The position numbers and the translations under genes were made by a program. This document shows, piece after piece, positions 1-64,000 of a DNA stretch of 64,000 nucleotides (its first letter is position 1; the number at the start of each line of letters is the position of its first letter). The DNA is taken from the NCBI RefSeq assembly GCF_002866025.1, contig NZ_LNDE01000002.1, positions 1-64,000 of the forward strand, written 5' to 3'. Source of the DNA: Thermotoga sp. KOL6 (GTDB taxonomy: Bacteria > Thermotogota > Thermotogae > Thermotogales > Thermotogaceae). The notes beneath the pieces are model-generated. The model saw nothing but the letters and a program-made list of their open reading frames with translations. It did no database searches and was not told where the DNA came from.

Positions 1-36
1 TAAGTATTTTTTGGCTAACATGAACTCTGCTTGGTG

Positions 37-42
37 TATAAT
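37..42 (+). promoter_or_regulatory. -10 box of a candidate promoter for the aldo/keto reductase gene
   Basis: A perfect TATAAT lies 36 bases ahead of the start codon. The only TTG-type -35 candidate (TTGGCT at 11-16) is 20 bases away, which is longer than ideal, so the call rests mainly on the -10 box. Confidence 0.45.
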
Positions 43-78
43 AAGCTAGCTTGGAGTAATTGTGAGGGGGGATGACCT

Positions 79-930
79 ATGGAAAAGAGAACTTTAGGAA
101 AGACTGGTGAACAACTTTCAGTGGTAGGTTTTGGAGGAATCGTGGTTATGAATGAATCGATTGAAAGCGCAAAGAAAATCGTGGCGAAGGCTGTTGAAAG
201 AGGTATAAACTACTTCGACGTGGCACCTTCTTACGGTGACGCTGAGAAGAAACTTGGTCCGGCTTTGAAGCCCTTCAGGGATGATGTCTTTCTTGCTTGT
301 AAGACGATGGAGAGAACACGAGAAGGCGCTTGGAGAGAGTTGCATGAATCTTTGAAAAGACTTCAAACAGATCATTTCGATCTTTATCAGTTTCATGCTG
401 TAACCACCCTAGAAGAAGTAGAACAAATTTTTGCCACTGGTGGTGCAATCGAAGCGTTCTTGAAAGCTCGAGAGGAAGATCTGATCAGGTACATAGGGTT
501 TTCTGCTCACTCTGAAGAAGCCGCATTAGCTATGCTAGAGAGATTCGATTTTGATACGGTACTCTTTCCGTTAAATTGGGCAAGTTGGCTAGGAAAAGGA
601 TTTGGTCAGAAATTGTATGAGAAAGCCAAGGAAAGAAACATGGGCATTCTAGCAATAAAGGCTCTCGCCAAGAGACGGTTAAAAGAAAACGAAGAGAAGA
701 AATGGCCGAAATGTTGGTACCATCCTGTCGATAGTTTCGAGGAAGCCTCCATGGCGCTTCGTTTTACGCTGTCCCTACCGGTGACTGCAGCTGTGAGCCC
801 GAGTCATCAAGAATTCTTGTGGTGGATGTGCGACATTGTCGAAAATCATGGTACTTCGATTCGGGAGGAGGAAATAGAAACTCTGAAAGAAAAAGCAAAA
901 TCTTTGACACCAGTTTTTCCGCTGGATTAG
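79..930 (+). CDS. aldo/keto reductase family oxidoreductase
   Basis: Predicted NAD(P)H-dependent reductase of aldehydes or ketones with a cytoplasmic (beta/alpha)8 barrel. The 283-aa protein carries the family tetrad: Asp47 and Tyr52 in INYFDVAPSYG, Lys75 in FLACKT and His106 in YQFHAV. The N-terminal RTLGKTG and GFGG motifs are typical of this family. There is no extra ferredoxin domain, unlike longer AKR relatives. The ATG follows a GAGGGGGGAT ribosome binding site. The gene stands alone and faces fetB tail to tail. The substrate cannot be told from sequence. Confidence 0.88.
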   Translation: MEKRTLGKTGEQLSVVGFGGIVVMNESIESAKKIVAKAVERGINYFDVAPSYGDAEKKLGPALKPFRDDVFLACKTMERTREGAWRELHESLKRLQTDHFDLYQFHAVTTLEEVEQIFATGGAIEAFLKAREEDLIRYIGFSAHSEEAALAMLERFDFDTVLFPLNWASWLGKGFGQKLYEKAKERNMGILAIKALAKRRLKENEEKKWPKCWYHPVDSFEEASMALRFTLSLPVTAAVSPSHQEFLWWMCDIVENHGTSIREEEIETLKEKAKSLTPVFPLD

Positions 931-962
931 CAGAAAAAATGTGAGGGGGCATTGATCCCCCT
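931..962 (-). terminator. intrinsic terminator after fetAB, possibly bidirectional
   Basis: Read on the minus strand, an AGGGGG/CCCCCT stem (944-949 with 957-962) with a 7-base loop is followed shortly by a run of T (the A-run at 933-938 on plus). It sits between the convergent aldo/keto reductase and fetB genes. A third block, AAGGGGGG just downstream on plus, can pair with the same CCCCCTT. Confidence 0.6.
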
Positions 963-982
963 TGATTTGTTAAAGGGGGGTC

Positions 983-1771
983 TCAAACGATCAGTTGATG
1001 GTCTTTGTTGAAAAAGGCTTTGTATCCCAAAGCAAGAAAGATATTCACACTGATCGAAACTCCCCCGAGTATCCCAAGCATTATGGCAATTTGGTACTTT
1101 ATGGCGGTTATTGGTGACGTTCCAGAGAGAATTTGTCCTGTCATCATTCCTGGAAGAAAGACGATCCCCATTCCGAGCATGGAATTTATTGTCGGGAGTA
1201 TTGCAGAATCGAAAGCTTTGTCACTGAAAATCTTTGTTGCATCTTTGGGGTGAGCACCTAGCATCAATGCACCTTCAACCATAGACTTTTGGGCTAAAAT
1301 GGATTCTGCTAGGTTTTTCACTCCCAGAGAAACTCCTGTCATGGAATTTCCTATTATCATTCCCGCAAGAGGGATGACGTATCTCGGATCGAACCAAGGA
1401 TCGATTCTCACAACGATGTAGAGAAAATACGCCAAGCTTAAAAGAGTACCAGAACTCACAGAAATAGCTATAAAGAATTCCAATCGCGTTTTCACATTTT
1501 TTGGAAGGGACAGTTTCGTTCTTTTGTACACGTTATAGATTGCGAATGTTTCCATTACAAGAACCGTTATGATTGTGAACAAAGGTGTGGGATTTTCTAA
1601 AATGTATCCCAGAACGAAGCCTGCCATCATGAGCTGAAGTGTCATTCTAACAGACGCTATTAAAACATCCTTTTCTCTGGGAATTTTCCTTACTCTCAGA
1701 ATGAGTATCAATATCAGAACGAAAATATAAGCGGTTGTCAGCTGTAGAAAACTGATGTCTATTGGTCCCAT
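983..1771 (-). CDS. fetB: FetB-type (UPF0014) ABC transporter permease
   Basis: Membrane permease of the YbbM/FetB (UPF0014) family, which works with a FetA ATPase in iron homeostasis, probably export. The 262-aa protein has about seven hydrophobic segments and the conserved stretches PLAGMIIGNSMTG and FLPGMMTGQILSG. I start it at the ATG at 1771. That codon is 1 base past the fetA stop and is preceded by GGGAGGG inside the fetA end. A longer frame would start at 1786, inside the binding site. It is translationally coupled to fetA. The metal is inferred from the family, not seen. Confidence 0.85.
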   Translation of the reverse strand: MGPIDISFLQLTTAYIFVLILILILRVRKIPREKDVLIASVRMTLQLMMAGFVLGYILENPTPLFTIITVLVMETFAIYNVYKRTKLSLPKNVKTRLEFFIAISVSSGTLLSLAYFLYIVVRIDPWFDPRYVIPLAGMIIGNSMTGVSLGVKNLAESILAQKSMVEGALMLGAHPKDATKIFSDKAFDSAILPTINSMLGMGIVFLPGMMTGQILSGTSPITAIKYQIAIMLGILGGVSISVNIFLALGYKAFFNKDHQLIV

Positions 1772-1772
1772 T

Positions 1773-2390
1773 TCAGACCCTCCCATTTTTGATTTCTACT
1801 ATCGTGTCTGCGAATTGTTTCAGCTCTGATGCATGTGTAACTATGACGAGCGTTTTCCCTTTTTGGTGGGCAAAATCGATTACCTTACTTATTATTTCTA
1901 CACCTGTTTCTTCATCCAATGAAGAGGTTGGTTCGTCGAGGAGAAACACTTCTGGATCCATGATGAGAACGCGTGCGAGTGCCAATCTTTGTTTTTCGCC
2001 TCCCGAGAACTTTTCCGGATCATCGGTTAAGGATTTTCGCAATTTCATAAAATCCAAGAATTTACTGAGTTCTTCATCGGAAGGGATGGGTTTTTCAGAA
2101 AATTTCAATCCTATGATGAGATTCTCTTTCACATTACCCGGGAAAATGACAGGAAATTGGGGTATCATGACCACTTTCCTTCTAAGTTCAATGGAATCTA
2201 TTTCTTCAAGAGGTATTCCTTTGAAAAAAATTCTTCCTTTGTCTGGCGTGATCAATTTGTTCAGCATTTTCAGAAGTGTTGTCTTTCCCGATCCACTTTC
2301 GCCAACAATCACAGTGACCTTTTTTTCTGGAATGAAAAGCTTTTCGATCTTCAGAATATCTCTGTATTCTATGTTTTCAAGAAGAAACAT
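1773..2390 (-). CDS. fetA: FetA-type ABC transporter ATP-binding protein
   Basis: Cytoplasmic ATPase partner of the adjacent UPF0014 permease. The 205-aa protein shows Walker A GESGSGKTT (about residues 30-38), Q-loop Gln78, signature SGGEKQR (129-135), Walker B VFLLDEP (148-154) and switch His186. The ATG follows GGGGAGGATAGAAT. The gene runs divergently from the tRNA-Ser gene. A TATTAT on the minus strand (2429-2434) overlaps the tRNA -10 box and may be its own -10. Confidence 0.87.
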   Translation of the reverse strand: MFLLENIEYRDILKIEKLFIPEKKVTVIVGESGSGKTTLLKMLNKLITPDKGRIFFKGIPLEEIDSIELRRKVVMIPQFPVIFPGNVKENLIIGLKFSEKPIPSDEELSKFLDFMKLRKSLTDDPEKFSGGEKQRLALARVLIMDPEVFLLDEPTSSLDEETGVEIISKVIDFAHQKGKTLVIVTHASELKQFADTIVEIKNGRV

Positions 2391-2404
2391 ATTCTATCCT
2401 CCCC

Positions 2405-2433
2405 TTGAACGCGCTGTGGGATGCTGCTATAAT
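2405..2433 (+). promoter_or_regulatory. promoter of the tRNA-Ser/tRNA-Arg pair
   Basis: TTGAAC at 2405-2410 and a perfect TATAAT at 2428-2433 are separated by 17 bases, just ahead of the tRNA-Ser gene. This is the best sigma-70-type promoter in the window. Confidence 0.8.
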
Positions 2434-2444
2434 ATGAAACAGGT

Positions 2445-2535
<91 letters not shown>

Positions 2536-2546
2536 TTTTTTTGTAC

Positions 2547-2623
2547 GTGCCCGTAGCTCAGTTGGATAGAGCGCCAGACTGCGGATCTGGAGGCTGGGGG
2601 TTCGAATCCCCCCGGGCACGCCA
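2547..2623 (+). tRNA. tRNA-Arg (anticodon GCG)
   Basis: The 77-nt gene has the acceptor stem GTGCCCG/CGGGCAC, D-arm AGCTCAGTTGGATAGAGC, anticodon stem CCAGA/TCTGG with loop CTGCGGA, GGTTCGAATCC in the T arm and an encoded CCA. It lies 12 nt after tRNA-Ser and probably shares its promoter. No T-run terminator follows. The opposite strand is the tail of the Ppx/GppA gene. Confidence 0.95.
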
Positions 2624-3433
2624 ACTCTTCTCCAATAAGTACCAAGCGATACCGTATCTGTATCCTTTTGTACTCACCGTCATTTTATCTGAGTATTTTT
2701 TCAAAAGAGCCAAAGTGATTATTCCACCTGCAAGAATCGTTTTTTCCCTTCCTTTTGGGAGTATGTTCAAGTTCTTCACCTCTTCGAAACTCATATCCTT
2801 TATTCTATCAACAATTTTTGAAACTTCTTTCGCGTTGAGAACGGATCCGTGGAGTTTTCTCAGATTCCACTCCCCAACTTTCAACGCTGCTAACGCCACG
2901 AAACTTCCACCAACCCCGAAAAGTTCTAATTTTCTCAATTCCGGAAGTGTTTTAACCACGTATCTTACGATATCGTCTATCGGTTTTTTGTATGGAAGTG
3001 TCAGGGAAAACGTGTGGTTTAGTACATGTGTTCCAAGTTCCAGACTCACGTATCCATCATTCCAGGAGAGCTCTAAACTTCCTCCGCCGAGGTCGGCAAC
3101 TAGTATATTTTCTTTTTTAAAGTCTTTTGCTACCGATATGTAAGAGTAAAAAGCTTCTTCTGATTCAGAGAGTATCTTTCCTTTACCTTGCGTGATCTCG
3201 AAGAATACATCTGGGTTCTTTCTAAAAAAAGCAGTTCCAAAGGCAAACAATTGTGCCCCCATTTTTTTTGCTTTATTTTCGCATTCTTTAAACACCCTTT
3301 TGGCTTTCTCAAGTATTCCTTTTTCGTTTGAAGCTATTCCCACTTCGTACACTTCTTCAAGTTTCACTTCTCCGTTTTCCGAAAGAACGAGTAGAATGAA
3401 CGAGTTACTCCCCATATCAAGTATTGCGATCAC
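2558..3433 (-). CDS. Ppx/GppA family phosphatase (exopolyphosphatase-like)
   Basis: Member of the ASKHA-fold Ppx/GppA family that hydrolyses polyphosphate or pppGpp. N-terminal [16 protein letters not shown] matches the first phosphate-binding loop, and [13 protein letters not shown] matches the second. At 291 aa it is the short form, without the C-terminal HD-like domain of long Ppx enzymes. The start is GTG 3433 after GAGGTGAAAAG. The reading frame does not stop before the tRNA-Arg gene on the other strand, so the last 20 or so residues are antisense to that tRNA. The true 3' end is therefore uncertain in function though clear in sequence. Polyphosphatase and GppA activity cannot be separated here. 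Confidence 0.85.
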
Positions 3434-3449
3434 CTTTTCACCTCACTAA

Positions 3450-3458
3450 TGTTAGAAT
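3450..3458 (+). promoter_or_regulatory. extended -10 promoter of the adenosine-specific kinase gene
   Basis: TGTTAGAAT is a TGn-extended -10 element, about 20 bases ahead of the start codon. The same TGnTAGAAT element recurs before birA and murE in this window. No good -35 box is visible. Confidence 0.5.
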
Positions 3459-3477
3459 ATTTTTAGGAGGTGAAAGC

Positions 3478-3969
3478 ATGAGCGTACAGATCGAAGTGGT
3501 GGATGTTCCTATTCCAGAGAACGCTAACATCATATTAGGACATTCCCATTTTATCAAAACTGTTGAAGATCTCTACGAAGTGATGGTAACAACGAATCCT
3601 AATTTGAAATTTGGAATCGCCTTCAATGAAGCGAGTGGCCCATGTCTTGTAAGGTATGAGGGGAACGACGAAGAGTTGGTGAAGCAGGCTATTGAAACCG
3701 CAAAAAGGATAGGAGCGGGTCACACGTTCGTTATTTACATAAGGGGAGGTTATCCCATAAACATATTGAATCAAATCAAAAATGTTCAAGAGGTGTGTAG
3801 AATATACACTGCAACAGCCAATCCTCTCCAGGTGATAGTTGGGATAACCTCACAGGGAAGAGCTGTTCTCGGAGTTGTGGATGGTTATTCACCAAAAGGT
3901 GTGGAGGAAGAAGAGGACAAAAACAAGAGACATGCGTTTCTTAGAGAGGTTACAAAATATAAGAAATGA
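3478..3969 (+). CDS. adenosine-specific kinase family protein
   Basis: The 163-aa protein matches the adenosine-specific kinase family (PF04008 as I recall it), small proteins found mainly in archaea and hyperthermophilic bacteria. Conserved stretches are [33 protein letters not shown] and [17 protein letters not shown] start it at ATG 3478, behind a strong AGGAGGTG, rather than at an earlier in-frame codon. It is a single-gene unit closed by a clear terminator. The kinase label comes from the family and is not demonstrated by motifs I can name. Confidence 0.8.
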
Positions 3970-4002
3970 ACCCCCGATCATGCGGGGGTTCTGTTTTTTT
4001 TC
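3968..4002 (+). terminator. intrinsic terminator after the adenosine-specific kinase gene
   Basis: A perfect 9-bp stem GAACCCCCG/CGGGGGTTC (3968-3976 and 3983-3991) with a 6-base loop is followed by a long T-run. It begins within the stop codon. The stop codon of the convergent ttuA gene lies inside the hairpin. Confidence 0.93.
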
Positions 4003-4892
4003 TTTTCTACTTGTTTTCTTAATCTACAGAAAGAACAAACTTTTGCAGTCGTGGGATAACCACATTCTTCACATTCTCTCAAACCTTCCACTTCGTGTTT
4101 CGGTTCTTTCTTCCTTTTCAAGAAACCGAGGTAGAAATTCAAAGTGACACCTGGTTGTTCTTCTTCAAGTTCTCTCAAGAGTTTTTTGTAGATGAGGGAA
4201 GTTGCTCCGACGGAAAAAGGGCACGCCATTTCCAAGTGAGGTATCTCGTTGAGTTTTGCGTACAGTTTTATATCCTCTTCATAATTAAAAACGAGTGGTT
4301 TTGCTTTTGGAACGAGTTTTTCATGGGTTTTGGGTAGAAGCGGCCATTGTCTTTCAAGATAACCTTCTTGCCAGTGGAGAATGTTTCCAAGTAGGACAGA
4401 AGCTTCATCATTCAAGTTGTGTCCTGTTACTACTACATCGTAACCATTTTCATATGCAAACTTGTTCATGAGATATCTTCTAACCACACCACAGATCGAA
4501 CAAACGGGTCTTCTCAAAATAATGGAAATCTCTTGAGTGGAAAGCCCATCAAAATATTGAGTGGCATCGACTACATGAAGTTTTGTATTAAGAATTTCCG
4601 CATTCTTTTCCACTATCTCCTGAGCTTTTTGCACCATTGCGCTTTTTCCAGCCCTGATGAACAACGCATCGACGTCGTATCCTAGCTTTTTCAATATGTG
4701 CCAGAGAGAAACACTGTCTTTACCACCTGAAACAGCTATTAGTATCTTCGAATCTTTTTTGAACATTCTGAATTTCTTTATAGCCTTTTCTACCCTTTGT
4801 TCTATAAACTCGTTGAAGTGTTCTTTACAAAGCTTGATGTTGTAGTGCCTCAGCTTCACTACGGCTGTCTTTTTGCATTTGGTACACTTCAT
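3978..4892 (-). CDS. ttuA: tRNA-5-methyluridine(54) 2-sulfurtransferase TtuA
   Basis: Thiolase that makes 2-thiouridine at position 54 of tRNA, a T-loop modification that stabilises tRNA in thermophiles. The 304-aa protein shows an N-terminal zinc site (Cys3, Cys6, Cys22, His25), PP-loop SGGKDS (55-60) for ATP, the [4Fe-4S] ligands Cys131 and Cys134 in RRPVCSICG plus Cys224, and a C-terminal zinc finger (Cys274, Cys277, Cys286, Cys289). Start ATG 4892 follows AGGAGGG. The gene ends inside the shared terminator with the adenosine-specific kinase gene. TtuA is distinguished from TtcA by the zinc fingers at both ends. Confidence 0.92.
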   Translation of the reverse strand: MKCTKCKKTAVVKLRHYNIKLCKEHFNEFIEQRVEKAIKKFRMFKKDSKILIAVSGGKDSVSLWHILKKLGYDVDALFIRAGKSAMVQKAQEIVEKNAEILNTKLHVVDATQYFDGLSTQEISIILRRPVCSICGVVRRYLMNKFAYENGYDVVVTGHNLNDEASVLLGNILHWQEGYLERQWPLLPKTHEKLVPKAKPLVFNYEEDIKLYAKLNEIPHLEMACPFSVGATSLIYKKLLRELEEEQPGVTLNFYLGFLKRKKEPKHEVEGLRECEECGYPTTAKVCSFCRLRKQVEKKKNRTPA

Positions 4893-4940
4893 CTTTTCCC
4901 TCCTTTCCGCAAAATCTATTCTTGAATTCGGTTCACTTAA

Positions 4941-4949
4941 ATTGTACCA
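4941..4949 (-). promoter_or_regulatory. extended -10 promoter of ttuA
   Basis: On the minus strand TGGTACAAT forms a TGn-extended -10 box about 50 bases upstream of the ttuA start. The -35 region is weak. Confidence 0.5.
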
Positions 4950-5024
4950 TAGGAATTTGTGTAACCTTTTTTCACTGACGAGACCATCCGAATTTGGTAC
5001 GAATAATTTTTACTTTATGCTTTC

Positions 5025-5054
5025 TTTTCGAACACATTTTGAACATTTTTGAAA
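5025..5054 (+). repeat. three helically phased TTTTnGAA repeats upstream of clpC
   Basis: TTTTCGAAC (5025-5033), TTTTGAAC (5037-5044) and TTTTGAAA (5047-5054) repeat with their GAA cores 11 and 10 bases apart. They lie directly upstream of the clpC -10 box. They could be a regulator site or an upstream promoter element. The phasing is visible; the function is inferred. Confidence 0.4.
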
Positions 5055-5073
5055 GGTTCTGTGTCCATAAGGG

Positions 5074-5082
5074 TGATATAAT
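5074..5082 (+). promoter_or_regulatory. extended -10 promoter of the clpC-radA-disA operon
   Basis: TGATATAAT is a perfect TGn-extended -10 element, ending 27 bases before the clpC start. No canonical -35 lies at the right spacing. Confidence 0.7.
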
Positions 5083-5109
5083 GAAATTGGAAGACTCGGA
5101 GGTGATATC

Positions 5110-7572
5110 ATGTTTGACAAGTTCTCGGAAAAGACGGCCCAGATTTTTGTGACCGCTCAAGAGGAAGCGAAAGAACTTGGGCACTCCTATGTAGGAACAG
5201 AACATCTCTTGCTCGCAATATTGAAAGTAGATAAAGGACCTGCAGTCGAAGTGCTCGAGGAGATGGGAGCTTCCTATTCAAAAGTGAGATCGGAAATCAT
5301 CTCCATGGTGGGCATGGGGATGAGAGGTTTTGTCCCTTCACCGCAGATGACTCCCAGAGCCAAAAGGGTGACAGAACTTGCGTACGAGGAAGCGAAAATT
5401 CTTGGAAGCGATAAGATAAATCCAGAACATATCCTCCTTGGTATCTTGAGAGAAGGTGAAGGGATAGCGATCCACATCCTAAGAAAACTCGGTGTGGATC
5501 TTAACACTCTGAGGAGAGAGATCATAGATCTGTACTCTTATTCTTCCAATAGAAAATTGGAATATGAAGAAGAGGAAGAGTACACGTACAGAACGGTCAA
5601 ACAACTCGAAGGTTTTGGAGTGAATCTCACGGAACTTGCTGCTAAAAAGGAATTAGATCCTGTGATTGGAAGAGAAGAAGAAATAGAAAGAGTGATGCAA
5701 GTTCTTGTTCGAAGAAAGAAAAACAATCCTGTCTTGATAGGAGATCCGGGAGTCGGTAAAACCGCTATTGTAGAAGGATTGGCTCAGAGAATTGTGGCGG
5801 GTGACGTACCGGAAATACTGAAGAACAAGGTCATATTTTCCCTAGATGTTGCGGCTCTAGTTGCTGGAACCAAATACAGAGGTGAATTCGAAAAGAGGAT
5901 GAAGAAACTTCTTCAGATAGTAACAAAGGACAAAAACATAATTCTCTTCATAGATGAAATACATACCATCGTTGGAGCGGGATCTGCAGAGGGAGCCATT
6001 GATGCTGCCAATATTTTGAAGCCGGCTCTTGCTCGTGGTGAAATAAGCTGTATAGGCGCAACAACTCCCGACGAGTACAGGAAATACATCGAGAAGGATG
6101 CAGCACTTGAGAGAAGGTTTCAGAAAATATATGTGAAAGAACCTACTGAAGAAGAGACCCTCGAAATTTTGCGCGGTTTGAAAAAGAAATACGAGTCGCA
6201 TCATAGAGTAATTTACACAGATAAAGCCTTGGAAGCAGCGGTTTATCTTTCTAAAAGGTACATAACGGACCATTATCTGCCGGATAAGGCAATAGATGTC
6301 ATTGATGAAGCGGGTGCTCGGGCGAGGCTCAAAGTCTTTGTGATACCCCCCGAGTTGAAACTTGTGAAAAACGAACTCGAAAGAATAAAGGCCGATAAAG
6401 AACTCGCCGTCTTGAATCAAGATTACGAAAAGGCAGCTCAACTCAAAGAAAAGGAAATGGAATTGGAAGCAGAATACAGAAAGAAATACTCTGAATGGAG
6501 AAAGAAAGCGGAAACTTCCATAGTAACAGTAGATGTCGACGATATAGCAGAAGTGGTTTCCTCTTGGACAGGTGTGCCTCTCAAGAAGATCGAAGAAACG
6601 GAAGTGGAGAAACTCCTCAATCTTGAAGAAGCTCTCCATCAGAGGATCGTTGCTCAAGACGAAGCCATAAAAGCTGTTGCAAGGGCTATAAGAAGAGCGA
6701 GAAGTGGATTGAAAGATCCGAGAAGACCAATAGGAGTCTTCCTCTTCTTAGGACCAACTGGTGTCGGTAAGACAGAGCTTGCAAAGGCTCTTGCAGAGTA
6801 TCTGTTTGGTGACGAAAAGGCGCTTATCAGATTCGATATGAGTGAGTACATGGAAAGGTTCTCCGTCTCGAGACTCATCGGGGCACCTCCAGGATACGTG
6901 GGTTACGAGGAAGGAGGAACGTTAACCGAAAAAGTCAGAAGAAGACCATTTTCCGTCATACTGTTTGATGAGATAGAAAAAGCACATCCCGATGTTTTCA
7001 ACTTGCTTCTTCAGATCATGGACGATGGGAGGCTCACAGATTCTCAGGGGCGAGAGGTAGACTTCAGGAATACGATCATAATAATGACAAGCAATATTGG
7101 AAGCTCCTACATCAACAAATCTAAGAGAACCCTGGGTTTTGTCGGGGGCGATGATGAAGAAAAAGAATTCGAACAGATAAAGGATTTCGTTCTAGATGAA
7201 GTGAAGAGAACCTTCAGACCTGAATTTTTGAACAGGATTGACGAGACGATTATTTTCCATCCTCTCAGGAAAGAGCATATAGAACAGATAATCGAGATAC
7301 TTCTTAGAGATCTCAGAAAGAGACTTGCAGAAAAGAACATGAAACTCGTTTTGACGAAAAGTGCAAAAGAATTTCTTGTCGAAAAAGGATTCGATCCTGT
7401 GTACGGTGCGCGACCGCTGAAGAGAGCTATTCAAAGGTATGTGGAAGATCCTCTGTCGGAAGAGATTCTCAGGAATAAATTTACAGACGGGGACACCATT
7501 GTATGTAGAGCTTACAAAAATGCTCTCAGATTTACCAAGAAGAAAGAAAAGAAGGAGAAGGTGGTTCAGTGA
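5110..7572 (+). CDS. clpC: ATP-dependent Clp protease ATP-binding subunit ClpC
   Basis: Hexameric AAA+ unfoldase that feeds proteins to ClpP. The 820-aa protein has two N-terminal Clp_N repeats (about 1-145), AAA-1 with Walker A GDPGVGKT (211-218) and Walker B ILFIDEIH, a UVR motif region in the middle insert (about 423-457) that marks ClpC rather than ClpA, AAA-2 with GPTGVGKTE near residue 548 and [11 protein letters not shown], and the ClpB-type C-terminal small domain. Start ATG 5110 follows GGAGGTGAT. It leads an operon with radA (4-nt overlap) and disA. No CtsR or McsAB genes are visible nearby. Confidence 0.95.
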
Positions 7573-8882
7573 AGAAGTTTGTGTGTTCCAATTGTGGCTA
7601 TATTTCTCCAAAATGGTTTGGAAGATGTCCCCAGTGCGGAGAATACGATACAGCTGAAGAAGTGATGCAGAAAAAGAAAGACAGGGAGGGGAAACCCTCC
7701 CTGCTTTTAAACTTAGAGGTTGCTGGAAAAACTTCTCTTGAAAGAATATCCACGGGTTTTTCTGAATTGGATAGGGTTTTTAAAGGAGGTATTATACCCG
7801 GACAGGTTATTCTCCTTTCTGGAGAGCCTGGTATAGGGAAGAGCACTCTGGCACTCCAACTTGCGGAGAAATTCGCTGAGTATGGTTCAGTTATTTACAT
7901 TTCTGGTGAAGAGTCACCTCATCAATTGAAGATGAGAGCCGATAGACTTGTTTTGAAACGAAAAGAGAACATTTTTCTCTCTGTCGAAAACGATGTAGAT
8001 GAGGTGATAGCCGCCCTTCAAGATAAAAATGTTAAGCTCATAATTGTGGATTCTCTTCAAACAGTTTTTTCTTCTGAGCTCGGTAGTAGTCCGGGTAGCG
8101 TGTCTCAAGTAAAAAATGTAACAATGAAGGCAATTGATTTCGCAAAGAGAAAAAACGTTCCTGTGTTATTGATTGGGCATGTGACAAAAGAGGGAGAAAT
8201 AGCCGGGCCGAAACTTGTGGAACACATGGTGGACACTGTTGCGTATTTCGAAGGAGACAGACGAACCGGCCTGAGAATACTGAAAATCACGAAGAACAGG
8301 TTTGGTCCCTCAGACGAGGTAGCAGTTTTTGAACTTGGTGAGAAAGGCTTCTCCCAAGTGGAAAACCCCTCTTTCACCGAGGAAGAAACGGATCTTCCGG
8401 GGAACGCACTCACTTGTGTTTTCGAAGGGACGAAACCTTTTGTCGTTCAAATACAGGCTCTTGTTTCCAAGAACAAAACGTTTTCACCGAAAAGGGTGTG
8501 TAAAGGGATAGATGTCAACAAAGTGATGCTTTTAATAGCGGTTCTCAGCAAGCTTTTGAAACTTCCTATAGAGGCTCACGACGTTTATGTGAACGTGGTG
8601 GGAGGTCTCAAAATAACGGATCCAGCAGCGGATCTCGCCATAGCGCTGGCCATTGTTTCTTCCTATTTGGAAATTCCTCTTCACAACACAGTGGCTATTG
8701 GTGAAATTGGTTTGGACGGAAGAGTGAGAAAGGTTTACAATATTAATAGAAGATTGAACTCTCTGAAGAGTTTTGGAAAAATCATCGCACCTCCCGTGGA
8801 AGAAAAAACCGAGAGAATCCTACCCGTTCGTGATTTGAAAGAGGCGGTTTCCCTTATTGGGGGTGAGGTATTTGGTTCCTGA
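7569..8882 (+). CDS. radA: DNA repair protein RadA (Sms)
   Basis: RecA-related branch-migration helicase in recombinational repair. The 437-aa protein shows an N-terminal zinc finger (Cys6, Cys9, Cys20, Cys23), Walker A GEPGIGKST (85-93), the RadA-specific KNRFG motif near residue 241, and a C-terminal Lon-protease-like domain. The start is GTG 7569, overlapping the clpC stop by 4 nt. A strong hairpin lies in the linker after the zinc finger. The radA-disA pairing matches the known functional link between RadA and the DNA-scanning c-di-AMP synthase. Confidence 0.95.
   Translation: MKKFVCSNCGYISPKWFGRCPQCGEYDTAEEVMQKKKDREGKPSLLLNLEVAGKTSLERISTGFSELDRVFKGGIIPGQVILLSGEPGIGKSTLALQLAEKFAEYGSVIYISGEESPHQLKMRADRLVLKRKENIFLSVENDVDEVIAALQDKNVKLIIVDSLQTVFSSELGSSPGSVSQVKNVTMKAIDFAKRKNVPVLLIGHVTKEGEIAGPKLVEHMVDTVAYFEGDRRTGLRILKITKNRFGPSDEVAVFELGEKGFSQVENPSFTEEETDLPGNALTCVFEGTKPFVVQIQALVSKNKTFSPKRVCKGIDVNKVMLLIAVLSKLLKLPIEAHDVYVNVVGGLKITDPAADLAIALAIVSSYLEIPLHNTVAIGEIGLDGRVRKVYNINRRLNSLKSFGKIIAPPVEEKTERILPVRDLKEAVSLIGGEVFGS
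7682..7708 (+). other. strong terminator-like hairpin inside radA
   Basis: A perfect 9-bp stem CAGGGAGGG/CCCTCCCTG (7682-7690 and 7695-7703) is closed by a GAAA tetraloop and followed by CTTTT. It lies in the codons between the zinc finger and the RecA core of radA. It looks like an internal attenuator or processing site, but it could simply reflect codon choice. Confidence 0.5.
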
Positions 8883-9930
8883 GGAATTGATCGAAAAGAT
8901 AAAACTCATATCTCCCGGAACCGAACTGAGGAAAGCCCTTGATGACATCATAAATGCCAACTTTGGTGCACTCCTTTTCCTTGTCGATGATCCCAAAAAA
9001 TACGAAGATGTCATACAAGGGGGATTTTGGTTAGACACGGATTTTTCTGCAGAGAAAGTTTATGAGCTCTCGAAAATGGATGGAGCCATAGTTTTATCTG
9101 AAGACCTCACACGAATATATTATGCGAACGTTCATTTGGTCCCAGATCCTACTATTCCTACTGGAGAAACTGGAACGAGACACAGAACCGCTGAAAGATT
9201 GGCAAAACAAACGGGTAAGGTTGTCATCGCTGTTTCCAGAAGGAGAAACATAATATCTCTTTATTACAAAAATTACAAGTATGTTGTGAATCAAGTCGAT
9301 TTTCTCATATCAAAAGTAACACAAGCGATCAGCACTCTAGAGAAATACAAAGATAACTTCAACAAACTTCTTTCTGAACTAGAAGTGCTTGAGCTTGAGA
9401 ACAGAGTAACCCTTGCTGACGTTGTGAAGACTTTGATAAAAGGTATAGAACTTCTGAAAATATCGGAGGAAATAAGGCCTTATATAGTAGAGCTTGGAGA
9501 AGAAGGTAGACTTGCAAGAATGCAACTCAGGGAACTAATCGAGGACGTGGATGATTTGTTGATTCTTTTGATAATGGATTACTCCTCGGACGAGGTGGAT
9601 GAAGAAGCCGCAAAAAACATTCTTGTGGATTTCATCAGCCGAAGGGAACCTTCACCTGTTTCCATCTCGAGGGCGTTAGGATACGATGTGCAGCAAGCGG
9701 CTCAATTGGATGATATTCTTGTTTCTGCGAGAGGATACAGATTGTTGAAAACAGCCGCTCGTATTCCTCTCAGTATAGGTTACAATGTTGTTAAAATGTT
9801 CAAAACACTGGACCAGATCAGTAAAGCATCTGTTGAAGATTTGAAAAAAGTTGAAGGAATCGGCGAAAAAAGAGCGAAAGCGATATCGGAAAGTATCAAT
9901 TCTTTGAAACATAGAAGAGCTGCCGAGTGA
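8857..9930 (+). CDS. disA: DNA integrity scanning protein DisA (diadenylate cyclase)
   Basis: Makes cyclic di-AMP from two ATP and scans DNA for lesions or branched structures. The 357-aa protein has an N-terminal DAC domain with DGA (75-77) and GTRHRTAE (106-113) catalytic motifs, a long helical spine, and a C-terminal helix-hairpin-helix DNA-binding domain (EGIGEKRAKAI). The start TTG 8857 gives the N-terminus I recall for the T. maritima protein; a later TTG at 8872 behind GGTGAGG is an alternative. The gene overlaps the end of radA by 26 nt, so it is co-transcribed with it. Confidence 0.95.
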   Translation: MGVRYLVPEELIEKIKLISPGTELRKALDDIINANFGALLFLVDDPKKYEDVIQGGFWLDTDFSAEKVYELSKMDGAIVLSEDLTRIYYANVHLVPDPTIPTGETGTRHRTAERLAKQTGKVVIAVSRRRNIISLYYKNYKYVVNQVDFLISKVTQAISTLEKYKDNFNKLLSELEVLELENRVTLADVVKTLIKGIELLKISEEIRPYIVELGEEGRLARMQLRELIEDVDDLLILLIMDYSSDEVDEEAAKNILVDFISRREPSPVSISRALGYDVQQAAQLDDILVSARGYRLLKTAARIPLSIGYNVVKMFKTLDQISKASVEDLKKVEGIGEKRAKAISESINSLKHRRAAE

Positions 9931-9933
9931 GTA

Positions 9934-9942
9934 TGGTAATAT
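9934..9942 (+). promoter_or_regulatory. candidate extended -10 promoter of the hydrogenase gene
   Basis: TGGTAATAT is a TGn-extended -10-like element just after disA, upstream of the Rex-like site. A second AT-rich candidate (AATAAT at 9967-9972) lies closer to the gene. Which one is used cannot be decided by eye. Confidence 0.35.
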
Positions 9943-9972
9943 ATCTTATGAAGAAGTTTTTTTAAAAATAAT

Positions 9973-9990
9973 TTGAGAAATTTATCACAA
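9973..9990 (+). promoter_or_regulatory. Rex-type operator before the hydrogenase gene
   Basis: TTGAGAA-ATTT-ATCACAA has the Rex architecture TTGTGAA-N4-TTCACAA, with one mismatch in each 7-bp half and the correct 4-bp centre. Rex is the NADH-sensing repressor of fermentation and hydrogenase genes in many bacteria. An even closer match precedes the NuoE/NuoF-like genes at 35951-35968. Confidence 0.6.
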
Positions 9991-10026
9991 AATGATGGAA
10001 CTAATTTCAAGGGGAGGTGCTTCGCT

Positions 10027-11775
10027 TTGGCAGAAGTGAATATTTTCATAAATGGTAGAAATTTGACCGTGCCGGATAACCTCACAGTTCTAGAAGCTTG
10101 TGAAAGAGCTGGTGTTGAAGTACCTGCTTTGTGCCATCATCCAAGACTTGGAGAATCGATAGGTGCATGTAGAGTCTGTGTGGTGGAAATAGAAGGTGCA
10201 CGGAATCTACAACCGGCTTGTGTTACCAAAGTGAGAGATGGGATGGTTATAAAAACTTCTTCGGAAAGAGTCAAAACTGCTAGAAAATTCAATTTAGCTC
10301 TCCTTTTGTCCGAACATCCGAACGATTGTATGACCTGTGAGGCAAATGGAAGGTGTGAATTTCAAGATTTGATTTACAAATACGATGTTGAACCAATTTT
10401 CGGCTACGGTTCGAAAGAAGGATTGGTGGACAAAAGCAGTCCTGCCATCGTTAGGGAGATTGCCAAGTGTATAAAGTGTCAAAGATGTGTGAGAGCCTGT
10501 TCCGAGATTCAGGGTATGCATATCTATTCTATGGTGGAGAGAGGTTACAAAACGTATCCTGGAACCCCCTTCGACATGCCTGTTTATGAGACTGATTGTA
10601 TTGGATGTGGTCAGTGTGCAACGTTCTGTCCAACTGGAGCGATCGTGGAAAATTCCGCCGTCAAAGTCGTTCTTGAAGAGTTGGAGAAGAAAGAAAAAAT
10701 TCTCGTTGTTCAAACAGCTCCCTCGGTTAGAGTCGCGATTGGTGAAGAGTTTGGATATTCACCTGGTACGATTTCAACAGGACAATTGGTTGCTGCTCTC
10801 AGAAGACTCGGTTTTGATTACGTGTTCGATACGAACTTCGGAGCGGACCTTACTATCATGGAGGAAGGAAACGAGTTTCTCGAAAGACTCGAAAAAGGTG
10901 ATTTGGAAGACCTCCCAATGTTCACATCTTGTTGTCCTGGTTGGGTAAATCTAGTTGAAAAAGTCTATCCTGAGCTCAGGACAAGACTTTCCAGTGCCAA
11001 ATCTCCTCAAGGAATGCTTTCTGCTATGGTAAAGACTTACTTCGCTGAGAAGTTGGGAGTGAGGCCCGAAGATATTTTCCATGTTTCGATCATGCCTTGT
11101 ACTGCGAAAAAGGACGAAGCATTGAGAAAGCAGCTCATGGTGAACGGTGTACCGGCTGTAGATGTGGTTCTCACAACAAGAGAACTTGGAAAACTGATAA
11201 GGATAAAGGGTATTCCGTTTGCCAACCTTCCTGAAGAAGAATACGATGCACCGCTCGGTATATCCACAGGTGCAGCTGCACTTTTCGGTGTAACAGGTGG
11301 TGTGATGGAAGCCGCTTTGAGGACTGCATACGAACTGAAGACGGGTAGGGCCCTTCCTAAACTTGTATTTGAAGATGTGAGGGGATTGAAAGGAGTCAAA
11401 GAAGCAGAAGTAGATCTGGACGGCCAAAAGATCAAAATAGCAGTCGTTCACGGAACGGCGAACACACGGAGGTTAATAGAAAAAATTCTAAGGAGAGAAG
11501 TGAAGTATCACTTTGTCGAAGTCATGGCATGTCCCGGTGGTTGTATCGGTGGAGGAGGGCAACCCTACAGTAGAGATCCGGAAATTCTCAGAAAGAGAGC
11601 AGAAGCTATCTACACGATCGACGAGAGAATGACGCTCAGAAAATCTCATGAGAATCCTGCTATAAAGAAGCTTTATGAGGAGTATCTTGGACATCCACTC
11701 AGTCACAAAGCACATGAGCTCCTTCACACTTATTACGAAGACAGATCGAGAAAGAAGAAGCTTGCGGTAAAATGA
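10027..11775 (+). CDS. [FeFe]-hydrogenase, HydA-like catalytic subunit
   Basis: Hydrogen-evolving or hydrogen-oxidising enzyme with an H-cluster. Domains in order: plant-type [2Fe-2S] (Cys36, Cys48, Cys51, Cys65), His-Cys3 [4Fe-4S] (about His97, Cys101, Cys104, Cys110), two ferredoxin [4Fe-4S] sites (Cys148/151/154/158 and Cys191/194/197/201), then the H-cluster domain with TSCCPGW near 301, MPCTAKKDE near 357 and MACPGGCIGGGGQP near 500. All four H-cluster ligands are present, so it looks active. It is about 582 aa and lacks the extra C-terminal iron-sulfur domain of trimeric HydA. I start it at TTG 10027 behind GGGGAGGTG. A terminator closes the gene. Confidence 0.92.
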   Translation: MAEVNIFINGRNLTVPDNLTVLEACERAGVEVPALCHHPRLGESIGACRVCVVEIEGARNLQPACVTKVRDGMVIKTSSERVKTARKFNLALLLSEHPNDCMTCEANGRCEFQDLIYKYDVEPIFGYGSKEGLVDKSSPAIVREIAKCIKCQRCVRACSEIQGMHIYSMVERGYKTYPGTPFDMPVYETDCIGCGQCATFCPTGAIVENSAVKVVLEELEKKEKILVVQTAPSVRVAIGEEFGYSPGTISTGQLVAALRRLGFDYVFDTNFGADLTIMEEGNEFLERLEKGDLEDLPMFTSCCPGWVNLVEKVYPELRTRLSSAKSPQGMLSAMVKTYFAEKLGVRPEDIFHVSIMPCTAKKDEALRKQLMVNGVPAVDVVLTTRELGKLIRIKGIPFANLPEEEYDAPLGISTGAAALFGVTGGVMEAALRTAYELKTGRALPKLVFEDVRGLKGVKEAEVDLDGQKIKIAVVHGTANTRRLIEKILRREVKYHFVEVMACPGGCIGGGGQPYSRDPEILRKRAEAIYTIDERMTLRKSHENPAIKKLYEEYLGHPLSHKAHELLHTYYEDRSRKKKLAVK

Positions 11776-11802
11776 GGAGGGGAAAACCCCTCCTCATTTT
11801 TT
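11772..11802 (+). terminator. intrinsic terminator after the hydrogenase gene
   Basis: A perfect 11-bp stem ATGAGGAGGGG/CCCCTCCTCAT with an AAAA loop (11772-11797) is followed by TTTTTT. It begins at the stop codon and lies only 18 bases before the next start, so it may act as an attenuator for the ABC transporter genes. Confidence 0.9.
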
Positions 11803-11819
11803 CTCTGGAGGTGATCAAT

Positions 11820-12722
11820 GTGAAAAAGTGTGTTATCACACTCTTTCTTTTGATCGCTGTGGTGTTCTTTGGAGTAAAACTTCTCAATCCATTTGGGCCG
11901 GCTTTGATACCAGTTCTTCCCATAATGGAAGGGAAGATTCCATATGATGTACAGGTTGAAATATGGAAAAACCCTGAAGAAGCGGTTGCTAAGCTCGTAT
12001 CTGGAGAAGCAGATTTTGCCATTCTTCCTGTAACGGTCGGTGCAAATCTTTACGCCAAGGGTGTGAGAATTCGACTGGTGGGTGTTCACGAGTGGAAAGT
12101 CTTTTATCTCGTAGCTGCCAGTGACGTCTCTTTCGAGGGTTGGGAAAGTCTTCGAGGGAAAGAGGTTTACACTCCCCATGGGAGAGGCCAAACGGTGGAT
12201 GTTTTGATGAGATACTTCCTCACGAAAGCGGGTTTGGAGCCAGATAAGGATGTGAAGATACTATACGCACCACCTCAAGAGATAGTTGTTCTTTTCAAAT
12301 CGGGAAAGATAAAGTACGCAGCTCTTCCTGAACCTTTCGTTACCTTGTGTTTGGACAAAGGAAGAGTGGTTTTCGACTTCCAGAAAGAGTGGGGTCGAGA
12401 GATAGGAGTTCCCGATAGAATCCCGATTGCTGGCCTTTTCGCAATGGAAGGAATAAGTAAAGAAACAATTGAAACGGTAGAAAAAGCCCTCGTTTCATCG
12501 CTCGAGTGGATGAAAGAGAATCTCGAAGAAACCGTTCGACTTTCTTCAGAAAAATTAGGAATGCCGTACAACGTTCTCAAATCTTCTCTTGAAAGAATGG
12601 TTTTCTATTATGTTCCGATTGAAGATTGTAAAAAGGAAGTCTCTATCTTCCTTGAAAAATTGAACGAGCTTTATCCGGAAGGCTTACAAAAAGTCCCTGA
12701 CGAAGGTTTCTATGAAGAATGA
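11820..12722 (+). CDS. ABC transporter substrate-binding protein (NitT/TauT, NMT1-like)
   Basis: Periplasmic-side solute-binding protein of the nitrate/sulfonate/thiamine-precursor type. The 300-aa protein has an N-terminal hydrophobic segment (KKCVITLFLLIAVVFFGVKL) that serves as signal or anchor, with no clear lipobox. The family pattern follows: WKNPEEAVAKLVSGEADFAI, then ESLRGKEVYTPHGRG and ALPEPFVT. I start it at GTG 11820 behind GGAGGTGAT. It is followed with a 4-nt overlap by the permease. The substrate is not evident. Confidence 0.82.
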   Translation: MKKCVITLFLLIAVVFFGVKLLNPFGPALIPVLPIMEGKIPYDVQVEIWKNPEEAVAKLVSGEADFAILPVTVGANLYAKGVRIRLVGVHEWKVFYLVAASDVSFEGWESLRGKEVYTPHGRGQTVDVLMRYFLTKAGLEPDKDVKILYAPPQEIVVLFKSGKIKYAALPEPFVTLCLDKGRVVFDFQKEWGREIGVPDRIPIAGLFAMEGISKETIETVEKALVSSLEWMKENLEETVRLSSEKLGMPYNVLKSSLERMVFYYVPIEDCKKEVSIFLEKLNELYPEGLQKVPDEGFYEE

Positions 12723-13450
12723 AGCTGATTTTAGGTATTCTTTTTGTCCTTGTCTTGTGGCAAATTTTACATTTTCTTTTTCCCTCTTCTCTTCTTCTGC
12801 CGAGTCCCGTTGAAACGCTCCGTGTATTTCTTGAAATAATGAACGAGAGAACGTTAATGGCGCTTTTGAGTACAGTGTGGAAAGGAATTGTTTCAACGGG
12901 GCTTGTTGTTCTTATTGGACTTCCTATCGGATTTCTCATGGGAATAAATGACAGAGTATACGAGATATTGCGTCCTCTTGTAACTGTGGTTCAAGCCGTT
13001 CCCGTTGTATCTTGGCTTGCGATAGTAGTGTTCCTGTGGGGTATAGGATGGCAAGGGCCCGTTGTGATTTCGTTCCTCTCGCTCCTCCCTGTAGCTGTTT
13101 TCACAACAGTTTCCGGTGTTAGAAGTGTGGATAAGAAGCTCATCGAAGTAATGAGAGTGTATAAGGTTTCCCGACTCGTTGTTTTGAAAGAGGTCTACCT
13201 CGGCTCTCTTTGGCCTTTCATTCTTTCTATACTGGAGGTATCTTCCGGGAATATTTGGAAAGCTGTTATCATGGCAGAATATCTTTGCGGAGACAGAGGA
13301 ATTGGTGTTCTGATATCTTGGGCAAGACAGTACGTGGACGTACCTCGTGTGTACGCTCTTACGATATTGGCAGTTGTACTCGGGATTACCTCTGAAAGAA
13401 TAGTAAAGATATTCACAGGAAAGGTCTGGCGAAAATGGCGAGTATCTTAA
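12719..13450 (+). CDS. ABC transporter permease (NitT/TauT type)
   Basis: Inner-membrane permease of 243 aa with about six hydrophobic segments. The EAA-like cytoplasmic loop for ATPase contact is seen in KVSRLVVLKEVYLGSLWPFI. The arrangement matches SsuC/TauC/ThiX-type permeases. It overlaps the substrate-binding protein gene by 4 nt and the ATPase gene by 16 nt, so the three are one translationally coupled unit. Confidence 0.85.
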   Translation: MKLILGILFVLVLWQILHFLFPSSLLLPSPVETLRVFLEIMNERTLMALLSTVWKGIVSTGLVVLIGLPIGFLMGINDRVYEILRPLVTVVQAVPVVSWLAIVVFLWGIGWQGPVVISFLSLLPVAVFTTVSGVRSVDKKLIEVMRVYKVSRLVVLKEVYLGSLWPFILSILEVSSGNIWKAVIMAEYLCGDRGIGVLISWARQYVDVPRVYALTILAVVLGITSERIVKIFTGKVWRKWRVS

Positions 13451-14127
13451 AGGTGAACGATCTGTACAAGGATTTTAGGGGAGTACCAGTGATAGAGAAG
13501 TGGAGTTTTGAAGTGAGGAAGGGAGAAAGAATGGCCCTTCTTGGACCCTCAGGTTGTGGAAAAACCACGTTTCTTAGAATCGTGGCGGGATTGGAGAATT
13601 TTCAAGGAAGAGTAGAGGTCCTTGCAAAAAGATTAGGATACGTATTTCAAGAGCCTAGACTGATTCCATGGAAGACTATCGAAGAGAACCTCAAAATAGT
13701 AGGATATGGACAGGATAGAATATCTTTCTACCTTGAAAGATTGGGACTGAAAGGATATGAGAGTTATTACCCGTGGCAACTTAGCGAAGGAATGAAGCAA
13801 AGAGTGAACTTCATAAGAGCTTTGCTTGTGGAACCAGACTTGTTGCTATTGGATGAACCTTTTGATGCTTTGGATCTCAAGATGAAAATTCACGTGATGG
13901 ATCTTCTACTCGAGATGTGGCGAAAAAAAGAAAATACCATCTTGTTCGTCACTCATAATGTGAAGGAAGCAGCTTTTCTTGCAAACAGGATCCTCCTTCT
14001 CTCTGGAAGACCTTCCAGAATTGTCGATGCATTCAGAATAGAGAAACAGGTGGGATCTTTTTTAGATGATAAATTGTTTGAGATAGAGAGAGAAGTGGTC
14101 GAGAGAATTCTCAACCTACTTCGATGA
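13435..14127 (+). CDS. ABC transporter ATP-binding protein (NitT/TauT type)
   Basis: ATPase of the same transporter. The 230-aa protein has Walker A GPSGCGKTT near residue 37, Q-loop VFQEPRLIPWKT, a signature motif degenerated to LSEGMKQRV (usual LSGGMRQRV, with Glu in place of the first Gly), Walker B LLLLDEPFDALD and switch His in FVTHN. The VFQEPRLIPWKT loop is characteristic of SsuB/TauB-type ATPases. Its end overlaps the end of recG on the other strand by 17 nt. Confidence 0.87.
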   Translation: MASILKVNDLYKDFRGVPVIEKWSFEVRKGERMALLGPSGCGKTTFLRIVAGLENFQGRVEVLAKRLGYVFQEPRLIPWKTIEENLKIVGYGQDRISFYLERLGLKGYESYYPWQLSEGMKQRVNFIRALLVEPDLLLLDEPFDALDLKMKIHVMDLLLEMWRKKENTILFVTHNVKEAAFLANRILLLSGRPSRIVDAFRIEKQVGSFLDDKLFEIEREVVERILNLLR

Positions 14128-16366
14128 GCTTTATTTCTTCCGGTAACTCTATCTCCTCAACATTGATCTCTTGAACGTCTTCTCTTGCCCATTCTAGAAG
14201 TTTCAAGTCGGTGTACAGATTTGCCACTTTGAAACCACTCAAACCATGTTGTCTTACTCCGAAAAACTCTCCGGGTCCTCTTGTTTTCAAGTCGTACTCA
14301 GCTATTTTGAACCCGTCTGTATTCATAGCGAAGAACCTTAACCTTTCCATCGCCTCTTTTCCCACATCACCCACCACGAGAAAACAATAAGCTTCTTGTC
14401 CACCCCTTCCTACTCTCCCACGGAGTTGGTGAAGTTGAGCAAGCCCGAATCTTTCGGGGTTTTCTATCACCATTACGTTCGCATTCGGAACATCGATCCC
14501 CACCTCTATCACTGTGGTTGAGACTAAAATATCGTACCTTCTCTCTGCAAACTCCAACATAACCTTGTCTTTTTCTTCCTGAGAGAGTTTCCCGTGCATG
14601 AGACCAACTCGAAACTCCGGAAAGACTTCCTCTGAAAGGTATTTGTACATTTCCACAGCTGATTTTGCGTTCAACTTATCCGATTCCTCTATAAGAGGAT
14701 ACACAATAAAAGCCTGTCCGCCTTTCAGTACTTCCTGCCTCACAAAATCGTAGACTTCATGCACCCTATCCATGGTCAAGAGCATGGTTTGTACTTCCTT
14801 CCTTCCGGGTGGCATTTCATCTATTATGGTGACGTCCAAATCACCGTAGAAAGCAAGAGCCATGCTTCGGGGAATGGGAGTGGCACTCATCACAAGGGTG
14901 TCTACCATTTTTCCTTTGTTCATGAGGGCTTCTCTTTGTTTTACCCCAAAGCGATGTTGTTCATCAATAATAACGAGACCTAAATTTTTAAAGCGTACGT
15001 CTTCCTGAATCAAAGCATGAGTCCCTATCACGATATCTATTTGACCATTCTTCAGACCAGATTTGATTTTTTCTTTCTCAGAGGGAGAGGTTGCTCCAAT
15101 GAGAAGAGATACGTGAATATCGAACTTGGAAAAGCTTTCGACGGTTCTTCTGTAATGTTGAATCGCGAGAATGGATGTAGGAACCATAAAAGCCGTCTGA
15201 AATCCTGCCTCATAGTTATCCAACATGGCAAGCTGGGCAACTACGGTTTTCCCGGATCCCACGTCTCCTTGTAAAAGTCTGTTCATGGGTTTTTCTGAGA
15301 TCATATCTTTTCTTATTTCTTCATGAGCTCTTTTCTGTGCCTTGGTTAACTCAAAAGGAAGAGACTTTACAAACTCTTCTGCGAGTTTACCTTCAATTTT
15401 CTTTGGTATACCACCGTGTTTTTCCCTTTCCTTTCTTATTTTCCAGAAGGCAAGTTGGAGTTTGAACAACTCTTCATAAGCCAATCTTTCCCGAGATTTT
15501 TCAAGGTGATAAAAGGTTTTAGGAAAGTGCATGCCATAGTAGGCGTTCTTTATATCGAGAAGATTTCTCTTTTTTAGTATTCTTTCCGGGAGAGTTTCAT
15601 CTAAAGAGCAACAGAGAGTAGGTATATTTTCCTCAAAAATTTTTCTCATCTGTTTTTGTGAGAGACCAGAGGTCAGTCGATATATCGGTAATATTTTTCT
15701 GATCGTTTCTTTTTCCCTTGGGAGTACTTCGGCGTTGTGAATTTCGAATTGACCTGTGTAGGGATTCGCTTTTACCGTGCCGGTTACGAACACCTCTTTT
15801 CCGATTAGTTGTTTCAGTTGATTTTGAAGATAATCCTGGTTGAACCATTTCAACAGTACGTGAACCAAACCATCAGATAAAACAGCGATGATCATATTCA
15901 TGTTTTGGAATTTTTTCTTTTCGACACTTGAAAGCTTTCCTTGGGTCGTTACTTTTTCGCCGGGTACCAATTCATTTAATTTTATGATCTTTCTTCTGTC
16001 TTCGTAATCTCTTGGGAAGAACTCAAGAAGATCTTTCAAAGTTTCTATCTCGAGCTTTTTCAGTTTTTTCTTTCTTCCAGGCCCCACTCCTTTTGCGTAT
16101 TGAACATCCGTTGAAAGATCTACCTTTTCGCGCGAAGCGCAATTTACGCTTTCTATCAGATACCATCTTCTGAGTTTTTCTATCATCTCACACGATTTTT
16201 CCGTTCTATACCTTTTTCTCGTTTCTGGAAGATTTGGGATTTTCCTCACGTAGTCGAGAAATGCTTCGAATTTTTTCTGTAAATCTTCACTTTCCAACAA
16301 AGGATCATCTAGCTCCTTCAGGAGCTGGAAAATTTTTTTCTCATTCAATTGATCTTTCTTCAACAT
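14111..16366 (-). CDS. recG: ATP-dependent DNA helicase RecG
   Basis: Branch-migration helicase that remodels stalled replication forks. The 751-aa frame from ATG 16366 has an N-terminal extension typical of Thermotoga, a wedge OB-fold domain (about 90-260), Walker A GDVGSGKTVVA near 368, IIDEQHRFG (DExH box), SATPIPRS (motif III) and GRVGRGGQEAYC (motif VI). The frame stays open upstream, and the preceding residues LLEEFLGEIEQ resemble the recalled T. maritima RecG. The true start may therefore be the ATT at 16400-16402, just behind GGGGTGATC. It is the last gene of the pfkA operon. Confidence 0.93.
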   Translation of the reverse strand: MLKKDQLNEKKIFQLLKELDDPLLESEDLQKKFEAFLDYVRKIPNLPETRKRYRTEKSCEMIEKLRRWYLIESVNCASREKVDLSTDVQYAKGVGPGRKKKLKKLEIETLKDLLEFFPRDYEDRRKIIKLNELVPGEKVTTQGKLSSVEKKKFQNMNMIIAVLSDGLVHVLLKWFNQDYLQNQLKQLIGKEVFVTGTVKANPYTGQFEIHNAEVLPREKETIRKILPIYRLTSGLSQKQMRKIFEENIPTLCCSLDETLPERILKKRNLLDIKNAYYGMHFPKTFYHLEKSRERLAYEELFKLQLAFWKIRKEREKHGGIPKKIEGKLAEEFVKSLPFELTKAQKRAHEEIRKDMISEKPMNRLLQGDVGSGKTVVAQLAMLDNYEAGFQTAFMVPTSILAIQHYRRTVESFSKFDIHVSLLIGATSPSEKEKIKSGLKNGQIDIVIGTHALIQEDVRFKNLGLVIIDEQHRFGVKQREALMNKGKMVDTLVMSATPIPRSMALAFYGDLDVTIIDEMPPGRKEVQTMLLTMDRVHEVYDFVRQEVLKGGQAFIVYPLIEESDKLNAKSAVEMYKYLSEEVFPEFRVGLMHGKLSQEEKDKVMLEFAERRYDILVSTTVIEVGIDVPNANVMVIENPERFGLAQLHQLRGRVGRGGQEAYCFLVVGDVGKEAMERLRFFAMNTDGFKIAEYDLKTRGPGEFFGVRQHGLSGFKVANLYTDLKLLEWAREDVQEINVEEIELPEEIKLIEVG

Positions 16367-16409
16367 TTGCTCTATCTCACCAAGAAATTCTTCAAGAAGA
16401 ATTGTCAGA

Positions 16410-16514
16410 TCACCCCGTGAGGAAAGAAAGAATGCAGAATATCTGGAAGAGAATAAACGAAACGATTGCGAGAACCATAAGAGCGAAGATGAGAATGAAT
16501 CCCTTATTCCACAT
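16410..16514 (-). CDS. 34-aa single-pass membrane microprotein
   Basis: A short frame between hpt and recG, missed by length cut-offs. It starts at ATG 16514 inside the hpt end (+1 frame) and stops at 16410, inside the GGGGTGATC ahead of recG. The product is a Trp-Asn-Lys-Gly N-terminus, then about 26 almost continuously hydrophobic residues, and a short LTG end. This is a clean transmembrane helix. The overlap with the genes on both sides fits the tight packing of this operon. There is no strong ribosome binding site, so translation would depend on coupling to hpt. I know no family for it. Confidence 0.5.
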   Translation of the reverse strand: MWNKGFILIFALMVLAIVSFILFQIFCILSFLTG

Positions 16515-17016
16515 AGCCTATGTACGGAAGATTTCGGTATTTTTCGTCTATGTCGAGACCGTATCCGACAAGGAATTTGTCTCCCATCTTGAATCCAACA
16601 AAATCTAGTGGAACTCCATGATCATGAACTGTTTTTTCAATGAGGCTCACTATCTTAAAATCTTTGGGTTTGTACTTCTTCAAGTATCGAACTATGTGCT
16701 GAAGTGTCAATCCAGTGTCAACAATATCTTCCACAAGAAGAACATACTCATCGTGAATAGATTCATCGATCCAAGATTTCACTCTGATTCTTCCCGAAGA
16801 GGAGGTTCCTTGGTAACTGGAAACATGGATGAACGAATACTTCACGTTCAGATTTCTAATGTTCAGCATTAGATCACTAAAGAAGTGGATTGAACCCTTC
16901 AGAATACACACAGCGTGTATGGTATCTGTTTTGTCTTTGTAGTAATCTTCTATTTCTTGGGCGAGCTCTTTCACTCTCTTTTTCAAAGTTTCTTCATCTA
17001 TCAGTACTTTTATCAT
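16504..17016 (-). CDS. hpt: hypoxanthine phosphoribosyltransferase
   Basis: Purine salvage enzyme that joins hypoxanthine or guanine to PRPP. The 170-aa protein contains the PRPP-binding motif VLLVEDIVDTGLTL near residues 92-105, the flexible-loop region SSYQGTSSSGR, and the C-terminal purine-contact region FVGFKMGDKFLVGYGLD. Start ATG 17016 follows GGAGGTGCAGGA and overlaps the upstream gene stop by 4 nt. Confidence 0.93.
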   Translation of the reverse strand: MIKVLIDEETLKKRVKELAQEIEDYYKDKTDTIHAVCILKGSIHFFSDLMLNIRNLNVKYSFIHVSSYQGTSSSGRIRVKSWIDESIHDEYVLLVEDIVDTGLTLQHIVRYLKKYKPKDFKIVSLIEKTVHDHGVPLDFVGFKMGDKFLVGYGLDIDEKYRNLPYIGYVE

Positions 17017-17642
17017 TCCTGCACCTCCATGACGACAACTTTTCTTTCAGTGGGTTTTTCAAAAATCTCCAGAACATTTCCTACTCTCTCATAGCTGTCG
17101 AACAGTTTCAGAAAATCGTCCACTGGGAGGATGTTGAATTTCATATATTTCGTTTTGTAGTGCATGGGAATGATAACCTTTGCCTGCAACATTTCAGAAA
17201 CCTCTTTTGCCTCTTTTGGGCCAATCGTATACGTCCCACCAACGGGCACCAAGAGAATGTCGACTGCCCCTATTTCTCTTATCTGAGCTGGTGTCAGCAC
17301 GTGCCCTAGATCTCCGAGATGACAAACTTTCAAACCTTCACCTTCGAAGACGAAAACGATGTTTTTTCCACGCTCTTTTCCGTGTTTTTGGTCATGGAAT
17401 GTCTCCACACCTTTTATTTTGACTCCATTCACCGTGTAGATTCCAGGTCTGTTTATCACTCGGAAGTTTCCCTTTATCAGATGATGTGCGTTGTGATCAA
17501 AGTGTTGATGACTTTCCGTGACCACATCGGCTGTTACATTTGGTATAGGATAACCTACGCTTTCGTCGAATGGATCGGTAACAATCGTTATTCCTTCTAT
17601 TTCCAACGAGAAACATGCGTGTCCGAACCAGGTGATCTTCAT
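17013..17642 (-). CDS. UPF0173 metal-dependent hydrolase (metallo-beta-lactamase fold)
   Basis: The 209-aa protein has the metallo-beta-lactamase fold of the UPF0173/YtkL family. ITWFGHACFSLE opens the protein, TESHQHFDHNAHH carries the metal-binding HxHxDH-type motif, HLGDLGHVL carries the next His/Asp ligands, and PMHYKT the C-terminal His. The substrate of this family is not established. Start ATG 17642 follows GGGGGGATCGGT. It lies between pyk and hpt in the same operon. Confidence 0.88.
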   Translation of the reverse strand: MKITWFGHACFSLEIEGITIVTDPFDESVGYPIPNVTADVVTESHQHFDHNAHHLIKGNFRVINRPGIYTVNGVKIKGVETFHDQKHGKERGKNIVFVFEGEGLKVCHLGDLGHVLTPAQIREIGAVDILLVPVGGTYTIGPKEAKEVSEMLQAKVIIPMHYKTKYMKFNILPVDDFLKLFDSYERVGNVLEIFEKPTERKVVVMEVQE

Positions 17643-17656
17643 ACCGATCCCCCCTT

Positions 17657-19057
17657 CTATTCCACCTTCAACACCCTCACAGTGTTGGTGGTTCCCACCT
17701 TCCCAGGTACTCCCGAAGTGAGAACTACAAGATCTCCTTCTTTCGCTAATCCCATTTCTTTTATTTTCTTCAAACCTTTCTCTATGAAGTCCAATTCTTG
17801 CGAAGTGTTTTCAGCGAGAATGGGTATAACCTTCCTCACGAGAGACAATCTGTAGTAAGTCTTTTTTTCTGGGGTCAAGGCCACAATAGGTTGTGAAACG
17901 TTGTACTTGGAAATTCTGATAGCAGTGCTCCCAGATATCGTGGGAGCAACTATCAACTTCGCTTTCAAGGAATTGGATAATTGCCAACATGCGTACGAAA
18001 TAGCTTCTGAGATGTCGTCTGGGTTGTAATCTATTGTTCTGAAAAATTCAGTCTTCTTTTCAGCTTCCTCCGCTACTTTGGCTAACACCTTTATAGCCTC
18101 CAATGGATGTTTACCAACCGCTGTTTCTGCCGTGAGAAGGAGTGCATCTGTCCCATCGAATATTGCGTTCGCTATGTCTGTGACTTCTGCTCTGGTAGGA
18201 TAAGGATGTTCTATCATCGATTCGAGAATCTGGGTAGCCACTATGACTGGCTTTGAGTGGTATTTCGAAAGCCTTATGATTTCTTTCTGAACTATGGGTA
18301 CTTCTTCAATAGGAATTTCTACTCCAAGGTCGCCACGAGCAACCATCACAGCGTCACTCACTTTGATGATGTTTTCAAGTCTTTCCAGTGCTTTTTTCGT
18401 TTCGATCTTAGCAATAATCGGGATCTCTTTTCCATGTTTCTTTATCTCTTCTTTTGCTTTCAAAACATCCTCTGGTCTCCTGACAAAGGAAAGTGCGAAA
18501 AATTCCACATCGTGTACAATTCCAAGTTTGATGAACTCTCTGTCTCTATCAGTGATGGATTCCACTGAAAGATCTGCGGAAGGAACGTTTACACCTCTTC
18601 TGTGGGTAATTCTCCCTCCAACTTTCACAATTGTCTTTACCTCAGTGTCCGTTGTTTCGAGAACTTCAAGAACTATTTCTCCATCGCTGAGAAGGATGGT
18701 ATCACCCTTTTTTACATCTTTTGGGAGAGTGCTCAAACTTACTGATACTGTGTTTTCATTTCCTAGAATTTCCTTTGTCGTAAGTGTGAAAATTTGGCCT
18801 TCCTTCAATTCTACGAACTCTTTTTCCAAATAACCGGTCCTGATCTTTGGACCTGCAAGATCTATCATTATAGCAACTGGTTTGCCTTTTTTTACCCTTA
18901 GATCTTTTATTTTGAGAATTTTCTGTTCTTGCTCGTTCCAGTCACCATGCGAAGTATTTATCCTGAACACGTTTACCCCAAGATCTATCATCTTTCCTAT
19001 CATTTCGTAACTTTCGGTTTTTGGACCGACTGTACAGATTATCTTGGTGTTTCTCAT
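17657..19057 (-). CDS. pyk: pyruvate kinase
   Basis: Final glycolytic step: phosphoenolpyruvate plus ADP to pyruvate plus ATP. The 466-aa protein has the barrel start NTKIICTVGP, the active-site region FRINTSHGD, the signature IAKIETKKALENL-like segment (IIAKIETKKALERL) with the catalytic Lys, MVARGDLGVEI, and a C-terminal allosteric domain (ISGSTAIRISKY). I start at ATG 19057 behind GAGGTGAAAGAA; this matches the recalled T. maritima length. It follows pfkA by 15 nt, so two irreversible glycolytic enzymes are co-transcribed. Confidence 0.96.
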   Translation of the reverse strand: MRNTKIICTVGPKTESYEMIGKMIDLGVNVFRINTSHGDWNEQEQKILKIKDLRVKKGKPVAIMIDLAGPKIRTGYLEKEFVELKEGQIFTLTTKEILGNENTVSVSLSTLPKDVKKGDTILLSDGEIVLEVLETTDTEVKTIVKVGGRITHRRGVNVPSADLSVESITDRDREFIKLGIVHDVEFFALSFVRRPEDVLKAKEEIKKHGKEIPIIAKIETKKALERLENIIKVSDAVMVARGDLGVEIPIEEVPIVQKEIIRLSKYHSKPVIVATQILESMIEHPYPTRAEVTDIANAIFDGTDALLLTAETAVGKHPLEAIKVLAKVAEEAEKKTEFFRTIDYNPDDISEAISYACWQLSNSLKAKLIVAPTISGSTAIRISKYNVSQPIVALTPEKKTYYRLSLVRKVIPILAENTSQELDFIEKGLKKIKEMGLAKEGDLVVLTSGVPGKVGTTNTVRVLKVE

Positions 19058-19072
19058 TTCTTTCACCTCATC

Positions 19073-20032
19073 TCATGAAAGCGTGTGTGCTATTTCATAC
19101 AACTTTTTGTCTATAGTTTTCTTGATGGAAAGGGCTTCCATGATTGGAACTCTGGTGAATTTGTTTCCTTGAAGGGCAATCATAACGTCTGCCTCGCCAT
19201 CCAAAAGTGCATCGACCGCTTCCACTCCCATGCTTAACGCGAGTCTTCTATCGAAAGCAGTTGGTGAGCCTCCTCTCTGAACGTGTCCAAGGATGGTAAT
19301 CCTTGTCTCGTAACCTATTCTGTACTCGAGATGTCTTGCAACGGTGTAAGCACTCGCAGCACCTTCCGCAACAACTATAATACAATTTATTTTTCCTCTT
19401 TTTCTTTCCTGAAGAATTCTGTCCGCAAGCTGGGAGTAGTCTACGGGAATTTCTGGGACGATGATGGCTTCTGCTCCTGTGACGAGACCAGCCATGAGAG
19501 CTATGTATCCTGAGTGTCTTCCCATCACCTCGACGATGAAGGCTCTCTCGTGCGAACTCGCGGTGTCTTTCAGTTTCTGAATGGCATCCATAACGGTATT
19601 TAAACACGTATCAACACCTATGCACATGTCTGTGAGACCGATGTCATTGTCTATGGTTGCGGGAACGCCAATGACTGGTATCTTGTGTTCTTCGTAAAGA
19701 AGATGGGCTCCTGTGAGGCTACCTTCTCCACCGATGACAACAATTCCTTCTATTCCATGTTTTTTAATCTGTTGTGCAGCTAATTCCCTTCCTTCTTCAG
19801 TTTTGAATTCTTCACATCTTGAAGTTCTGAGAATGGTTCCTCCTTTTTCAGTGATACCAGCAACGTCTTTGTACTCGAGCTTGATAAAATCACCATCTAT
19901 GAGCCCCGAATAACCTCTTCTCACACCTATGACTTCCAAACCCTTTCTGGTACCATACCTCACAACCGCTCTCACAGCGGCGTTCATTCCAGGTGCATCT
20001 CCTCCACTGGTGAGTACCGCTATCCTTTTCAA
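19073..20032 (-). CDS. pfkA: ATP-dependent 6-phosphofructokinase
   Basis: Phosphorylates fructose 6-phosphate in glycolysis. The 319-aa protein begins [17 protein letters not shown]. It has GGEGS where E. coli PfkA has GGDGS; the Gly after the acidic residue fits ATP rather than pyrophosphate use. The catalytic motif PATIDND and fructose-phosphate contacts MGRHSG and GHVQRGG are present. I start at TTG 20032, 9 bases after AGGAGG. A longer ATG frame at 20041 would start directly on the ribosome binding site. It leads the operon pfkA-pyk-UPF0173-hpt-recG. Confidence 0.95.
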
Positions 20033-20083
20033 GGCGATCATCCTCCTTGATTCTTTCTTTTAACCTCATTGAGAGTTTAGCAT

Positions 20084-20111
20084 ATTATGGACATCAAAGT
20101 GATAAAATCAA
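20084..20111 (-). promoter_or_regulatory. candidate promoter of the pfkA operon
   Basis: On the minus strand TTGATT and CATAAT are 16 bases apart, with the -10 box about 50 bases upstream of pfkA. A second candidate, TTGACA (20125-20130) 17 bases from TTTTAT (20102-20107), overlaps it. Both sit in the same short divergent region as the gcv promoter. Confidence 0.45.
20100..20108 (+). promoter_or_regulatory. candidate extended -10 promoter of the gcv operon
   Basis: TGATAAAAT is a TGn-extended -10-like element about 80 bases before the DUF2007 gene. The leader of roughly 80 bases shows no glycine riboswitch that I can recognise. Confidence 0.4.
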
Positions 20112-20190
20112 CTTGGAATCTCTATGTCAATTTATCATGTCTGTGGGGCTTTAACGTGTTGTGAATCCAGATGTAAGGAGGCGTAAACTT

Positions 20191-20418
20191 TTGCGGTGGG
20201 AAATTTTAATCGAGGGAAATGAATTGGAAATTCGAATGATTGAGAATCTTTTGAAAGAAAACGGTGTTCCGTACGTTGTTGAAGCGTGCGACGATTTAAC
20301 TCCTCACGCCATTTTTGGTTCATCAGCTCTCATGCGGATAAAAGTACCTCAAGATTTTCTTGAAGAAGCGAGAAAGATTTTGGGGGGATACGAAAATGAA
20401 AAAGACACCTCTCTATGA
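20191..20418 (+). CDS. DUF2007-like small protein, first gene of the gcv operon
   Basis: A 75-aa protein with the pattern of DUF2007 domains (one beta-alpha-beta-beta-alpha unit): WEILIEGNELEIRMIENLLK, then GVPYVVEA and a C-terminal VPQDFLEEARKIL helix. The family is sometimes called a signal-transducing protein, but the function is unknown. I start it at TTG 20191, 9 bases after AAGGAGG; an in-frame GTG at 20161 precedes that site. Its end overlaps gcvT by 23 nt, so the two are coupled. It might regulate or assist the glycine cleavage system, but nothing in the sequence proves that. Confidence 0.7.
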   Translation: MRWEILIEGNELEIRMIENLLKENGVPYVVEACDDLTPHAIFGSSALMRIKVPQDFLEEARKILGGYENEKDTSL

Positions 20419-21487
20419 AAAGCATGTCGATCTGGGAGCGAAAATGGTTGATTTTGCAGGATGGTCCATGCCATTGTATTACACTTCCATATTTGAAGAG
20501 GTGAAGGCCGTTAGGGAAGCGGTTGGGGTATTCGATGTTTCTCATATGGGTGAAATATTGATAGAAGGAGTTGACACAGAAGCGTTTGTGGATTTTCTGG
20601 TTACCAATGACTTTTCCAACATTCCTTCAGGGAAGGCGATGTACACTGTCATGTGTAATGAAAGAGGAGGAATTATCGATGATCTGGTGGTATTCAAAAT
20701 AGAGTCAACGAAAGCGATAATGGTCGTAAATGCTGCAAACATCGAAAAAGATTTCAATTGGGTGAAAGCTCACGTCGATGGATTCGATGTTAGAGTGAGC
20801 AACGTTTCTGAGGAAACTTCCTTGATTGCCTTTCAAGGGCCGAGAGCTCAGGAAGCTCTTCAAAGCGTGATGAAGATCAACTTGGATGAGATCAGTTATT
20901 ACTCTTTTCAAGAAACTAAGATAAACGATATTGACGTTCTTGTTTCCAGAACAGGGTATACGGGTGAAGATGGTTTTGAATTGATGGTTAATTCCAACGA
21001 TGCCGTTGAGATTTGGAATCTCTTGGTGAGGCTTGCCGGGGAAATCGGTGGGAAACCGGCAGGTCTTGGCGCTCGTGATGTATGCCGGCTCGAGGCTGCT
21101 TACCTCCTTTATGGTCAAGATATGGATGAGAACACTAATCCTTTCGAAGTGGGACTTTCATGGGTGGTAAAAATGAACAAAAACTTCATCGGAAAAGAAG
21201 CCTTACTCGAAGCGAAGAACAGGGTTACTAGAAAGATAGCGGCTCTTGTTCTTTCTGGAAGAAGAATTGCTCGAAAAGGATACAAGGTGCTTAAAGATGG
21301 AATGAATGTAGGTGAAGTAACGAGTGGGAACTTCTCACCGACTTTGAACAAATCCATAGCGCTGGCTTTTGTTCCAAAAACACTGAAGGTGGGAGATCTT
21401 TTGGAAGTTGTATTTCCAAATGATTCCGTGAAAGCAGAAATTGTTAAGAAACCTTTTTACAAAGGTAGTGTAAGGAGGGAGGTTTGA
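20396..21487 (+). CDS. gcvT: glycine cleavage system T protein (aminomethyltransferase)
   Basis: Transfers the methylene group from the aminomethyl-lipoyl H protein to tetrahydrofolate, releasing ammonia. The 363-aa protein contains LGAKMVDFAGWSMPLYY, FDVSHMGEI, SRTGYTGEDGFEL and GLGARDVCRLEA, all standard GcvT stretches. I start it at ATG 20396 after GGGGGGATACGAAA; an upstream in-frame codon at 20360 is inside the DUF2007 gene. It is followed at once by gcvH. Confidence 0.96.
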   Translation: MKKTPLYEKHVDLGAKMVDFAGWSMPLYYTSIFEEVKAVREAVGVFDVSHMGEILIEGVDTEAFVDFLVTNDFSNIPSGKAMYTVMCNERGGIIDDLVVFKIESTKAIMVVNAANIEKDFNWVKAHVDGFDVRVSNVSEETSLIAFQGPRAQEALQSVMKINLDEISYYSFQETKINDIDVLVSRTGYTGEDGFELMVNSNDAVEIWNLLVRLAGEIGGKPAGLGARDVCRLEAAYLLYGQDMDENTNPFEVGLSWVVKMNKNFIGKEALLEAKNRVTRKIAALVLSGRRIARKGYKVLKDGMNVGEVTSGNFSPTLNKSIALAFVPKTLKVGDLLEVVFPNDSVKAEIVKKPFYKGSVRREV

Positions 21488-21489
21488 AA

Positions 21490-21858
21490 ATGAAAAAGTA
21501 TACCAAAACGCATGAATGGGTTGAAATCAACGGGAACATCGCAACTGTTGGGATCACAGATCATGCTCAACAAGAGCTTGGTGATGTGGTTTACGTAGAG
21601 CTCCCAAAGGTGGGTAGAGAAGTAAAGAAGGGTGATGTCGTTGCGAGTATCGAATCTGTGAAGGCTGCAGCAGATGTTTATGCACCTGTCAGTGGCAAGA
21701 TAACAGAGGTAAACGAGAGACTCAATTCTGAGCCCGAATTGATAAACAAATCAGCAGAAGGAGAGGGATGGATATTCAAGATGGAAATCGCCAACGAAGA
21801 CGAATTGAATGAACTTCTCGATGAAAAGGCTTATAGAGAATTCTGTGAGCAACAGTAA
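21490..21858 (+). CDS. gcvH: glycine cleavage system H protein (lipoyl carrier)
   Basis: Small lipoyl protein that shuttles the aminomethyl group between P, T and L proteins. The 122-aa protein has the lipoylation site in SIESVKAAADVYAP, with the modified Lys at residue 58, and the family start KYTKTHEWV. ATG 21490 lies behind AAGGAGGGAGG; a TTG 6 bases earlier overlaps the gcvT stop and is also possible. No lipoate ligase and no L protein gene lie in this window. Confidence 0.95.
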   Translation: MKKYTKTHEWVEINGNIATVGITDHAQQELGDVVYVELPKVGREVKKGDVVASIESVKAAADVYAPVSGKITEVNERLNSEPELINKSAEGEGWIFKMEIANEDELNELLDEKAYREFCEQQ

Positions 21859-21888
21859 CTTTCTCCTCATGGTGTGGAGGTGCCTGAG

Positions 21889-23202
21889 GTGAATTACCCT
21901 TACATTCCTCATACGGAAGAAGACATCCGTAAAATGTTGGATTTCATAGGGGTATCATCGATCGATGAATTGTTTTCCGCTGTTCCCACTTCTGTGGAAT
22001 CCTCGTTGAATCTCCCAGAGTCACAAGACGAGTTCACCGTTTTTGAGAAAATGAAAGAAATTTCTGAAAAAAATATCTCACTCGAAGATTTTAGCGTTTT
22101 CCTCGGAGCGGGGGTGTACAAAAGGTACATTCCCTCTGTAGTTTATGATCTTACCATGAAACCAGAATTCTTAACTGCTTATACGCCTTATCAGTCGGAG
22201 ATTTCTCAGGGAACTCTTCAGGCTCTTTTCGAGTATCAAACTATGGTATGCGAGCTGACAGGTATGGAAGTGGCGAACGCATCTATGTACGATGGAGCAA
22301 CAGCTCTGGCTGAAGCAGCCCTCATGAGTTTTCGTTTGACGGGAAAGGAAAGGGTGATCGTTGCTAGATCAGTTCATCCGGAATACAGAAGCGTTTTGAA
22401 GACATATCTTGAGCACAGAGGATTCGCGGTGGAAGAAGTAGGATACGATGAAACTGGCCGAGTTTCTTTGGGTGAGATCCATGATGATGTGGCTTCGGTG
22501 GTGGTTCAGTATCCAAACTTCTTCGGTGTAATCGAAGATCTTGATTTTGTGCGGAAACACACAAAAGATGTGTTGATAATAGTTGTTGTAGAACCGGTTT
22601 CTCTGGCTCTTTTGGAACCACCGGGAAGTTTTGGGGCAGACATAGTTGTTGGAGAAGGTCAACCGCTTGGGATTCCCATGTGGTTGGGAGGATATTCCCT
22701 TGGGATTTTTGCAACCCGTGAGAGATATGTGAGGCAAATGCCTGGCAGATTGATAGGTGAGACGATCGACGCTGAAGGGAAGCCGGCGTACACTATGATT
22801 CTTCAAACTCGTGAGCAGCATATTCGACGTGCAAAGGCCACCTCTAATATCTGTTCCAACCATGCGCATGCGGCGTTAATGGCAGCTGTGTACATGAGTG
22901 TGATGGGTCCCAACGGATTGAGAGAAGTTGCCAAACGTTCCTATAATAATGCTCATCATCTTCAAAAGAAATTGGAAGAAGTTGGATTCTCTCGAAGGTT
23001 TTCTGGAGAGTTCTTCAATGAATTTGTTATTCAAACTTCCGACGATTATTCCAAAAGATGGAAAGAAATGATAAGAAAGAAAATTTTAGGTCCACTTCCT
23101 CTAGGAAGGATGTATCCGGAGCTTGGAAACTCTGCTCTTGCGTGTGCTACAGAGGTAACTTCTGAGAGCGATATAAACAAGCTCTTGGAGGCGATGGGAT
23201 GA
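21889..23202 (+). CDS. gcvPA: glycine dehydrogenase (decarboxylating) subunit 1, P-protein alpha
   Basis: N-terminal half of the split P protein, which decarboxylates glycine with PLP and loads the H protein. The 437-aa product starts [16 protein letters not shown] and carries the conserved [35 protein letters not shown] and [14 protein letters not shown]. The PLP lysine is in the partner subunit. I start at GTG 21889, 6 bases after GGAGGTG; GTG 21874 would lie before that site. It overlaps gcvPB by 4 nt. Confidence 0.94.
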
Positions 23203-24647
23203 ACATATTCGAAAGGTCGAGGAAAGGCAGAAGAGCTTTCAGGCTTCCGAAAAGTCAAATTCCAGATTATGCCCTTCCAGAGCGTTTTGTTAGAAAAGCT
23301 CCTCTGCGACTACCGGAATTGAGCGAGCCAGATGTTGTGAGGCACTACACTGATCTTGCTAGGAAGAATTACGCTGTGGATGTGGGTATCTATCCTTTGG
23401 GATCGTGCACTATGAAGTACAATCCAAAATTGAACGAGAAAGTGGCGAACTTATCGGGGTTCAAGCACGTTCATCCTTACCAACCCGAAGAAACATTACA
23501 AGGAAGCCTCCAATTGATGTATGAGTTGAAAAAAATGCTCTGTGAAATAACCGGCATGGATGATATGACTCTACAGCCTGCAGCGGGTGCTCACGGTGAA
23601 TTAACGGGGATGCTGATAGTGAGGGAGTATTTCAGAAACCGAGGAGAAACCAAGCGAAGAAAGGTACTCGTGCCCGACTCTGCTCATGGAACAAATCCTG
23701 CATCTGCCTCCATGGTAGGGTTTGAAGTTATGGAAATAAGAAGCAAAAATGGAATGGTGGACGTAGGAGATTTGGAAACTCTTCTCGATGATGAAGTAGC
23801 AGCCGTCATGCTTACAAACCCAAACACTCTCGGCCTTTTCGAGAAAGATATATTGAAGATAGCAGAATTGACACACAAATGTGGTGCCTTGCTTTATTAC
23901 GATGGAGCAAATTTGAATGCCATCATGGGGAAAGTGAAGCCTGGTGATATGGGATTTGATATCGTGCATTTGAATTTGCACAAAACGTTCTCTACTCCGC
24001 ATGGGATGGGTGGACCTGGTGCCGGTCCCGTAGGTGTGAAGAAGCATCTTGTGGAATTTCTTCCGTTCCCCAACATAAAGAAGGAAGGCGACCGGTACGA
24101 ACTCTTTGTGCCCGAAAAATCCATAGGCCGAGTGAGAAGTTTCTTTGGAAATTTTCCTGTTCTTGTCAAAGCTTACACTTACATTCTCACGATGGGAAGA
24201 GATGGTCTCAGAAAAGTCAGTGAAATGGCTGTTCTCAACGCGAATTACTTAAAGAAGAAGATCTCATCTTTCCTGAAAATTCCCTATGATGACTTCTGTA
24301 TGCACGAATTTGTGGCGAGTGGAGAGGAGATTTTCAAACGAACAGGAATAAGAACACTAGATATTGCAAAACGCATACTGGATTACGGCGTTCATCCACC
24401 AACGGTTTACTTTCCTTTGATAGTTCCTGAGGCACTGATGATAGAACCTACTGAAACAGAGAATAAAGAAACTTTAGACAGATACGCGGAAATATTGGAG
24501 AAAGTAGTAAAAGAAGCTTTTGAAAATCCTGAAGTTGTTAAAAATGCTCCTCACAGAACACCTGTTCGAAGGGTTAACGAGGTTCTAGCATCTAGAAAAC
24601 CTGTTTTCAGGTGGAGGGGATATGATGAAATGGGTGGTCGAGACTGA
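23199..24647 (+). CDS. gcvPB: glycine dehydrogenase (decarboxylating) subunit 2, P-protein beta
   Basis: PLP-binding half of the split P protein. The 482-aa product holds the Schiff-base Lys262 in [12 protein letters not shown], the glycine-rich [12 protein letters not shown] after it, and SCTMKYNPK and [11 protein letters not shown]-type cofactor contacts ([17 protein letters not shown]). ATG 23199 overlaps the gcvPA stop by 4 nt. The end overlaps ridA by 26 nt. Confidence 0.96.
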
Positions 24648-25011
24648 AAAAGCCCCTAAAGCGATAGGCCCATATTCGCAGGCGATCGTTGTGGGAAACA
24701 TGATGTTCGTTTCTGGACAAATTCCTGTCGATCCAAAAACAGGAAACCTCATCGAGGGTACAATTGAAGAAAAGACGGAGCGTGTTCTTGAAAACTTAAA
24801 GGCGATTCTGGAGGCAGGAGGTTTTTCTTTAGAAGACGTGGTGAAAGTGACTGTATTCACAACGAGTATAGACTTCTTCCCAAGAGTGAACGAAGTGTAC
24901 GCACGATATTTTGACACCCACAAACCAGCCAGATCTTTTGTGGCGGTTTCCCAACTTCCAAAAAATGTGGAGATAGAGATAGAAGCTATTGCAGTAAAGG
25001 AAGGGGAGTGA
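24622..25011 (+). CDS. ridA: RidA family enamine/imine deaminase
   Basis: Hydrolyses reactive 2-aminoacrylate-type enamines formed by PLP enzymes. The 129-aa protein shows [25 protein letters not shown], and the C-terminal [11 protein letters not shown] with the substrate-binding Arg, followed by [11 protein letters not shown]. The start is ATG 24622 or 24625 behind GGAGGGG. Its place between the glycine-cleavage P protein and glyQS fits a protective role next to a PLP enzyme that handles amino acids. Confidence 0.95.
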
Positions 25012-25014
25012 GGA

Positions 25015-25875
25015 ATGTATCTTCAGGATGTGATAATGAAGCTTAACGAATTTTGGGCTTCGAAGGGTTGTCTTTTGGAACAACCTTATGATATGGAAGT
25101 AGGAGCCGGTACGTTCCACCCTGCCACCTTTTTTGGAAGTTTAAAAAAAGGGCCTTGGAAAGTTGCTTACGTTCAGCCAAGTAGAAGACCTACAGATGGA
25201 AGATATGGAGAAAATCCCAACAGGCTTCAGAGATATTTTCAGTATCAAGTGATAATAAAACCTTCTCCAGAAAATTCCCAGGAGTTGTACTTAGAATCTT
25301 TGGAATACTTAGGTGTGAACATGAAAGAACACGACATAAGATTCGTAGAGGATAACTGGGAGTCCCCTACTTTGGGAGCTTGGGGTGTTGGTTGGGAAGT
25401 ATGGTTGGATGGGATGGAGATAACTCAGTTCACTTACTTCCAACAAATAGGTGGAATCCCTTTGAAAGAAATTCCTTTGGAGATCACCTACGGCCTCGAA
25501 AGGATTGCTATGTACTTGCAGGGCGTTGATAACGTATTTGAAGTGAAGTGGAACGAAGAAGTAAAATATGGAGACATTTTCTTGGAAAACGAACGGGAGT
25601 TTTCTGTTTTCAATTTTGAGGAAGCAAATACTGATCTTTTGTTCAAACAGTTTAACGAGTACGAAGGAGAATTTTATCGACTGATAGAAAAAAAACTTTA
25701 CCTTCCCGCCTACGATTATGTGTTGAAATGTTCACACACCTTCAATCTTTTGGATGCTAGGGGAGCGATAAGTGTTTCCCAGAGGCAAACTTATGTAAAA
25801 CGTATTCAAGCGATGGCTCGAAGAGTTGCCAAGGTTTTCCTGGAGGTGCAAACGAATGAGAACAGCTCTGCTTGA
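25015..25875 (+). CDS. glyQ: glycyl-tRNA synthetase alpha subunit
   Basis: Catalytic subunit of the bacterial tetrameric glycyl-tRNA synthetase. The 286-aa protein has the class II core seen as [20 protein letters not shown] (motif 1 region), [16 protein letters not shown] (motif 2 region) and [15 protein letters not shown] (motif 3). ATG 25015 follows GGAAGGGGAG, 3 bases after ridA. Its end overlaps glyS by 20 nt. Confidence 0.96.
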
Positions 25876-27868
25876 GATAGGACTCGAGGAACTTCCAGCG
25901 AGTGAGTTCGATAATATCTTGGAACAGATTCAAGTAAAGACGAAAGACTTATTGAAGTCCAACAGAGTCTCTTGTGATTCAATCGAGGCGTTCGTTGGAA
26001 GTAGACGTTTCGGTGTGCTCCTTTTCGGTCTTTCGGAAAGGCAAGAGAATTTCACTGAGGAGAAAAAAGGACCACCTTTGAAGGTTGCTTACGATGAAAA
26101 TGGTAAGCCCACCAAAGCTTTAGAAGGTTTCTTGAAAAAGAACAACGCTACTTTAGACGATGTCGTAGAACGTGACGGTTATGTGTACGTTTTCCGTGAG
26201 ATAAAAGGAAAAGTGGTTGAGGAAGTGTTACCAAACGTTTTCAAAGATCTCGTTCTGAGCTTGAATTTCAAAAAACCTATGAGATGGGGTACAGGGGAAT
26301 ACGAATATGTCAGGCCTGTTCATTGGGTTGTAGCTATGATTGACGATACGGTATTGGAATTGGAATTGTTTGGACTGAAAGCTTCCTGTGTATCTTTTGG
26401 GAAAAGGTATCACTCTGGCACTTTGGAAATACCGAGTGCAGAAAAGTATTATGAAACCCTCAGAAAGGGGTACGTTATACCCTCACCTATAGAGCGAAAG
26501 GAGATAATTTTGAATCAGTTGGATGATTTCGAAAAGAACACGGGCATGAAGGTCGAACGTGATGAAGATCTTATAGATGAGATCGTTGCAATCACGGAAT
26601 ATCCAAGAATAGTTGTGGGACAATTTGATCATAAGTATTTGGAACTTCCAGAAGAGATCATAGTCACAGCGGTTAAACATCATCAGCGTTCTTTCATTGC
26701 TCACAGAGGCGGTCTGACCAACTTTTTTATAGCATTCCAAGATGGTCCACAGCCTTCTGAAAACGTGGTAAAAGGATACGAGCGTGTGATAAACGCACGG
26801 TTGGAAGATGCACGTTATTATTTCTCCAAAGATCTTGAGACATCTCTTGAGAAGATGAATGAAAAGCTCAAGGATATCGTTTTTCAAGAAAAACTCGGCA
26901 CCCTGTACGATAAGGTAGAAAGGATAGCTAAGATTTCCCGTAAGATATGTGAAAGGCTTAACATTACAAATGAGTTCTCTGAGAAAGTACAAAGAGCTGC
27001 TTCCATATGTAAGGCCGATGTTGCTTCAAAAGTAGTATACGAGTTCCCAGAATTACAAGGTACCATGGGTAGAATCTATGCCTTGAGAGAGGGATATGAG
27101 GAAGAGGTGGCGTTTGCCATAGAAGACCATTATTCAGAAGATCCAAAAACTGTGATTGGTTCCATTTTAGGAATAGCAGATAGACTCGACACGATAGTCG
27201 GGAATTTTGCTGTTGGAAATATCCCCACAAGTTCCAAAGATCCATACGGTTTGAAGAACAAGGTGGATACTGTTTTCAGAATTGTGAGGAGAAGAGAATG
27301 GGATCTCTCACTTGAAGAATTGCTATCTTTTGCGTCTTCTTTGATTGGTTACCATTTATCTTCTGAGCTGGTGGATTTCTTTGCAGGAAGATTCTACCAA
27401 TTTCTCGTTGGCGAAGTTGAAGTGTCTTTTGATGTCGCTAGGGCTGTGAATCACCTTTGGAAACAGCCACTGCGTGGCATTCTGGCAGCGGAGGCACTTC
27501 AAGAAATTTCGGAAAGACCCGAATTTCAAGACCTGTTTGTCGGTTTTGAAAGGGTTCATAATATAACGAAAAACCACGATTCCACAGATTTCAATGGTGC
27601 CCTCTTTGAAAAAGAGGAAGAAAGAAAACTGATGAACAAGTTTTTCGAAGTGAAAGAAAAAGTTTTAAAGGCCTTGGAAAAATTGAACTATAAAGAGGCT
27701 CTTCAATATTTAATAGAGTTGAAACCCTACATCGATGAGTACTTTGATAACGTGTTTGTGATGGTGAAGAGGGACGATTTGAGAATGACCAGGCTTGGCT
27801 TTTTAAAGAACATCGATGAGTTGTTCATGATGATAGGAGATATGACGCATCTAGTCAAGAGAACGTAA
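25856..27868 (+). CDS. glyS: glycyl-tRNA synthetase beta subunit
   Basis: Large tRNA-binding subunit of the alpha2-beta2 glycyl-tRNA synthetase. The 670-aa protein starts [12 protein letters not shown] and carries [11 protein letters not shown], the HD-like region with AFAIEDHY in place, and a C-terminal anticodon-binding helical domain. I start at ATG 25856, behind GGAGGTGCAAACGA. The last 18 bases overlap the end of fliI on the opposite strand. It closes the gcv-gly operon. Confidence 0.96.
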
Positions 27869-29167
27869 ATAAAGATCGAGGAGTCTCTGAACGGTTTCTT
27901 CAAAGGAGGATTTTTCGAAGATACCTTGTTTCAAGAAAGCTTCTATGTCTTCCCTCATTTCCAGTGCTTTGTCCACAAGAGGATTCGTTCCACTTTTGTA
28001 TGCACCGATTTCTATGAGGTCCCTGGCAGATTCATAAGCAGCCATAATAGATCTGAGGCGGTTTGCCGCCTCTTTATGTTCTTCAGAAACTACTTCGTTC
28101 ATCAATCTACTCACACTCGAGAGAACATCGATTGCAGGATAATGATTTGATTCGGCTAATTGTCTAGAAAGAACGATGTGGCCGTCCACTATCGAACGTA
28201 CCGTATCGGAGATAGGCTCGTTGAAATCGTCCGCCTCAACAAGAACAGTATAAACAGCGGTTATGCTACCCACATCGGAGTTTCCCGCTCTTTCCAGTAT
28301 CTTTGGAAGACCGGCGAATACACTCGGGGGGTATCCACGTGTGGTTGGAGGCTCTCCTATTGCGAGCCCCACTTCTCTTTGCGCCATAGCCCATCTGGTG
28401 AGTGAGTCGACCATTAAAAGGACGTCGTATCCTAGGTCTCTGTAGTACTCTGCTATACTGGTGGCAGTGAGTAGTGATTTCACTCTGGAAAGTGCTGGTT
28501 GATCAGATGTTGAAACTACGAGAATCGATCTTTTCAATCCTTCTTCTCCAAGATCTCTTTCGATAAACTCTCTGACTTCCCTTCCTCGTTCTCCTATGAG
28601 AGCCAGCACACATACATCCGCGGTCGTATTTCGAGCAATCATGCCAAGGAGAGTGCTTTTCCCAACACCGCTTCCAGCGAATATTCCTATCCTTTGCCCT
28701 TTCCCAATCGTGATGAAACCATCAATGGCGCGAATACCCACCGGGAGGGGATCTTTTATCCTTTTTCTTTTCAGAGGGTGAGGTGGATTGTTTGATAGAG
28801 GATAATGATCCTCCGGAAAGAAAGGTTTTCCGTCGATTGGTCGTCCAAGACCATCGAACACCCTTCCAATCATATGTTTACTGACACCTATCTCTAATAC
28901 CTTGTTCGTTCTTATAACCTCACACCCCATTTTCAACCCAGATATATCCTCGTAAGGCATCAATACGACGCTTCCTTCCTTGAACCCCACAACTTCGGCA
29001 AGGGCATTTTTCCCATTGTGGAGAGATATTTTGCACATTTCACCTAAGAAAGCATCGGGACCTTGCGATTCGATAGTGAGTCCCACAACACGAGTAACTC
29101 GCCCGTTGAAACGGCTGAAATCTTCTTCACTTAGTCTTCTTTTCAACTCTCTCAATACGTTCTTCAA
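27851..29167 (-). CDS. fliI: flagellum-specific ATP synthase FliI
   Basis: ATPase of the flagellar type III export apparatus. The 438-aa protein has Walker A GIFAGSGVGKST near 165, the Walker B strand VLLMVDSLTRWA, and the FliI/V-type stretches IGEPPTTRGYPPSVFA and AIDVLSSVSRLM. I start at TTG 29167 behind GAGGTGGTAGGGT; no ATG fits. It overlaps fliH by 41 nt. It is the last gene of fliF-G-H-I. Confidence 0.95.
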   Translation of the reverse strand: MKNVLRELKRRLSEEDFSRFNGRVTRVVGLTIESQGPDAFLGEMCKISLHNGKNALAEVVGFKEGSVVLMPYEDISGLKMGCEVIRTNKVLEIGVSKHMIGRVFDGLGRPIDGKPFFPEDHYPLSNNPPHPLKRKRIKDPLPVGIRAIDGFITIGKGQRIGIFAGSGVGKSTLLGMIARNTTADVCVLALIGERGREVREFIERDLGEEGLKRSILVVSTSDQPALSRVKSLLTATSIAEYYRDLGYDVLLMVDSLTRWAMAQREVGLAIGEPPTTRGYPPSVFAGLPKILERAGNSDVGSITAVYTVLVEADDFNEPISDTVRSIVDGHIVLSRQLAESNHYPAIDVLSSVSRLMNEVVSEEHKEAANRLRSIMAAYESARDLIEIGAYKSGTNPLVDKALEMREDIEAFLKQGIFEKSSFEETVQRLLDLYLRSLD

Positions 29168-29825
29168 ACCCTACCACCTCTTCAAATATGTCTTCTACTA
29201 GTTTCCACTGGTAAGAAAAAGTTTTGTCAAGGATGCCAAACTCTGTCTCAACTACAACCCCGCCTTTTTCAACGTTAGGATCCGGTATCAATTTAGCGCT
29301 TTTCAATTCTTCAGAATCTAAGCGTTTTACATCTTCCGGATTCAACCTGATTTTCACGTCTTCTATGCCTGCCACTCTCGAGAGAACACTCTTCAGTTTT
29401 CTCTTAACCGTATCTTCATCCATTTCTTTTTCAAGAATCTTTCTGAAAAGAATTCTAAGCACCCCTAAGATTTCGGGGAAAGCTTTCTCTATTTCTTGAC
29501 TAAGTTGATCTTCTATTCGTTTCTTAAGAGTAAGGATGTAGTTTTGAAATTCCTGTTTTTGTTCCTTCACTTTTTGCAAGAGTTTTTCTGCCTCGTTCCT
29601 CATTCGTGCAGCTTCATTTGATGCACTTCTTAAGATACTATCGGCCTTTTTCTTTGCTTCTTCTATAATTCTTTTTGCTTCTTCCTTAGCCTGAGAAATA
29701 ACCTGTTCCTTGAGTTTTTCCATCTCCTGGAAATTTTCTTCTTTTTTTTCCTTGATTTGCTTTTCCTCTTTTTGAATTTTTTTGGGAAGATCTATATAGA
29801 ACACATCGTCTTTTCTGAAGAGCAT
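29127..29825 (-). CDS. fliH: flagellar assembly protein FliH
   Basis: Regulator and stator-like partner of FliI in flagellar export. The 232-aa protein is dominated by a charged coiled coil (about residues 20-105, repeated EEAKRIIEEAKKKADSIL-like segments). It is followed by the compact FliH/VATPase-E-type C-terminal domain with VEKGGVVVETEFGILD. Start ATG 29825 follows GGAGTTGATC. The call rests on coiled-coil shape, the C-terminal motif, and position between fliG and fliI. Confidence 0.88.
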   Translation of the reverse strand: MLFRKDDVFYIDLPKKIQKEEKQIKEKKEENFQEMEKLKEQVISQAKEEAKRIIEEAKKKADSILRSASNEAARMRNEAEKLLQKVKEQKQEFQNYILTLKKRIEDQLSQEIEKAFPEILGVLRILFRKILEKEMDEDTVKRKLKSVLSRVAGIEDVKIRLNPEDVKRLDSEELKSAKLIPDPNVEKGGVVVETEFGILDKTFSYQWKLVEDIFEEVVGFEERIERVEKKTK

Positions 29826-29826
29826 G

Positions 29827-30834
29827 TTACATGATCAACTCCTCTCCGCCACCTCTTGCTATAACTATCTCACCTGCTTCTTCCAGTCTTCTGATGATAT
29901 TTATGATTTTTTGCTGTGCTTCCTCAACATCCTTTAACCTGACAGGTCCCATGTATTCGAGTTCATCTTTCAAAAGGGCAGCAGCTCTTTTTGACATGTT
30001 CCTGAATATCTTCTCCTTCAGTTCATCCGATGCGCCTTTTAGAGCGAGAGCCAAATCTCTCGTATCCACTTCCCTCAAAACAATCTGTATCGATCTATCG
30101 TCAAGTTTGAGAATGTCTTCAAACACGAACATTCTTCTTCTGATCTCATCTGCAAGTTCTGGATTCTCCTGGGCCAGTTTATCCATAATTTTTTTCTCGG
30201 TACTTCTGTCGATGTTGTTCATGATTTCAGCGGCGGTATCGATTCCTCCTACTTTACTGAAAGTTTGACTCACAAAACCAGAGAGTCTCTTTTCCAAACT
30301 TTTCTCTATTTCTTTTACCACTTCTGGTGATGTTCTTTCAAGGAGCGCGATTCTTTTCAGAACCTCGGATTGAAGATCTTCAGGCAAAGCACCGAGAATT
30401 TGAGCCGCAACTGGCGGATCAAGATAGCTCAAAACTACTGCGATTGTCTGGGGATGTTCTCCCTGGAGGAAATTTACAAGTTGAACAGGGTCGGTGTCTC
30501 TTATGAAACTGAAAGGTTTAACCTGGAGCGAGGAAGTTAGTCTTTCGATAATTTTTCTTGCCTTCTCTGGACCAAATGCCTTCTCTAAAACCCTTTTCGC
30601 ATACTCTATTCCACCTTCGGAGATCATTTCTTTAGCTTTGACGAGATTCAAAAATTCCTCCAGAACCTGTCTTTTTTCTTCTTGAGAGACCTTCCCTATG
30701 TTTGCAATCTCTACTACAAGTTGTTCAACGGTTTCTTCATCTAAATGTTTCATCACCTGGGCGGCCTTTTCCGGGCCAAGAGCAACTAGGAGAACCGCTG
30801 CCTTTCTCTTTCCATCGAGTTTCTTCTCGGGCAA
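29827..30834 (-). CDS. fliG: flagellar motor switch protein FliG
   Basis: Rotor protein that couples the stator to rotation and switching. The 335-aa protein has the N-terminal KAAVLLVALGPEKAAQVMKHL, the middle-domain EHPQTIAVVLSYL and the C-terminal torque helix with MFVFEDILKLDDRSIQ. I start at TTG 30834 behind GAGGGGATGAT, which yields PEKKLDGKRKAA and the recalled Thermotoga length. The stop of fliF lies only 4 bases upstream. Confidence 0.96.
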   Translation of the reverse strand: MPEKKLDGKRKAAVLLVALGPEKAAQVMKHLDEETVEQLVVEIANIGKVSQEEKRQVLEEFLNLVKAKEMISEGGIEYAKRVLEKAFGPEKARKIIERLTSSLQVKPFSFIRDTDPVQLVNFLQGEHPQTIAVVLSYLDPPVAAQILGALPEDLQSEVLKRIALLERTSPEVVKEIEKSLEKRLSGFVSQTFSKVGGIDTAAEIMNNIDRSTEKKIMDKLAQENPELADEIRRRMFVFEDILKLDDRSIQIVLREVDTRDLALALKGASDELKEKIFRNMSKRAAALLKDELEYMGPVRLKDVEEAQQKIINIIRRLEEAGEIVIARGGGEELIM

Positions 30835-30838
30835 GGTA

Positions 30839-32443
30839 TCATCCCCTCTCAAAGAACCACAAACGGACTATCTCTGCAATGTCGGAGGGAGACCGGCTGA
30901 ATATGTTTTCCAACTCCTCCATGAGCTCCAAGATTTCTTTCTCCTCGGGAGAGATTTCTTCTTCCTCTTTTAACTCTTCCTGAAGGACTTCCTTTATCTC
31001 TTCTTCCAATCTTCTTCTTCTCTCTTCAGCCAATTTCCTTGCTCTCATTCTTCTAAACTGAACGATTAAAATGTAGATGAGAAGGAAAAGAAGGAATCCC
31101 AACAGGGCGATTCCAACCGAATAAATGGTGAACCTTTTTCTTGCTTGGATTAGTTCAATCTCTCTCTCCAGCGTTTTCTCTATTGTTCGATCGAAGGGTA
31201 AGAATGCGACAGCAACGCTCAAAGAAGCCGAAGAAGTGATCGATCCTACGCCTTTTTCAACTAGATCGTTTATAATGTCACTCCAATTGTTGCCATTCTG
31301 CAAAACTGTTGAAGAAGCATCTATAATCACAGCAATGGAGAGGGATGAAATTTCACCTTCATGGTTTTGAAGAATCTTTTGATATATCTCGTTTAGCTCG
31401 TAGTTTGTTATCGTGTGTGTTCTTTCGTAAGTACTTGTTCCTTCGCCGGTGATAGAGGGGTAGCTGAGAGGAGGAATGTTGGATTCTGTTCCCACTTCTC
31501 CTCCTGACGAAGGTGGTGCATTTTGACTTTTCTCTGTTTCCGTTTCTTGGCTTCTGACGAGTCCTTCTCTTCTTGCAGGAGCTTCGTATTTTTTCATTTC
31601 CGTTTCTATTTTTGTCCAATTTAGGGAAACGTCAGGTATAACCTCGACTCTCCCAGGGCCGAAAACGTTTTCTAGAGCTTTCTTTATCTTGGATTCATAA
31701 TATTTTTCGACCTGTTGTTTTAACTCGAGCTTATTTGAAGCGAGAAAAGTTTCTTCATCGGTTTTCAGCATGTCACTCAGTGATCTAGAATAGTTATCCA
31801 CGACCCTTACATTTTCCGGTTTCAAACCTTCCACTGCTCCAGAAACCAGTTCGACGATACCTTTTACTTGTTCTCGTGTTAGCGCATCGGGTCTTTCTAA
31901 TACAACAAGAACGGAAGCCCGTGGTTCGGCCATTTCACCGCGGACATAGTAAGTGTACTTTGGAAGAACGAGGTGAACACGCGCATTTTTAACGCCTTTT
32001 ATGGTCATAATACTCCGTTCCAATTCTTCCTGAAGAGCGATCTGATACTTCACTTGTTTGTCGAAACTTGTGGCACCGAAAGAATTTTCATTGAGTATAG
32101 AAAACCCTTTCCTAGAACTTCCCAACGTCCCTTCGGAAGCGAGTTTCATCCTTAGTTCGTACACGTTGTATTTGTCGGGAACATAGATATCTCCACCCGC
32201 TGTAACTTTGTAGGGAACGTTCATCTCTTCTAATTTTTGGATAACCGTTCCTGCTTCTTCTTCGCTCAGACCGGCGACAAGAAGTCTATAGTGAGGAGTG
32301 GTTGCTACGATTAAGAAGAGAACGATAGAGACAATAATGGCAATCATTATTCCTCCGACGAGGAATTTTCTCTCTCGAGACAGGGAATTCCAGGTATTCA
32401 ATGTTTTTTTCCATAGAGACTTTATCGATTCAAGGAAATTCAT
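30839..32443 (-). CDS. fliF: flagellar MS-ring protein FliF
   Basis: Forms the membrane ring of the basal body. The 534-aa protein has one N-terminal membrane segment (FLVGGIMIAIIVSIVLFLIV), ring-building motifs with HYRLLVAGLSEEEAG and NARVHLVLP, a low-complexity middle linker, a second membrane segment near the C-terminus (YSVGIALLGFLLFLLIYILI), and an acidic tail for FliG binding. I start at ATG 32443 behind AGAGGTGAACAAG; a GTG at 32455 is inside that site. Confidence 0.95.
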   Translation of the reverse strand: MNFLESIKSLWKKTLNTWNSLSRERKFLVGGIMIAIIVSIVLFLIVATTPHYRLLVAGLSEEEAGTVIQKLEEMNVPYKVTAGGDIYVPDKYNVYELRMKLASEGTLGSSRKGFSILNENSFGATSFDKQVKYQIALQEELERSIMTIKGVKNARVHLVLPKYTYYVRGEMAEPRASVLVVLERPDALTREQVKGIVELVSGAVEGLKPENVRVVDNYSRSLSDMLKTDEETFLASNKLELKQQVEKYYESKIKKALENVFGPGRVEVIPDVSLNWTKIETEMKKYEAPARREGLVRSQETETEKSQNAPPSSGGEVGTESNIPPLSYPSITGEGTSTYERTHTITNYELNEIYQKILQNHEGEISSLSIAVIIDASSTVLQNGNNWSDIINDLVEKGVGSITSSASLSVAVAFLPFDRTIEKTLEREIELIQARKRFTIYSVGIALLGFLLFLLIYILIVQFRRMRARKLAEERRRRLEEEIKEVLQEELKEEEEISPEEKEILELMEELENIFSRSPSDIAEIVRLWFFERG

Positions 32444-32464
32444 AATCTTGTTCACCTCTTGTTA

Positions 32465-32473
32465 AATTTTACC
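32465..32473 (-). promoter_or_regulatory. extended -10 promoter of the fliFGHI genes
   Basis: On the minus strand TGGTAAAAT forms an extended -10 element about 20 bases upstream of fliF. It looks like the housekeeping type rather than a sigma-28 element; I see no TAAA-N15-GCCGATAA flagellar promoter. Confidence 0.5.
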
Positions 32474-32524
32474 ACAGTGATCGTTGACAAGTGCCTGGAA
32501 AACAGGGATGGTTTAGGATGAAAA

Positions 32525-32533
32525 TGCTATAAT
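32525..32533 (+). promoter_or_regulatory. extended -10 promoter abutting the ecfA start (leaderless transcript)
   Basis: TGCTATAAT is a perfect TGn-extended -10 box ending 7 bases before the ATG at 32541. Transcription would begin at or within 1-2 bases of the start codon. No ribosome binding site lies between. Confidence 0.65.
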
Positions 32534-32540
32534 TCTCAGT

Positions 32541-33338
32541 ATGAAGATCGAAGTTGTTGGAGTTTCACATATTTTCTACCAAGGAACCCCCCTGGAAAGG
32601 GTGGCGCTCAAAGAAATCAACCTCGTTATTGAAGAAGGTGAATGCGTCCTCGTTGCTGGAAATACTGGCTCGGGGAAGTCTACTCTTCTTCAAATTATAG
32701 CAGGTTTGATCGAACCGACTGCCGGTCAAGTGCTTTACGATGGAGAACGAAGGAAAGGATACGAAGTGAGAAAACAGATTGGGATCGCGTTTCAATATCC
32801 AGAGGATCAGTTTTTTGCAGAAAGCGTTTTCGACGAAGTTGCTTTTGCTGTGAAGAACTTTTATCCGGAAGAAGATCCAGTTCGTCTTGTGAAAAAAGCT
32901 ATGGAATTCGTGGGTTTGGATTTTGAGATCTACAAATATAGAGTACCTTTTTTCCTATCTGGAGGGGAAAAAAGAAGGGTAGCAATTGCTTCTGTAATTG
33001 TTCACGAACCAGACGTCTTGATCCTTGATGAACCTTTGGTTGGGTTAGATCGAGAGGGGAAGAGAGACCTTTTAAAGATCTTGGAACGGTGGAGAAATAC
33101 CGGTAAAACTGTCGTATTGATATCTCACGACATTGAGACCGTGATAGACCATGTGGATCGTGTGGTTTTTCTAAAGGAAGGAAAGAAGATTTTTGATGGA
33201 ACGAAGGAGAAATTCATCAGGGAATTCGATTCATCTTACTTCACCGCCAAGCTGAAGGTGATGAAAAGACTGATTTTGGAAGGAAAAAATCCATTCTCGA
33301 TGAGCGATGATGAACTCATAAAAGGAGTGTGTCAATGA
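32541..33338 (+). CDS. ecfA: energy-coupling factor transporter ATPase
   Basis: ATPase of a group II ECF vitamin transporter. The 265-aa protein has Walker A AGNTGSGKST (about 38-47), Q-loop AFQYPEDQFFAE (the ECF-specific Q-helix region), signature LSGGEKRRVAIA, Walker B VLILDEPLVGLD and ISHD. The EcfT membrane protein, the second ATPase and any S component are not nearby, so it must assemble with proteins encoded elsewhere. The -10 box is so close that the mRNA is probably leaderless. Confidence 0.92.
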   Translation: MKIEVVGVSHIFYQGTPLERVALKEINLVIEEGECVLVAGNTGSGKSTLLQIIAGLIEPTAGQVLYDGERRKGYEVRKQIGIAFQYPEDQFFAESVFDEVAFAVKNFYPEEDPVRLVKKAMEFVGLDFEIYKYRVPFFLSGGEKRRVAIASVIVHEPDVLILDEPLVGLDREGKRDLLKILERWRNTGKTVVLISHDIETVIDHVDRVVFLKEGKKIFDGTKEKFIREFDSSYFTAKLKVMKRLILEGKNPFSMSDDELIKGVCQ

Positions 33339-33571
33339 TGAGGTTAGATGTGTTTTTGAAAATCTCCGTTGTGAAACGAAGAACAGTGGCACAGAAGTTG
33401 TTAAAAGGTCAAAGGGTTCTTGTAAACGGCAGACCGGCAAAAGCGTCCTACGAAGTAAAAGATGGAGACTTGGTAGAAGTCTTCCTTCCCACAAAAAAGA
33501 TTCTGATGAGAGTTGTTGGGAACGGTGGATATGAGATCCTCAGTGAGGAAAGATTGAATAGATTTTCTTGA
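33335..33571 (+). CDS. S4-domain RNA-binding protein (RqcP/Hsp15-like)
   Basis: A 78-aa protein made of one S4 RNA-binding domain: MRLDVFLKISVVKRRTVAQKLL, KGQRVLVNGRPAKASYEVKDGD. Such proteins (Hsp15, RqcP/YlmH type) bind ribosomal RNA or stalled 50S subunits. I start at ATG 33335, 7 bases after AAAGGAG and overlapping the ecfA stop by 4 nt. The last 32 bases overlap birA on the opposite strand. Confidence 0.85.
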   Translation: MMRLDVFLKISVVKRRTVAQKLLKGQRVLVNGRPAKASYEVKDGDLVEVFLPTKKILMRVVGNGGYEILSEERLNRFS

Positions 33572-34247
33572 TTTCTCCATCTATCTCAATCAAAAGGTAA
33601 TCTGATGTTATCTTCACGATTCTCCCCAGTTTTTCTTGTCCCCCTTCTCGGAGGTGCAGAATATCTCCCTCTTTCTGAATCAGGTATCTCTTCCAGATGC
33701 GTGTTAAAGCTTCTTTTTTCTTGGTATACTTTCTGAGAAGTATTCGGGCATTTTTAAGGATCATTTCTAACAACTTCATCAGAGAGAATTCTTTGTTCAT
33801 TATTTCTTTCAGGCTGATTGCTTGTGTTTTCAGTTCTTCTGGTATGTCGTTGTTCACGTTGATACCAACACCAACCACTATGGCCACAGGTTTTTTTCCT
33901 TCGAAAATACCTTCCGAGAGAACCCCTGCCAGCTTTCTCCCGTATAGATAGATGTCGTTAGGCCACTTTATGTTCACGTGAATCTTAAATTTTTCTAAAG
34001 TTCTCACAACACTCACTGAGAAAAGTCTTGTGTAAAAGGACGGCTCAATCTGTTTTCTGGGTTTGAAAAGAACAGAAAACCACAATCCGCCTTTTGGAGA
34101 ATACCAAATTCTCTTGTTCCTACCGTAGCCCGACGTTTGCTTCAAGGCAACAACGACTGTGCCGTCTGGATAATTGGTATGATTTTCCATTAAAAAGCGA
34201 TTTGTGGAATTTATTGTTTCAAAGGAGACAATCTTTTCTCCGATCAT
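33540..34247 (-). CDS. birA: biotin--[acetyl-CoA-carboxylase] ligase
   Basis: Joins biotin to the carrier domain of carboxylases. The 235-aa protein contains the catalytic loop SGYGRNKRIWYSPKGGLW (relative of GRGRxGRxW), IKWPNDIYLYGRKLAGVL, and VVGVGINVN. There is no N-terminal helix-turn-helix, so it is a class I ligase without repressor function. ATG 34247 follows GAGGTGGTG. Its promoter appears to share a -10 box with the divergent PLP enzyme gene. Confidence 0.92.
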   Translation of the reverse strand: MIGEKIVSFETINSTNRFLMENHTNYPDGTVVVALKQTSGYGRNKRIWYSPKGGLWFSVLFKPRKQIEPSFYTRLFSVSVVRTLEKFKIHVNIKWPNDIYLYGRKLAGVLSEGIFEGKKPVAIVVGVGINVNNDIPEELKTQAISLKEIMNKEFSLMKLLEMILKNARILLRKYTKKKEALTRIWKRYLIQKEGDILHLREGGQEKLGRIVKITSDYLLIEIDGEIKKIYSIFPH

Positions 34248-34262
34248 TTTTTCACCACCTCA

Positions 34263-34278
34263 TGATAGAATTCTAACA
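34263..34278. promoter_or_regulatory. symmetrical bidirectional -10 element between birA and the PLP enzyme gene
   Basis: The palindrome TAGAATTCTA (34266-34275) reads TAGAAT on both strands. On plus it is preceded by TGA and on minus by TGT, so both directions have a complete TGn-extended -10 box. Starts lie about 25 bases away on plus (34301) and 20 on minus (34247). Confidence 0.6.
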
Positions 34279-34300
34279 AACAAAACAAGGGGGGAAGACT

Positions 34301-35257
34301 ATGAAACTGGAACTCGCCTTCAAACCCACTCCTATTCAATTTTTAAAGAAGACATCAAAAGAATACGGATTTGAGATATACGTCAAAAGAGACGACCTCA
34401 CCGAGCTCGTTGGATCTGGAAACAAAATAAGAAAACTGGAGTATCTTATGGGAGATGCCATGAAAAAAGGCGCCACCATAGTTTTTACTTGTGGTGGGCT
34501 CCAATCTAACCATGCAAGGGCAACAGCTTACGTTGCGCGGAAACTTGGTCTTAAAGCTGTGTTGTTTCTCAGAAAAGGTGAAAAGAATTTAAACGGCAAT
34601 CTTCTTTTGGATTTCCTTCTTGGTGCAGAATTTGTAGAAGTTTCGGAAGAAGAATACGAGGATATAGAACGTATATTTTTGATTCACAAGAGAGAAAGAG
34701 AGAAGAAAGGTGAGAAAGTATACGTGATTCCTGAAGGGGGTTCTAACGCACTTGGTGCTCTTGGATATTTTGGGATGGTAATGGAACTTGAGAAGCAAAT
34801 CGACATAGAATCTCTAGATGCCGTGGTTTGTGCGGTTGGCAGCGGAGGAACAATCGCTGGAATTTCAGCTGGTCTCACTTTTTTAGGATACAATGTTCCA
34901 GTAATTGGAGTGAATGTAACCACGAAAAACGCAAGTTATTTCGCTGAAAAGGTGAGCAAGATACTCGCGGACATGGAAGATTTGGATTTGAAAACGAAGA
35001 GTTCCTCTTTCGAGATTTTGGATTCTTACAGAGGCCCAGGTTACGCTATTCCTGCTGAAGAGGATGTACAGATCATAAAAGAAATGGCCTCTAAGGAAGC
35101 GATACTTCTTGATCCGGTGTACACCGCAAAGGCGTTCAGAGGTATGCTGGATATGTTCAAATTTTCCGGTAAGAGAGTTTTGTTCGTACACACTGGTGGG
35201 CTCTTTGGCATATTTGCTCAAAGCAGGAGGTTCGAACAGTGTTTCACTACGCAGTAA
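34301..35257 (+). CDS. PLP-dependent deaminase (D-cysteine desulfhydrase / ACC deaminase family)
   Basis: Fold type II PLP enzyme of 318 aa. The cofactor Lys is in VGSGNKIRKLEYL (about residue 47), followed by FTCGGLQSNHARATA and the phosphate-binding GSGGTIAGISAGL. The SNHARATA motif is typical of D-cysteine desulfhydrase and 1-aminocyclopropane-1-carboxylate deaminase relatives. The exact substrate cannot be decided; D-cysteine or another D-amino acid is more likely in this setting than ACC. The start ATG follows AAGGGGGGAAG. It overlaps the DUF554 gene by 19 nt. Confidence 0.86.
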   Translation: MKLELAFKPTPIQFLKKTSKEYGFEIYVKRDDLTELVGSGNKIRKLEYLMGDAMKKGATIVFTCGGLQSNHARATAYVARKLGLKAVLFLRKGEKNLNGNLLLDFLLGAEFVEVSEEEYEDIERIFLIHKREREKKGEKVYVIPEGGSNALGALGYFGMVMELEKQIDIESLDAVVCAVGSGGTIAGISAGLTFLGYNVPVIGVNVTTKNASYFAEKVSKILADMEDLDLKTKSSSFEILDSYRGPGYAIPAEEDVQIIKEMASKEAILLDPVYTAKAFRGMLDMFKFSGKRVLFVHTGGLFGIFAQSRRFEQCFTTQ

Positions 35258-35913
35258 TCTTGAACGCGATGGGAGTGCTGCTTGGTGCATTCATAGGTTT
35301 TGTTTTCAAAAGAAAGATTCCTCAGAGATTTCACGAGATCTTGTTCACGGTGATTGGCCTTACCACACTGGGAATAGGTATCAGGATGGTGACTCAAGGG
35401 AACGATTTCCTGCTGATATTGCTTTCTCTTGTAGTTGGTGGAGTACTCGGTGAATTTTTGAAAATAGAGGATAGGATAGAAAGTGTTGGCAGAAAGTTCA
35501 GAGATTCACAAGGATTCGCTGAGAGTTTTCTTACATCTTCTCTTTTGTTCCTCGTTGGACCTATGACCATCGTGGGGTCTTTGAATATAGGACTCACTGG
35601 AAACGCAGAATTGATACTCATAAAAACTGCACTCGATACCGTGTCTGCGACCGTACTCACGGCGACTCTCGGAACGGGTGTATTTCTTTCCTCGCTTTCT
35701 GTTTTTTTTGTTCAAGGATTGCTCGTTCTTTTTGCAAAAGAGCTCACTTTTCTCATGGATGAGATGTTTATCGCAGATTTCGTTGGAACCGGCGGGGTAA
35801 TGATTCTAGGTCTTGCTATAAGGATTCTAAAACTCAGAGAAATCAAGGTTGGAAATTTGTTGCCCTCTCTTGTGTTGATACCACTTTTTGACTGGATAAA
35901 AAACCTTTTCTGA
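35239..35913 (+). CDS. DUF554 family membrane protein
   Basis: A 224-aa membrane protein with about seven hydrophobic segments. It has the DUF554/YdfK pattern: AVILNAMGVLLGAFIGFVFK, GLTTLGIGIRM, FLVGPMTIVGSLNIGLTG and GTGGVMILGLAIRIL. It is possibly a transporter, but its function is unknown. GTG 35239 follows AGGAGGTTCGAACA inside the end of the PLP enzyme gene, so the two are coupled. Confidence 0.86.
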   Translation: MFHYAVILNAMGVLLGAFIGFVFKRKIPQRFHEILFTVIGLTTLGIGIRMVTQGNDFLLILLSLVVGGVLGEFLKIEDRIESVGRKFRDSQGFAESFLTSSLLFLVGPMTIVGSLNIGLTGNAELILIKTALDTVSATVLTATLGTGVFLSSLSVFFVQGLLVLFAKELTFLMDEMFIADFVGTGGVMILGLAIRILKLREIKVGNLLPSLVLIPLFDWIKNLF

Positions 35914-35928
35914 ATTTCGTAAGAAAGG

Positions 35929-35937
35929 TGGTATAAT
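35929..35937 (+). promoter_or_regulatory. extended -10 promoter of the NuoE/NuoF-like genes
   Basis: TGGTATAAT is a perfect extended -10 element. The expected transcription start near 35944 lies just before the Rex-type operator at 35951-35968. Confidence 0.7.
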
Positions 35938-35950
35938 TTTCTATGAATAA

Positions 35951-35968
35951 TTGTGAAATTTTTGACAA
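35951..35968 (+). promoter_or_regulatory. Rex-type operator before the NuoE/NuoF-like genes
   Basis: TTGTGAA-ATTT-TTGACAA matches the Rex consensus TTGTGAA-N4-TTCACAA at 13 of 14 half-site positions. It lies between the predicted transcription start and the ribosome binding site, where a repressor would block RNA polymerase. Confidence 0.72.
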
Positions 35969-35981
35969 AGGGGGAGGACGC

Positions 35982-36455
35982 ATGCGGGACGTAATCGTTG
36001 AAATCGTTCGAAAAGCTCGTGAATCGGCGGAAGAGAGGGATATATTGATAAATACTCTACATGAGATACAGAAACGTTTCAAAAATTTTATTCCGCCTGA
36101 AGCAGCTGAAATTCTTTCAGAAGAACTCAATGTTCCTCTTTCTAAGATCTACGAGGTTCTCACCTTTTACACCATGTTTTCAACAAAACCAAAAGGTAGA
36201 TACGTGATAAGAGTTTGTGAAAGTTTACCTTGTCACGTAGAAGGTGGTAGAGAAGTTGTCAAAGCACTTAAAGAGACGTTGAAAATAGACTTTGGCCAGA
36301 CTACCTCCGATGGTATGTTCACACTTGAGATGACAAGTTGTTTGGGGTTGTGTGGTGTAGCTCCTGTCATTATGGTAAATGACGAGTATTACGGAAACAT
36401 GACTCCAGAAAAGGTGAAGGAGCTCGTTGATAAATTGAGAGGTGATGTGAAATGA
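35982..36455 (+). CDS. NuoE-like [2Fe-2S] subunit (HydC-type)
   Basis: A 157-aa thioredoxin-like ferredoxin subunit, equivalent to NuoE of complex I or HydC of multimeric hydrogenases. It has an N-terminal helical region (RKARESAEERDILINTLHEI) and the four ligands in CESLPCHVEGG (CX4C) and SCLGLCG (CX3C). I start at ATG 35982 behind GGGGGAGGACGC. It overlaps the NuoF-like gene by 4 nt. With no other complex I genes nearby, a soluble NADH-linked hydrogenase or related oxidoreductase is the likely setting. Confidence 0.9.
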   Translation: MRDVIVEIVRKARESAEERDILINTLHEIQKRFKNFIPPEAAEILSEELNVPLSKIYEVLTFYTMFSTKPKGRYVIRVCESLPCHVEGGREVVKALKETLKIDFGQTTSDGMFTLEMTSCLGLCGVAPVIMVNDEYYGNMTPEKVKELVDKLRGDVK

Positions 36456-38089
36456 AGCCAATCACTGTGTTGGTGTCAGTAGATTCCAACAGTGTACTTC
36501 TGGGAGCCCGTCATTTTCTCAACTATCTCAGAGATCTTGTGAAGGAGTACAATCTGTCAGATACTGTCGATGTTCTTGAAACAGGAAGCATGGGGACTTA
36601 TCCTGAAGGTGTTATTATCTCCATCCTTCCAGATGGCGTCTTTTACGTTGTGAAAAGTGAGGCTGATGTGAAAAAAGTGTTTGAAGAGCATGTGTTAAAA
36701 GGAAGAAGAGTACTCGAACTCGAGGTTCCAGGGTATAAAATAAAAAGATCTGTGGAAGTGGAAAAGGTAGCCCAGGAAACCCGTATTGTCCTGAAAAATG
36801 TGGGAGAGATAGATCCTACACGTATAGAAGAATACATTGCTAGAGATGGATACTTTGCGTTGGCTAAAGCTCTTCAAATGAAACCAGAGGAAGTGATTGA
36901 AGAAATAAAACGAAGTGGGCTCAGAGGAAGAGGTGGTGCTGGCTTCCCAACAGGTTTGAAATGGGAATTCACTTACAAGGCTTCTGCCGATCAAAAATAC
37001 GTGTTGTGCAACGCCGATGAGGGAGAACCGGGTACTTTCAAAGATAGACTCATCATGGAAGGAGATCCTCACTCTCTAATAGAAGGTATGATCATAGCGG
37101 GTTACGCCGTCGGTGCTACAAAGGGATACATTTATATAAGAGGGGAGTATTACAGTTCTATCGAGATTTTAAGAAAGGCAATAGATCAAGCTTACGAATA
37201 CGGTTTCTTGGGGAATAATATCCTCGGAAGTGGTTTCAATTTCGACCTGAAAATCAGACTTGGAGCAGGTGCTTATGTGGCAGGGGAGGAAACAGCTCTC
37301 ATAGAATCCATAGAAGGTAAACCTGCACGTCCAAGACTCAAACCACCTTATCCACCAACTTTTGGTCTGTTTGGGAAACCCACCGTTGTGAACAACGTTG
37401 AAACTTTTGTAAATGTTCCAAGAATTCTATTGAACGGGGCCGATTGGTTCAGACAGTTTGGAACCGAGTCTTCTCCAGGAACGAAAGTGTTTTCTCTCGT
37501 CGGAAACGTTGTAAGAAAGGGAATTGTGGAAGTTCCCATGGGTGTTACCGTAAGAGATTTGGTTTTTAAATTTGGTGGAGGAGTAGAAGGCGGAAAGAAA
37601 TTGAAAATAGTACAAACAGGAGGCAGTGCTGGGACGTTTATAGGCTCTGACAAACTTGATGTACCCTTAGATTTCGATTCGTATATGAAGAACGGCGTTT
37701 CTCTCGGTTCCGGAGTGATACTGGTTGCAGATGAGACTCATTGTGCGGTAGATCTTGCTCTGACAGTTATGAGGTTTTTCGAACACGAATCGTGTGGAAA
37801 ATGTACTCCTTGTCGGGAGGGTACTCGAATGGCTGTTCAAATATTGGAAAGAATAAGCAGAGGAGAGGGCAGAAAAGGTGATTTGGATCTTCTGAGAGAA
37901 ATAGCGCGGAATGCAGGAGAGACTTCGTTCTGCGGGTTGGGTCAGAGTATACCTGTTCCGCTGCTTTCTATAGTCAACAACTTCGAAGATGAATTCAAAG
38001 CACATATCGGTGCTGATAAATGTCCGGTGGGAGTATGTGAGTTCAAGAAGAAAACTGTGAAAAGAAAACTTGGTGTTAAAAAATGGTAA
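36452..38089 (+). CDS. NuoF-like NADH/FMN subunit (HydB-type) with reduced cofactor set
   Basis: Flavoprotein that takes electrons from or gives them to NAD(P)(H). The 545-aa protein has a thioredoxin-like N-terminal domain that holds no cysteines, then the NADH/FMN core with GRGGAGFPTGLKWEF (about 150-165), CNADEGEPGTFKDR and GAGAYVAGEETAL. An SLBB region follows, then the [4Fe-4S] site ESCGKCTPCREG with the distal Cys in SFCGLGQ. It stops soon after CPVGVC, where HydB-type proteins normally continue into a two-cluster ferredoxin domain. It thus has a leaner electron path than classical HydB. Confidence 0.9.
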   Translation: MKPITVLVSVDSNSVLLGARHFLNYLRDLVKEYNLSDTVDVLETGSMGTYPEGVIISILPDGVFYVVKSEADVKKVFEEHVLKGRRVLELEVPGYKIKRSVEVEKVAQETRIVLKNVGEIDPTRIEEYIARDGYFALAKALQMKPEEVIEEIKRSGLRGRGGAGFPTGLKWEFTYKASADQKYVLCNADEGEPGTFKDRLIMEGDPHSLIEGMIIAGYAVGATKGYIYIRGEYYSSIEILRKAIDQAYEYGFLGNNILGSGFNFDLKIRLGAGAYVAGEETALIESIEGKPARPRLKPPYPPTFGLFGKPTVVNNVETFVNVPRILLNGADWFRQFGTESSPGTKVFSLVGNVVRKGIVEVPMGVTVRDLVFKFGGGVEGGKKLKIVQTGGSAGTFIGSDKLDVPLDFDSYMKNGVSLGSGVILVADETHCAVDLALTVMRFFEHESCGKCTPCREGTRMAVQILERISRGEGRKGDLDLLREIARNAGETSFCGLGQSIPVPLLSIVNNFEDEFKAHIGADKCPVGVCEFKKKTVKRKLGVKKW

Positions 38090-38120
38090 GAGAGGGCGCC
38101 AAAAAGGCGCCCATCTCTTT
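38090..38120 (+). terminator. terminator-like hairpin after the NuoF-like gene
   Basis: A perfect GGGCGCC/GGCGCCC stem with an AAAAA loop (38094-38112), extended by GAGA/TCTC across a bulge, follows the stop codon. The T-tract is short, so termination may be partial. Confidence 0.6.
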
Positions 38121-38128
38121 GATAAAAT
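38120..38128 (+). promoter_or_regulatory. candidate extended -10 promoter of the AEC transporter gene
   Basis: TGATAAAAT directly after the hairpin is an extended -10-like element, 19 bases before the GTG start. It has the same sequence as the candidate before the gcv operon. Confidence 0.4.
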
Positions 38129-38147
38129 AGTACCAGGGGTGCAATTA

Positions 38148-39008
38148 GTGGAATTTACCATCGTAATAATGATAGGATATTTGACGAAAGGATTCTTTGA
38201 AGCAGACACCGGCAGGATTTTATCAAAGCTCGTTGTGAATTTCACTTTACCTGCGGCCATTTTTTACAGTTTAACCACCTCACATTTTCATTTCTCTAAA
38301 TTTGCCTTTACTGTAGCTGGCTTACTGAGTAACGCTGTACTGATATCCTTTGGCTTTTTGCTCTTTTCCAAATTGAAAGATCCTAGGATAAGAATCCCCA
38401 TCCTTCTTTCATTTGTGGGTTTCAACACGGGTCTTTTTATGTACCCTCTCGCAGAAAGTTTATGGGGGCCTGAATCTGTTGTCAATTACGCTCTTTTTGA
38501 TCTAGGGAATTCTTTTTTCATATTTGGAGTGGGGAAAGCAATAGCAGAAAGAACGGGTTTCAAGGGAATTTTAAAAGTTTTCAAATTTCCTCCTTTTGTG
38601 GTCTTGTTATTAAGCTTGTTGCTTAACCTTCTGAACGTTACTCTACCAATGATGATGCTCAACTTTGCTGAAATGGTAAAAAACGCCAATGCCTTTTTGG
38701 TTTTTTTCTTGGTTGGTTACTATTTGAACTTTAAATCTGTTTTCGAGAAATTTTCTTTGATTGCGATTGCGGAAGCTACAAAATATGTTCTAGCCTTTTT
38801 TATATCTATTACTGTTGTGAAACTGTTTTCCCTTTCTTCTTTTGAAGAAATGAATCTCTTCTTAGCACCGCTTCTTCCTTCTGCCATCATGACACTCGTC
38901 TACTCTATCGAAAAGGGTTACGACGCTGAATTGGCGAGTGGGCTCATCACTTTTTCAACGGTTGTCTCAACTGCTATCATTTTGACAACAGATCATCTTT
39001 GGAGGTGA
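38148..39008 (+). CDS. AEC family transporter (auxin efflux carrier-like permease)
   Basis: A 286-aa membrane protein with about eight to ten hydrophobic segments and the AEC pattern: IMIGYLTKGFFE, LSKLVVNFTLPAAIFYSL, then NTGLFMYPLAESL and the C-terminal LFLAPLLPSAIMTLVY. Bacterial relatives export or import small organic anions such as malate; the substrate here is unknown. I start at GTG 38148 behind AGGGGTGCAATTA. An earlier in-frame ATG at 38070 is inside the NuoF-like gene and before the hairpin. Confidence 0.82.
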   Translation: MEFTIVIMIGYLTKGFFEADTGRILSKLVVNFTLPAAIFYSLTTSHFHFSKFAFTVAGLLSNAVLISFGFLLFSKLKDPRIRIPILLSFVGFNTGLFMYPLAESLWGPESVVNYALFDLGNSFFIFGVGKAIAERTGFKGILKVFKFPPFVVLLLSLLLNLLNVTLPMMMLNFAEMVKNANAFLVFFLVGYYLNFKSVFEKFSLIAIAEATKYVLAFFISITVVKLFSLSSFEEMNLFLAPLLPSAIMTLVYSIEKGYDAELASGLITFSTVVSTAIILTTDHLWR

Positions 39009-39014
39009 CGTGTC

Positions 39015-39491
39015 ATGTGGTTGATTCTCAGCGATACTCATGATAACATGCAGGTTTTAAAAAGAGTTGGAGAGTTAGTGGTTGAGAAGAAGATTGAGAA
39101 AATTTTCCATTGTGGTGATTTTGTCGCACCGTTCGTGTTGGGTAATCTGTTGAAAGATGGAGTGGATTTTTATGGTGTTTTTGGAAACAACGACGGGGAA
39201 ATTCTGTTGTTGAACAAAAGATCCAACGATCGCATAAAAAAACCACCATTTTCTTTGGAAGTTTCGGGGCTGAAGATCGTGATGATGCATGAACCCGTTC
39301 TAGTTGACACGATTGCTCGCTCTCAAGAGTTCGATCTTGTGATGTATGGTCATACACACGAAGTAGATGTAAAAAAAGTGGGAAAGACTCTGATAATCAA
39401 CCCCGGCGAGGCATGTGGTTATCTTTCCGGCAGGAGCACAGTCTACCTCTTTGATCCTGAAACTCGCGAAGGCGAACTCTTGGAGATCTGA
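39015..39491 (+). CDS. YfcE/MJ0936-type metallophosphoesterase
   Basis: A 158-aa calcineurin-like phosphodiesterase. The metal ligands are seen in order: SDTHDN (Asp7, His9), HCGDFVAP, GNNDGE, MMHEP and YGHTHEVDV. The family hydrolyses phosphodiester bonds of small substrates. ATG 39015 follows GGAGGTGACGTGTC and lies 6 bases after the AEC gene. Its last 49 bases overlap murC on the opposite strand, an unusually long tail-to-tail overlap. Confidence 0.9.
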   Translation: MWLILSDTHDNMQVLKRVGELVVEKKIEKIFHCGDFVAPFVLGNLLKDGVDFYGVFGNNDGEILLLNKRSNDRIKKPPFSLEVSGLKIVMMHEPVLVDTIARSQEFDLVMYGHTHEVDVKKVGKTLIINPGEACGYLSGRSTVYLFDPETREGELLEI

Positions 39492-40816
39492 TACGATTCT
39501 ATGAATTTCTTCGAAAAGTACACGATATCCCCAGCACCAACAAAAAGAAAGACAGTATTGTCTTTTATGGGGATAGTTTTTTCTAAATTCGAGAGATCCT
39601 CAATAAATGTTGTTTCTTTCCCCAAAGATTTCAATGACTCCCATACGATTTTACCAGAAATGCCGTTCTTTCTCTCTTCGAAGGCATCGTACACTTCTGT
39701 TACGATGATCTCGTCTGCCAACTGAAGGGCTTTTGCAAAATTGCCGTCTTCTCTTTCGAGACGGGAGTAACGGTGAGGTTGGAAAACAACCACAATTCTT
39801 TCATTTTCAAAAATTTCTTTTGCCGTTCTCAGCAGGTTCTTTATCTCCTCTGGGGTGTGGGCATAATCGTCTATAACGTACACATTTTTCTCAGGATCAT
39901 GGAAAGATATTGAGAACCTTCTGTACACTCCTGGGAATTTTTCCAACGCTTCTTGTACTTTGCTCAGATCGTATCCAAGAGTATCAAAAAGTGCCACAAC
40001 CGCCAAAGCATTCAAAATGTTGTGGAAACCTGGCACCTTGAGTTTCAACTCGAGGAACCTTTTCCCTTTCTTTTCAACGATTGCTCGTTGTTCGGAACGA
40101 GAAGCGCTTCTCATCTCCAAAGTGTACATTCCTTTTCTAACACCGAATGTTACATTCCCCAAATGAGAAGTGAGTTCGTCTTCTGCAAAGGTGATTACCA
40201 ATTCTGATTGACTACTTATTTTCTCGAATGCCTTTTTGTATCTCAAAATGGAATGCCCATAGTTCTCAAGGTGATCTCCTCTTGCATTGGTTATGATTAA
40301 ATAGCTCGGAGAAAACTTTGAAAAAGTTTCCTCACTCTCATCGAGTTCGTACACCACAGGACCGTTACCCCGTTGGTAATTTCCGTGTTCCAAGGTGTTC
40401 ATTAAGCCTCCAAGAAAAACGGTGGGAGACTCATTCAGATAGTCCAAAACATACGCGATCATAGCGGTTGTCGTAGTTTTTCCATCGGTCCCTGTGACTG
40501 CGAATTCTTTTTTATTTTCGCGTTCAAGAATCAATTTAAAATAAGAAAGTCTGTTTTCAACAGGTACTTTTTCTTTCTTGGCACGAACTATCTCTGGATT
40601 GTCTTCTCGGACAGCGGGGGTTTTTATCACAACGTCTGGGTCGAACCAGTTCTCATCGGAATGTGGTATAAAGATAGGAATTCCTAACTTTTTTAGATAA
40701 GTAGTTCTTTCTGTTTCTTCTATGTTAGAACCATAAATTTTTTCTCCTCTTAAGAACTCATGCAAAGCAAGCGCACTCATACCAATTCCACCAATACCAA
40801 CAAAATGAAGCTTCAC
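39443..40816 (-). CDS. murC: UDP-N-acetylmuramate--L-alanine ligase
   Basis: Adds the first amino acid of the peptidoglycan stem. The 457-aa protein has the N-terminal HFVGIGGIGMSALA nucleotide loop, the ATP loop VTGTDGKTTTTAM, NARGDHLENYG and the C-terminal DDYAHTPEEI. The C-terminal tail SKSSPSRVSGSKR resembles the one I recall in T. maritima MurC, which supports the overlap with the phosphodiesterase gene. It is the last gene of the mur run and overlaps murG by 4 nt. Confidence 0.96.
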   Translation of the reverse strand: MKLHFVGIGGIGMSALALHEFLRGEKIYGSNIEETERTTYLKKLGIPIFIPHSDENWFDPDVVIKTPAVREDNPEIVRAKKEKVPVENRLSYFKLILERENKKEFAVTGTDGKTTTTAMIAYVLDYLNESPTVFLGGLMNTLEHGNYQRGNGPVVYELDESEETFSKFSPSYLIITNARGDHLENYGHSILRYKKAFEKISSQSELVITFAEDELTSHLGNVTFGVRKGMYTLEMRSASRSEQRAIVEKKGKRFLELKLKVPGFHNILNALAVVALFDTLGYDLSKVQEALEKFPGVYRRFSISFHDPEKNVYVIDDYAHTPEEIKNLLRTAKEIFENERIVVVFQPHRYSRLEREDGNFAKALQLADEIIVTEVYDAFEERKNGISGKIVWESLKSLGKETTFIEDLSNLEKTIPIKDNTVFLFVGAGDIVYFSKKFIESYQISKSSPSRVSGSKR

Positions 40817-41838
40817 CGTATCTCCCCCAATATTTCTTTCGATATGATTAAAGCAGGATTTTCTTTCATCTTCTTTATTTTACCTTTTTTTATGACTTTA
40901 TCAATAGCCTCAACTATTTTCTGAGCATTCACTTCCTTCTCTCTTATAACAACAGCGTATCCCAATCTTTCTGCTTCGAGGGCATTTTCGAGCTGGTGAG
41001 ATTCTGCTGAATCTTCCCAAGGTATGAGAATACCTGGAACGCCGTAGTACAGCATTTCTCCTATGGTGCTTGCTCCCGCTCTAGATATGGACATAGCAGC
41101 TCTTTTCCAAAACGCCGACATGTTTTCTATGTAGCTGTACGCAGCAACATTCGAAAATTTAGAAAGTTTTTTAGACCATTCTTCAGATCCTGTTGAGTGT
41201 ACGAAAAACATGTGGGGAAGCTTGCGATAAACTTCTTCCATTAGTTGGTTTATTTTATCACTTCCCAGGCTCCCTCCGAGGACGAGAATGAAATCTTTCA
41301 AAGGAACTGCTTCGTTGTTGTCTGGTTCTCGTACAGGACAGCCCGTGACTAGGGTTTTATTCTTCCATTCTCCTAATAGACTTCGAGTTTTTTCGAAGGA
41401 AACAAAGATCTTCCTTGCGTATTTGGCGACTGTCTTTACTGCAAGACCAGGAACAACGTTCTGCTCGTGTACGTATATTGAGGTTTTCATGCTCTTTGCA
41501 GCGAGGCCCACAACACCAGAGATGTATCCTCCCGTAAGTATCACTACATCAGGTTTGAACTCCTTCAATTTTTTTCTGACTTTCAGTATCGCATCCATCA
41601 ACTTTGCAGTTCTCCAGATGTTCTTTGGATGATAAAGAGGTCTTAAAAGACCCCGAATGTTGAGTGATATCGTTTCGTATTCTGGATGTTCTTTTTTTAC
41701 AACTCTTTCATCTATTTTTCCTTTTACCGCGAAGAACAAGATTTTTGTTTCCACCATTCTTGAGAGCGTTTCGAGAATGGCGAGTAGAGGATAGAGGTGT
41801 CCACCGGTCCCCCCACCTGCGGCAGCGATTCGAATCAT
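40813..41838 (-). CDS. murG: lipid II synthase MurG (GlcNAc transferase)
   Basis: Adds N-acetylglucosamine to lipid I at the inner membrane face. The 341-aa GT-B protein has the N-terminal AAGGGTGGHLYPLLA, VHEQNVVPG, the VLGGSLGSDKIN phosphate loop and the sugar-donor motif SRAGASTIGEMLYYGVPGILIPW. It overlaps ftsW and murC by 4 nt on either side. Confidence 0.96.
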   Translation of the reverse strand: MIRIAAAGGGTGGHLYPLLAILETLSRMVETKILFFAVKGKIDERVVKKEHPEYETISLNIRGLLRPLYHPKNIWRTAKLMDAILKVRKKLKEFKPDVVILTGGYISGVVGLAAKSMKTSIYVHEQNVVPGLAVKTVAKYARKIFVSFEKTRSLLGEWKNKTLVTGCPVREPDNNEAVPLKDFILVLGGSLGSDKINQLMEEVYRKLPHMFFVHSTGSEEWSKKLSKFSNVAAYSYIENMSAFWKRAAMSISRAGASTIGEMLYYGVPGILIPWEDSAESHQLENALEAERLGYAVVIREKEVNAQKIVEAIDKVIKKGKIKKMKENPALIISKEILGEIR

Positions 41839-42926
41839 TCCCTTCCACTCTCCAGTATCATATTTCCAACTATTCCAAACCCTATCATGGTAGAAAGAAG
41901 GGAACTTCCTCCATAACTTACTAACGGCAGTGTAACTCCAGTTACTGGGAGTATCCCTGAGATTACTCCGACGTTTACCATCACTTGCAACATGATAAAA
42001 ATCGCGAAACCTGCTATGAAGGTTTTGACGGCCGGAATGGGTTGCATTTTTGAGACGACCTTTACAAGGCTGTGTACCAAACCATAAAATGAAAAGAGGA
42101 CCACTCCCAAACCGATAAAACCGAGCTCTTCTCCAACAATTGCTAGAACAAAATCACTGGTCACGACCGGTACGAAAAGCTTCTCTTCACCCAACATCAA
42201 CCCTTTCCCTGCGATACCACCGCTTCTTACTGCGTCTACTGCCTTCATTACCTGCTCCGAAACGTTTCCTTTCAGGTAAGAGACAAGTCTCTCGATCTGA
42301 TAGCCCTTCAGTATTTTGTCTAAAGAACCCGATTCGTACGCATAAGTGAAGAAAATCAAGATAATCATGAACAGACTTAGAACATATACTCCCCTTGTTT
42401 CGGCAACGTACAATGTGAGGATTACGAGAAGAAAGATTAAAACGAAGGTACTGAAATCTGGTTCCAAGAGAATAAGAATAAGAAATGGTGAAATGAGAAG
42501 TATCGGTTTCAAGAATCCTCTGAAAAATCGTTTCATAAAAAGTTGGTTTTTTTCAACGTACCATGACAAGAACAGTATCACATATATTTTGACGACCTCG
42601 GAAGGTTGGAAAGAGAAAACTCCAAGATCTATCCATCTGTGAGCACCTGTTTCCGTTTCCGGAAAGAAGAAGACAGCGATCAAAAGCGCTATGGATAGAA
42701 TGTATCCTCCCGCTATTATATGTTTCGAAAAAAGAAGCCTATAATCTGTGTAAAGGAACACGATGAAGAAAACGATAGCAAACATCAACTTTATGAGGTG
42801 ATTGAGGACAACTGAAGAGTTGTTAGAAGGTTTTATGTAATCCTGTACCACCTCGAAACTACTGAGAGCCATAAAACCAACGCACAGCAGGATGATAACG
42901 AAAAAAGCGAGAGATTTTTCGTTCAA
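41835..42926 (-). CDS. ftsW: SEDS glycosyltransferase FtsW
   Basis: Polytopic peptidoglycan polymerase of division. The 363-aa protein has about ten hydrophobic segments, the [19 protein letters not shown] loop, [12 protein letters not shown]-type motif ([15 protein letters not shown] region), and the C-terminal [18 protein letters not shown] start at TTG 42926 behind GGGAGGATGG; it overlaps the murD stop by 4 nt (TTGA). FtsW is preferred over RodA because of its place between murD and murG. Confidence 0.93.
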
Positions 42927-44221
42927 AATCCATCCTCCCTTTCTTTCCACTTTTTGAAAATCTCTCTGAAATGTTCTCCTCTTTTTGCGTAATTCTCGTA
43001 CATATCGAAACTTGCACCACCTGGACTGAAGAGAATCACATCACCTTCCTTGGAAACATTCAATGCCATTTCGAAGGCTTCTTCTAAATCTTTCACCACG
43101 CTATGTGGAACATTTTCCAAAAATGGTTCGAGATCTTTCGAAATATCTCCAAACGTTATCAAGTATTTCAATTTGTTCTTTACTTTTTCCATGAAAAGAG
43201 AATAGTTCTCCTTCTTCCCAATACCGCACATTATCAAGACAACCTCGTTGAAATTGGAAAGAGCTCCCAAAACAGCATGAGTGGACGTTGCCTTCGAATC
43301 GTTGTAGAAATGCCTTCCCTTCAACTTTCCGAGATATTCCATCCTGTGGGGTAGAGGTCGAAAATCCTTGAGAGATTCCAAAAACGAATCTATTTCATCG
43401 AACATTTCCTTGTACAAAACAGCAGTTGCGAGAATGTTTTCTCTCATTTGATGTGGATAGTTTTCAGGGACAGAATGGATCTCTCCTTGAATGACGATCT
43501 CTTTTTCGGTTATGAAATTCTCTTGTGTCCAGAATGGAATTTTCTTTGATTTCACACGTGAAAGATCTTCAAGAGATTCGATTTGTTTGTTGTAAACGAA
43601 TAGATCCTCACTTTCTTGAAAAAACGCTGGTTTCAGTTTTGAGGAAAGATACTCCTTGAAGGATGAATGCCAGTCTAAATGATCCTCAGACACGTTCAAA
43701 AGAAGAAATTTGGAAACTCGTGGATTTTCGGACCAAAAGAGTTGAAAACTACTCATCTCCAAAACATAGTAATCGTAGTCCTCTTCTAAAGCTTCCACAG
43801 CTGGTATTCCAAAGTTGCCTCCGAGAAATACTTTCAAACCACGCTTCGAAAGGGCATGGTGTGTTAAGGCAACTGAGGTGCTTTTTCCGTTCGTTCCCGT
43901 AATTCCTATCACTTTTTTTTGATCTACACTGCTTAGAAAAAACTGTAACTCTGTTGATATCTTTACTCCCCTAGAGTGTAAATCTCTCACAATGTCAACT
44001 ACTGGCTTTACGCCAGGGCTGATATAGACAATATCGCACTCGAGCAGTTTTTCGGTATGCCCTCCATCTTCGAACTCGACGCCGCGCCTCCTGAGATACT
44101 CTTTCGTTTCGTTATCGAGCTCTTTTGCCTCGCTTACAAAAAAACTATTGTTTCTTTTCTTCAACATATACTCTAACAAGGCTCTGTTACTCTTTCCGAA
44201 TCCCAGGAATCCAATCTTCAT
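42923..44221 (-). CDS. murD: UDP-N-acetylmuramoyl-L-alanine--D-glutamate ligase
   Basis: Adds D-glutamate to the stem peptide. The 432-aa protein has the N-terminal [19 protein letters not shown], the ATP loop [26 protein letters not shown], and the C-terminal [20 protein letters not shown] start at ATG 44221 behind GGGGTGATAAG, overlapping the mraY stop by 4 nt; the longer frame upstream is inside mraY. Confidence 0.95.
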
Positions 44222-45122
44222 CTTATCACCCCGAAAATCTCCAAAGCTATCAAAGAGAATATTAGATTGAAAGCAGTAAAAACAGAAACGATTTTTTCTT
44301 CTTTCCACCCCAAGATCTCAAAATGATGGTGAAGAGGAGACATTTTGAACACTCTTCTTTTGAATATCTTGTACGATCCAACTTGGAGGATAACGCTCAG
44401 AGTTTCAACGACCGGAATAGAGAAGAAAAGAAGAAGATAGAATTCTGTTTTTGTGAGAACAGAAATAAGTCCTACAATTCCTCCGAGAGTGATAGAACCC
44501 GTATCACCCATGAAAATCCTAGCAGGTTTGGAATTGAAAACGAGAAATGCAAGAACACCAGCACAGAGAGTGATCAGAATATCCTCAGAGTATCCTCTTT
44601 CTTTGAGAAAAAACCAGTATGGAACACTTCCGCTGACAAAGATCCATCCTGCGAGCCCATCCAGTCCATCTGTCAAATTCATTGCATTCGAGCTTCCTAC
44701 GATCACTATCAAAGCTAGAAGATAATACCAAGCACCCAACTCAACTTCTATACCGAATAGATCAATCTTTGTTTCAGGATTCACTAGATAGATCAAAAGG
44801 GAGGCAACGAGAATCTGAAGAAGCGCTTTCTGTAAAGCTTTCAAACCTGTGGAATTTCTTTTTACAACGCTGAGGATATCGTCCAGAAAACCTATAAAGA
44901 AGAAACACATCATTCCAAATAGATTTATCCAACTGTTTTTAGTTAATAAACCGCTCAGAAAAGCGACCAAAACAAAGAGTATTCCACCCATAGTGGGGGT
45001 CCCTTCTTTATATCCATGAAGATCTGGTCCTTCTTTTCTTATGTGCTGTCCTATCTTTCTTCTTTCGAGCAGTTTTATCAGAAGAGGATATAGAAGGAGA
45101 TTCATCAGAAAGATTGCTGCTA

Positions 45123-45126
<4 letters not shown>
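44218..45126 (-). CDS. mraY: phospho-N-acetylmuramoyl-pentapeptide transferase
   Basis: Makes lipid I from UDP-MurNAc-pentapeptide and undecaprenyl phosphate. The 302-aa membrane protein has about ten hydrophobic segments, [12 protein letters not shown], the catalytic [38 protein letters not shown] and the HHH-type [13 protein letters not shown]. It overlaps murF by 4 nt. Confidence 0.96.
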
Positions 45127-47902
<2,776 letters not shown>

Positions 47903-47939
47903 CTTTATTTAAGTCTTTTCCATAGAGGAGGTGAGGCAT

Positions 47940-48485
47940 ATGGTGTTAACTTATCACTTGGAAAAATGGGAAGATAGAGAAATCGTGAAGGTAGAACTGA
48001 TGGAGGAAGACACCAAAGGGATATCTTCGATTGTCCCAGAAAGATCGTTGGGAGAAAATTACAAGATTTTTGTGGCAGTATTGGAAGAATACGAGGGCAT
48101 ATTGAAAAAAGCAAGATCATCACAGATATTTGGTTTGTTTGAAAAGCTCGAGGAATACTTTCCAGAGCACCCAAAGGTTCTCTTTGCTCTTTCGTGTTCT
48201 ATGCTGGAACTCTTCTCTAAACGTTACAAAGTGGATTTTAAAGAAATGCTGGATGTACCAGGGCGTAAGGTCGAAAGGATGGAAGCGCCTTCCTTCAGAA
48301 ATTCGTTGATCTATCCAGAAATGGTGGGACACGTATTCAGAGTGGCAGGATTTCTTTCTGCAATGAGAAGTGTGGGTGAGGATGTGTATCTTGTTGTGAG
48401 AAATTATCCAGACGCCACTACCAACACTGTAATCGGCATTTTGAAAAAATTTTCAAATGGTTTTATAGAAGGTCAATGGGGGTGA
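47940..48485 (+). CDS. uncharacterised protein upstream of glgD-glgC
   Basis: I do not recognise this 181-aa soluble protein. It starts at ATG 47940, behind GAGGAGGTGAGGC. The first half has two beta-strand-like stretches (TYHLEKWEDREIVKVELM and ISSIVPERSLGENYKIF) followed by helices and an FALSCSMLELFSKRY segment. This layout faintly resembles the capping domain of the enolase superfamily, but no barrel follows. It is 35 bases upstream of the GlgD-like gene and probably co-transcribed with it. No signal peptide or membrane segment is seen. Confidence 0.7.
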   Translation: MVLTYHLEKWEDREIVKVELMEEDTKGISSIVPERSLGENYKIFVAVLEEYEGILKKARSSQIFGLFEKLEEYFPEHPKVLFALSCSMLELFSKRYKVDFKEMLDVPGRKVERMEAPSFRNSLIYPEMVGHVFRVAGFLSAMRSVGEDVYLVVRNYPDATTNTVIGILKKFSNGFIEGQWG

Positions 48486-48520
48486 TAGAATCATTGTGAG
48501 GACGAGAGGGGTGAAAAAAC

Positions 48521-49633
48521 GTGAGGGTATTAGGTTTGATACTTGCCGGCGGAAAGAGTGATAAACTTTGGCCTTTAACAAAAGTGAGAGCTAGCGCTGC
48601 TGTTCCTGTGTTCGGCAAATATCGCGCCATAGATTTCACGTTGAGCAACATGGTGAACTCAGGTATCAAGAAAGTTGGTATTCTAACTCAATACAATCCT
48701 AGGAGCTTGATGGATCACCTAGGATCGGGTAAGGAGTGGGATCTGGACCGAAAGAGTGGAGGGCTTTTCATTCTTCAACCGTATGTGGGTCCCAATAAAG
48801 AAGTGTGGTATAGAGGAACAGCCGACGCCATTTTTCAAAACATGACCATTTTGAGAAGGGGTGAAGAAGATCACGTTCTCATAGGTTCTGGTGATCATAT
48901 ATACAAAATGATCTACCGAGATATGTTCAATTATCATCTTAGGAAGAATGCAGATGTTACATTACTTGTTAAAGAACTCGATGAAACATACAATTTAAGA
49001 GAGTATGGTATCGTTCAGATTGATCAAGACATGAGAGTAATTGAAATAGAAGAGAAGCCCTCACATCCAAAAGGGAATGTGGCGTTTCTGGGTGTTTATT
49101 TTATGAACAAAGAGTTACTCAAAGAATTGCTCTATGCAACTGTGCCACAGGGGAAATACGATCTTTTGCTGGACGTAATCATTCCCAATCTAGATAGGCT
49201 GAAGGTGTTTGCATATAGATTCGATGGATACTGGCGTAACGTGAAGAAAGGGATTCATGAGTATTACAGAATAAATATGGATATCTTAAAAAAGGATATT
49301 CGTGATGAACTTTTCTATAGAAACGGTAAAGTTTATACGAAACTGAAGGATCTACCTCCTCCAAAATTTACATCGACCACGACTGTCGAGAATTCGTTGA
49401 TCGCCGATGGAAGTATCATTTCTGGCACTGTGAAAAATTCAGTGATCTTTAGGAACGTCAGAATAAAAGTGGGAGCGGTGGTTGAAAATTCGATCATTAT
49501 GGAAAATACAGTTGTAGAAGAAGGGGCTGTTTTGAGAAATGTTATTGTTGACAAGAATTGCATCATTCGAGAGGGTAGGATCATCGAAGGTGATAGACAA
49601 ATTCCCGTTTTCGAAAAAAGAGCTGTTTTGTGA
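48521..49633 (+). CDS. glgD: GlgD-like ADP-glucose pyrophosphorylase paralogue
   Basis: Probable regulatory partner of GlgC in glycogen synthesis. The 370-aa protein keeps the fold (PVFGKYRAIDFTLSNMVNSGI, GSGDHIYKM, FDGYWRNV) and the C-terminal left-handed beta-helix. The nucleotide loop, which in GlgC reads [11 protein letters not shown], has become GGKSDKLWPLT, losing the Gly and Arg contacts. This is the usual mark of the non-catalytic GlgD subunit. The start GTG 48521 follows GAGGGGTGAAAAAAC. The glgC gene follows 11 bases later. Confidence 0.88.
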   Translation: MRVLGLILAGGKSDKLWPLTKVRASAAVPVFGKYRAIDFTLSNMVNSGIKKVGILTQYNPRSLMDHLGSGKEWDLDRKSGGLFILQPYVGPNKEVWYRGTADAIFQNMTILRRGEEDHVLIGSGDHIYKMIYRDMFNYHLRKNADVTLLVKELDETYNLREYGIVQIDQDMRVIEIEEKPSHPKGNVAFLGVYFMNKELLKELLYATVPQGKYDLLLDVIIPNLDRLKVFAYRFDGYWRNVKKGIHEYYRINMDILKKDIRDELFYRNGKVYTKLKDLPPPKFTSTTTVENSLIADGSIISGTVKNSVIFRNVRIKVGAVVENSIIMENTVVEEGAVLRNVIVDKNCIIREGRIIEGDRQIPVFEKRAVL

Positions 49634-49644
49634 GGTGATGTTCT

Positions 49645-50916
49645 GTGGGGAACGTGGTGGCTATGATATTGGCGGGGGGGCAAGGAACGCGGTTGGGAGT
49701 TCTCACCGAAAAAATAGCAAAACCTGCTGTACCATTCGGAGGTAAATACAGGCTTATAGATTTCACGCTTAGCAACTGTGTAAATTCGGGTATATACAGA
49801 GTGGGAGTTCTCACTCAATACAGACCTCATGTTTTAGCCAAACATATTGGAATCGGAAGACCCTGGGACTTGGATAGAAAGGATGGTGGTGTTGAAATTT
49901 TACCACCTTACGTTGGAAGAAATGAGTCTGATTGGTATAAAGGAACAGCAAATGCTGTTTATCAGAATTTGGAGTTCTTGGAGGAAAACAATGCAGAACT
50001 GGTTTTGGTGCTTTCTGGTGATCATGTGTATGCTATGAACTATAATGATCTTATAGATTACCATCTTTCAAAGGGAGCAGACGGCACGATAGCTTGCATG
50101 GAAGTACCGCTAGAGGAAGCTAGTAGATTTGGAATAATGATAACAGATGTTGAGGGAAGAATCGTAGACTTTGAAGAGAAACCAGCAAAACCACGCTCAA
50201 ACTTGGCTTCGCTGGGAATCTATGTCTTCAACTACGAGTTTTTAAAAGAGGTACTTATCGAGGATGATACCGATTCAACTAGTTCTCATGACTTTGGAAA
50301 AGATGTGATTCCCAGAATTCTGAAGGAGAACAAGGGTTCTCTCTATGCGTTCAGATTCGATGGTTATTGGCGAGATGTTGGGACTCTTAGATCTTATTGG
50401 GAGACAAATTTGGAACTTCTTCTTCCGATTCCTCCTTTCAACCTCTACGACCCCAACTGGAAATTTTTCACTCATTCTGAGGAAATGCCCCCGGCGTATG
50501 TATCTTCGGAGGCAAAGACTATTACCGCGCTTATAAGTGAAGGAGCAGAGATTTACGGGGAAGTTTCGAATTCCGTGATCTTTCAAGGTGTAAAAATAGG
50601 GAAGGGTACGACTGTTAGAAACTCCGTGATTATGACCAAAACAGAAATTGGAGAGAATTGCTATTTGGAGAACGTGATAATCGCTGAGAACGTGAAAGTA
50701 GGGAACAACGTGAAAATAGGAGTAGGAGAAGATGCAGGGAGTAAATTAAATCCTAAGATATACACGGGGCTTTTAACGGTGGTGGGGATGAATTCGGAAA
50801 TACCAGACAATATGGTCATCGGAAAGAATTGTGTTATAGGAGTTGGAGTGTCGAGTACAGACTTTAAAACTCAGCACTTGGAATCTGGGGATTACGTTTT
50901 AGCCAAGGGGGAATGA
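49645..50916 (+). CDS. glgC: glucose-1-phosphate adenylyltransferase
   Basis: Makes ADP-glucose for glycogen. The 423-aa protein has the intact loop [42 protein letters not shown], the glucose-1-phosphate site [20 protein letters not shown], and a C-terminal hexapeptide-repeat beta-helix. Start GTG 49645 follows GAGGTGATGTTCT. It lies directly behind the GlgD-like gene, as in other Gram-positive-type GlgCD pairs. No glycogen synthase gene is in the window. Confidence 0.95.
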
Positions 50917-50919
50917 TGA

Positions 50920-51948
50920 GTGGACCTTTATTTTGTTAAATTTCGAGCCACATCGAAGTTGACATCAGAAGTTGTGCAAGGTTACTTTCTTGGAAAGCTA
51001 AATCAGGCTCCTGAATATGATTTTTTCGTTGTTCCCGGTAGATACGGGAGAAAATATTCTATCGATCTCAACCAAGGATTTGAGGATTTCCTTGAAGACT
51101 TCACGGTAAAGAAGGAGAACGCAATGAAAGAAGTGACAGAAGCATCTACTATGACAGATGAGTTTTTTGATTTCTGGTTGGTTCAATCCAGGAGGCAAAA
51201 TTTGAGGCTTGTGGGAAGTGAATTGTTCAGATTGACAGAAAACGGTGATCACGAAGCGTTAAGAGTTTTCTTATCAGATCTCCTTAGAGAATGGTCTGAA
51301 AAGGTAGAGGTGGAAGTTGTAGCAACTCCTTTGGATTTTGAAGATGTATCCCTCGAGGTTGTGAAAGAACACTTTGAAGAAATCTCAACGGATGAAGTGT
51401 TCAAGATTCTCCAAAGAGAGGACCTCAAGAATCTTCCCGAGGTCTTTCCTGTTCTTGATCCATTGAATGGGGTAACGATAAGGGAAATAGATGTTGAAGA
51501 GAAGATAGATTTCGTGATTCTCAATTATGGAAGCGGTGAAATTTCTGAGAAGTTCAAAAAATTTTTGAGGGAAAGATTCGGTACGGAAAACGTTGCGAGT
51601 TTGCCAGGAAAACTGATATCGAAGGAAGTTTTAAAGGGGAAGAACGGGAATTTGTATCTGTTGAAGGTGGAATTCGAAGATGGGATTGTTGGGAAAGCGT
51701 TAGTGTCTCCGAATCTAAAAATAAAACTTGGACAAAATAGGGTGAAAACATCTGATGAAGAATGGATGGAAAAGATAGGAGAGATACTAGAGGGGGAGAA
51801 AAAATTGAGTCAGGAAGAAGCAATGAAGGCAAAAAAACGCTCACAACCTGTTCAAAGTGCGACCAGTTCGGATTTTTTTCTAGCCGTTGTCCTCGCATTG
51901 CTTGTGATGGGAATCTTGTTGGTGCTGTCTTATCTACTGTTCAGCTAG
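50920..51948 (+). CDS. uncharacterised tail-anchored membrane protein
   Basis: I do not recognise this 342-aa protein. It is an acidic, mostly soluble protein with mixed strands and helices, a Gln/Lys/Ser-rich linker (about 300-318) and one strong C-terminal membrane segment, DFFLAVVLALLVMGILLVLS, so it looks tail-anchored with its bulk in the cytoplasm. It has no signal peptide. GTG 50920 follows AGGGGGAATGATGA, 3 bases after glgC. The next gene begins 5 bases after its stop. Confidence 0.75.
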   Translation: MDLYFVKFRATSKLTSEVVQGYFLGKLNQAPEYDFFVVPGRYGRKYSIDLNQGFEDFLEDFTVKKENAMKEVTEASTMTDEFFDFWLVQSRRQNLRLVGSELFRLTENGDHEALRVFLSDLLREWSEKVEVEVVATPLDFEDVSLEVVKEHFEEISTDEVFKILQREDLKNLPEVFPVLDPLNGVTIREIDVEEKIDFVILNYGSGEISEKFKKFLRERFGTENVASLPGKLISKEVLKGKNGNLYLLKVEFEDGIVGKALVSPNLKIKLGQNRVKTSDEEWMEKIGEILEGEKKLSQEEAMKAKKRSQPVQSATSSDFFLAVVLALLVMGILLVLSYLLFS

Positions 51949-51953
51949 GTTTT

Positions 51954-52235
51954 TTGGTTGTGGAGGTTTTATTCGCACTGTTCATAGTAACAGTGGTCTT
52001 TTTCATGGTCTGTAGTGTTTCGGTCTGGGCTAAAAAGCAGTTTTTGATGTATAGAGAAAGGGAAATCGCAAAAAGAACAGCAGAAGGAATTGCGATGAGA
52101 ATCGAGGTGAATCAAGAAGTACCCAAATGTTACAATGGTTTCGATGTTCATGTGAAAGGTGGAATTATCCTTCTAAAGAAATCCGGTAGAGAATACAGGT
52201 TCGAGGTGGATCAATGGTTCTCAGAGCCTCAGTAG
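51954..52235 (+). CDS. small membrane protein with a type IV pilin-like N-terminus
   Basis: About 93 aa. The N-terminal run GFLVVEVLFALFIVTVVFF copies the type IV prepilin pattern (G, then Phe, Glu at position 5, and a hydrophobic helix). The upstream in-frame codons hold no ATG, GTG or TTG that could supply a leader peptide. The first usable starts are TTG 51954, which removes the Gly-Phe, and GTG 51960. The rest is a short alpha/beta domain (EIAKRTAEGIAMRIEVN, FDVHVKGGIILLKKSGREY), also pilin-like. It could be a minor pseudopilin with an unusual start, or an unrelated single-pass protein. Its end overlaps the radical SAM gene. Confidence 0.55.
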   Translation: MVVEVLFALFIVTVVFFMVCSVSVWAKKQFLMYREREIAKRTAEGIAMRIEVNQEVPKCYNGFDVHVKGGIILLKKSGREYRFEVDQWFSEPQ

Positions 52236-53059
52236 GAACGCTTCAGAAGATAGTGGGAAAACTTCCTTTCGAGATGGACACAGCATATCTCATGCTGGGG
52301 GAAAGATGTGTTTATAACTGTCTGTATTGTGCTCAGGCAAGATCTTCTAAAGCCCCTCCAGATCGTCTTTCTCGCGTTGTTTGGAAAGAGATTTCAGATC
52401 TTGAAGAGATTAACTATCATTTCAAACGTGTGTGTATTCAAGTTGTTTCTCAGCCGGGTTACAAAGAAGTCCTTCTCTCTCTCATACCGAAGTTCAGAAT
52501 CCCTGTTTCTGTAAGCGTGAGGCCAATCAGTGTGAAAGAAGTAATTGAATATTTTGAACTTGGAATAGATAGAATAGGAATAGCAATCGATGTTCCGAAC
52601 AGAGTTCTCTTTAGAAAGTTAAGAGGAGGAGACTATGATAGACTTCTTTCAATCCTCGAAAAGTCTTCAACGCTGTTTCCAAGAAGAGTAACAACTCATG
52701 TTATAGTTGGTCTTGGAGAGAGTGATAGAGATATAGTTGAATTTGCTCTTTGGACGAGGGAAAAAGAGATCACCCTTTCTCTTTTTGCCTTCACCCCTCT
52801 GAAAGGTACCGCCTTGGAGAGAAAAGAGAAGCCTTCTCTTGAGCGTTACAGAAAGATTCAGTTGGCGACTTTCCTTCTCGAGAAAAACGTGATATCTCTT
52901 GAGAACATTATTTTCGGACAAAATGATGAAATCGTTGACATCGAGTGGTCGGGAGTAGCTCCAGAAGAGGCCTTTAAAACGAGAGGTTGTCCCCATTGTA
53001 CGAGACCTTACTACAATGAAAGTCCAAAAGGCCCTATTTACAATCTACATTGGAGGTGA
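52214..53059 (+). CDS. radical SAM protein (biotin synthase-related, COG2516-like)
   Basis: A 281-aa radical SAM enzyme. The cluster motif is CVYNCLYC (CX3CX2C) near residue 33, preceded by AYLMLGER, and a C-terminal GCPHCTRPYYNESPKG could hold a second metal or cluster. The C-terminal motif fits a biotin-synthase-related group of unknown reaction. ATG 52214 follows GAGGTGGATCA and overlaps the previous gene by 22 nt. rnfC starts 4 bases after its stop, so it is co-transcribed with the Rnf operon. Confidence 0.85.
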   Translation: MVLRASVGTLQKIVGKLPFEMDTAYLMLGERCVYNCLYCAQARSSKAPPDRLSRVVWKEISDLEEINYHFKRVCIQVVSQPGYKEVLLSLIPKFRIPVSVSVRPISVKEVIEYFELGIDRIGIAIDVPNRVLFRKLRGGDYDRLLSILEKSSTLFPRRVTTHVIVGLGESDRDIVEFALWTREKEITLSLFAFTPLKGTALERKEKPSLERYRKIQLATFLLEKNVISLENIIFGQNDEIVDIEWSGVAPEEAFKTRGCPHCTRPYYNESPKGPIYNLHWR

Positions 53060-53063
53060 AAGC

Positions 53064-54371
53064 GTGCTCACTTTCAAAGGAGGGGTCCATCCCCCCCAAT
53101 TGAAGGAGTGGTCGAAGGAAAAATCGATAGAAAGAATGCCTTTGCCTGAAAGGGTTTATGTTTTCCTTCTGAACCATGCGGGCAATCCTGCCAAACCTGT
53201 TGTTTCGGTTGGTGACGAGGTAAAAACAGGACAGGTCATAGGAGAACCAGAGGGTTTCATATCTGCCTATTTACACTCACCTGTGACGGGAAAGGTGGTA
53301 GAGCTGAAAAAGATTCTTCACCCAATTGTTGGAAAACCCATTGAAGCGATCGTGATAGAAAGGACTTCTGAAGACGAATGGGTCAGATTGGGAACGGGGA
53401 ATTATGAGCAAATGTCGAAGGATGAGATCTTGGATGTTATCAAAAAAGCTGGAATAGTGGGACTTGGAGGTGCTATGTTTCCTACACACGTGAAACTTTC
53501 TCCTCCTCCAGAAAAAAGAGTGGATACTCTGATAATCAACGGTGCGGAGTGTGAACCTGTTCTCACCATTGATCACAGATTGATGTTGGAGAGAGCGGAA
53601 GATATCCTACAGGGGATACTCATCATGATGAAAGTTTTAGGGACGGAAAAGGCAATAGTTGGAGTTGAGAGCAACAAAATGGATGCTTACCAGAATTTGA
53701 AAAAGATTTTCAAAGGATACCCGGTTGATGTGGCTTTGTTGAAGACCAAATATCCTCAAGGTGCGGAGAAACAGCTCATCTATGCGATAACGAAAAGAAG
53801 AGTACCTCGTGGAGGCCTGCCCATGGACGTTGGAATTGTTGTACAGAACGTAGGAACCTGTGTAGCGGTGAAAGAAGCGGTTGTAGATGGGAAACCTCTT
53901 GTGGAAAGGGGCTTAACCGTGAGCGGAGATGCCGTCAAAAATCCTAAAAACTTGATTGTGAGAATAGGCACTCCTGTGAGAGACATACTTGAATACTGCG
54001 GAGGAATAGATGAAAACACGGAACGTGTAATCCTTGGAGGACCGATGATGGGAATAGCCATCACGAATTTGGATATTCCTATCATGAAAGGTACATCTGG
54101 GGTAACAGCGTTTCTTCCAAGAAAAGTCCAACCGCAAAAACCTTGTATCAGATGTAGCGAATGTGTACAAGTTTGTCCCATGAATCTTCAACCGTATCTT
54201 TTGTATCTTCTTTCTTCTAAGAGAAGATACGATGAGGCTGTGGAAAATGGTCTCATGGATTGTATTGAATGTGGTTCCTGTACATACACGTGTCCTTCGA
54301 AAATAGAACATGTAAGATACATAAAACTCGCAAAGACCGTATATCGGGCCACGAGGAGGGGTAGAAAATGA
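53064..54371 (+). CDS. rnfC: electron transport complex subunit RnfC
   Basis: NADH- and ferredoxin-linked subunit of the Rnf Na+/H+ pump. The 435-aa protein has the N-terminal biotinyl-like FKGGVHPP start, the Rossmann/FMN region GIVGLGGAMFPTHVK, and two [4Fe-4S] motifs, CIRCSECVQVCP and CIECGSCTYTCP. I start at GTG 53064 behind GGAGGTGAAAGC; the longer frame begins inside the radical SAM gene. It is coupled to rnfD by a 4-nt overlap. Confidence 0.95.
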   Translation: MLTFKGGVHPPQLKEWSKEKSIERMPLPERVYVFLLNHAGNPAKPVVSVGDEVKTGQVIGEPEGFISAYLHSPVTGKVVELKKILHPIVGKPIEAIVIERTSEDEWVRLGTGNYEQMSKDEILDVIKKAGIVGLGGAMFPTHVKLSPPPEKRVDTLIINGAECEPVLTIDHRLMLERAEDILQGILIMMKVLGTEKAIVGVESNKMDAYQNLKKIFKGYPVDVALLKTKYPQGAEKQLIYAITKRRVPRGGLPMDVGIVVQNVGTCVAVKEAVVDGKPLVERGLTVSGDAVKNPKNLIVRIGTPVRDILEYCGGIDENTERVILGGPMMGIAITNLDIPIMKGTSGVTAFLPRKVQPQKPCIRCSECVQVCPMNLQPYLLYLLSSKRRYDEAVENGLMDCIECGSCTYTCPSKIEHVRYIKLAKTVYRATRRGRK

Positions 54372-55324
54372 AGCTGTTGAGTGCTTACGCTCCTCATTTG
54401 CGTGAAGAGGATGACGTAAGAAAAATAATGTTAGACGTCCTCATAGCCCTTTCTCCTGCAGTGATAGGCGCTGCCTATTTTTTCGGATGGTACGCCCTCT
54501 TTCTTTGTGTCACAGGAGCAATAATCGGTGAACTTTTTGACGTGTTCGTTATGAAATATCTGAGGGGTGTGAAAGACTTCATACCCGATGGCAGTGGAGC
54601 TGTCACGGGCTTGCTTCTCGCAATGAACGTAAGCACAAGGCTTCCATTCTGGGCTTTTGTTTTAGGGCTCGTTTTTGCACTAGGTGTTGGAAAACATGCG
54701 TTTGGAGGTCTTGGACAAAACGTCTTCAACCCAGCTCTTGTCGGAAGAGCTTTCCTTCTCATTTCGTTTCCAACATACATGACCACTTGGGTTGTACCAG
54801 GAGCTGGTTTTTGGAAATCACCAGCAGATGTGATGACATCAGCCACGCCCCTCGCTCTGTTCAAGGAACAAGGACAGATCACTTCGTATTGGGACTTGTT
54901 TATTGGAAATGTAGGGGGTTCTCTCGGCGAGACAAGTGCCCTCCTCTTGCTCATTGGTTTCCTCTACTTGGTTCTAAGAAAGAGAATTAAAATTTTCATT
55001 CCACTTTCTTACATAGGCACGGTTTTCGTGTTTTCCACTGTAGCATACCTAGTGAGTTCAAAGTTTGGAGATCCTCTCTTTCACCTTCTCAGTGGGGGTC
55101 TTATGCTTGGAGCACTTTTCATGGCCACTGATATGGTCACGAGTCCGATCACACCAAAGGGTCAGGTGATCTTCGGAATTGGATGCGGCGTTCTCACTAT
55201 GGCGATCAGACTGTTTGGAGCTTATCCTGAAGGAGTATCCTTCTCTATTCTTTTCATGAACGCTTTGGTTCCTTTGATAGATAGATACACCAAACCACGA
55301 ATTTTCGGTGAGGTGAAAAAATGA
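54368..55324 (+). CDS. rnfD: electron transport complex subunit RnfD
   Basis: Membrane subunit with covalently bound FMN. The 318-aa protein has about nine hydrophobic segments. The flavinylation site is Thr160 in DVMTSATPLALF. PDGSGAVTGLLLAMNV and GQNVFNPALVGRAFL are family signatures. The FMN must be attached by ApbE, whose gene is not in this window. Confidence 0.95.
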   Translation: MKLLSAYAPHLREEDDVRKIMLDVLIALSPAVIGAAYFFGWYALFLCVTGAIIGELFDVFVMKYLRGVKDFIPDGSGAVTGLLLAMNVSTRLPFWAFVLGLVFALGVGKHAFGGLGQNVFNPALVGRAFLLISFPTYMTTWVVPGAGFWKSPADVMTSATPLALFKEQGQITSYWDLFIGNVGGSLGETSALLLLIGFLYLVLRKRIKIFIPLSYIGTVFVFSTVAYLVSSKFGDPLFHLLSGGLMLGALFMATDMVTSPITPKGQVIFGIGCGVLTMAIRLFGAYPEGVSFSILFMNALVPLIDRYTKPRIFGEVKK

Positions 55325-55998
55325 AAGACATATTGAAAACTGGTTTGATACTCATGGCTTTCACAGCAGTTGCCGGTCTTTTCTTGGGACTCGTTTATGT
55401 CGGTGTAAAAGATAAGATTCGTGAGGCAGACAACTCGGCAAAGTTGAAGGCCATAGAGTTCGTCCTTAAGGATCCTATGACCGGAGAGTATCTTGTGAGA
55501 AAGGAGAACATAGAAAACGAGGTAAAGAAGACGGGAATAGAAGCAGTTGTTTTGAAAGAATACAAAGAAGGAGTTGTGTTAGGGCCATTATATGTGTTCA
55601 GAACCGAAGATGGGAAGAAAGCGTACGTTCTTTCAGGGTATGCACCCGGATTTGGCGGGAATGTAACAGTTGTAGCGTGCTTTGTAGAGTCACAAAGAGG
55701 ACTTATTCTTAATTCCATCAGAGTCATAGACTATTCCCAAGAGACACCAGGGCTTGGAGCGAAGATTGGAGAAGAAGAGATTCAAAGAAGGTTTTTCCCA
55801 ATCCCGCCAGAAGGTTTGAAAGAGGGTCTGAAAGTGGATAAAGACGCTGGGCTCCCTAAAGGAACGCTCGATGAGTTGAAAAAGAAAGGAGTTGTGAAAG
55901 TAAGCGATGTTATGACCGGTGCTACCATAACTCCAAGAGCGGTTGTGACGGCTTTAAATCTCATGTACAGGTACCTGACCGAGGAGGTGCTGAAATGA
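55321..55998 (+). CDS. rnfG: electron transport complex subunit RnfG
   Basis: FMN-bearing subunit anchored by one N-terminal membrane helix (LILMAFTAVAGLFLGLVYVG). The 225-aa protein has YSGYAPGFGG-type loop (VLSGYAPGFGGNVTV), ETPGLGAKI and the flavinylation motif DVMTGATITP with Thr202. It overlaps rnfD and rnfE by 4 nt each. Confidence 0.94.
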   Translation: MKDILKTGLILMAFTAVAGLFLGLVYVGVKDKIREADNSAKLKAIEFVLKDPMTGEYLVRKENIENEVKKTGIEAVVLKEYKEGVVLGPLYVFRTEDGKKAYVLSGYAPGFGGNVTVVACFVESQRGLILNSIRVIDYSQETPGLGAKIGEEEIQRRFFPIPPEGLKEGLKVDKDAGLPKGTLDELKKKGVVKVSDVMTGATITPRAVVTALNLMYRYLTEEVLK

Positions 55999-56597
55999 GT
56001 CGTTTGCGGGAGTTAACGAAAGGTTTTATAAAAGAAAATCCTACTTATGTTCAGGTCCTCGGTATGTGTCCTACCCTTGCAGTAACGACAAGTGCTATCA
56101 ACGGCCTTGGAATGGGACTGGCTACGACGGCAGTTTTGACTATGTCGAACGTCGTTATTTCTATGATAAGAAAAGCTGTTCCAGAGAAAATACGAATTCC
56201 GATATTCATAGTCGTGATAGCCTCATTTGTTACACTGATTGATTTGCTCATGCATGGCTTTACCTATGAGCTCTGGAAAACTCTTGGTTTGTTTATTCCA
56301 TTGATTGTGGTGAATTGTATCATAATGGGAAGGGCTGAATCTTTCGCTTCAAAGCATGGAGTGTTCGATTCACTACTAGATGGTCTGGGAATGGGGCTTG
56401 GTTTCACAGGATCTTTGGTGCTTCTTGGAAGTGTGAGGGAGATCTTTGGAAGCGGTACGATCTTTGGCTACGAAGTATGGAAAGTCAAGATCTTTCTTGA
56501 GATACTCCCTCCCGGCGCTTACATAACTCTTGGTCTCCTTCTTGCATTCTTCACCTTCATTGGAACGAAACGAAAGAAGCGAGGTGAAGCTAAATGA
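55995..56597 (+). CDS. rnfE: electron transport complex subunit RnfE
   Basis: A 200-aa integral membrane subunit with about six hydrophobic segments. The signatures are NPTYVQVLGMCPTLAVT and VNCIIMGRAESFA, each with the conserved Cys that flanks the membrane [2Fe-2S] site shared with RnfA. It overlaps rnfG and rnfA by 4 nt. Confidence 0.95.
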   Translation: MSRLRELTKGFIKENPTYVQVLGMCPTLAVTTSAINGLGMGLATTAVLTMSNVVISMIRKAVPEKIRIPIFIVVIASFVTLIDLLMHGFTYELWKTLGLFIPLIVVNCIIMGRAESFASKHGVFDSLLDGLGMGLGFTGSLVLLGSVREIFGSGTIFGYEVWKVKIFLEILPPGAYITLGLLLAFFTFIGTKRKKRGEAK

Positions 56598-57169
56598 AGA
56601 TCTTTTTGCTTTTCTTTTCAGCTATATTTGTGAACAACTTCGTTCTTGCAAGATTTCTTGGAATATGTCCTTTTTTGGGAGTTTCCAAGAGACTTGAAAC
56701 GGCAACCGGTATGGGTATTGCTGTTACTTTCGTTATGACAGTGTCCGCGGCGATCAGCTGGTTTTTGGATAAACTTCTTATTTCCACCGGTCTTGAATTC
56801 TTGAGAACGATCGTTTTTATCCTTGTTATTGCTTCCTTTGTTCAGTTTGTGGAACTCTTTCTGAAAAAAACAAGTCCGGATCTTTACGAAGCGCTGGGAA
56901 TATTCCTTCCTCTTATAACTACGAACTGCGCTATTTTAGGAATGGTGCTTTTGAACAGTTTGATGAAACTCAGTTTCGTCGAGGCAATTTTTCATGCTTT
57001 GGGTTCTGGATTAGGCTTTGCCCTCGCGTTAGTGATATTTGCTGGGATTAGAGAAAAACTAGATCTTTATGATCTTCCGGAATCTTTCAAAGGAACTGCC
57101 ATAGCTTTGATTACAGCAGGTTTACTCTCCTTAGCGTTCATGGGATTCCAAGGCATGGTGAAATTATAA
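56594..57169 (+). CDS. rnfA: electron transport complex subunit RnfA
   Basis: A 191-aa integral membrane subunit, paralogous to RnfE in inverted topology. It has NNFVLARFLGICPFLGVSK and TTNCAILGMVLLN, with the cysteines of the membrane iron-sulfur site. It overlaps rnfE by 4 nt and is followed by the short rnfB. Confidence 0.95.
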   Translation: MKIFLLFFSAIFVNNFVLARFLGICPFLGVSKRLETATGMGIAVTFVMTVSAAISWFLDKLLISTGLEFLRTIVFILVIASFVQFVELFLKKTSPDLYEALGIFLPLITTNCAILGMVLLNSLMKLSFVEAIFHALGSGLGFALALVIFAGIREKLDLYDLPESFKGTAIALITAGLLSLAFMGFQGMVKL

Positions 57170-57182
57170 GGAGGTGAATGAG

Positions 57183-57476
57183 TTGGAAGTTTTGTACTCG
57201 ACTCTACTCCTTGCAATTCTGGGGTTTGGTTTTGGAACTTTCCTCGCATATTCTGCTCAGAAATTTAAGGTTGAAGAAGATCCTCGTGTGAAGATGATAG
57301 TCAACGTTCTTCCGGGAATAAACTGTGGTGCCTGTGGCTTTGCCGGTTGTGAAGCTTATGCAAAGGCAATAGTGAAAGGCCAGGCGGAGATAAACAGATG
57401 TTTGCCAGGAAGACCCCAAGGAGTTGAAGAGAAAATAAAGAAAATTCTCGAGGAGTACAAAAATGACGCCTCTTGA
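57183..57476 (+). CDS. rnfB: short RnfB without the C-terminal ferredoxin domains
   Basis: About 97 aa: one N-terminal membrane helix and the [4Fe-4S] domain with Cys48, Cys51, Cys56 and Cys73 (NCGACGFAGCEAYA). The usual RnfB (roughly 190 aa or more) continues into one or more ferredoxin domains that receive electrons from soluble ferredoxin. Here the frame stops after EEKIKKILEEYKNDAS and dprA begins within its last 14 bases, with no ferredoxin remnant in any frame. I start at TTG 57183 after AAGGAGGTGA; GTG 57174 lies inside that site. Confidence 0.85.
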   Translation: MEVLYSTLLLAILGFGFGTFLAYSAQKFKVEEDPRVKMIVNVLPGINCGACGFAGCEAYAKAIVKGQAEINRCLPGRPQGVEEKIKKILEEYKNDAS

Positions 57477-58476
57477 GATAGCACTCCTGATTCAGTATGG
57501 TGGTTTCAAGATTTCCGAGCTGGAGCCAGAGACCGATTTGAGGCGATTTCTTAGAAATGCCGATCCCAACAAAGTGAAAAGATTCTATCAAAGATGTGGC
57601 GAGGAAGAAATTATCAAACAAAAGGATCTTGTGAGAAAATACAACGTGAAGTTAGTATCTTTCTGGGACGAAGCTTATCCTGATCCCTTAAAAAACATGA
57701 AGTCACCTCCTGTCGTTCTTTTTGTTAGAGGAAATGAAAAGCTTCTTAGAGAGAGATGTGTATCGGTTGTTGGCACTAGAAGGCCAACGGCATATGGAGT
57801 AAGTGTAACCAAACGATTTGTCAAGATGCTTTCTGAGCATTTTGTGGTTGTTTCTGGAATGGCTTTAGGAATAGATTCAGTTGCTCACAGGACGGCGTTG
57901 GAGAACGGTGGTAGAACCTTGGCAGTACTCGGAACGGGAGTAGATAAGATTTATCCTAAAACAAATGAACAACTGCTAGCTCGAATTCTGAAAAACGGAT
58001 GTGTTGTAAGTGAATATGTGATGGGAACGAATCCAAAAAAACATCATTTTCCTGCGAGAAATCGTATCATAGCTGGTCTTTCTGAAGTTGTTATTGTTAC
58101 TGAAGCCCCTGCAAAGAGCGGTGCCATTTTGACCGCGAAGTTTGCTATCGATAATGGTAGAGACGTGTTTGCAATACCTGGAGACATAGATAGAAAGACG
58201 AGCGAGGGAACGAATTATCTGATAAAATCGGGAGCGTATCCTCTCACATGTGAAGAGGATCTCATTTTTTACTTCGGAATTACCAGGAAAAGTTCGTTCT
58301 CTGTTAATCAACATCAGAGAGAGATTTATGAACTGTTGAAAGTTTCTCCGAAATCTGTCGATGATTTGGCCGAGGAGTTGGGTTGGGAGATATCGGAGGT
58401 TCTCAAAACGATATCGGAAATGGAAATAATGGGATTGATAGAATCTACAGGGGGAATATACAGGGCATTGGGGTGA
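57463..58476 (+). CDS. dprA: DNA processing protein DprA
   Basis: Protects incoming single-stranded DNA in natural transformation and loads RecA. The 337-aa protein has the Rossmann-like core with VVGTRRPTAYG, VVSGMALGIDSVAHRTAL, AVLGTGVDKIYP, FPARNRIIAGLS and TEAPAKSGAILTAKFA. A C-terminal winged-helix domain (about 285-337) follows. ATG 57463 follows GAGGAGTAC and overlaps the rnfB end. Confidence 0.95.
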   Translation: MTPLEIALLIQYGGFKISELEPETDLRRFLRNADPNKVKRFYQRCGEEEIIKQKDLVRKYNVKLVSFWDEAYPDPLKNMKSPPVVLFVRGNEKLLRERCVSVVGTRRPTAYGVSVTKRFVKMLSEHFVVVSGMALGIDSVAHRTALENGGRTLAVLGTGVDKIYPKTNEQLLARILKNGCVVSEYVMGTNPKKHHFPARNRIIAGLSEVVIVTEAPAKSGAILTAKFAIDNGRDVFAIPGDIDRKTSEGTNYLIKSGAYPLTCEEDLIFYFGITRKSSFSVNQHQREIYELLKVSPKSVDDLAEELGWEISEVLKTISEMEIMGLIESTGGIYRALG

Positions 58477-58480
58477 TATT

Positions 58481-58732
58481 GTGTTGGTTCTCACGAGAAA
58501 GCCGGGAGAGAAAATCGTCATAGGGGATGAAATTGTGATTACTGTTCTGAGGATAGAAGGAAATTCTGTTAAAATCGGAATAGAAGCACCGAAATACGTA
58601 AGAATCTTGAGAGCAGAGCTTTATGAAGAACTCAAGAATGAAAACATAAAAGCTTCTGGAGTTTCAAAAGACGATCTGAAGGAGGTTTTGAAAAATGATA
58701 AAGGTTACAAAGGAACTGGTCCTTCATCTTGA
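58481..58732 (+). CDS. csrA: carbon storage regulator CsrA
   Basis: Homodimeric RNA-binding regulator that blocks or stabilises target mRNAs, often for flagellar genes and glycogen metabolism. The 83-aa protein starts MLVLTRKPGEKIVIGD and has the RNA-contact segment IGIEAPKYVRILRAELYEE. GTG 58481 follows GGGGTGATATT. It lies between dprA and gatC and overlaps the latter by 38 nt. Glycogen and flagellar genes are also in this window, so they are natural targets to test. Confidence 0.95.
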   Translation: MLVLTRKPGEKIVIGDEIVITVLRIEGNSVKIGIEAPKYVRILRAELYEELKNENIKASGVSKDDLKEVLKNDKGYKGTGPSS

Positions 58733-58985
58733 GAATTTAGCAAGACTTGAGCTTTCGGAGGAACAAAGGCAGAGTCTTATGAAAGATTTTCAGGAAATAC
58801 TCGATTACGTTGAACTTTTGAACGAAGTTGAAGTTGAAGGTGTGGAACCGATGTACACACCCGTTGAAAATAACGCGGCTCTCAGAACAGGTGAACCGAA
58901 ACTCTTCGAGGGGAGGGATCTAATAAAGAAGAATTTCCCGGATGAAAAAGATGGTCACATAAAGGTTCCGGGGATCCATCAATGA
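58695..58985 (+). CDS. gatC: Asp/Glu-tRNA(Asn/Gln) amidotransferase subunit GatC
   Basis: Small linker subunit of the GatCAB amidotransferase that makes Gln-tRNA and Asn-tRNA. The 96-aa protein has LVLHLENLARLELSEEQ, EILDYVELLNEVEVEGVEPMY, RTGEPKLFEGRD and the C-terminal GHIKVPGI. gatA and gatB are not adjacent. ATG 58695 follows GGAGGTTTTGAAAA inside csrA. Confidence 0.94.
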   Translation: MIKVTKELVLHLENLARLELSEEQRQSLMKDFQEILDYVELLNEVEVEGVEPMYTPVENNAALRTGEPKLFEGRDLIKKNFPDEKDGHIKVPGIHQ

Positions 58986-59308
58986 TCGATTGGAAAAAGG
59001 CTGAAGATACTGCTTGTGATTTTCTCAAGAAGAAGGGTTACAAGATTTTGGCGAGGAATTTCAGAACTCGTTATGGTGAAATAGACATTGTAGCTCGTGA
59101 CGGAAAAGAGATTGTATTTGTGGAAGTAAAGAGTGGCAGTGGAAAAGTAGATCCTCTAGAAAGAATCGATCGAAGAAAGATTGGAAATTTAGAAAAATCA
59201 GCGAGAATATACATGATCCAAAATGGCGTGAGAGGACCTGTGAGAGTGGATTTTATAAGAGTGACACCAAAAGGGATAGATCATTTGAAAGATATTTGGC
59301 TGGGGTGA
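58982..59308 (+). CDS. YraN family (UPF0102) endonuclease-like protein
   Basis: A 108-aa restriction-endonuclease-fold protein. [29 protein letters not shown] and IVFVEVKSG reproduce the family pattern with the D-(ExK) nuclease core (Asp in EIDIVA, Glu and Lys in VEVKSG). Its role may be in DNA uptake or repair; this is family inference. It overlaps gatC by 4 nt. Confidence 0.92.
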
Positions 59309-59312
59309 GAAG

Positions 59313-59762
59313 GTGAAAATAGTTGCCACCAACAAGAAAGCTTACACAGATTATGAAATATTGGAAACTTATGAAGCAGGGATTGTGCTCACAGGTACTG
59401 AAGTAAAATCTTTAAGAAATGGTTCTGTGAGCTTTAAAGATTCTTTTTGTAGGTTCAAAAATGGTGAGCTTTATCTTCTCAATCTACACATACCTCCTTA
59501 CAGCCATGGGGGAGTGTACAACCACGATCCGGAAAGACCAAGAAAACTCCTTCTTCACAAAAGAGAACTCAAAAGACTCATGGGAAAAGTGCAGGAAGAG
59601 GGAGTAACGATTGTTCCGTTAAAGATATATTTCAACGATCGAGGGTTTGCTAAAGTGGAAATCGCCGTGGCCCGTGGAAGGAAAAAATACGATAAGAGAG
59701 AAACAATAAAGAGAAGAGAATTGGAGAGGAGAATGAGAGAATACATGAAATATTCCAGATGA
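59313..59762 (+). CDS. smpB: SsrA-binding protein SmpB
   Basis: Partner of tmRNA in trans-translation. The 149-aa protein has [28 protein letters not shown]-type start (two adjoining motifs), [17 protein letters not shown], and the C-terminal basic tail [20 protein letters not shown] 59313 follows GGGGTGAGAAG. The ssrA gene for tmRNA is not in this window. Confidence 0.96.
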
Positions 59763-59771
59763 TCTGTTCTG

Positions 59772-59780
59772 TGATATACT
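59772..59780 (+). promoter_or_regulatory. extended -10 promoter of rpmB
   Basis: TGATATACT is an extended -10 box about 39 bases before the rpmB start, in the short gap after smpB. Confidence 0.55.
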
Positions 59781-59818
59781 CATGAAGAGAAAAGACCAAA
59801 CCACAGGAGGGCGTGATC

Positions 59819-60031
59819 ATGGCAAAGAGATGTGAGGTGTGTGGTAAAGCTCCCAGATCTGGGAACAACGTCAGTCATTCAAACAAGAAAACTGGAAGAT
59901 GGTTCAGGCCAAATCTTCAAAAAGTGCGCGTAGTTCTTCCAGATGGGACTGTCAAGAGAATGAGAGTTTGTACGGCATGTTTGAAAGCTGGTAAGGTGAA
60001 AAAATACGTTGGTCAAGTTTCGGAGGTGTGA
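59819..60031 (+). CDS. rpmB: 50S ribosomal protein L28
   Basis: A 70-aa ribosomal protein with the zinc-ribbon form: Cys5 and Cys8 in [19 protein letters not shown], and the second pair in [10 protein letters not shown] start at ATG 59819, behind AGGAGGGCGTGATC; an in-frame GTG 6 bases earlier is part of the binding site. It has its own promoter and a hairpin at its stop codon. Confidence 0.96.
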
Positions 60032-60053
60032 GCGGGCATTTTGCCCGCATTGT
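60032..60053 (+). terminator. weak hairpin after rpmB
   Basis: A 7-bp stem GCGGGCA/TGCCCGC with a TTT loop (60032-60048) directly follows the rpmB stop. The sequence after it (ATTGTTC) is only moderately T-rich, so termination is probably incomplete and the next genes may be read through. Confidence 0.45.
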
Positions 60054-60055
60054 TC

Positions 60056-60430
60056 ATGATAGTGAGATTCAGGATACCGTTTTGGTACAAATTCATGTTG
60101 GTTGTTCTATGGGTTGTGAGTTTTGACCTCACAATTTTCCTTTTGTATAAACCTCTCCATCCTTCTCTGAAGTGGCCCATCCTGATCTTGGATATAATCT
60201 TTGGTGTGTGGATACTTAGTGTGTACAGAAAAGAGATAGTGATCGACCAAACTGATGACGGACTCCTAATTAATGGAAAAGGGTATAGACTTTCCAATGT
60301 TGATAGAGTTGAACGAAAGAATCTGTCGATCATTTTTTATTTCAAGGATGGCACTTTTGTGTTCTTCCCTCATCCGATTGAAGATTTTGAGTTTTTAGAA
60401 AAACTGATTCGTGAGAAAGGAAGTGGGTAA
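60056..60430 (+). CDS. small membrane protein with two N-terminal helices and a PH-like domain
   Basis: About 124 aa. Two close hydrophobic segments (YKFMLVVLWVVSFDLTIFLL and WPILILDIIFGVWILSVY) are followed by a strand-rich soluble part (IVIDQTDDGLLINGKGYRL, VDRVERKNLSIIFYFKDG). This layout resembles bacterial PH-domain membrane proteins. I do not know its function. The start is uncertain: ATG 60056 or GTG 60062, neither with a good ribosome binding site because the rpmB hairpin is directly upstream. Its end overlaps the longest frame of the next gene. Confidence 0.65.
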   Translation: MIVRFRIPFWYKFMLVVLWVVSFDLTIFLLYKPLHPSLKWPILILDIIFGVWILSVYRKEIVIDQTDDGLLINGKGYRLSNVDRVERKNLSIIFYFKDGTFVFFPHPIEDFEFLEKLIREKGSG

Positions 60431-60449
60431 GTTGAAGTTAGGAGATCTT

Positions 60450-61445
60450 ATGCCGAAAGGGCTCGTTAACCACGAACTTTTTGTCCAGGATTTGAGAGAT
60501 CACATTAATAACAATGTCGAAATCGTTCTGAAAGTTCGAAGCAAAAAGTTGCAGGAGACGAAAGATAGTAAGAAATTTTTGATAATGACTCTCGAGGATA
60601 GAACGGGTTCGGTCAGGGCTGTTGACTGGTATAACGCTGAGCTGAACGATCGTCGTTTAAAAGAAGGAAGTGTTATCAGAGTGAGAGGAAGGGTCGTCTT
60701 TTTCGAAAACAGACTTCAAATAAATGTGGAAAATGATTACAATGCGGTGAAACTTTTGAGGAAAGAGGAATACGATTACACAAAATTCGTAGCCCAAACA
60801 AAAAAAGACTTGGATGTTCTGAAGAAGAAACTTTTTGCTCTCGTAGACCAAGTGAAAGATCAGGATTACAAGAAATTGTTGAGAGCCTTTTTTGTGGAGG
60901 ACCGGGAGTTTTCGGAAAAGTTTTTCCGTTCTCCAGCGGGAATGAGAGTACATCACGCTTACATAGGAGGTCTCTTGGAACACAGCGTGACAGTCGCGGA
61001 AATGTGTAAGGAAATAAGTAAGTATTATCCACTGAATAGGGATCTACTCATAACTGGTGCCCTCCTTCACGATATAGGAAAGGTAGAAGAGTATGTTGTA
61101 ACGGAATCAGGAATCGAGGTCAGTACCGAAGGAGAATTGAAAGGGCACATCGCCATAGGTGTTATGATGGTTAGAGAAAGAGCAAAGAAGATTAATGTTC
61201 CTGAGAGGAAGATTTTGGAGGTGGAACATATTATCCTCTCCCATCATGGTGAGTTGGAATGGGGTTCTCCTGTCGTACCGAAAACGATGGAAGCTTTGAT
61301 AGTCCATCATCTGGAAAATCTTGATTCCAAGCTAGCAAGGTTCACCGAGATCATTGAAAACACCGAGGCAGAACAAGAGTGGACAGAGTATGATAAGAAC
61401 CTTGGGAGAAGAATCTTCATAAGAGGTGAAAGAATAGATGAGTAG
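60450..61445 (+). CDS. YhaM-type 3'-5' exoribonuclease (OB fold plus HD domain)
   Basis: Metal-dependent exonuclease of the YhaM/CBF1 family. The roughly 331-aa protein has an N-terminal OB fold (IVLKVRSKKLQE, MTLEDRTGSVRAVDWYN) and an HD domain with HHAYIGGLLEHSVTVAE, ALLHDIGKVEEY, HIILSHHGELEWGSP and the final VHHLENLDSKL. I prefer ATG 60450, 5 bases after AGGAG, which gives an N-terminus like B. subtilis YhaM (MPKGLV here). TTG 60432 and GTG 60411 are in-frame alternatives. It overlaps topA by 8 nt. Confidence 0.9.
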   Translation: MPKGLVNHELFVQDLRDHINNNVEIVLKVRSKKLQETKDSKKFLIMTLEDRTGSVRAVDWYNAELNDRRLKEGSVIRVRGRVVFFENRLQINVENDYNAVKLLRKEEYDYTKFVAQTKKDLDVLKKKLFALVDQVKDQDYKKLLRAFFVEDREFSEKFFRSPAGMRVHHAYIGGLLEHSVTVAEMCKEISKYYPLNRDLLITGALLHDIGKVEEYVVTESGIEVSTEGELKGHIAIGVMMVRERAKKINVPERKILEVEHIILSHHGELEWGSPVVPKTMEALIVHHLENLDSKLARFTEIIENTEAEQEWTEYDKNLGRRIFIRGERIDE

Positions 61446-63342
61446 GAAAGTGAAGAAGTATATAATAGTCGAATCGCCTGCTAAAGCGAAAACGATAAAA
61501 AACATTCTGGGTGACGAATACGAAGTCTTCGCATCGATGGGTCATATTGTGGATCTCCCGAAGAGTAAATTCGGTGTGGATTTAGGAAAGGATTTCGAAC
61601 CAGAATTTACTGTGATAAAAGGAAAAGAAAAGGTGGTTGAGAAGATAAGATCTCTTTCTAAAGAGGGAGATATTTTGATAGCATCCGACATGGACAGAGA
61701 AGGAGAGGCAATTGCTTGGCATGTAGCTAGAATCACGAACACTCTCGGTAAAAAGAACAGGATAATTTTTTCTGAAATTACCCCAAGGGTAATAAAAGAA
61801 GCGGTCAATAATCCTCGAAAGATCGATATGAACAAGGTCCACGCTCAGCTTGCAAGAAGAATACTCGATAGGATAGTTGGTTATTCTCTGAGTCCCGTTC
61901 TTTGGAGAAACTTCAAATCTAACCTGAGCGCTGGGAGAGTCCAATCTGCCACATTAAAACTCATCTGCGATCGAGAAAGAGAGATTCTGAGGTTTGTTCC
62001 AAAGAGATACCATCGCGTGGTTGCAAAATTTCGCGATTTGGAAGCAGAAATGATTATGAAGGAGAAAAAGCTTCTTGAAGAAAAAGTGCTTGAAGAGCTC
62101 AGAAATATAAAGAAATTGGTTGTGGAAGAAAAAAACATCGTAAGAAAAAAATTTACACCACCTGATCCTTTTAGAACAAGCACTCTTCAACAAGAAGCTT
62201 ATTCGAAACTGGGTTTTTCGGTGGCAAAGACTATGATGATCGCCCAACAGCTTTATGAAGGAGTGGAAACAAAAGATGGTCATATTGCTTTTATTACCTA
62301 TATGAGGACAGATTCTACTCGAGTTTCGGATTATGCAAGAGAAGAAGCTCATGAATTGATTGAAAAATCGTTTGGAAAAGAGTACATCGGTTCAGCAAGG
62401 AAATCAAAAAATCTGAAAAATTTGAAAGTGCAAGACGCACACGAGGCTATTCGTCCTACAAATGTTTTCATGACACCGGAAAAAGCTTCAAATTACTTGA
62501 GTGATGACCAGAAAAAGCTCTACGAACTGATTTGGAAAAGATTCGTGGCCTCTCAAATGAAATCTTCGGAATATGAAGAGATTCGTTTCGTTCTTAGGAC
62601 TGAAGATGGTAAGTACCGTTTCAAAGGAACAGTATTGAAGAAAATTTTCGATGGTTACGAAAAGCTATGGAAGACGGAAAGGAATACTGGGGATTTCCCC
62701 TTCGAAGAAGGGAAAGTTGTAGAACCGGTCGTATTAGAAATAAAAGAGCAAGAAACAAAGCCGAAATCCAGATACACCGAAGGAACTTTGGTCAAAGAAA
62801 TGGAGCGTTTGGGAATAGGACGTCCCAGTACTTATGCTGCTACAATAAAACTTCTTCTCAACAGAAAGTACGTGAAAAAGATAAAGGGATACCTTTATCC
62901 CACTGTAATAGGAAGCGTTGTTATGGACTATCTGGAACGGAGATATCCAAACATAGTGAATATTTCCTTCACTGCAGAAATGGAAAAAGACCTCGATGAA
63001 ATTGAACGAGGCGAAAAAACCGACAAAAAAGTTCTGCAAACGTTCTATGAGGCTTTTTCCAAAGTGTTCGACGAAAAAGATAGAATAATAGTTAATTATC
63101 CATCGAATCAAAAATGTTCCTGTGGGAGAGAGATGATACTCTCTTTTGGAAGATACGGTTTCTATTTGAAATGTGAATGTGGAAACAGCAAAAGCGTGAA
63201 AAGTGACGAAATAGCTGTTATAGACGGAGAGAAAGTATTTATCGGGAGGAGAAGTGATGAGAGTAGCACTTCTAATGGGGGGAATATCTCGAGAAAGAGA
63301 AATTTCCCTAAAAAGCGGCGAAAGAGTGAGAAAGGCACTTGA
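61438..63342 (+). CDS. topA: DNA topoisomerase I
   Basis: Type IA topoisomerase that relaxes negative supercoils. The 634-aa protein starts KKYIIVESPAKAKTIKNIL (Toprim, with SDMDREGEAIAWH for metal), has the catalytic Tyr in FITYMRTDSTRVS, and GIGRPSTYAATI. The C-terminus has a single four-Cys zinc motif (CSCGREM and CECGNSK), fewer than E. coli TopA. The final 28 residues or so are basic, and their coding sequence overlaps the start of ddl by 86 nt. That is the longest same-strand overlap in the window. Confidence 0.96.
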   Translation: MSRKVKKYIIVESPAKAKTIKNILGDEYEVFASMGHIVDLPKSKFGVDLGKDFEPEFTVIKGKEKVVEKIRSLSKEGDILIASDMDREGEAIAWHVARITNTLGKKNRIIFSEITPRVIKEAVNNPRKIDMNKVHAQLARRILDRIVGYSLSPVLWRNFKSNLSAGRVQSATLKLICDREREILRFVPKRYHRVVAKFRDLEAEMIMKEKKLLEEKVLEELRNIKKLVVEEKNIVRKKFTPPDPFRTSTLQQEAYSKLGFSVAKTMMIAQQLYEGVETKDGHIAFITYMRTDSTRVSDYAREEAHELIEKSFGKEYIGSARKSKNLKNLKVQDAHEAIRPTNVFMTPEKASNYLSDDQKKLYELIWKRFVASQMKSSEYEEIRFVLRTEDGKYRFKGTVLKKIFDGYEKLWKTERNTGDFPFEEGKVVEPVVLEIKEQETKPKSRYTEGTLVKEMERLGIGRPSTYAATIKLLLNRKYVKKIKGYLYPTVIGSVVMDYLERRYPNIVNISFTAEMEKDLDEIERGEKTDKKVLQTFYEAFSKVFDEKDRIIVNYPSNQKCSCGREMILSFGRYGFYLKCECGNSKSVKSDEIAVIDGEKVFIGRRSDESSTSNGGNISRKRNFPKKRRKSEKGT

Positions 63343-64000
63343 AAAGCTAGGCTACGATTATGTTGCATTCGACGTTAAGGAAGACTTTTTGGAGAAGATA
63401 TCGATTCTGAAGGAGTTCGATGTGGTGTTTAACGTTCTTCATGGTAAATTCGGTGAAGATGGTTCACTTCAGTCTATATTGGATTTTCTTGGAGTTAGAT
63501 ACACGGGATCTGATGCTTTTTCTAGTATGGTGTGTTTTGACAAGTTGCTCACCTACAGATTTTTGAAGGATTTCGTTAAAATACCAACATTCACAGAGAT
63601 TAACAAGCCTTTGGGGTCCTCACCAGTTGGATACCCTTGTGTGGTGAAACCCCGGAGAGAAGGTTCAAGCATAGGTGTTTTCATCTGTGAAACTGAGGAA
63701 GAGTTTCAGAAAGCGGTGGAAGAAGATCTACGGCGATATGGAAGTGTGATCGTACAAGAATACGTTCCAGGTCGTGAGATAACGGTGTCGATCATAGAAA
63801 CCGAGAAAGGTTTTGAAGTGCTGCCATTGTTGGAGTTGAGGCCAAAAAAAAGAAGGTTCTACGATTTTATTGCAAAGTATACCAAAGGAGAAACTGAATT
63901 TCTCTTGCCAGCTCCATTGGAACCACAGGAAGTGGAATTGATAAAAAGAGCTTCTCTTTCTGCTTTCGTCGAAGCTGGTTGCAGGGGATTTGGAAGAGTT
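63257..64000 (+). CDS. ddl: D-alanine--D-alanine ligase (3' end outside the window)
   Basis: ATP-grasp ligase that makes D-Ala-D-Ala for MurF. The first 248 codons are present. They include MRVALLMGGISREREISLKS, FNVLHGKFGEDGSLQ, YTGSDAFSSMVCFDK, the ATP-binding PCVVKPRREGSSIGV and VQEYVPGREITVSI. ATG 63257 follows GGGAGGAGAAGTG inside topA. The start agrees with the recalled T. maritima Ddl N-terminus, so the long overlap with topA is probably real. The C-terminal metal-binding part is cut off by the window end. Confidence 0.94.
   Translation, partial: MRVALLMGGISREREISLKSGERVRKALEKLGYDYVAFDVKEDFLEKISILKEFDVVFNVLHGKFGEDGSLQSILDFLGVRYTGSDAFSSMVCFDKLLTYRFLKDFVKIPTFTEINKPLGSSPVGYPCVVKPRREGSSIGVFICETEEEFQKAVEEDLRRYGSVIVQEYVPGREITVSIIETEKGFEVLPLLELRPKKRRFYDFIAKYTKGETEFLLPAPLEPQEVELIKRASLSAFVEAGCRGFGRV

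Follow-up and report, generated by a model that had tools for sequence, protein, structure and literature searches.

A short RnfB with one predicted [4Fe-4S] domain in Thermotoga sp. KOL6 and the comparative pattern of short and doubled RnfB proteins

The window analysed here, the whole stretch of 64,000 nt from Thermotoga sp. KOL6, contains an rnf operon in the order rnfCDGEAB, with RnfB co-encoded with the other five rnf genes. The features are as follows.

53016..54371, + strand: rnfC, 451 aa, intact, with two [4Fe-4S] motifs; TIGR01945 635 bits against a cut-off of 246; Pfam RnfC_N, Complex1_51K and Fer4_10
54368..55324, + strand: rnfD, 318 aa; TIGR01946 408 bits
55321..55998, + strand: rnfG, 225 aa; TIGR01947 179 bits
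55995..56597, + strand: rnfE, 200 aa; TIGR01948 288 bits
56594..57169, + strand: rnfA, 191 aa; TIGR01943 288 bits
57170..57174, + strand: GGAGG, probable ribosome-binding site of rnfB, 8 nt before the TTG at 57183, read from the sequence
57183..57476, + strand: rnfB, short form, 97 aa (100 aa with the GTG at 57174 as start)
57180..57263, + strand: membrane helix of RnfB, residues 3-30 of the 100-aa frame, from the AlphaFold model; codons before 57183 are coding only with the GTG start
57309..57407, + strand: FdI domain (PF04060) of RnfB, cysteine codons at 57324, 57333, 57348 and 57399
57411-57413, + strand: Arg codon after the fourth Cys of RnfB, in the context C-L-P-G-R
57463..58476, + strand: dprA, a neighbour and not part of Rnf; TIGR00732 253 bits; 14-nt overlap with the end of rnfB

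RnfC, D, G, E and A are all full length and above the NCBIfam rnf cut-offs (53016-57169), in line with an earlier note on this DNA that had called the other subunits intact. The rnfB frame runs over 57174-57476 from GTG or 57183-57476 from TTG; TTG is the better start because GGAGG sits 8 nt upstream of it. Since the frame ends 14 nt inside dprA, there is no space for a remnant of a C-terminal ferredoxin domain, and the earlier claim that none follows rnfB holds. The resulting 97-aa protein has a mass of 10,574 Da (10.57 kDa).

So short a gene might be a truncated pseudogene or an assembly error, with the complex dead or miscalled, and the shortness of rnfB relative to Acetobacterium woodii and most other phyla is the one point in favour of this. 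However, the same 100-aa frame is present in 6 of 6 congeneric genomes searched (L009, L021-L025), with the cysteines conserved, and the rnfB/dprA overlap is also present in L148. Short or doubled RnfB occurs in 99 of 103 Thermotogota genomes, and the complex of T. maritima is active according to the available part of its description (PMC7414866). Frame conservation and this activity refute the pseudogene or error explanation, to which we give practically no chance. The earlier note had itself raised an assembly error at the end of rnfB and a full-length RnfB elsewhere in the genome: the frame shared by six genomes of the genus rejects the former, and a PF04060 search of the KOL6 genome (99.93% complete) found no second or longer RnfB. 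The only other PF04060 match there, a 475-aa protein at C1:367897 that has an FeS domain at its C-terminus as well as Fer4 motifs, was rejected as an RnfB and is an unrelated protein.

The protein consists of one transmembrane helix followed by one CxxCxxxxCx16C domain, which is FdI (called B8 in A. woodii). PF04060 FeS is its sole Pfam domain (59.6 bits, residues 46-78 of the 100-aa frame), and the match to TIGR01944 (rnfB) reaches 81.1 bits against a cut-off of 68.7 while covering model positions 7-91 of 190. No Fer4 match was obtained in the Pfam search, and the C-terminal 2[4Fe-4S] ferredoxin module is absent. An AlphaFold model built on a 41-sequence alignment (mean pLDDT 90.1) has a long helix at 3-30 and a small helical domain. 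Thus, Pfam, TIGR01944 and the model agree with the earlier description of a membrane anchor plus one [4Fe-4S] domain in about 97 residues. The 2[4Fe-4S] module is usual among characterised RnfBs and is not universal; because T. maritima RnfB works without one, it does not define RnfB.

In comparison with solved structures, the protein corresponds to the helix and FdI of three RnfBs. The top matches in a profile search of solved-structure sequences were three known RnfBs, and the model superposes on residues 1-92 of A. woodii RnfB (Z 6.9, rmsd 5.7, 92 aligned). The helix and FdI/B8 are common to KOL6 RnfB and the RnfBs of A. woodii (PDB 9eri) and Clostridium tetanomorphum (7zc6), but those proteins continue into FdII/FdIII polyferredoxin tails (333 and 274 aa), whereas KOL6 RnfB stops after FdI. 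Azotobacter vinelandii RnfB (8ahx) is alike in helix and FdI, matching over residues 2-87, and differs in having one more ferredoxin domain in its 174-aa chain. The same small [4Fe-4S] fold recurs in the N-terminal domain of the corrinoid iron-sulphur protein (4c1n, 2ycl, 4djd; Z 7.3-9.0 over 54-57 residues), the best superposition of the soluble part giving Z 9.0 and rmsd 1.8 over 57 aligned residues; unlike RnfB, that domain is a soluble part of a methyl-transfer protein without a membrane anchor. Fold-search matches ranked below these look like chance and were set aside. NqrF of Na+-NQR, in the available descriptions, works alike in that one helix tethers a mobile Fe-S domain feeding a two-subunit membrane cluster, but its domain is an unrelated [2Fe-2S] one joined to a FAD/NADH module. 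With no NqrF model among its NCBIfam matches and only PF04060 in Pfam, KOL6 RnfB is not an NqrF.

A short RnfB of this kind was already in print. In the available parts of Kuhns et al. 2020 (PMC7414866), T. maritima RnfB is given as 10.56 kDa with one predicted 4Fe-4S centre, and RnfB lengths of several organisms are compared (Fig. 9). In a first, less pure preparation of T. maritima Rnf, mass spectrometry showed no subunits but RnfC, D and G; in the purified complex all six subunits were confirmed by MALDI-TOF, and this complex pumped Na+ and used C. pasteurianum ferredoxin to reduce NAD+ (PMC7414866, same parts). The cluster content of the short RnfB is a prediction that, in the words available from that study, remains to be established. 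Likewise, the available part of Vitt et al. 2022 (PMC9588780) describes the shortened T. maritima RnfB as FdI only. The T. maritima and KOL6 proteins, from the same genus, show no substantial difference: 10.56 versus 10.57 kDa, one predicted [4Fe-4S] centre, and the last gene of rnfCDGEAB. The short RnfB with one predicted cluster has therefore been known, from T. maritima, since 2020. The earlier note was right that the short form is real, but it is not a surprise, having been published for T. maritima and appearing phylum-wide. The short RnfB of KOL6 itself adds little to this; the comparative pattern, not found in print, deserves a note. A literature search, with most subscription journals beyond its reach, recognised no paper on double-FdI RnfB, on rnfB unlinked from the operon in Thermotogota, or on a short RnfB among Acholeplasmatales relatives. 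Rnf is mentioned in two studies of wall-less bacteria, whose available parts do not give the size of RnfB (PMC11122141, PMC8397711).

The comparison of RnfB lengths across Thermotogota that the earlier note had proposed was carried out on 103 genomes. An N-terminal RnfB match was present in 99, with 83 short (91-136 aa frames) and 16 longer (231-240 aa frames) and doubled; four genomes (G003, G011, G031, G054) gave no match. The short form is the only RnfB in the 83 genomes, save for an extra copy in G102, which was counted as short by its other copy. That extra copy, a 268-aa RnfB, belongs to a second rnf operon on a 5.5-kb contig (L132, G102:C122) that the tree described below puts outside Thermotogota, and we treat it as contamination or transfer. 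One gene cut by a contig end (L109) was excluded from the counts of forms. Separately, some Thermotogota encode a predicted permease (PF03773 ArsP_1) that carries a PF04060 FeS domain fused to its C-terminus (L006:892-1626, L008, L020).

All 16 longer RnfBs lie in Kosmotogaceae (family f9, 17 genomes, the remaining one being G031), and a Kosmotogaceae MAG (L039) groups within the f9 clade in the tree. Read from sequence and model, these proteins have two FdI domains and no second membrane helix; individual examples of 230-236 aa with two FdI and one helix are L125:5075-5767, L124, L126-L128 and L039. The best match of the second FdI was a short Thermotogota RnfB in 6 of 6 proteins tested, and in 5 of 6 that RnfB belonged to sister family f10, where the short protein carries a comparable helical tail. 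This closeness to short Thermotogota RnfBs is what tandem duplication predicts, and the Kosmotogaceae form apparently arose by tandem duplication of a short RnfB.

The rnfB and rnfA genes are separated in 32 of the 99 Thermotogota genomes that have an RnfB match (20 in f3, 9 in f10 and 3 in f11), as judged by position, which in draft genomes partly means different contigs. The rnfA regions of 15 of the 32 (L184-L198) each contain rnfCDGEA but lack any frame resembling RnfB; loci with the separate rnfB are L173-L183. Where f3 has a lone rnfB, the gene still adjoins dprA in 5 of 5 regions fetched; therefore it was probably the core operon, not rnfB, that moved. About 3.4 kb upstream of one lone rnfB (L177:9190-13113, G077) there are nqrB, C, D, E and F-like genes with no nqrA in front; a 2014 survey, in its available part, found no nqr operon in Thermotogae (PMC4014512). 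Second, NqrE-like matches appeared in many Thermotogota genomes during the rnfA search.

Outside Thermotogota, a pattern scan of genome contigs gave 4 short RnfBs among its best 80 loci, which are no census: two from Acholeplasmatales MAGs, one from a Bacillales MAG and one from a Clostridiales MAG (L045, L060, L096, L102). In the class of L045, which holds Acholeplasmatales and is here called Bacilli-class, PF04060 matches were present in 212 of 395 genomes; 150 rows tallied comprised 126 frames of at most 160 aa, 8 of 161-245 aa and 16 longer, not all of the longer ones being RnfB. Among 24 loci examined (23 distinct genes, L200 and L222 being one), 17 were short, 4 double and 3 long, with rnfA and rnfE beside rnfB in all. 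The doubles (L203-L206) are 183-192-aa RnfBs with two FdI in four genomes, in or next to rnf operons, and constitute a second, separate doubling. At a further locus (L207, G182:C1:605000-623500), about 9 kb separates two rnf clusters that encode short RnfBs of different sequence, one in each cluster. The class of L102 served as a control, with rnfB matches in 273 of 391 genomes and frames of 172-363 aa among about 150 N-terminal matches listed. The rnfB of L102 itself is 92 aa (117 aa as the frame in its own genome), and its locus (L102:2512-6270) contains rnfD, a large rnfG-like gene, rnfE, rnfA and rnfB, with no rnfC.

To place these forms we used an unrooted tree of RnfC+D+E+A (LG+G4, quick method), for which 18 of 122 full sets were dropped as truncated genes or near duplicates and KOL6 was added, giving 105 rows; L102 is absent from it because its locus lacks rnfC. 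Thermotogota come out as a single group, as do the 18 Bacilli-class rows with a short or double RnfB, each with support 100, and the two long Bacilli-class rows nest with Clostridia. Long and short states require two changes on this tree. Forcing the short and double rows into one clade was worse by 66 log-likelihood units (p-AU 0.009), a test run on 64 of the 105 rows for a group named after the tree was seen. Double versus short likewise takes two changes on the 64-row tree. Loss of the FdII/FdIII tail is likely on this unrooted tree, though short of proof. Alternatively, the short RnfB may be ancestral and the long forms later fusions of ferredoxin modules: on an unrooted tree change counts cannot separate loss from gain, and long-form tails vary widely, with 1 to 5 Fer4-type motifs. 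Yet the nearest neighbours of Thermotogota are long-form rows and the two short groups do not join, and we consider an ancestral short form unlikely.

One feature of the sequence sets the short forms apart. A Lys or Arg within 6 residues after the fourth cluster Cys is present in 60 of 60 distinct short RnfBs (40/40 Thermotogota, 19/19 Bacilli-class, 1/1 other) versus 20 of 69 long ones (20/66 other, 0/3 Bacilli-class), although relatedness makes these counts few events, not many. Gly-Gly occurs within this stretch in 53 of 69 long RnfBs and in none of the others. Among doubles, the basic residue occurs in 6 of 6 from Thermotogota and in the first domain of 0 of 4 from the Bacilli-class. The six Kosmotogaceae doubles have it in both FdI domains, and the mark is non-discriminating there; the four Bacilli-class doubles have basic residues (for example RPLNKK) on the second FdI and not on the first, which fits the outer domain as a ferredoxin port. 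From these sequence patterns, the basic residue may possibly be a ferredoxin-docking feature. Overall positive charge of FdI was rejected as a docking signal: the charges are inconsistent among groups (Thermotogota short +1.8, Bacilli-class short -1.55, other long -1.63), and the sole distinctive residues are those following the fourth Cys.

We favour, with a probability of about 0.78, a functional minimal RnfB in which soluble ferredoxin donates straight to FdI and FdI carries the electron to RnfA/E. The single helix of RnfB would dock in the Rnf membrane core and tether the mobile [4Fe-4S] FdI domain. A soluble reduced ferredoxin, probably the acidic single-cluster one of the cell, would pass its electron directly to the FdI cluster, and FdI would then swing into RnfA/RnfE to deliver it to the membrane [2Fe-2S] cluster. 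From there the electron would travel through RnfG, RnfD and RnfC to NAD+, driving Na+ export. FdII/FdIII, the wire present in other RnfBs, would be an optional input extension, probably lost in a Thermotogota ancestor; such a loss is likely, rather than ancestral shortness, while docking of ferredoxin on FdI and the identity of the donor are what we infer. A plausible donor to FdI is the 60-aa ferredoxin encoded by KOL6, which is acidic (net -7) and of the single-cluster type. In solved Rnf complexes, as far as the available parts of the two reports go, FdI/B8 is the domain that reaches RnfA/E (PMC11889175, PMC9588780): Vitt et al. 2022 propose that FdI shuttles between FdII+III and RnfA/E (PMC9588780), and in Kumar et al. 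2025 the B8 domain, the FdI equivalent, moves towards the membrane cluster (PMC11889175).

The earlier note had left two routes open, direct donation to the Cys4 domain or a replacement of the missing part by another protein. Of these, direct donation is the better alternative, and we found no support for a replacement. Such a companion, a ferredoxin or small Fe-S protein whose gene lies elsewhere and which binds stably in place of FdII/FdIII, could be drawn from the further small Fe-S proteins in the genome (74- to 152-aa frames); it would cover the RnfC surface on which FdII/III normally sits in the available structural descriptions and which would otherwise be bare, and the 32 genomes with unlinked rnfB indicate that subunit genes can lie far away. 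However, the T. maritima complex worked with C. pasteurianum ferredoxin (PMC7414866, available part), and therefore no Thermotoga-specific companion ferredoxin needed adding in vitro. Nor does a ferredoxin gene adjoin rnf in a PF12838 and PF13370 search of the window, where PF12838 had no match beyond RnfC and the 607-aa frame at 10465; every PF13370 match lay on another contig. Kosmotogaceae and some Bacilli-class members, moreover, added a second FdI instead. On this evidence a stable companion is improbable. The partner subunits were also compared for compensating positions, taken as those that at least 85% of complexes with a long RnfB share and that both short clades have lost; this crude comparison, made without structure, gave 0/92 in RnfC, 0/64 in RnfD, 0/44 in RnfE and 0/51 in RnfA. 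The tail of RnfC shows no systematic shortening (medians 25 in Thermotogota, 19 in Bacilli-class short and 24 in long).

More tentatively, and at somewhat worse than even odds in our judgement, FdI-only RnfB may be a recurrent second design of Rnf, in which at least two losses removed the wire (one in Thermotogota and one in the class holding Acholeplasmatales, with a third case in the Clostridiales MAG), docking moved to an FdI marked by a basic residue, and input was extended by duplicating FdI. If so, both large groups rebuilt their input by FdI duplication and did not regain a bacterial ferredoxin module, and FdI can act both as entry port and as shuttle.

We return to the minimal RnfB fed directly by ferredoxin. 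Because a short RnfB is active, Rnf can oxidise ferredoxin and pump Na+ without the long Fe-S wire, and the minimal electron input of Rnf would be one mobile [4Fe-4S] domain. The comparative pattern indicates that the short RnfB is no oddity of T. maritima. The separate short clades, the rebuilding by FdI duplication and the unlinked rnfB genes provide natural variants for tests, and the Rnf of Thermotoga would offer a simple system for how FdI reduction gates the RnfA/E switch.
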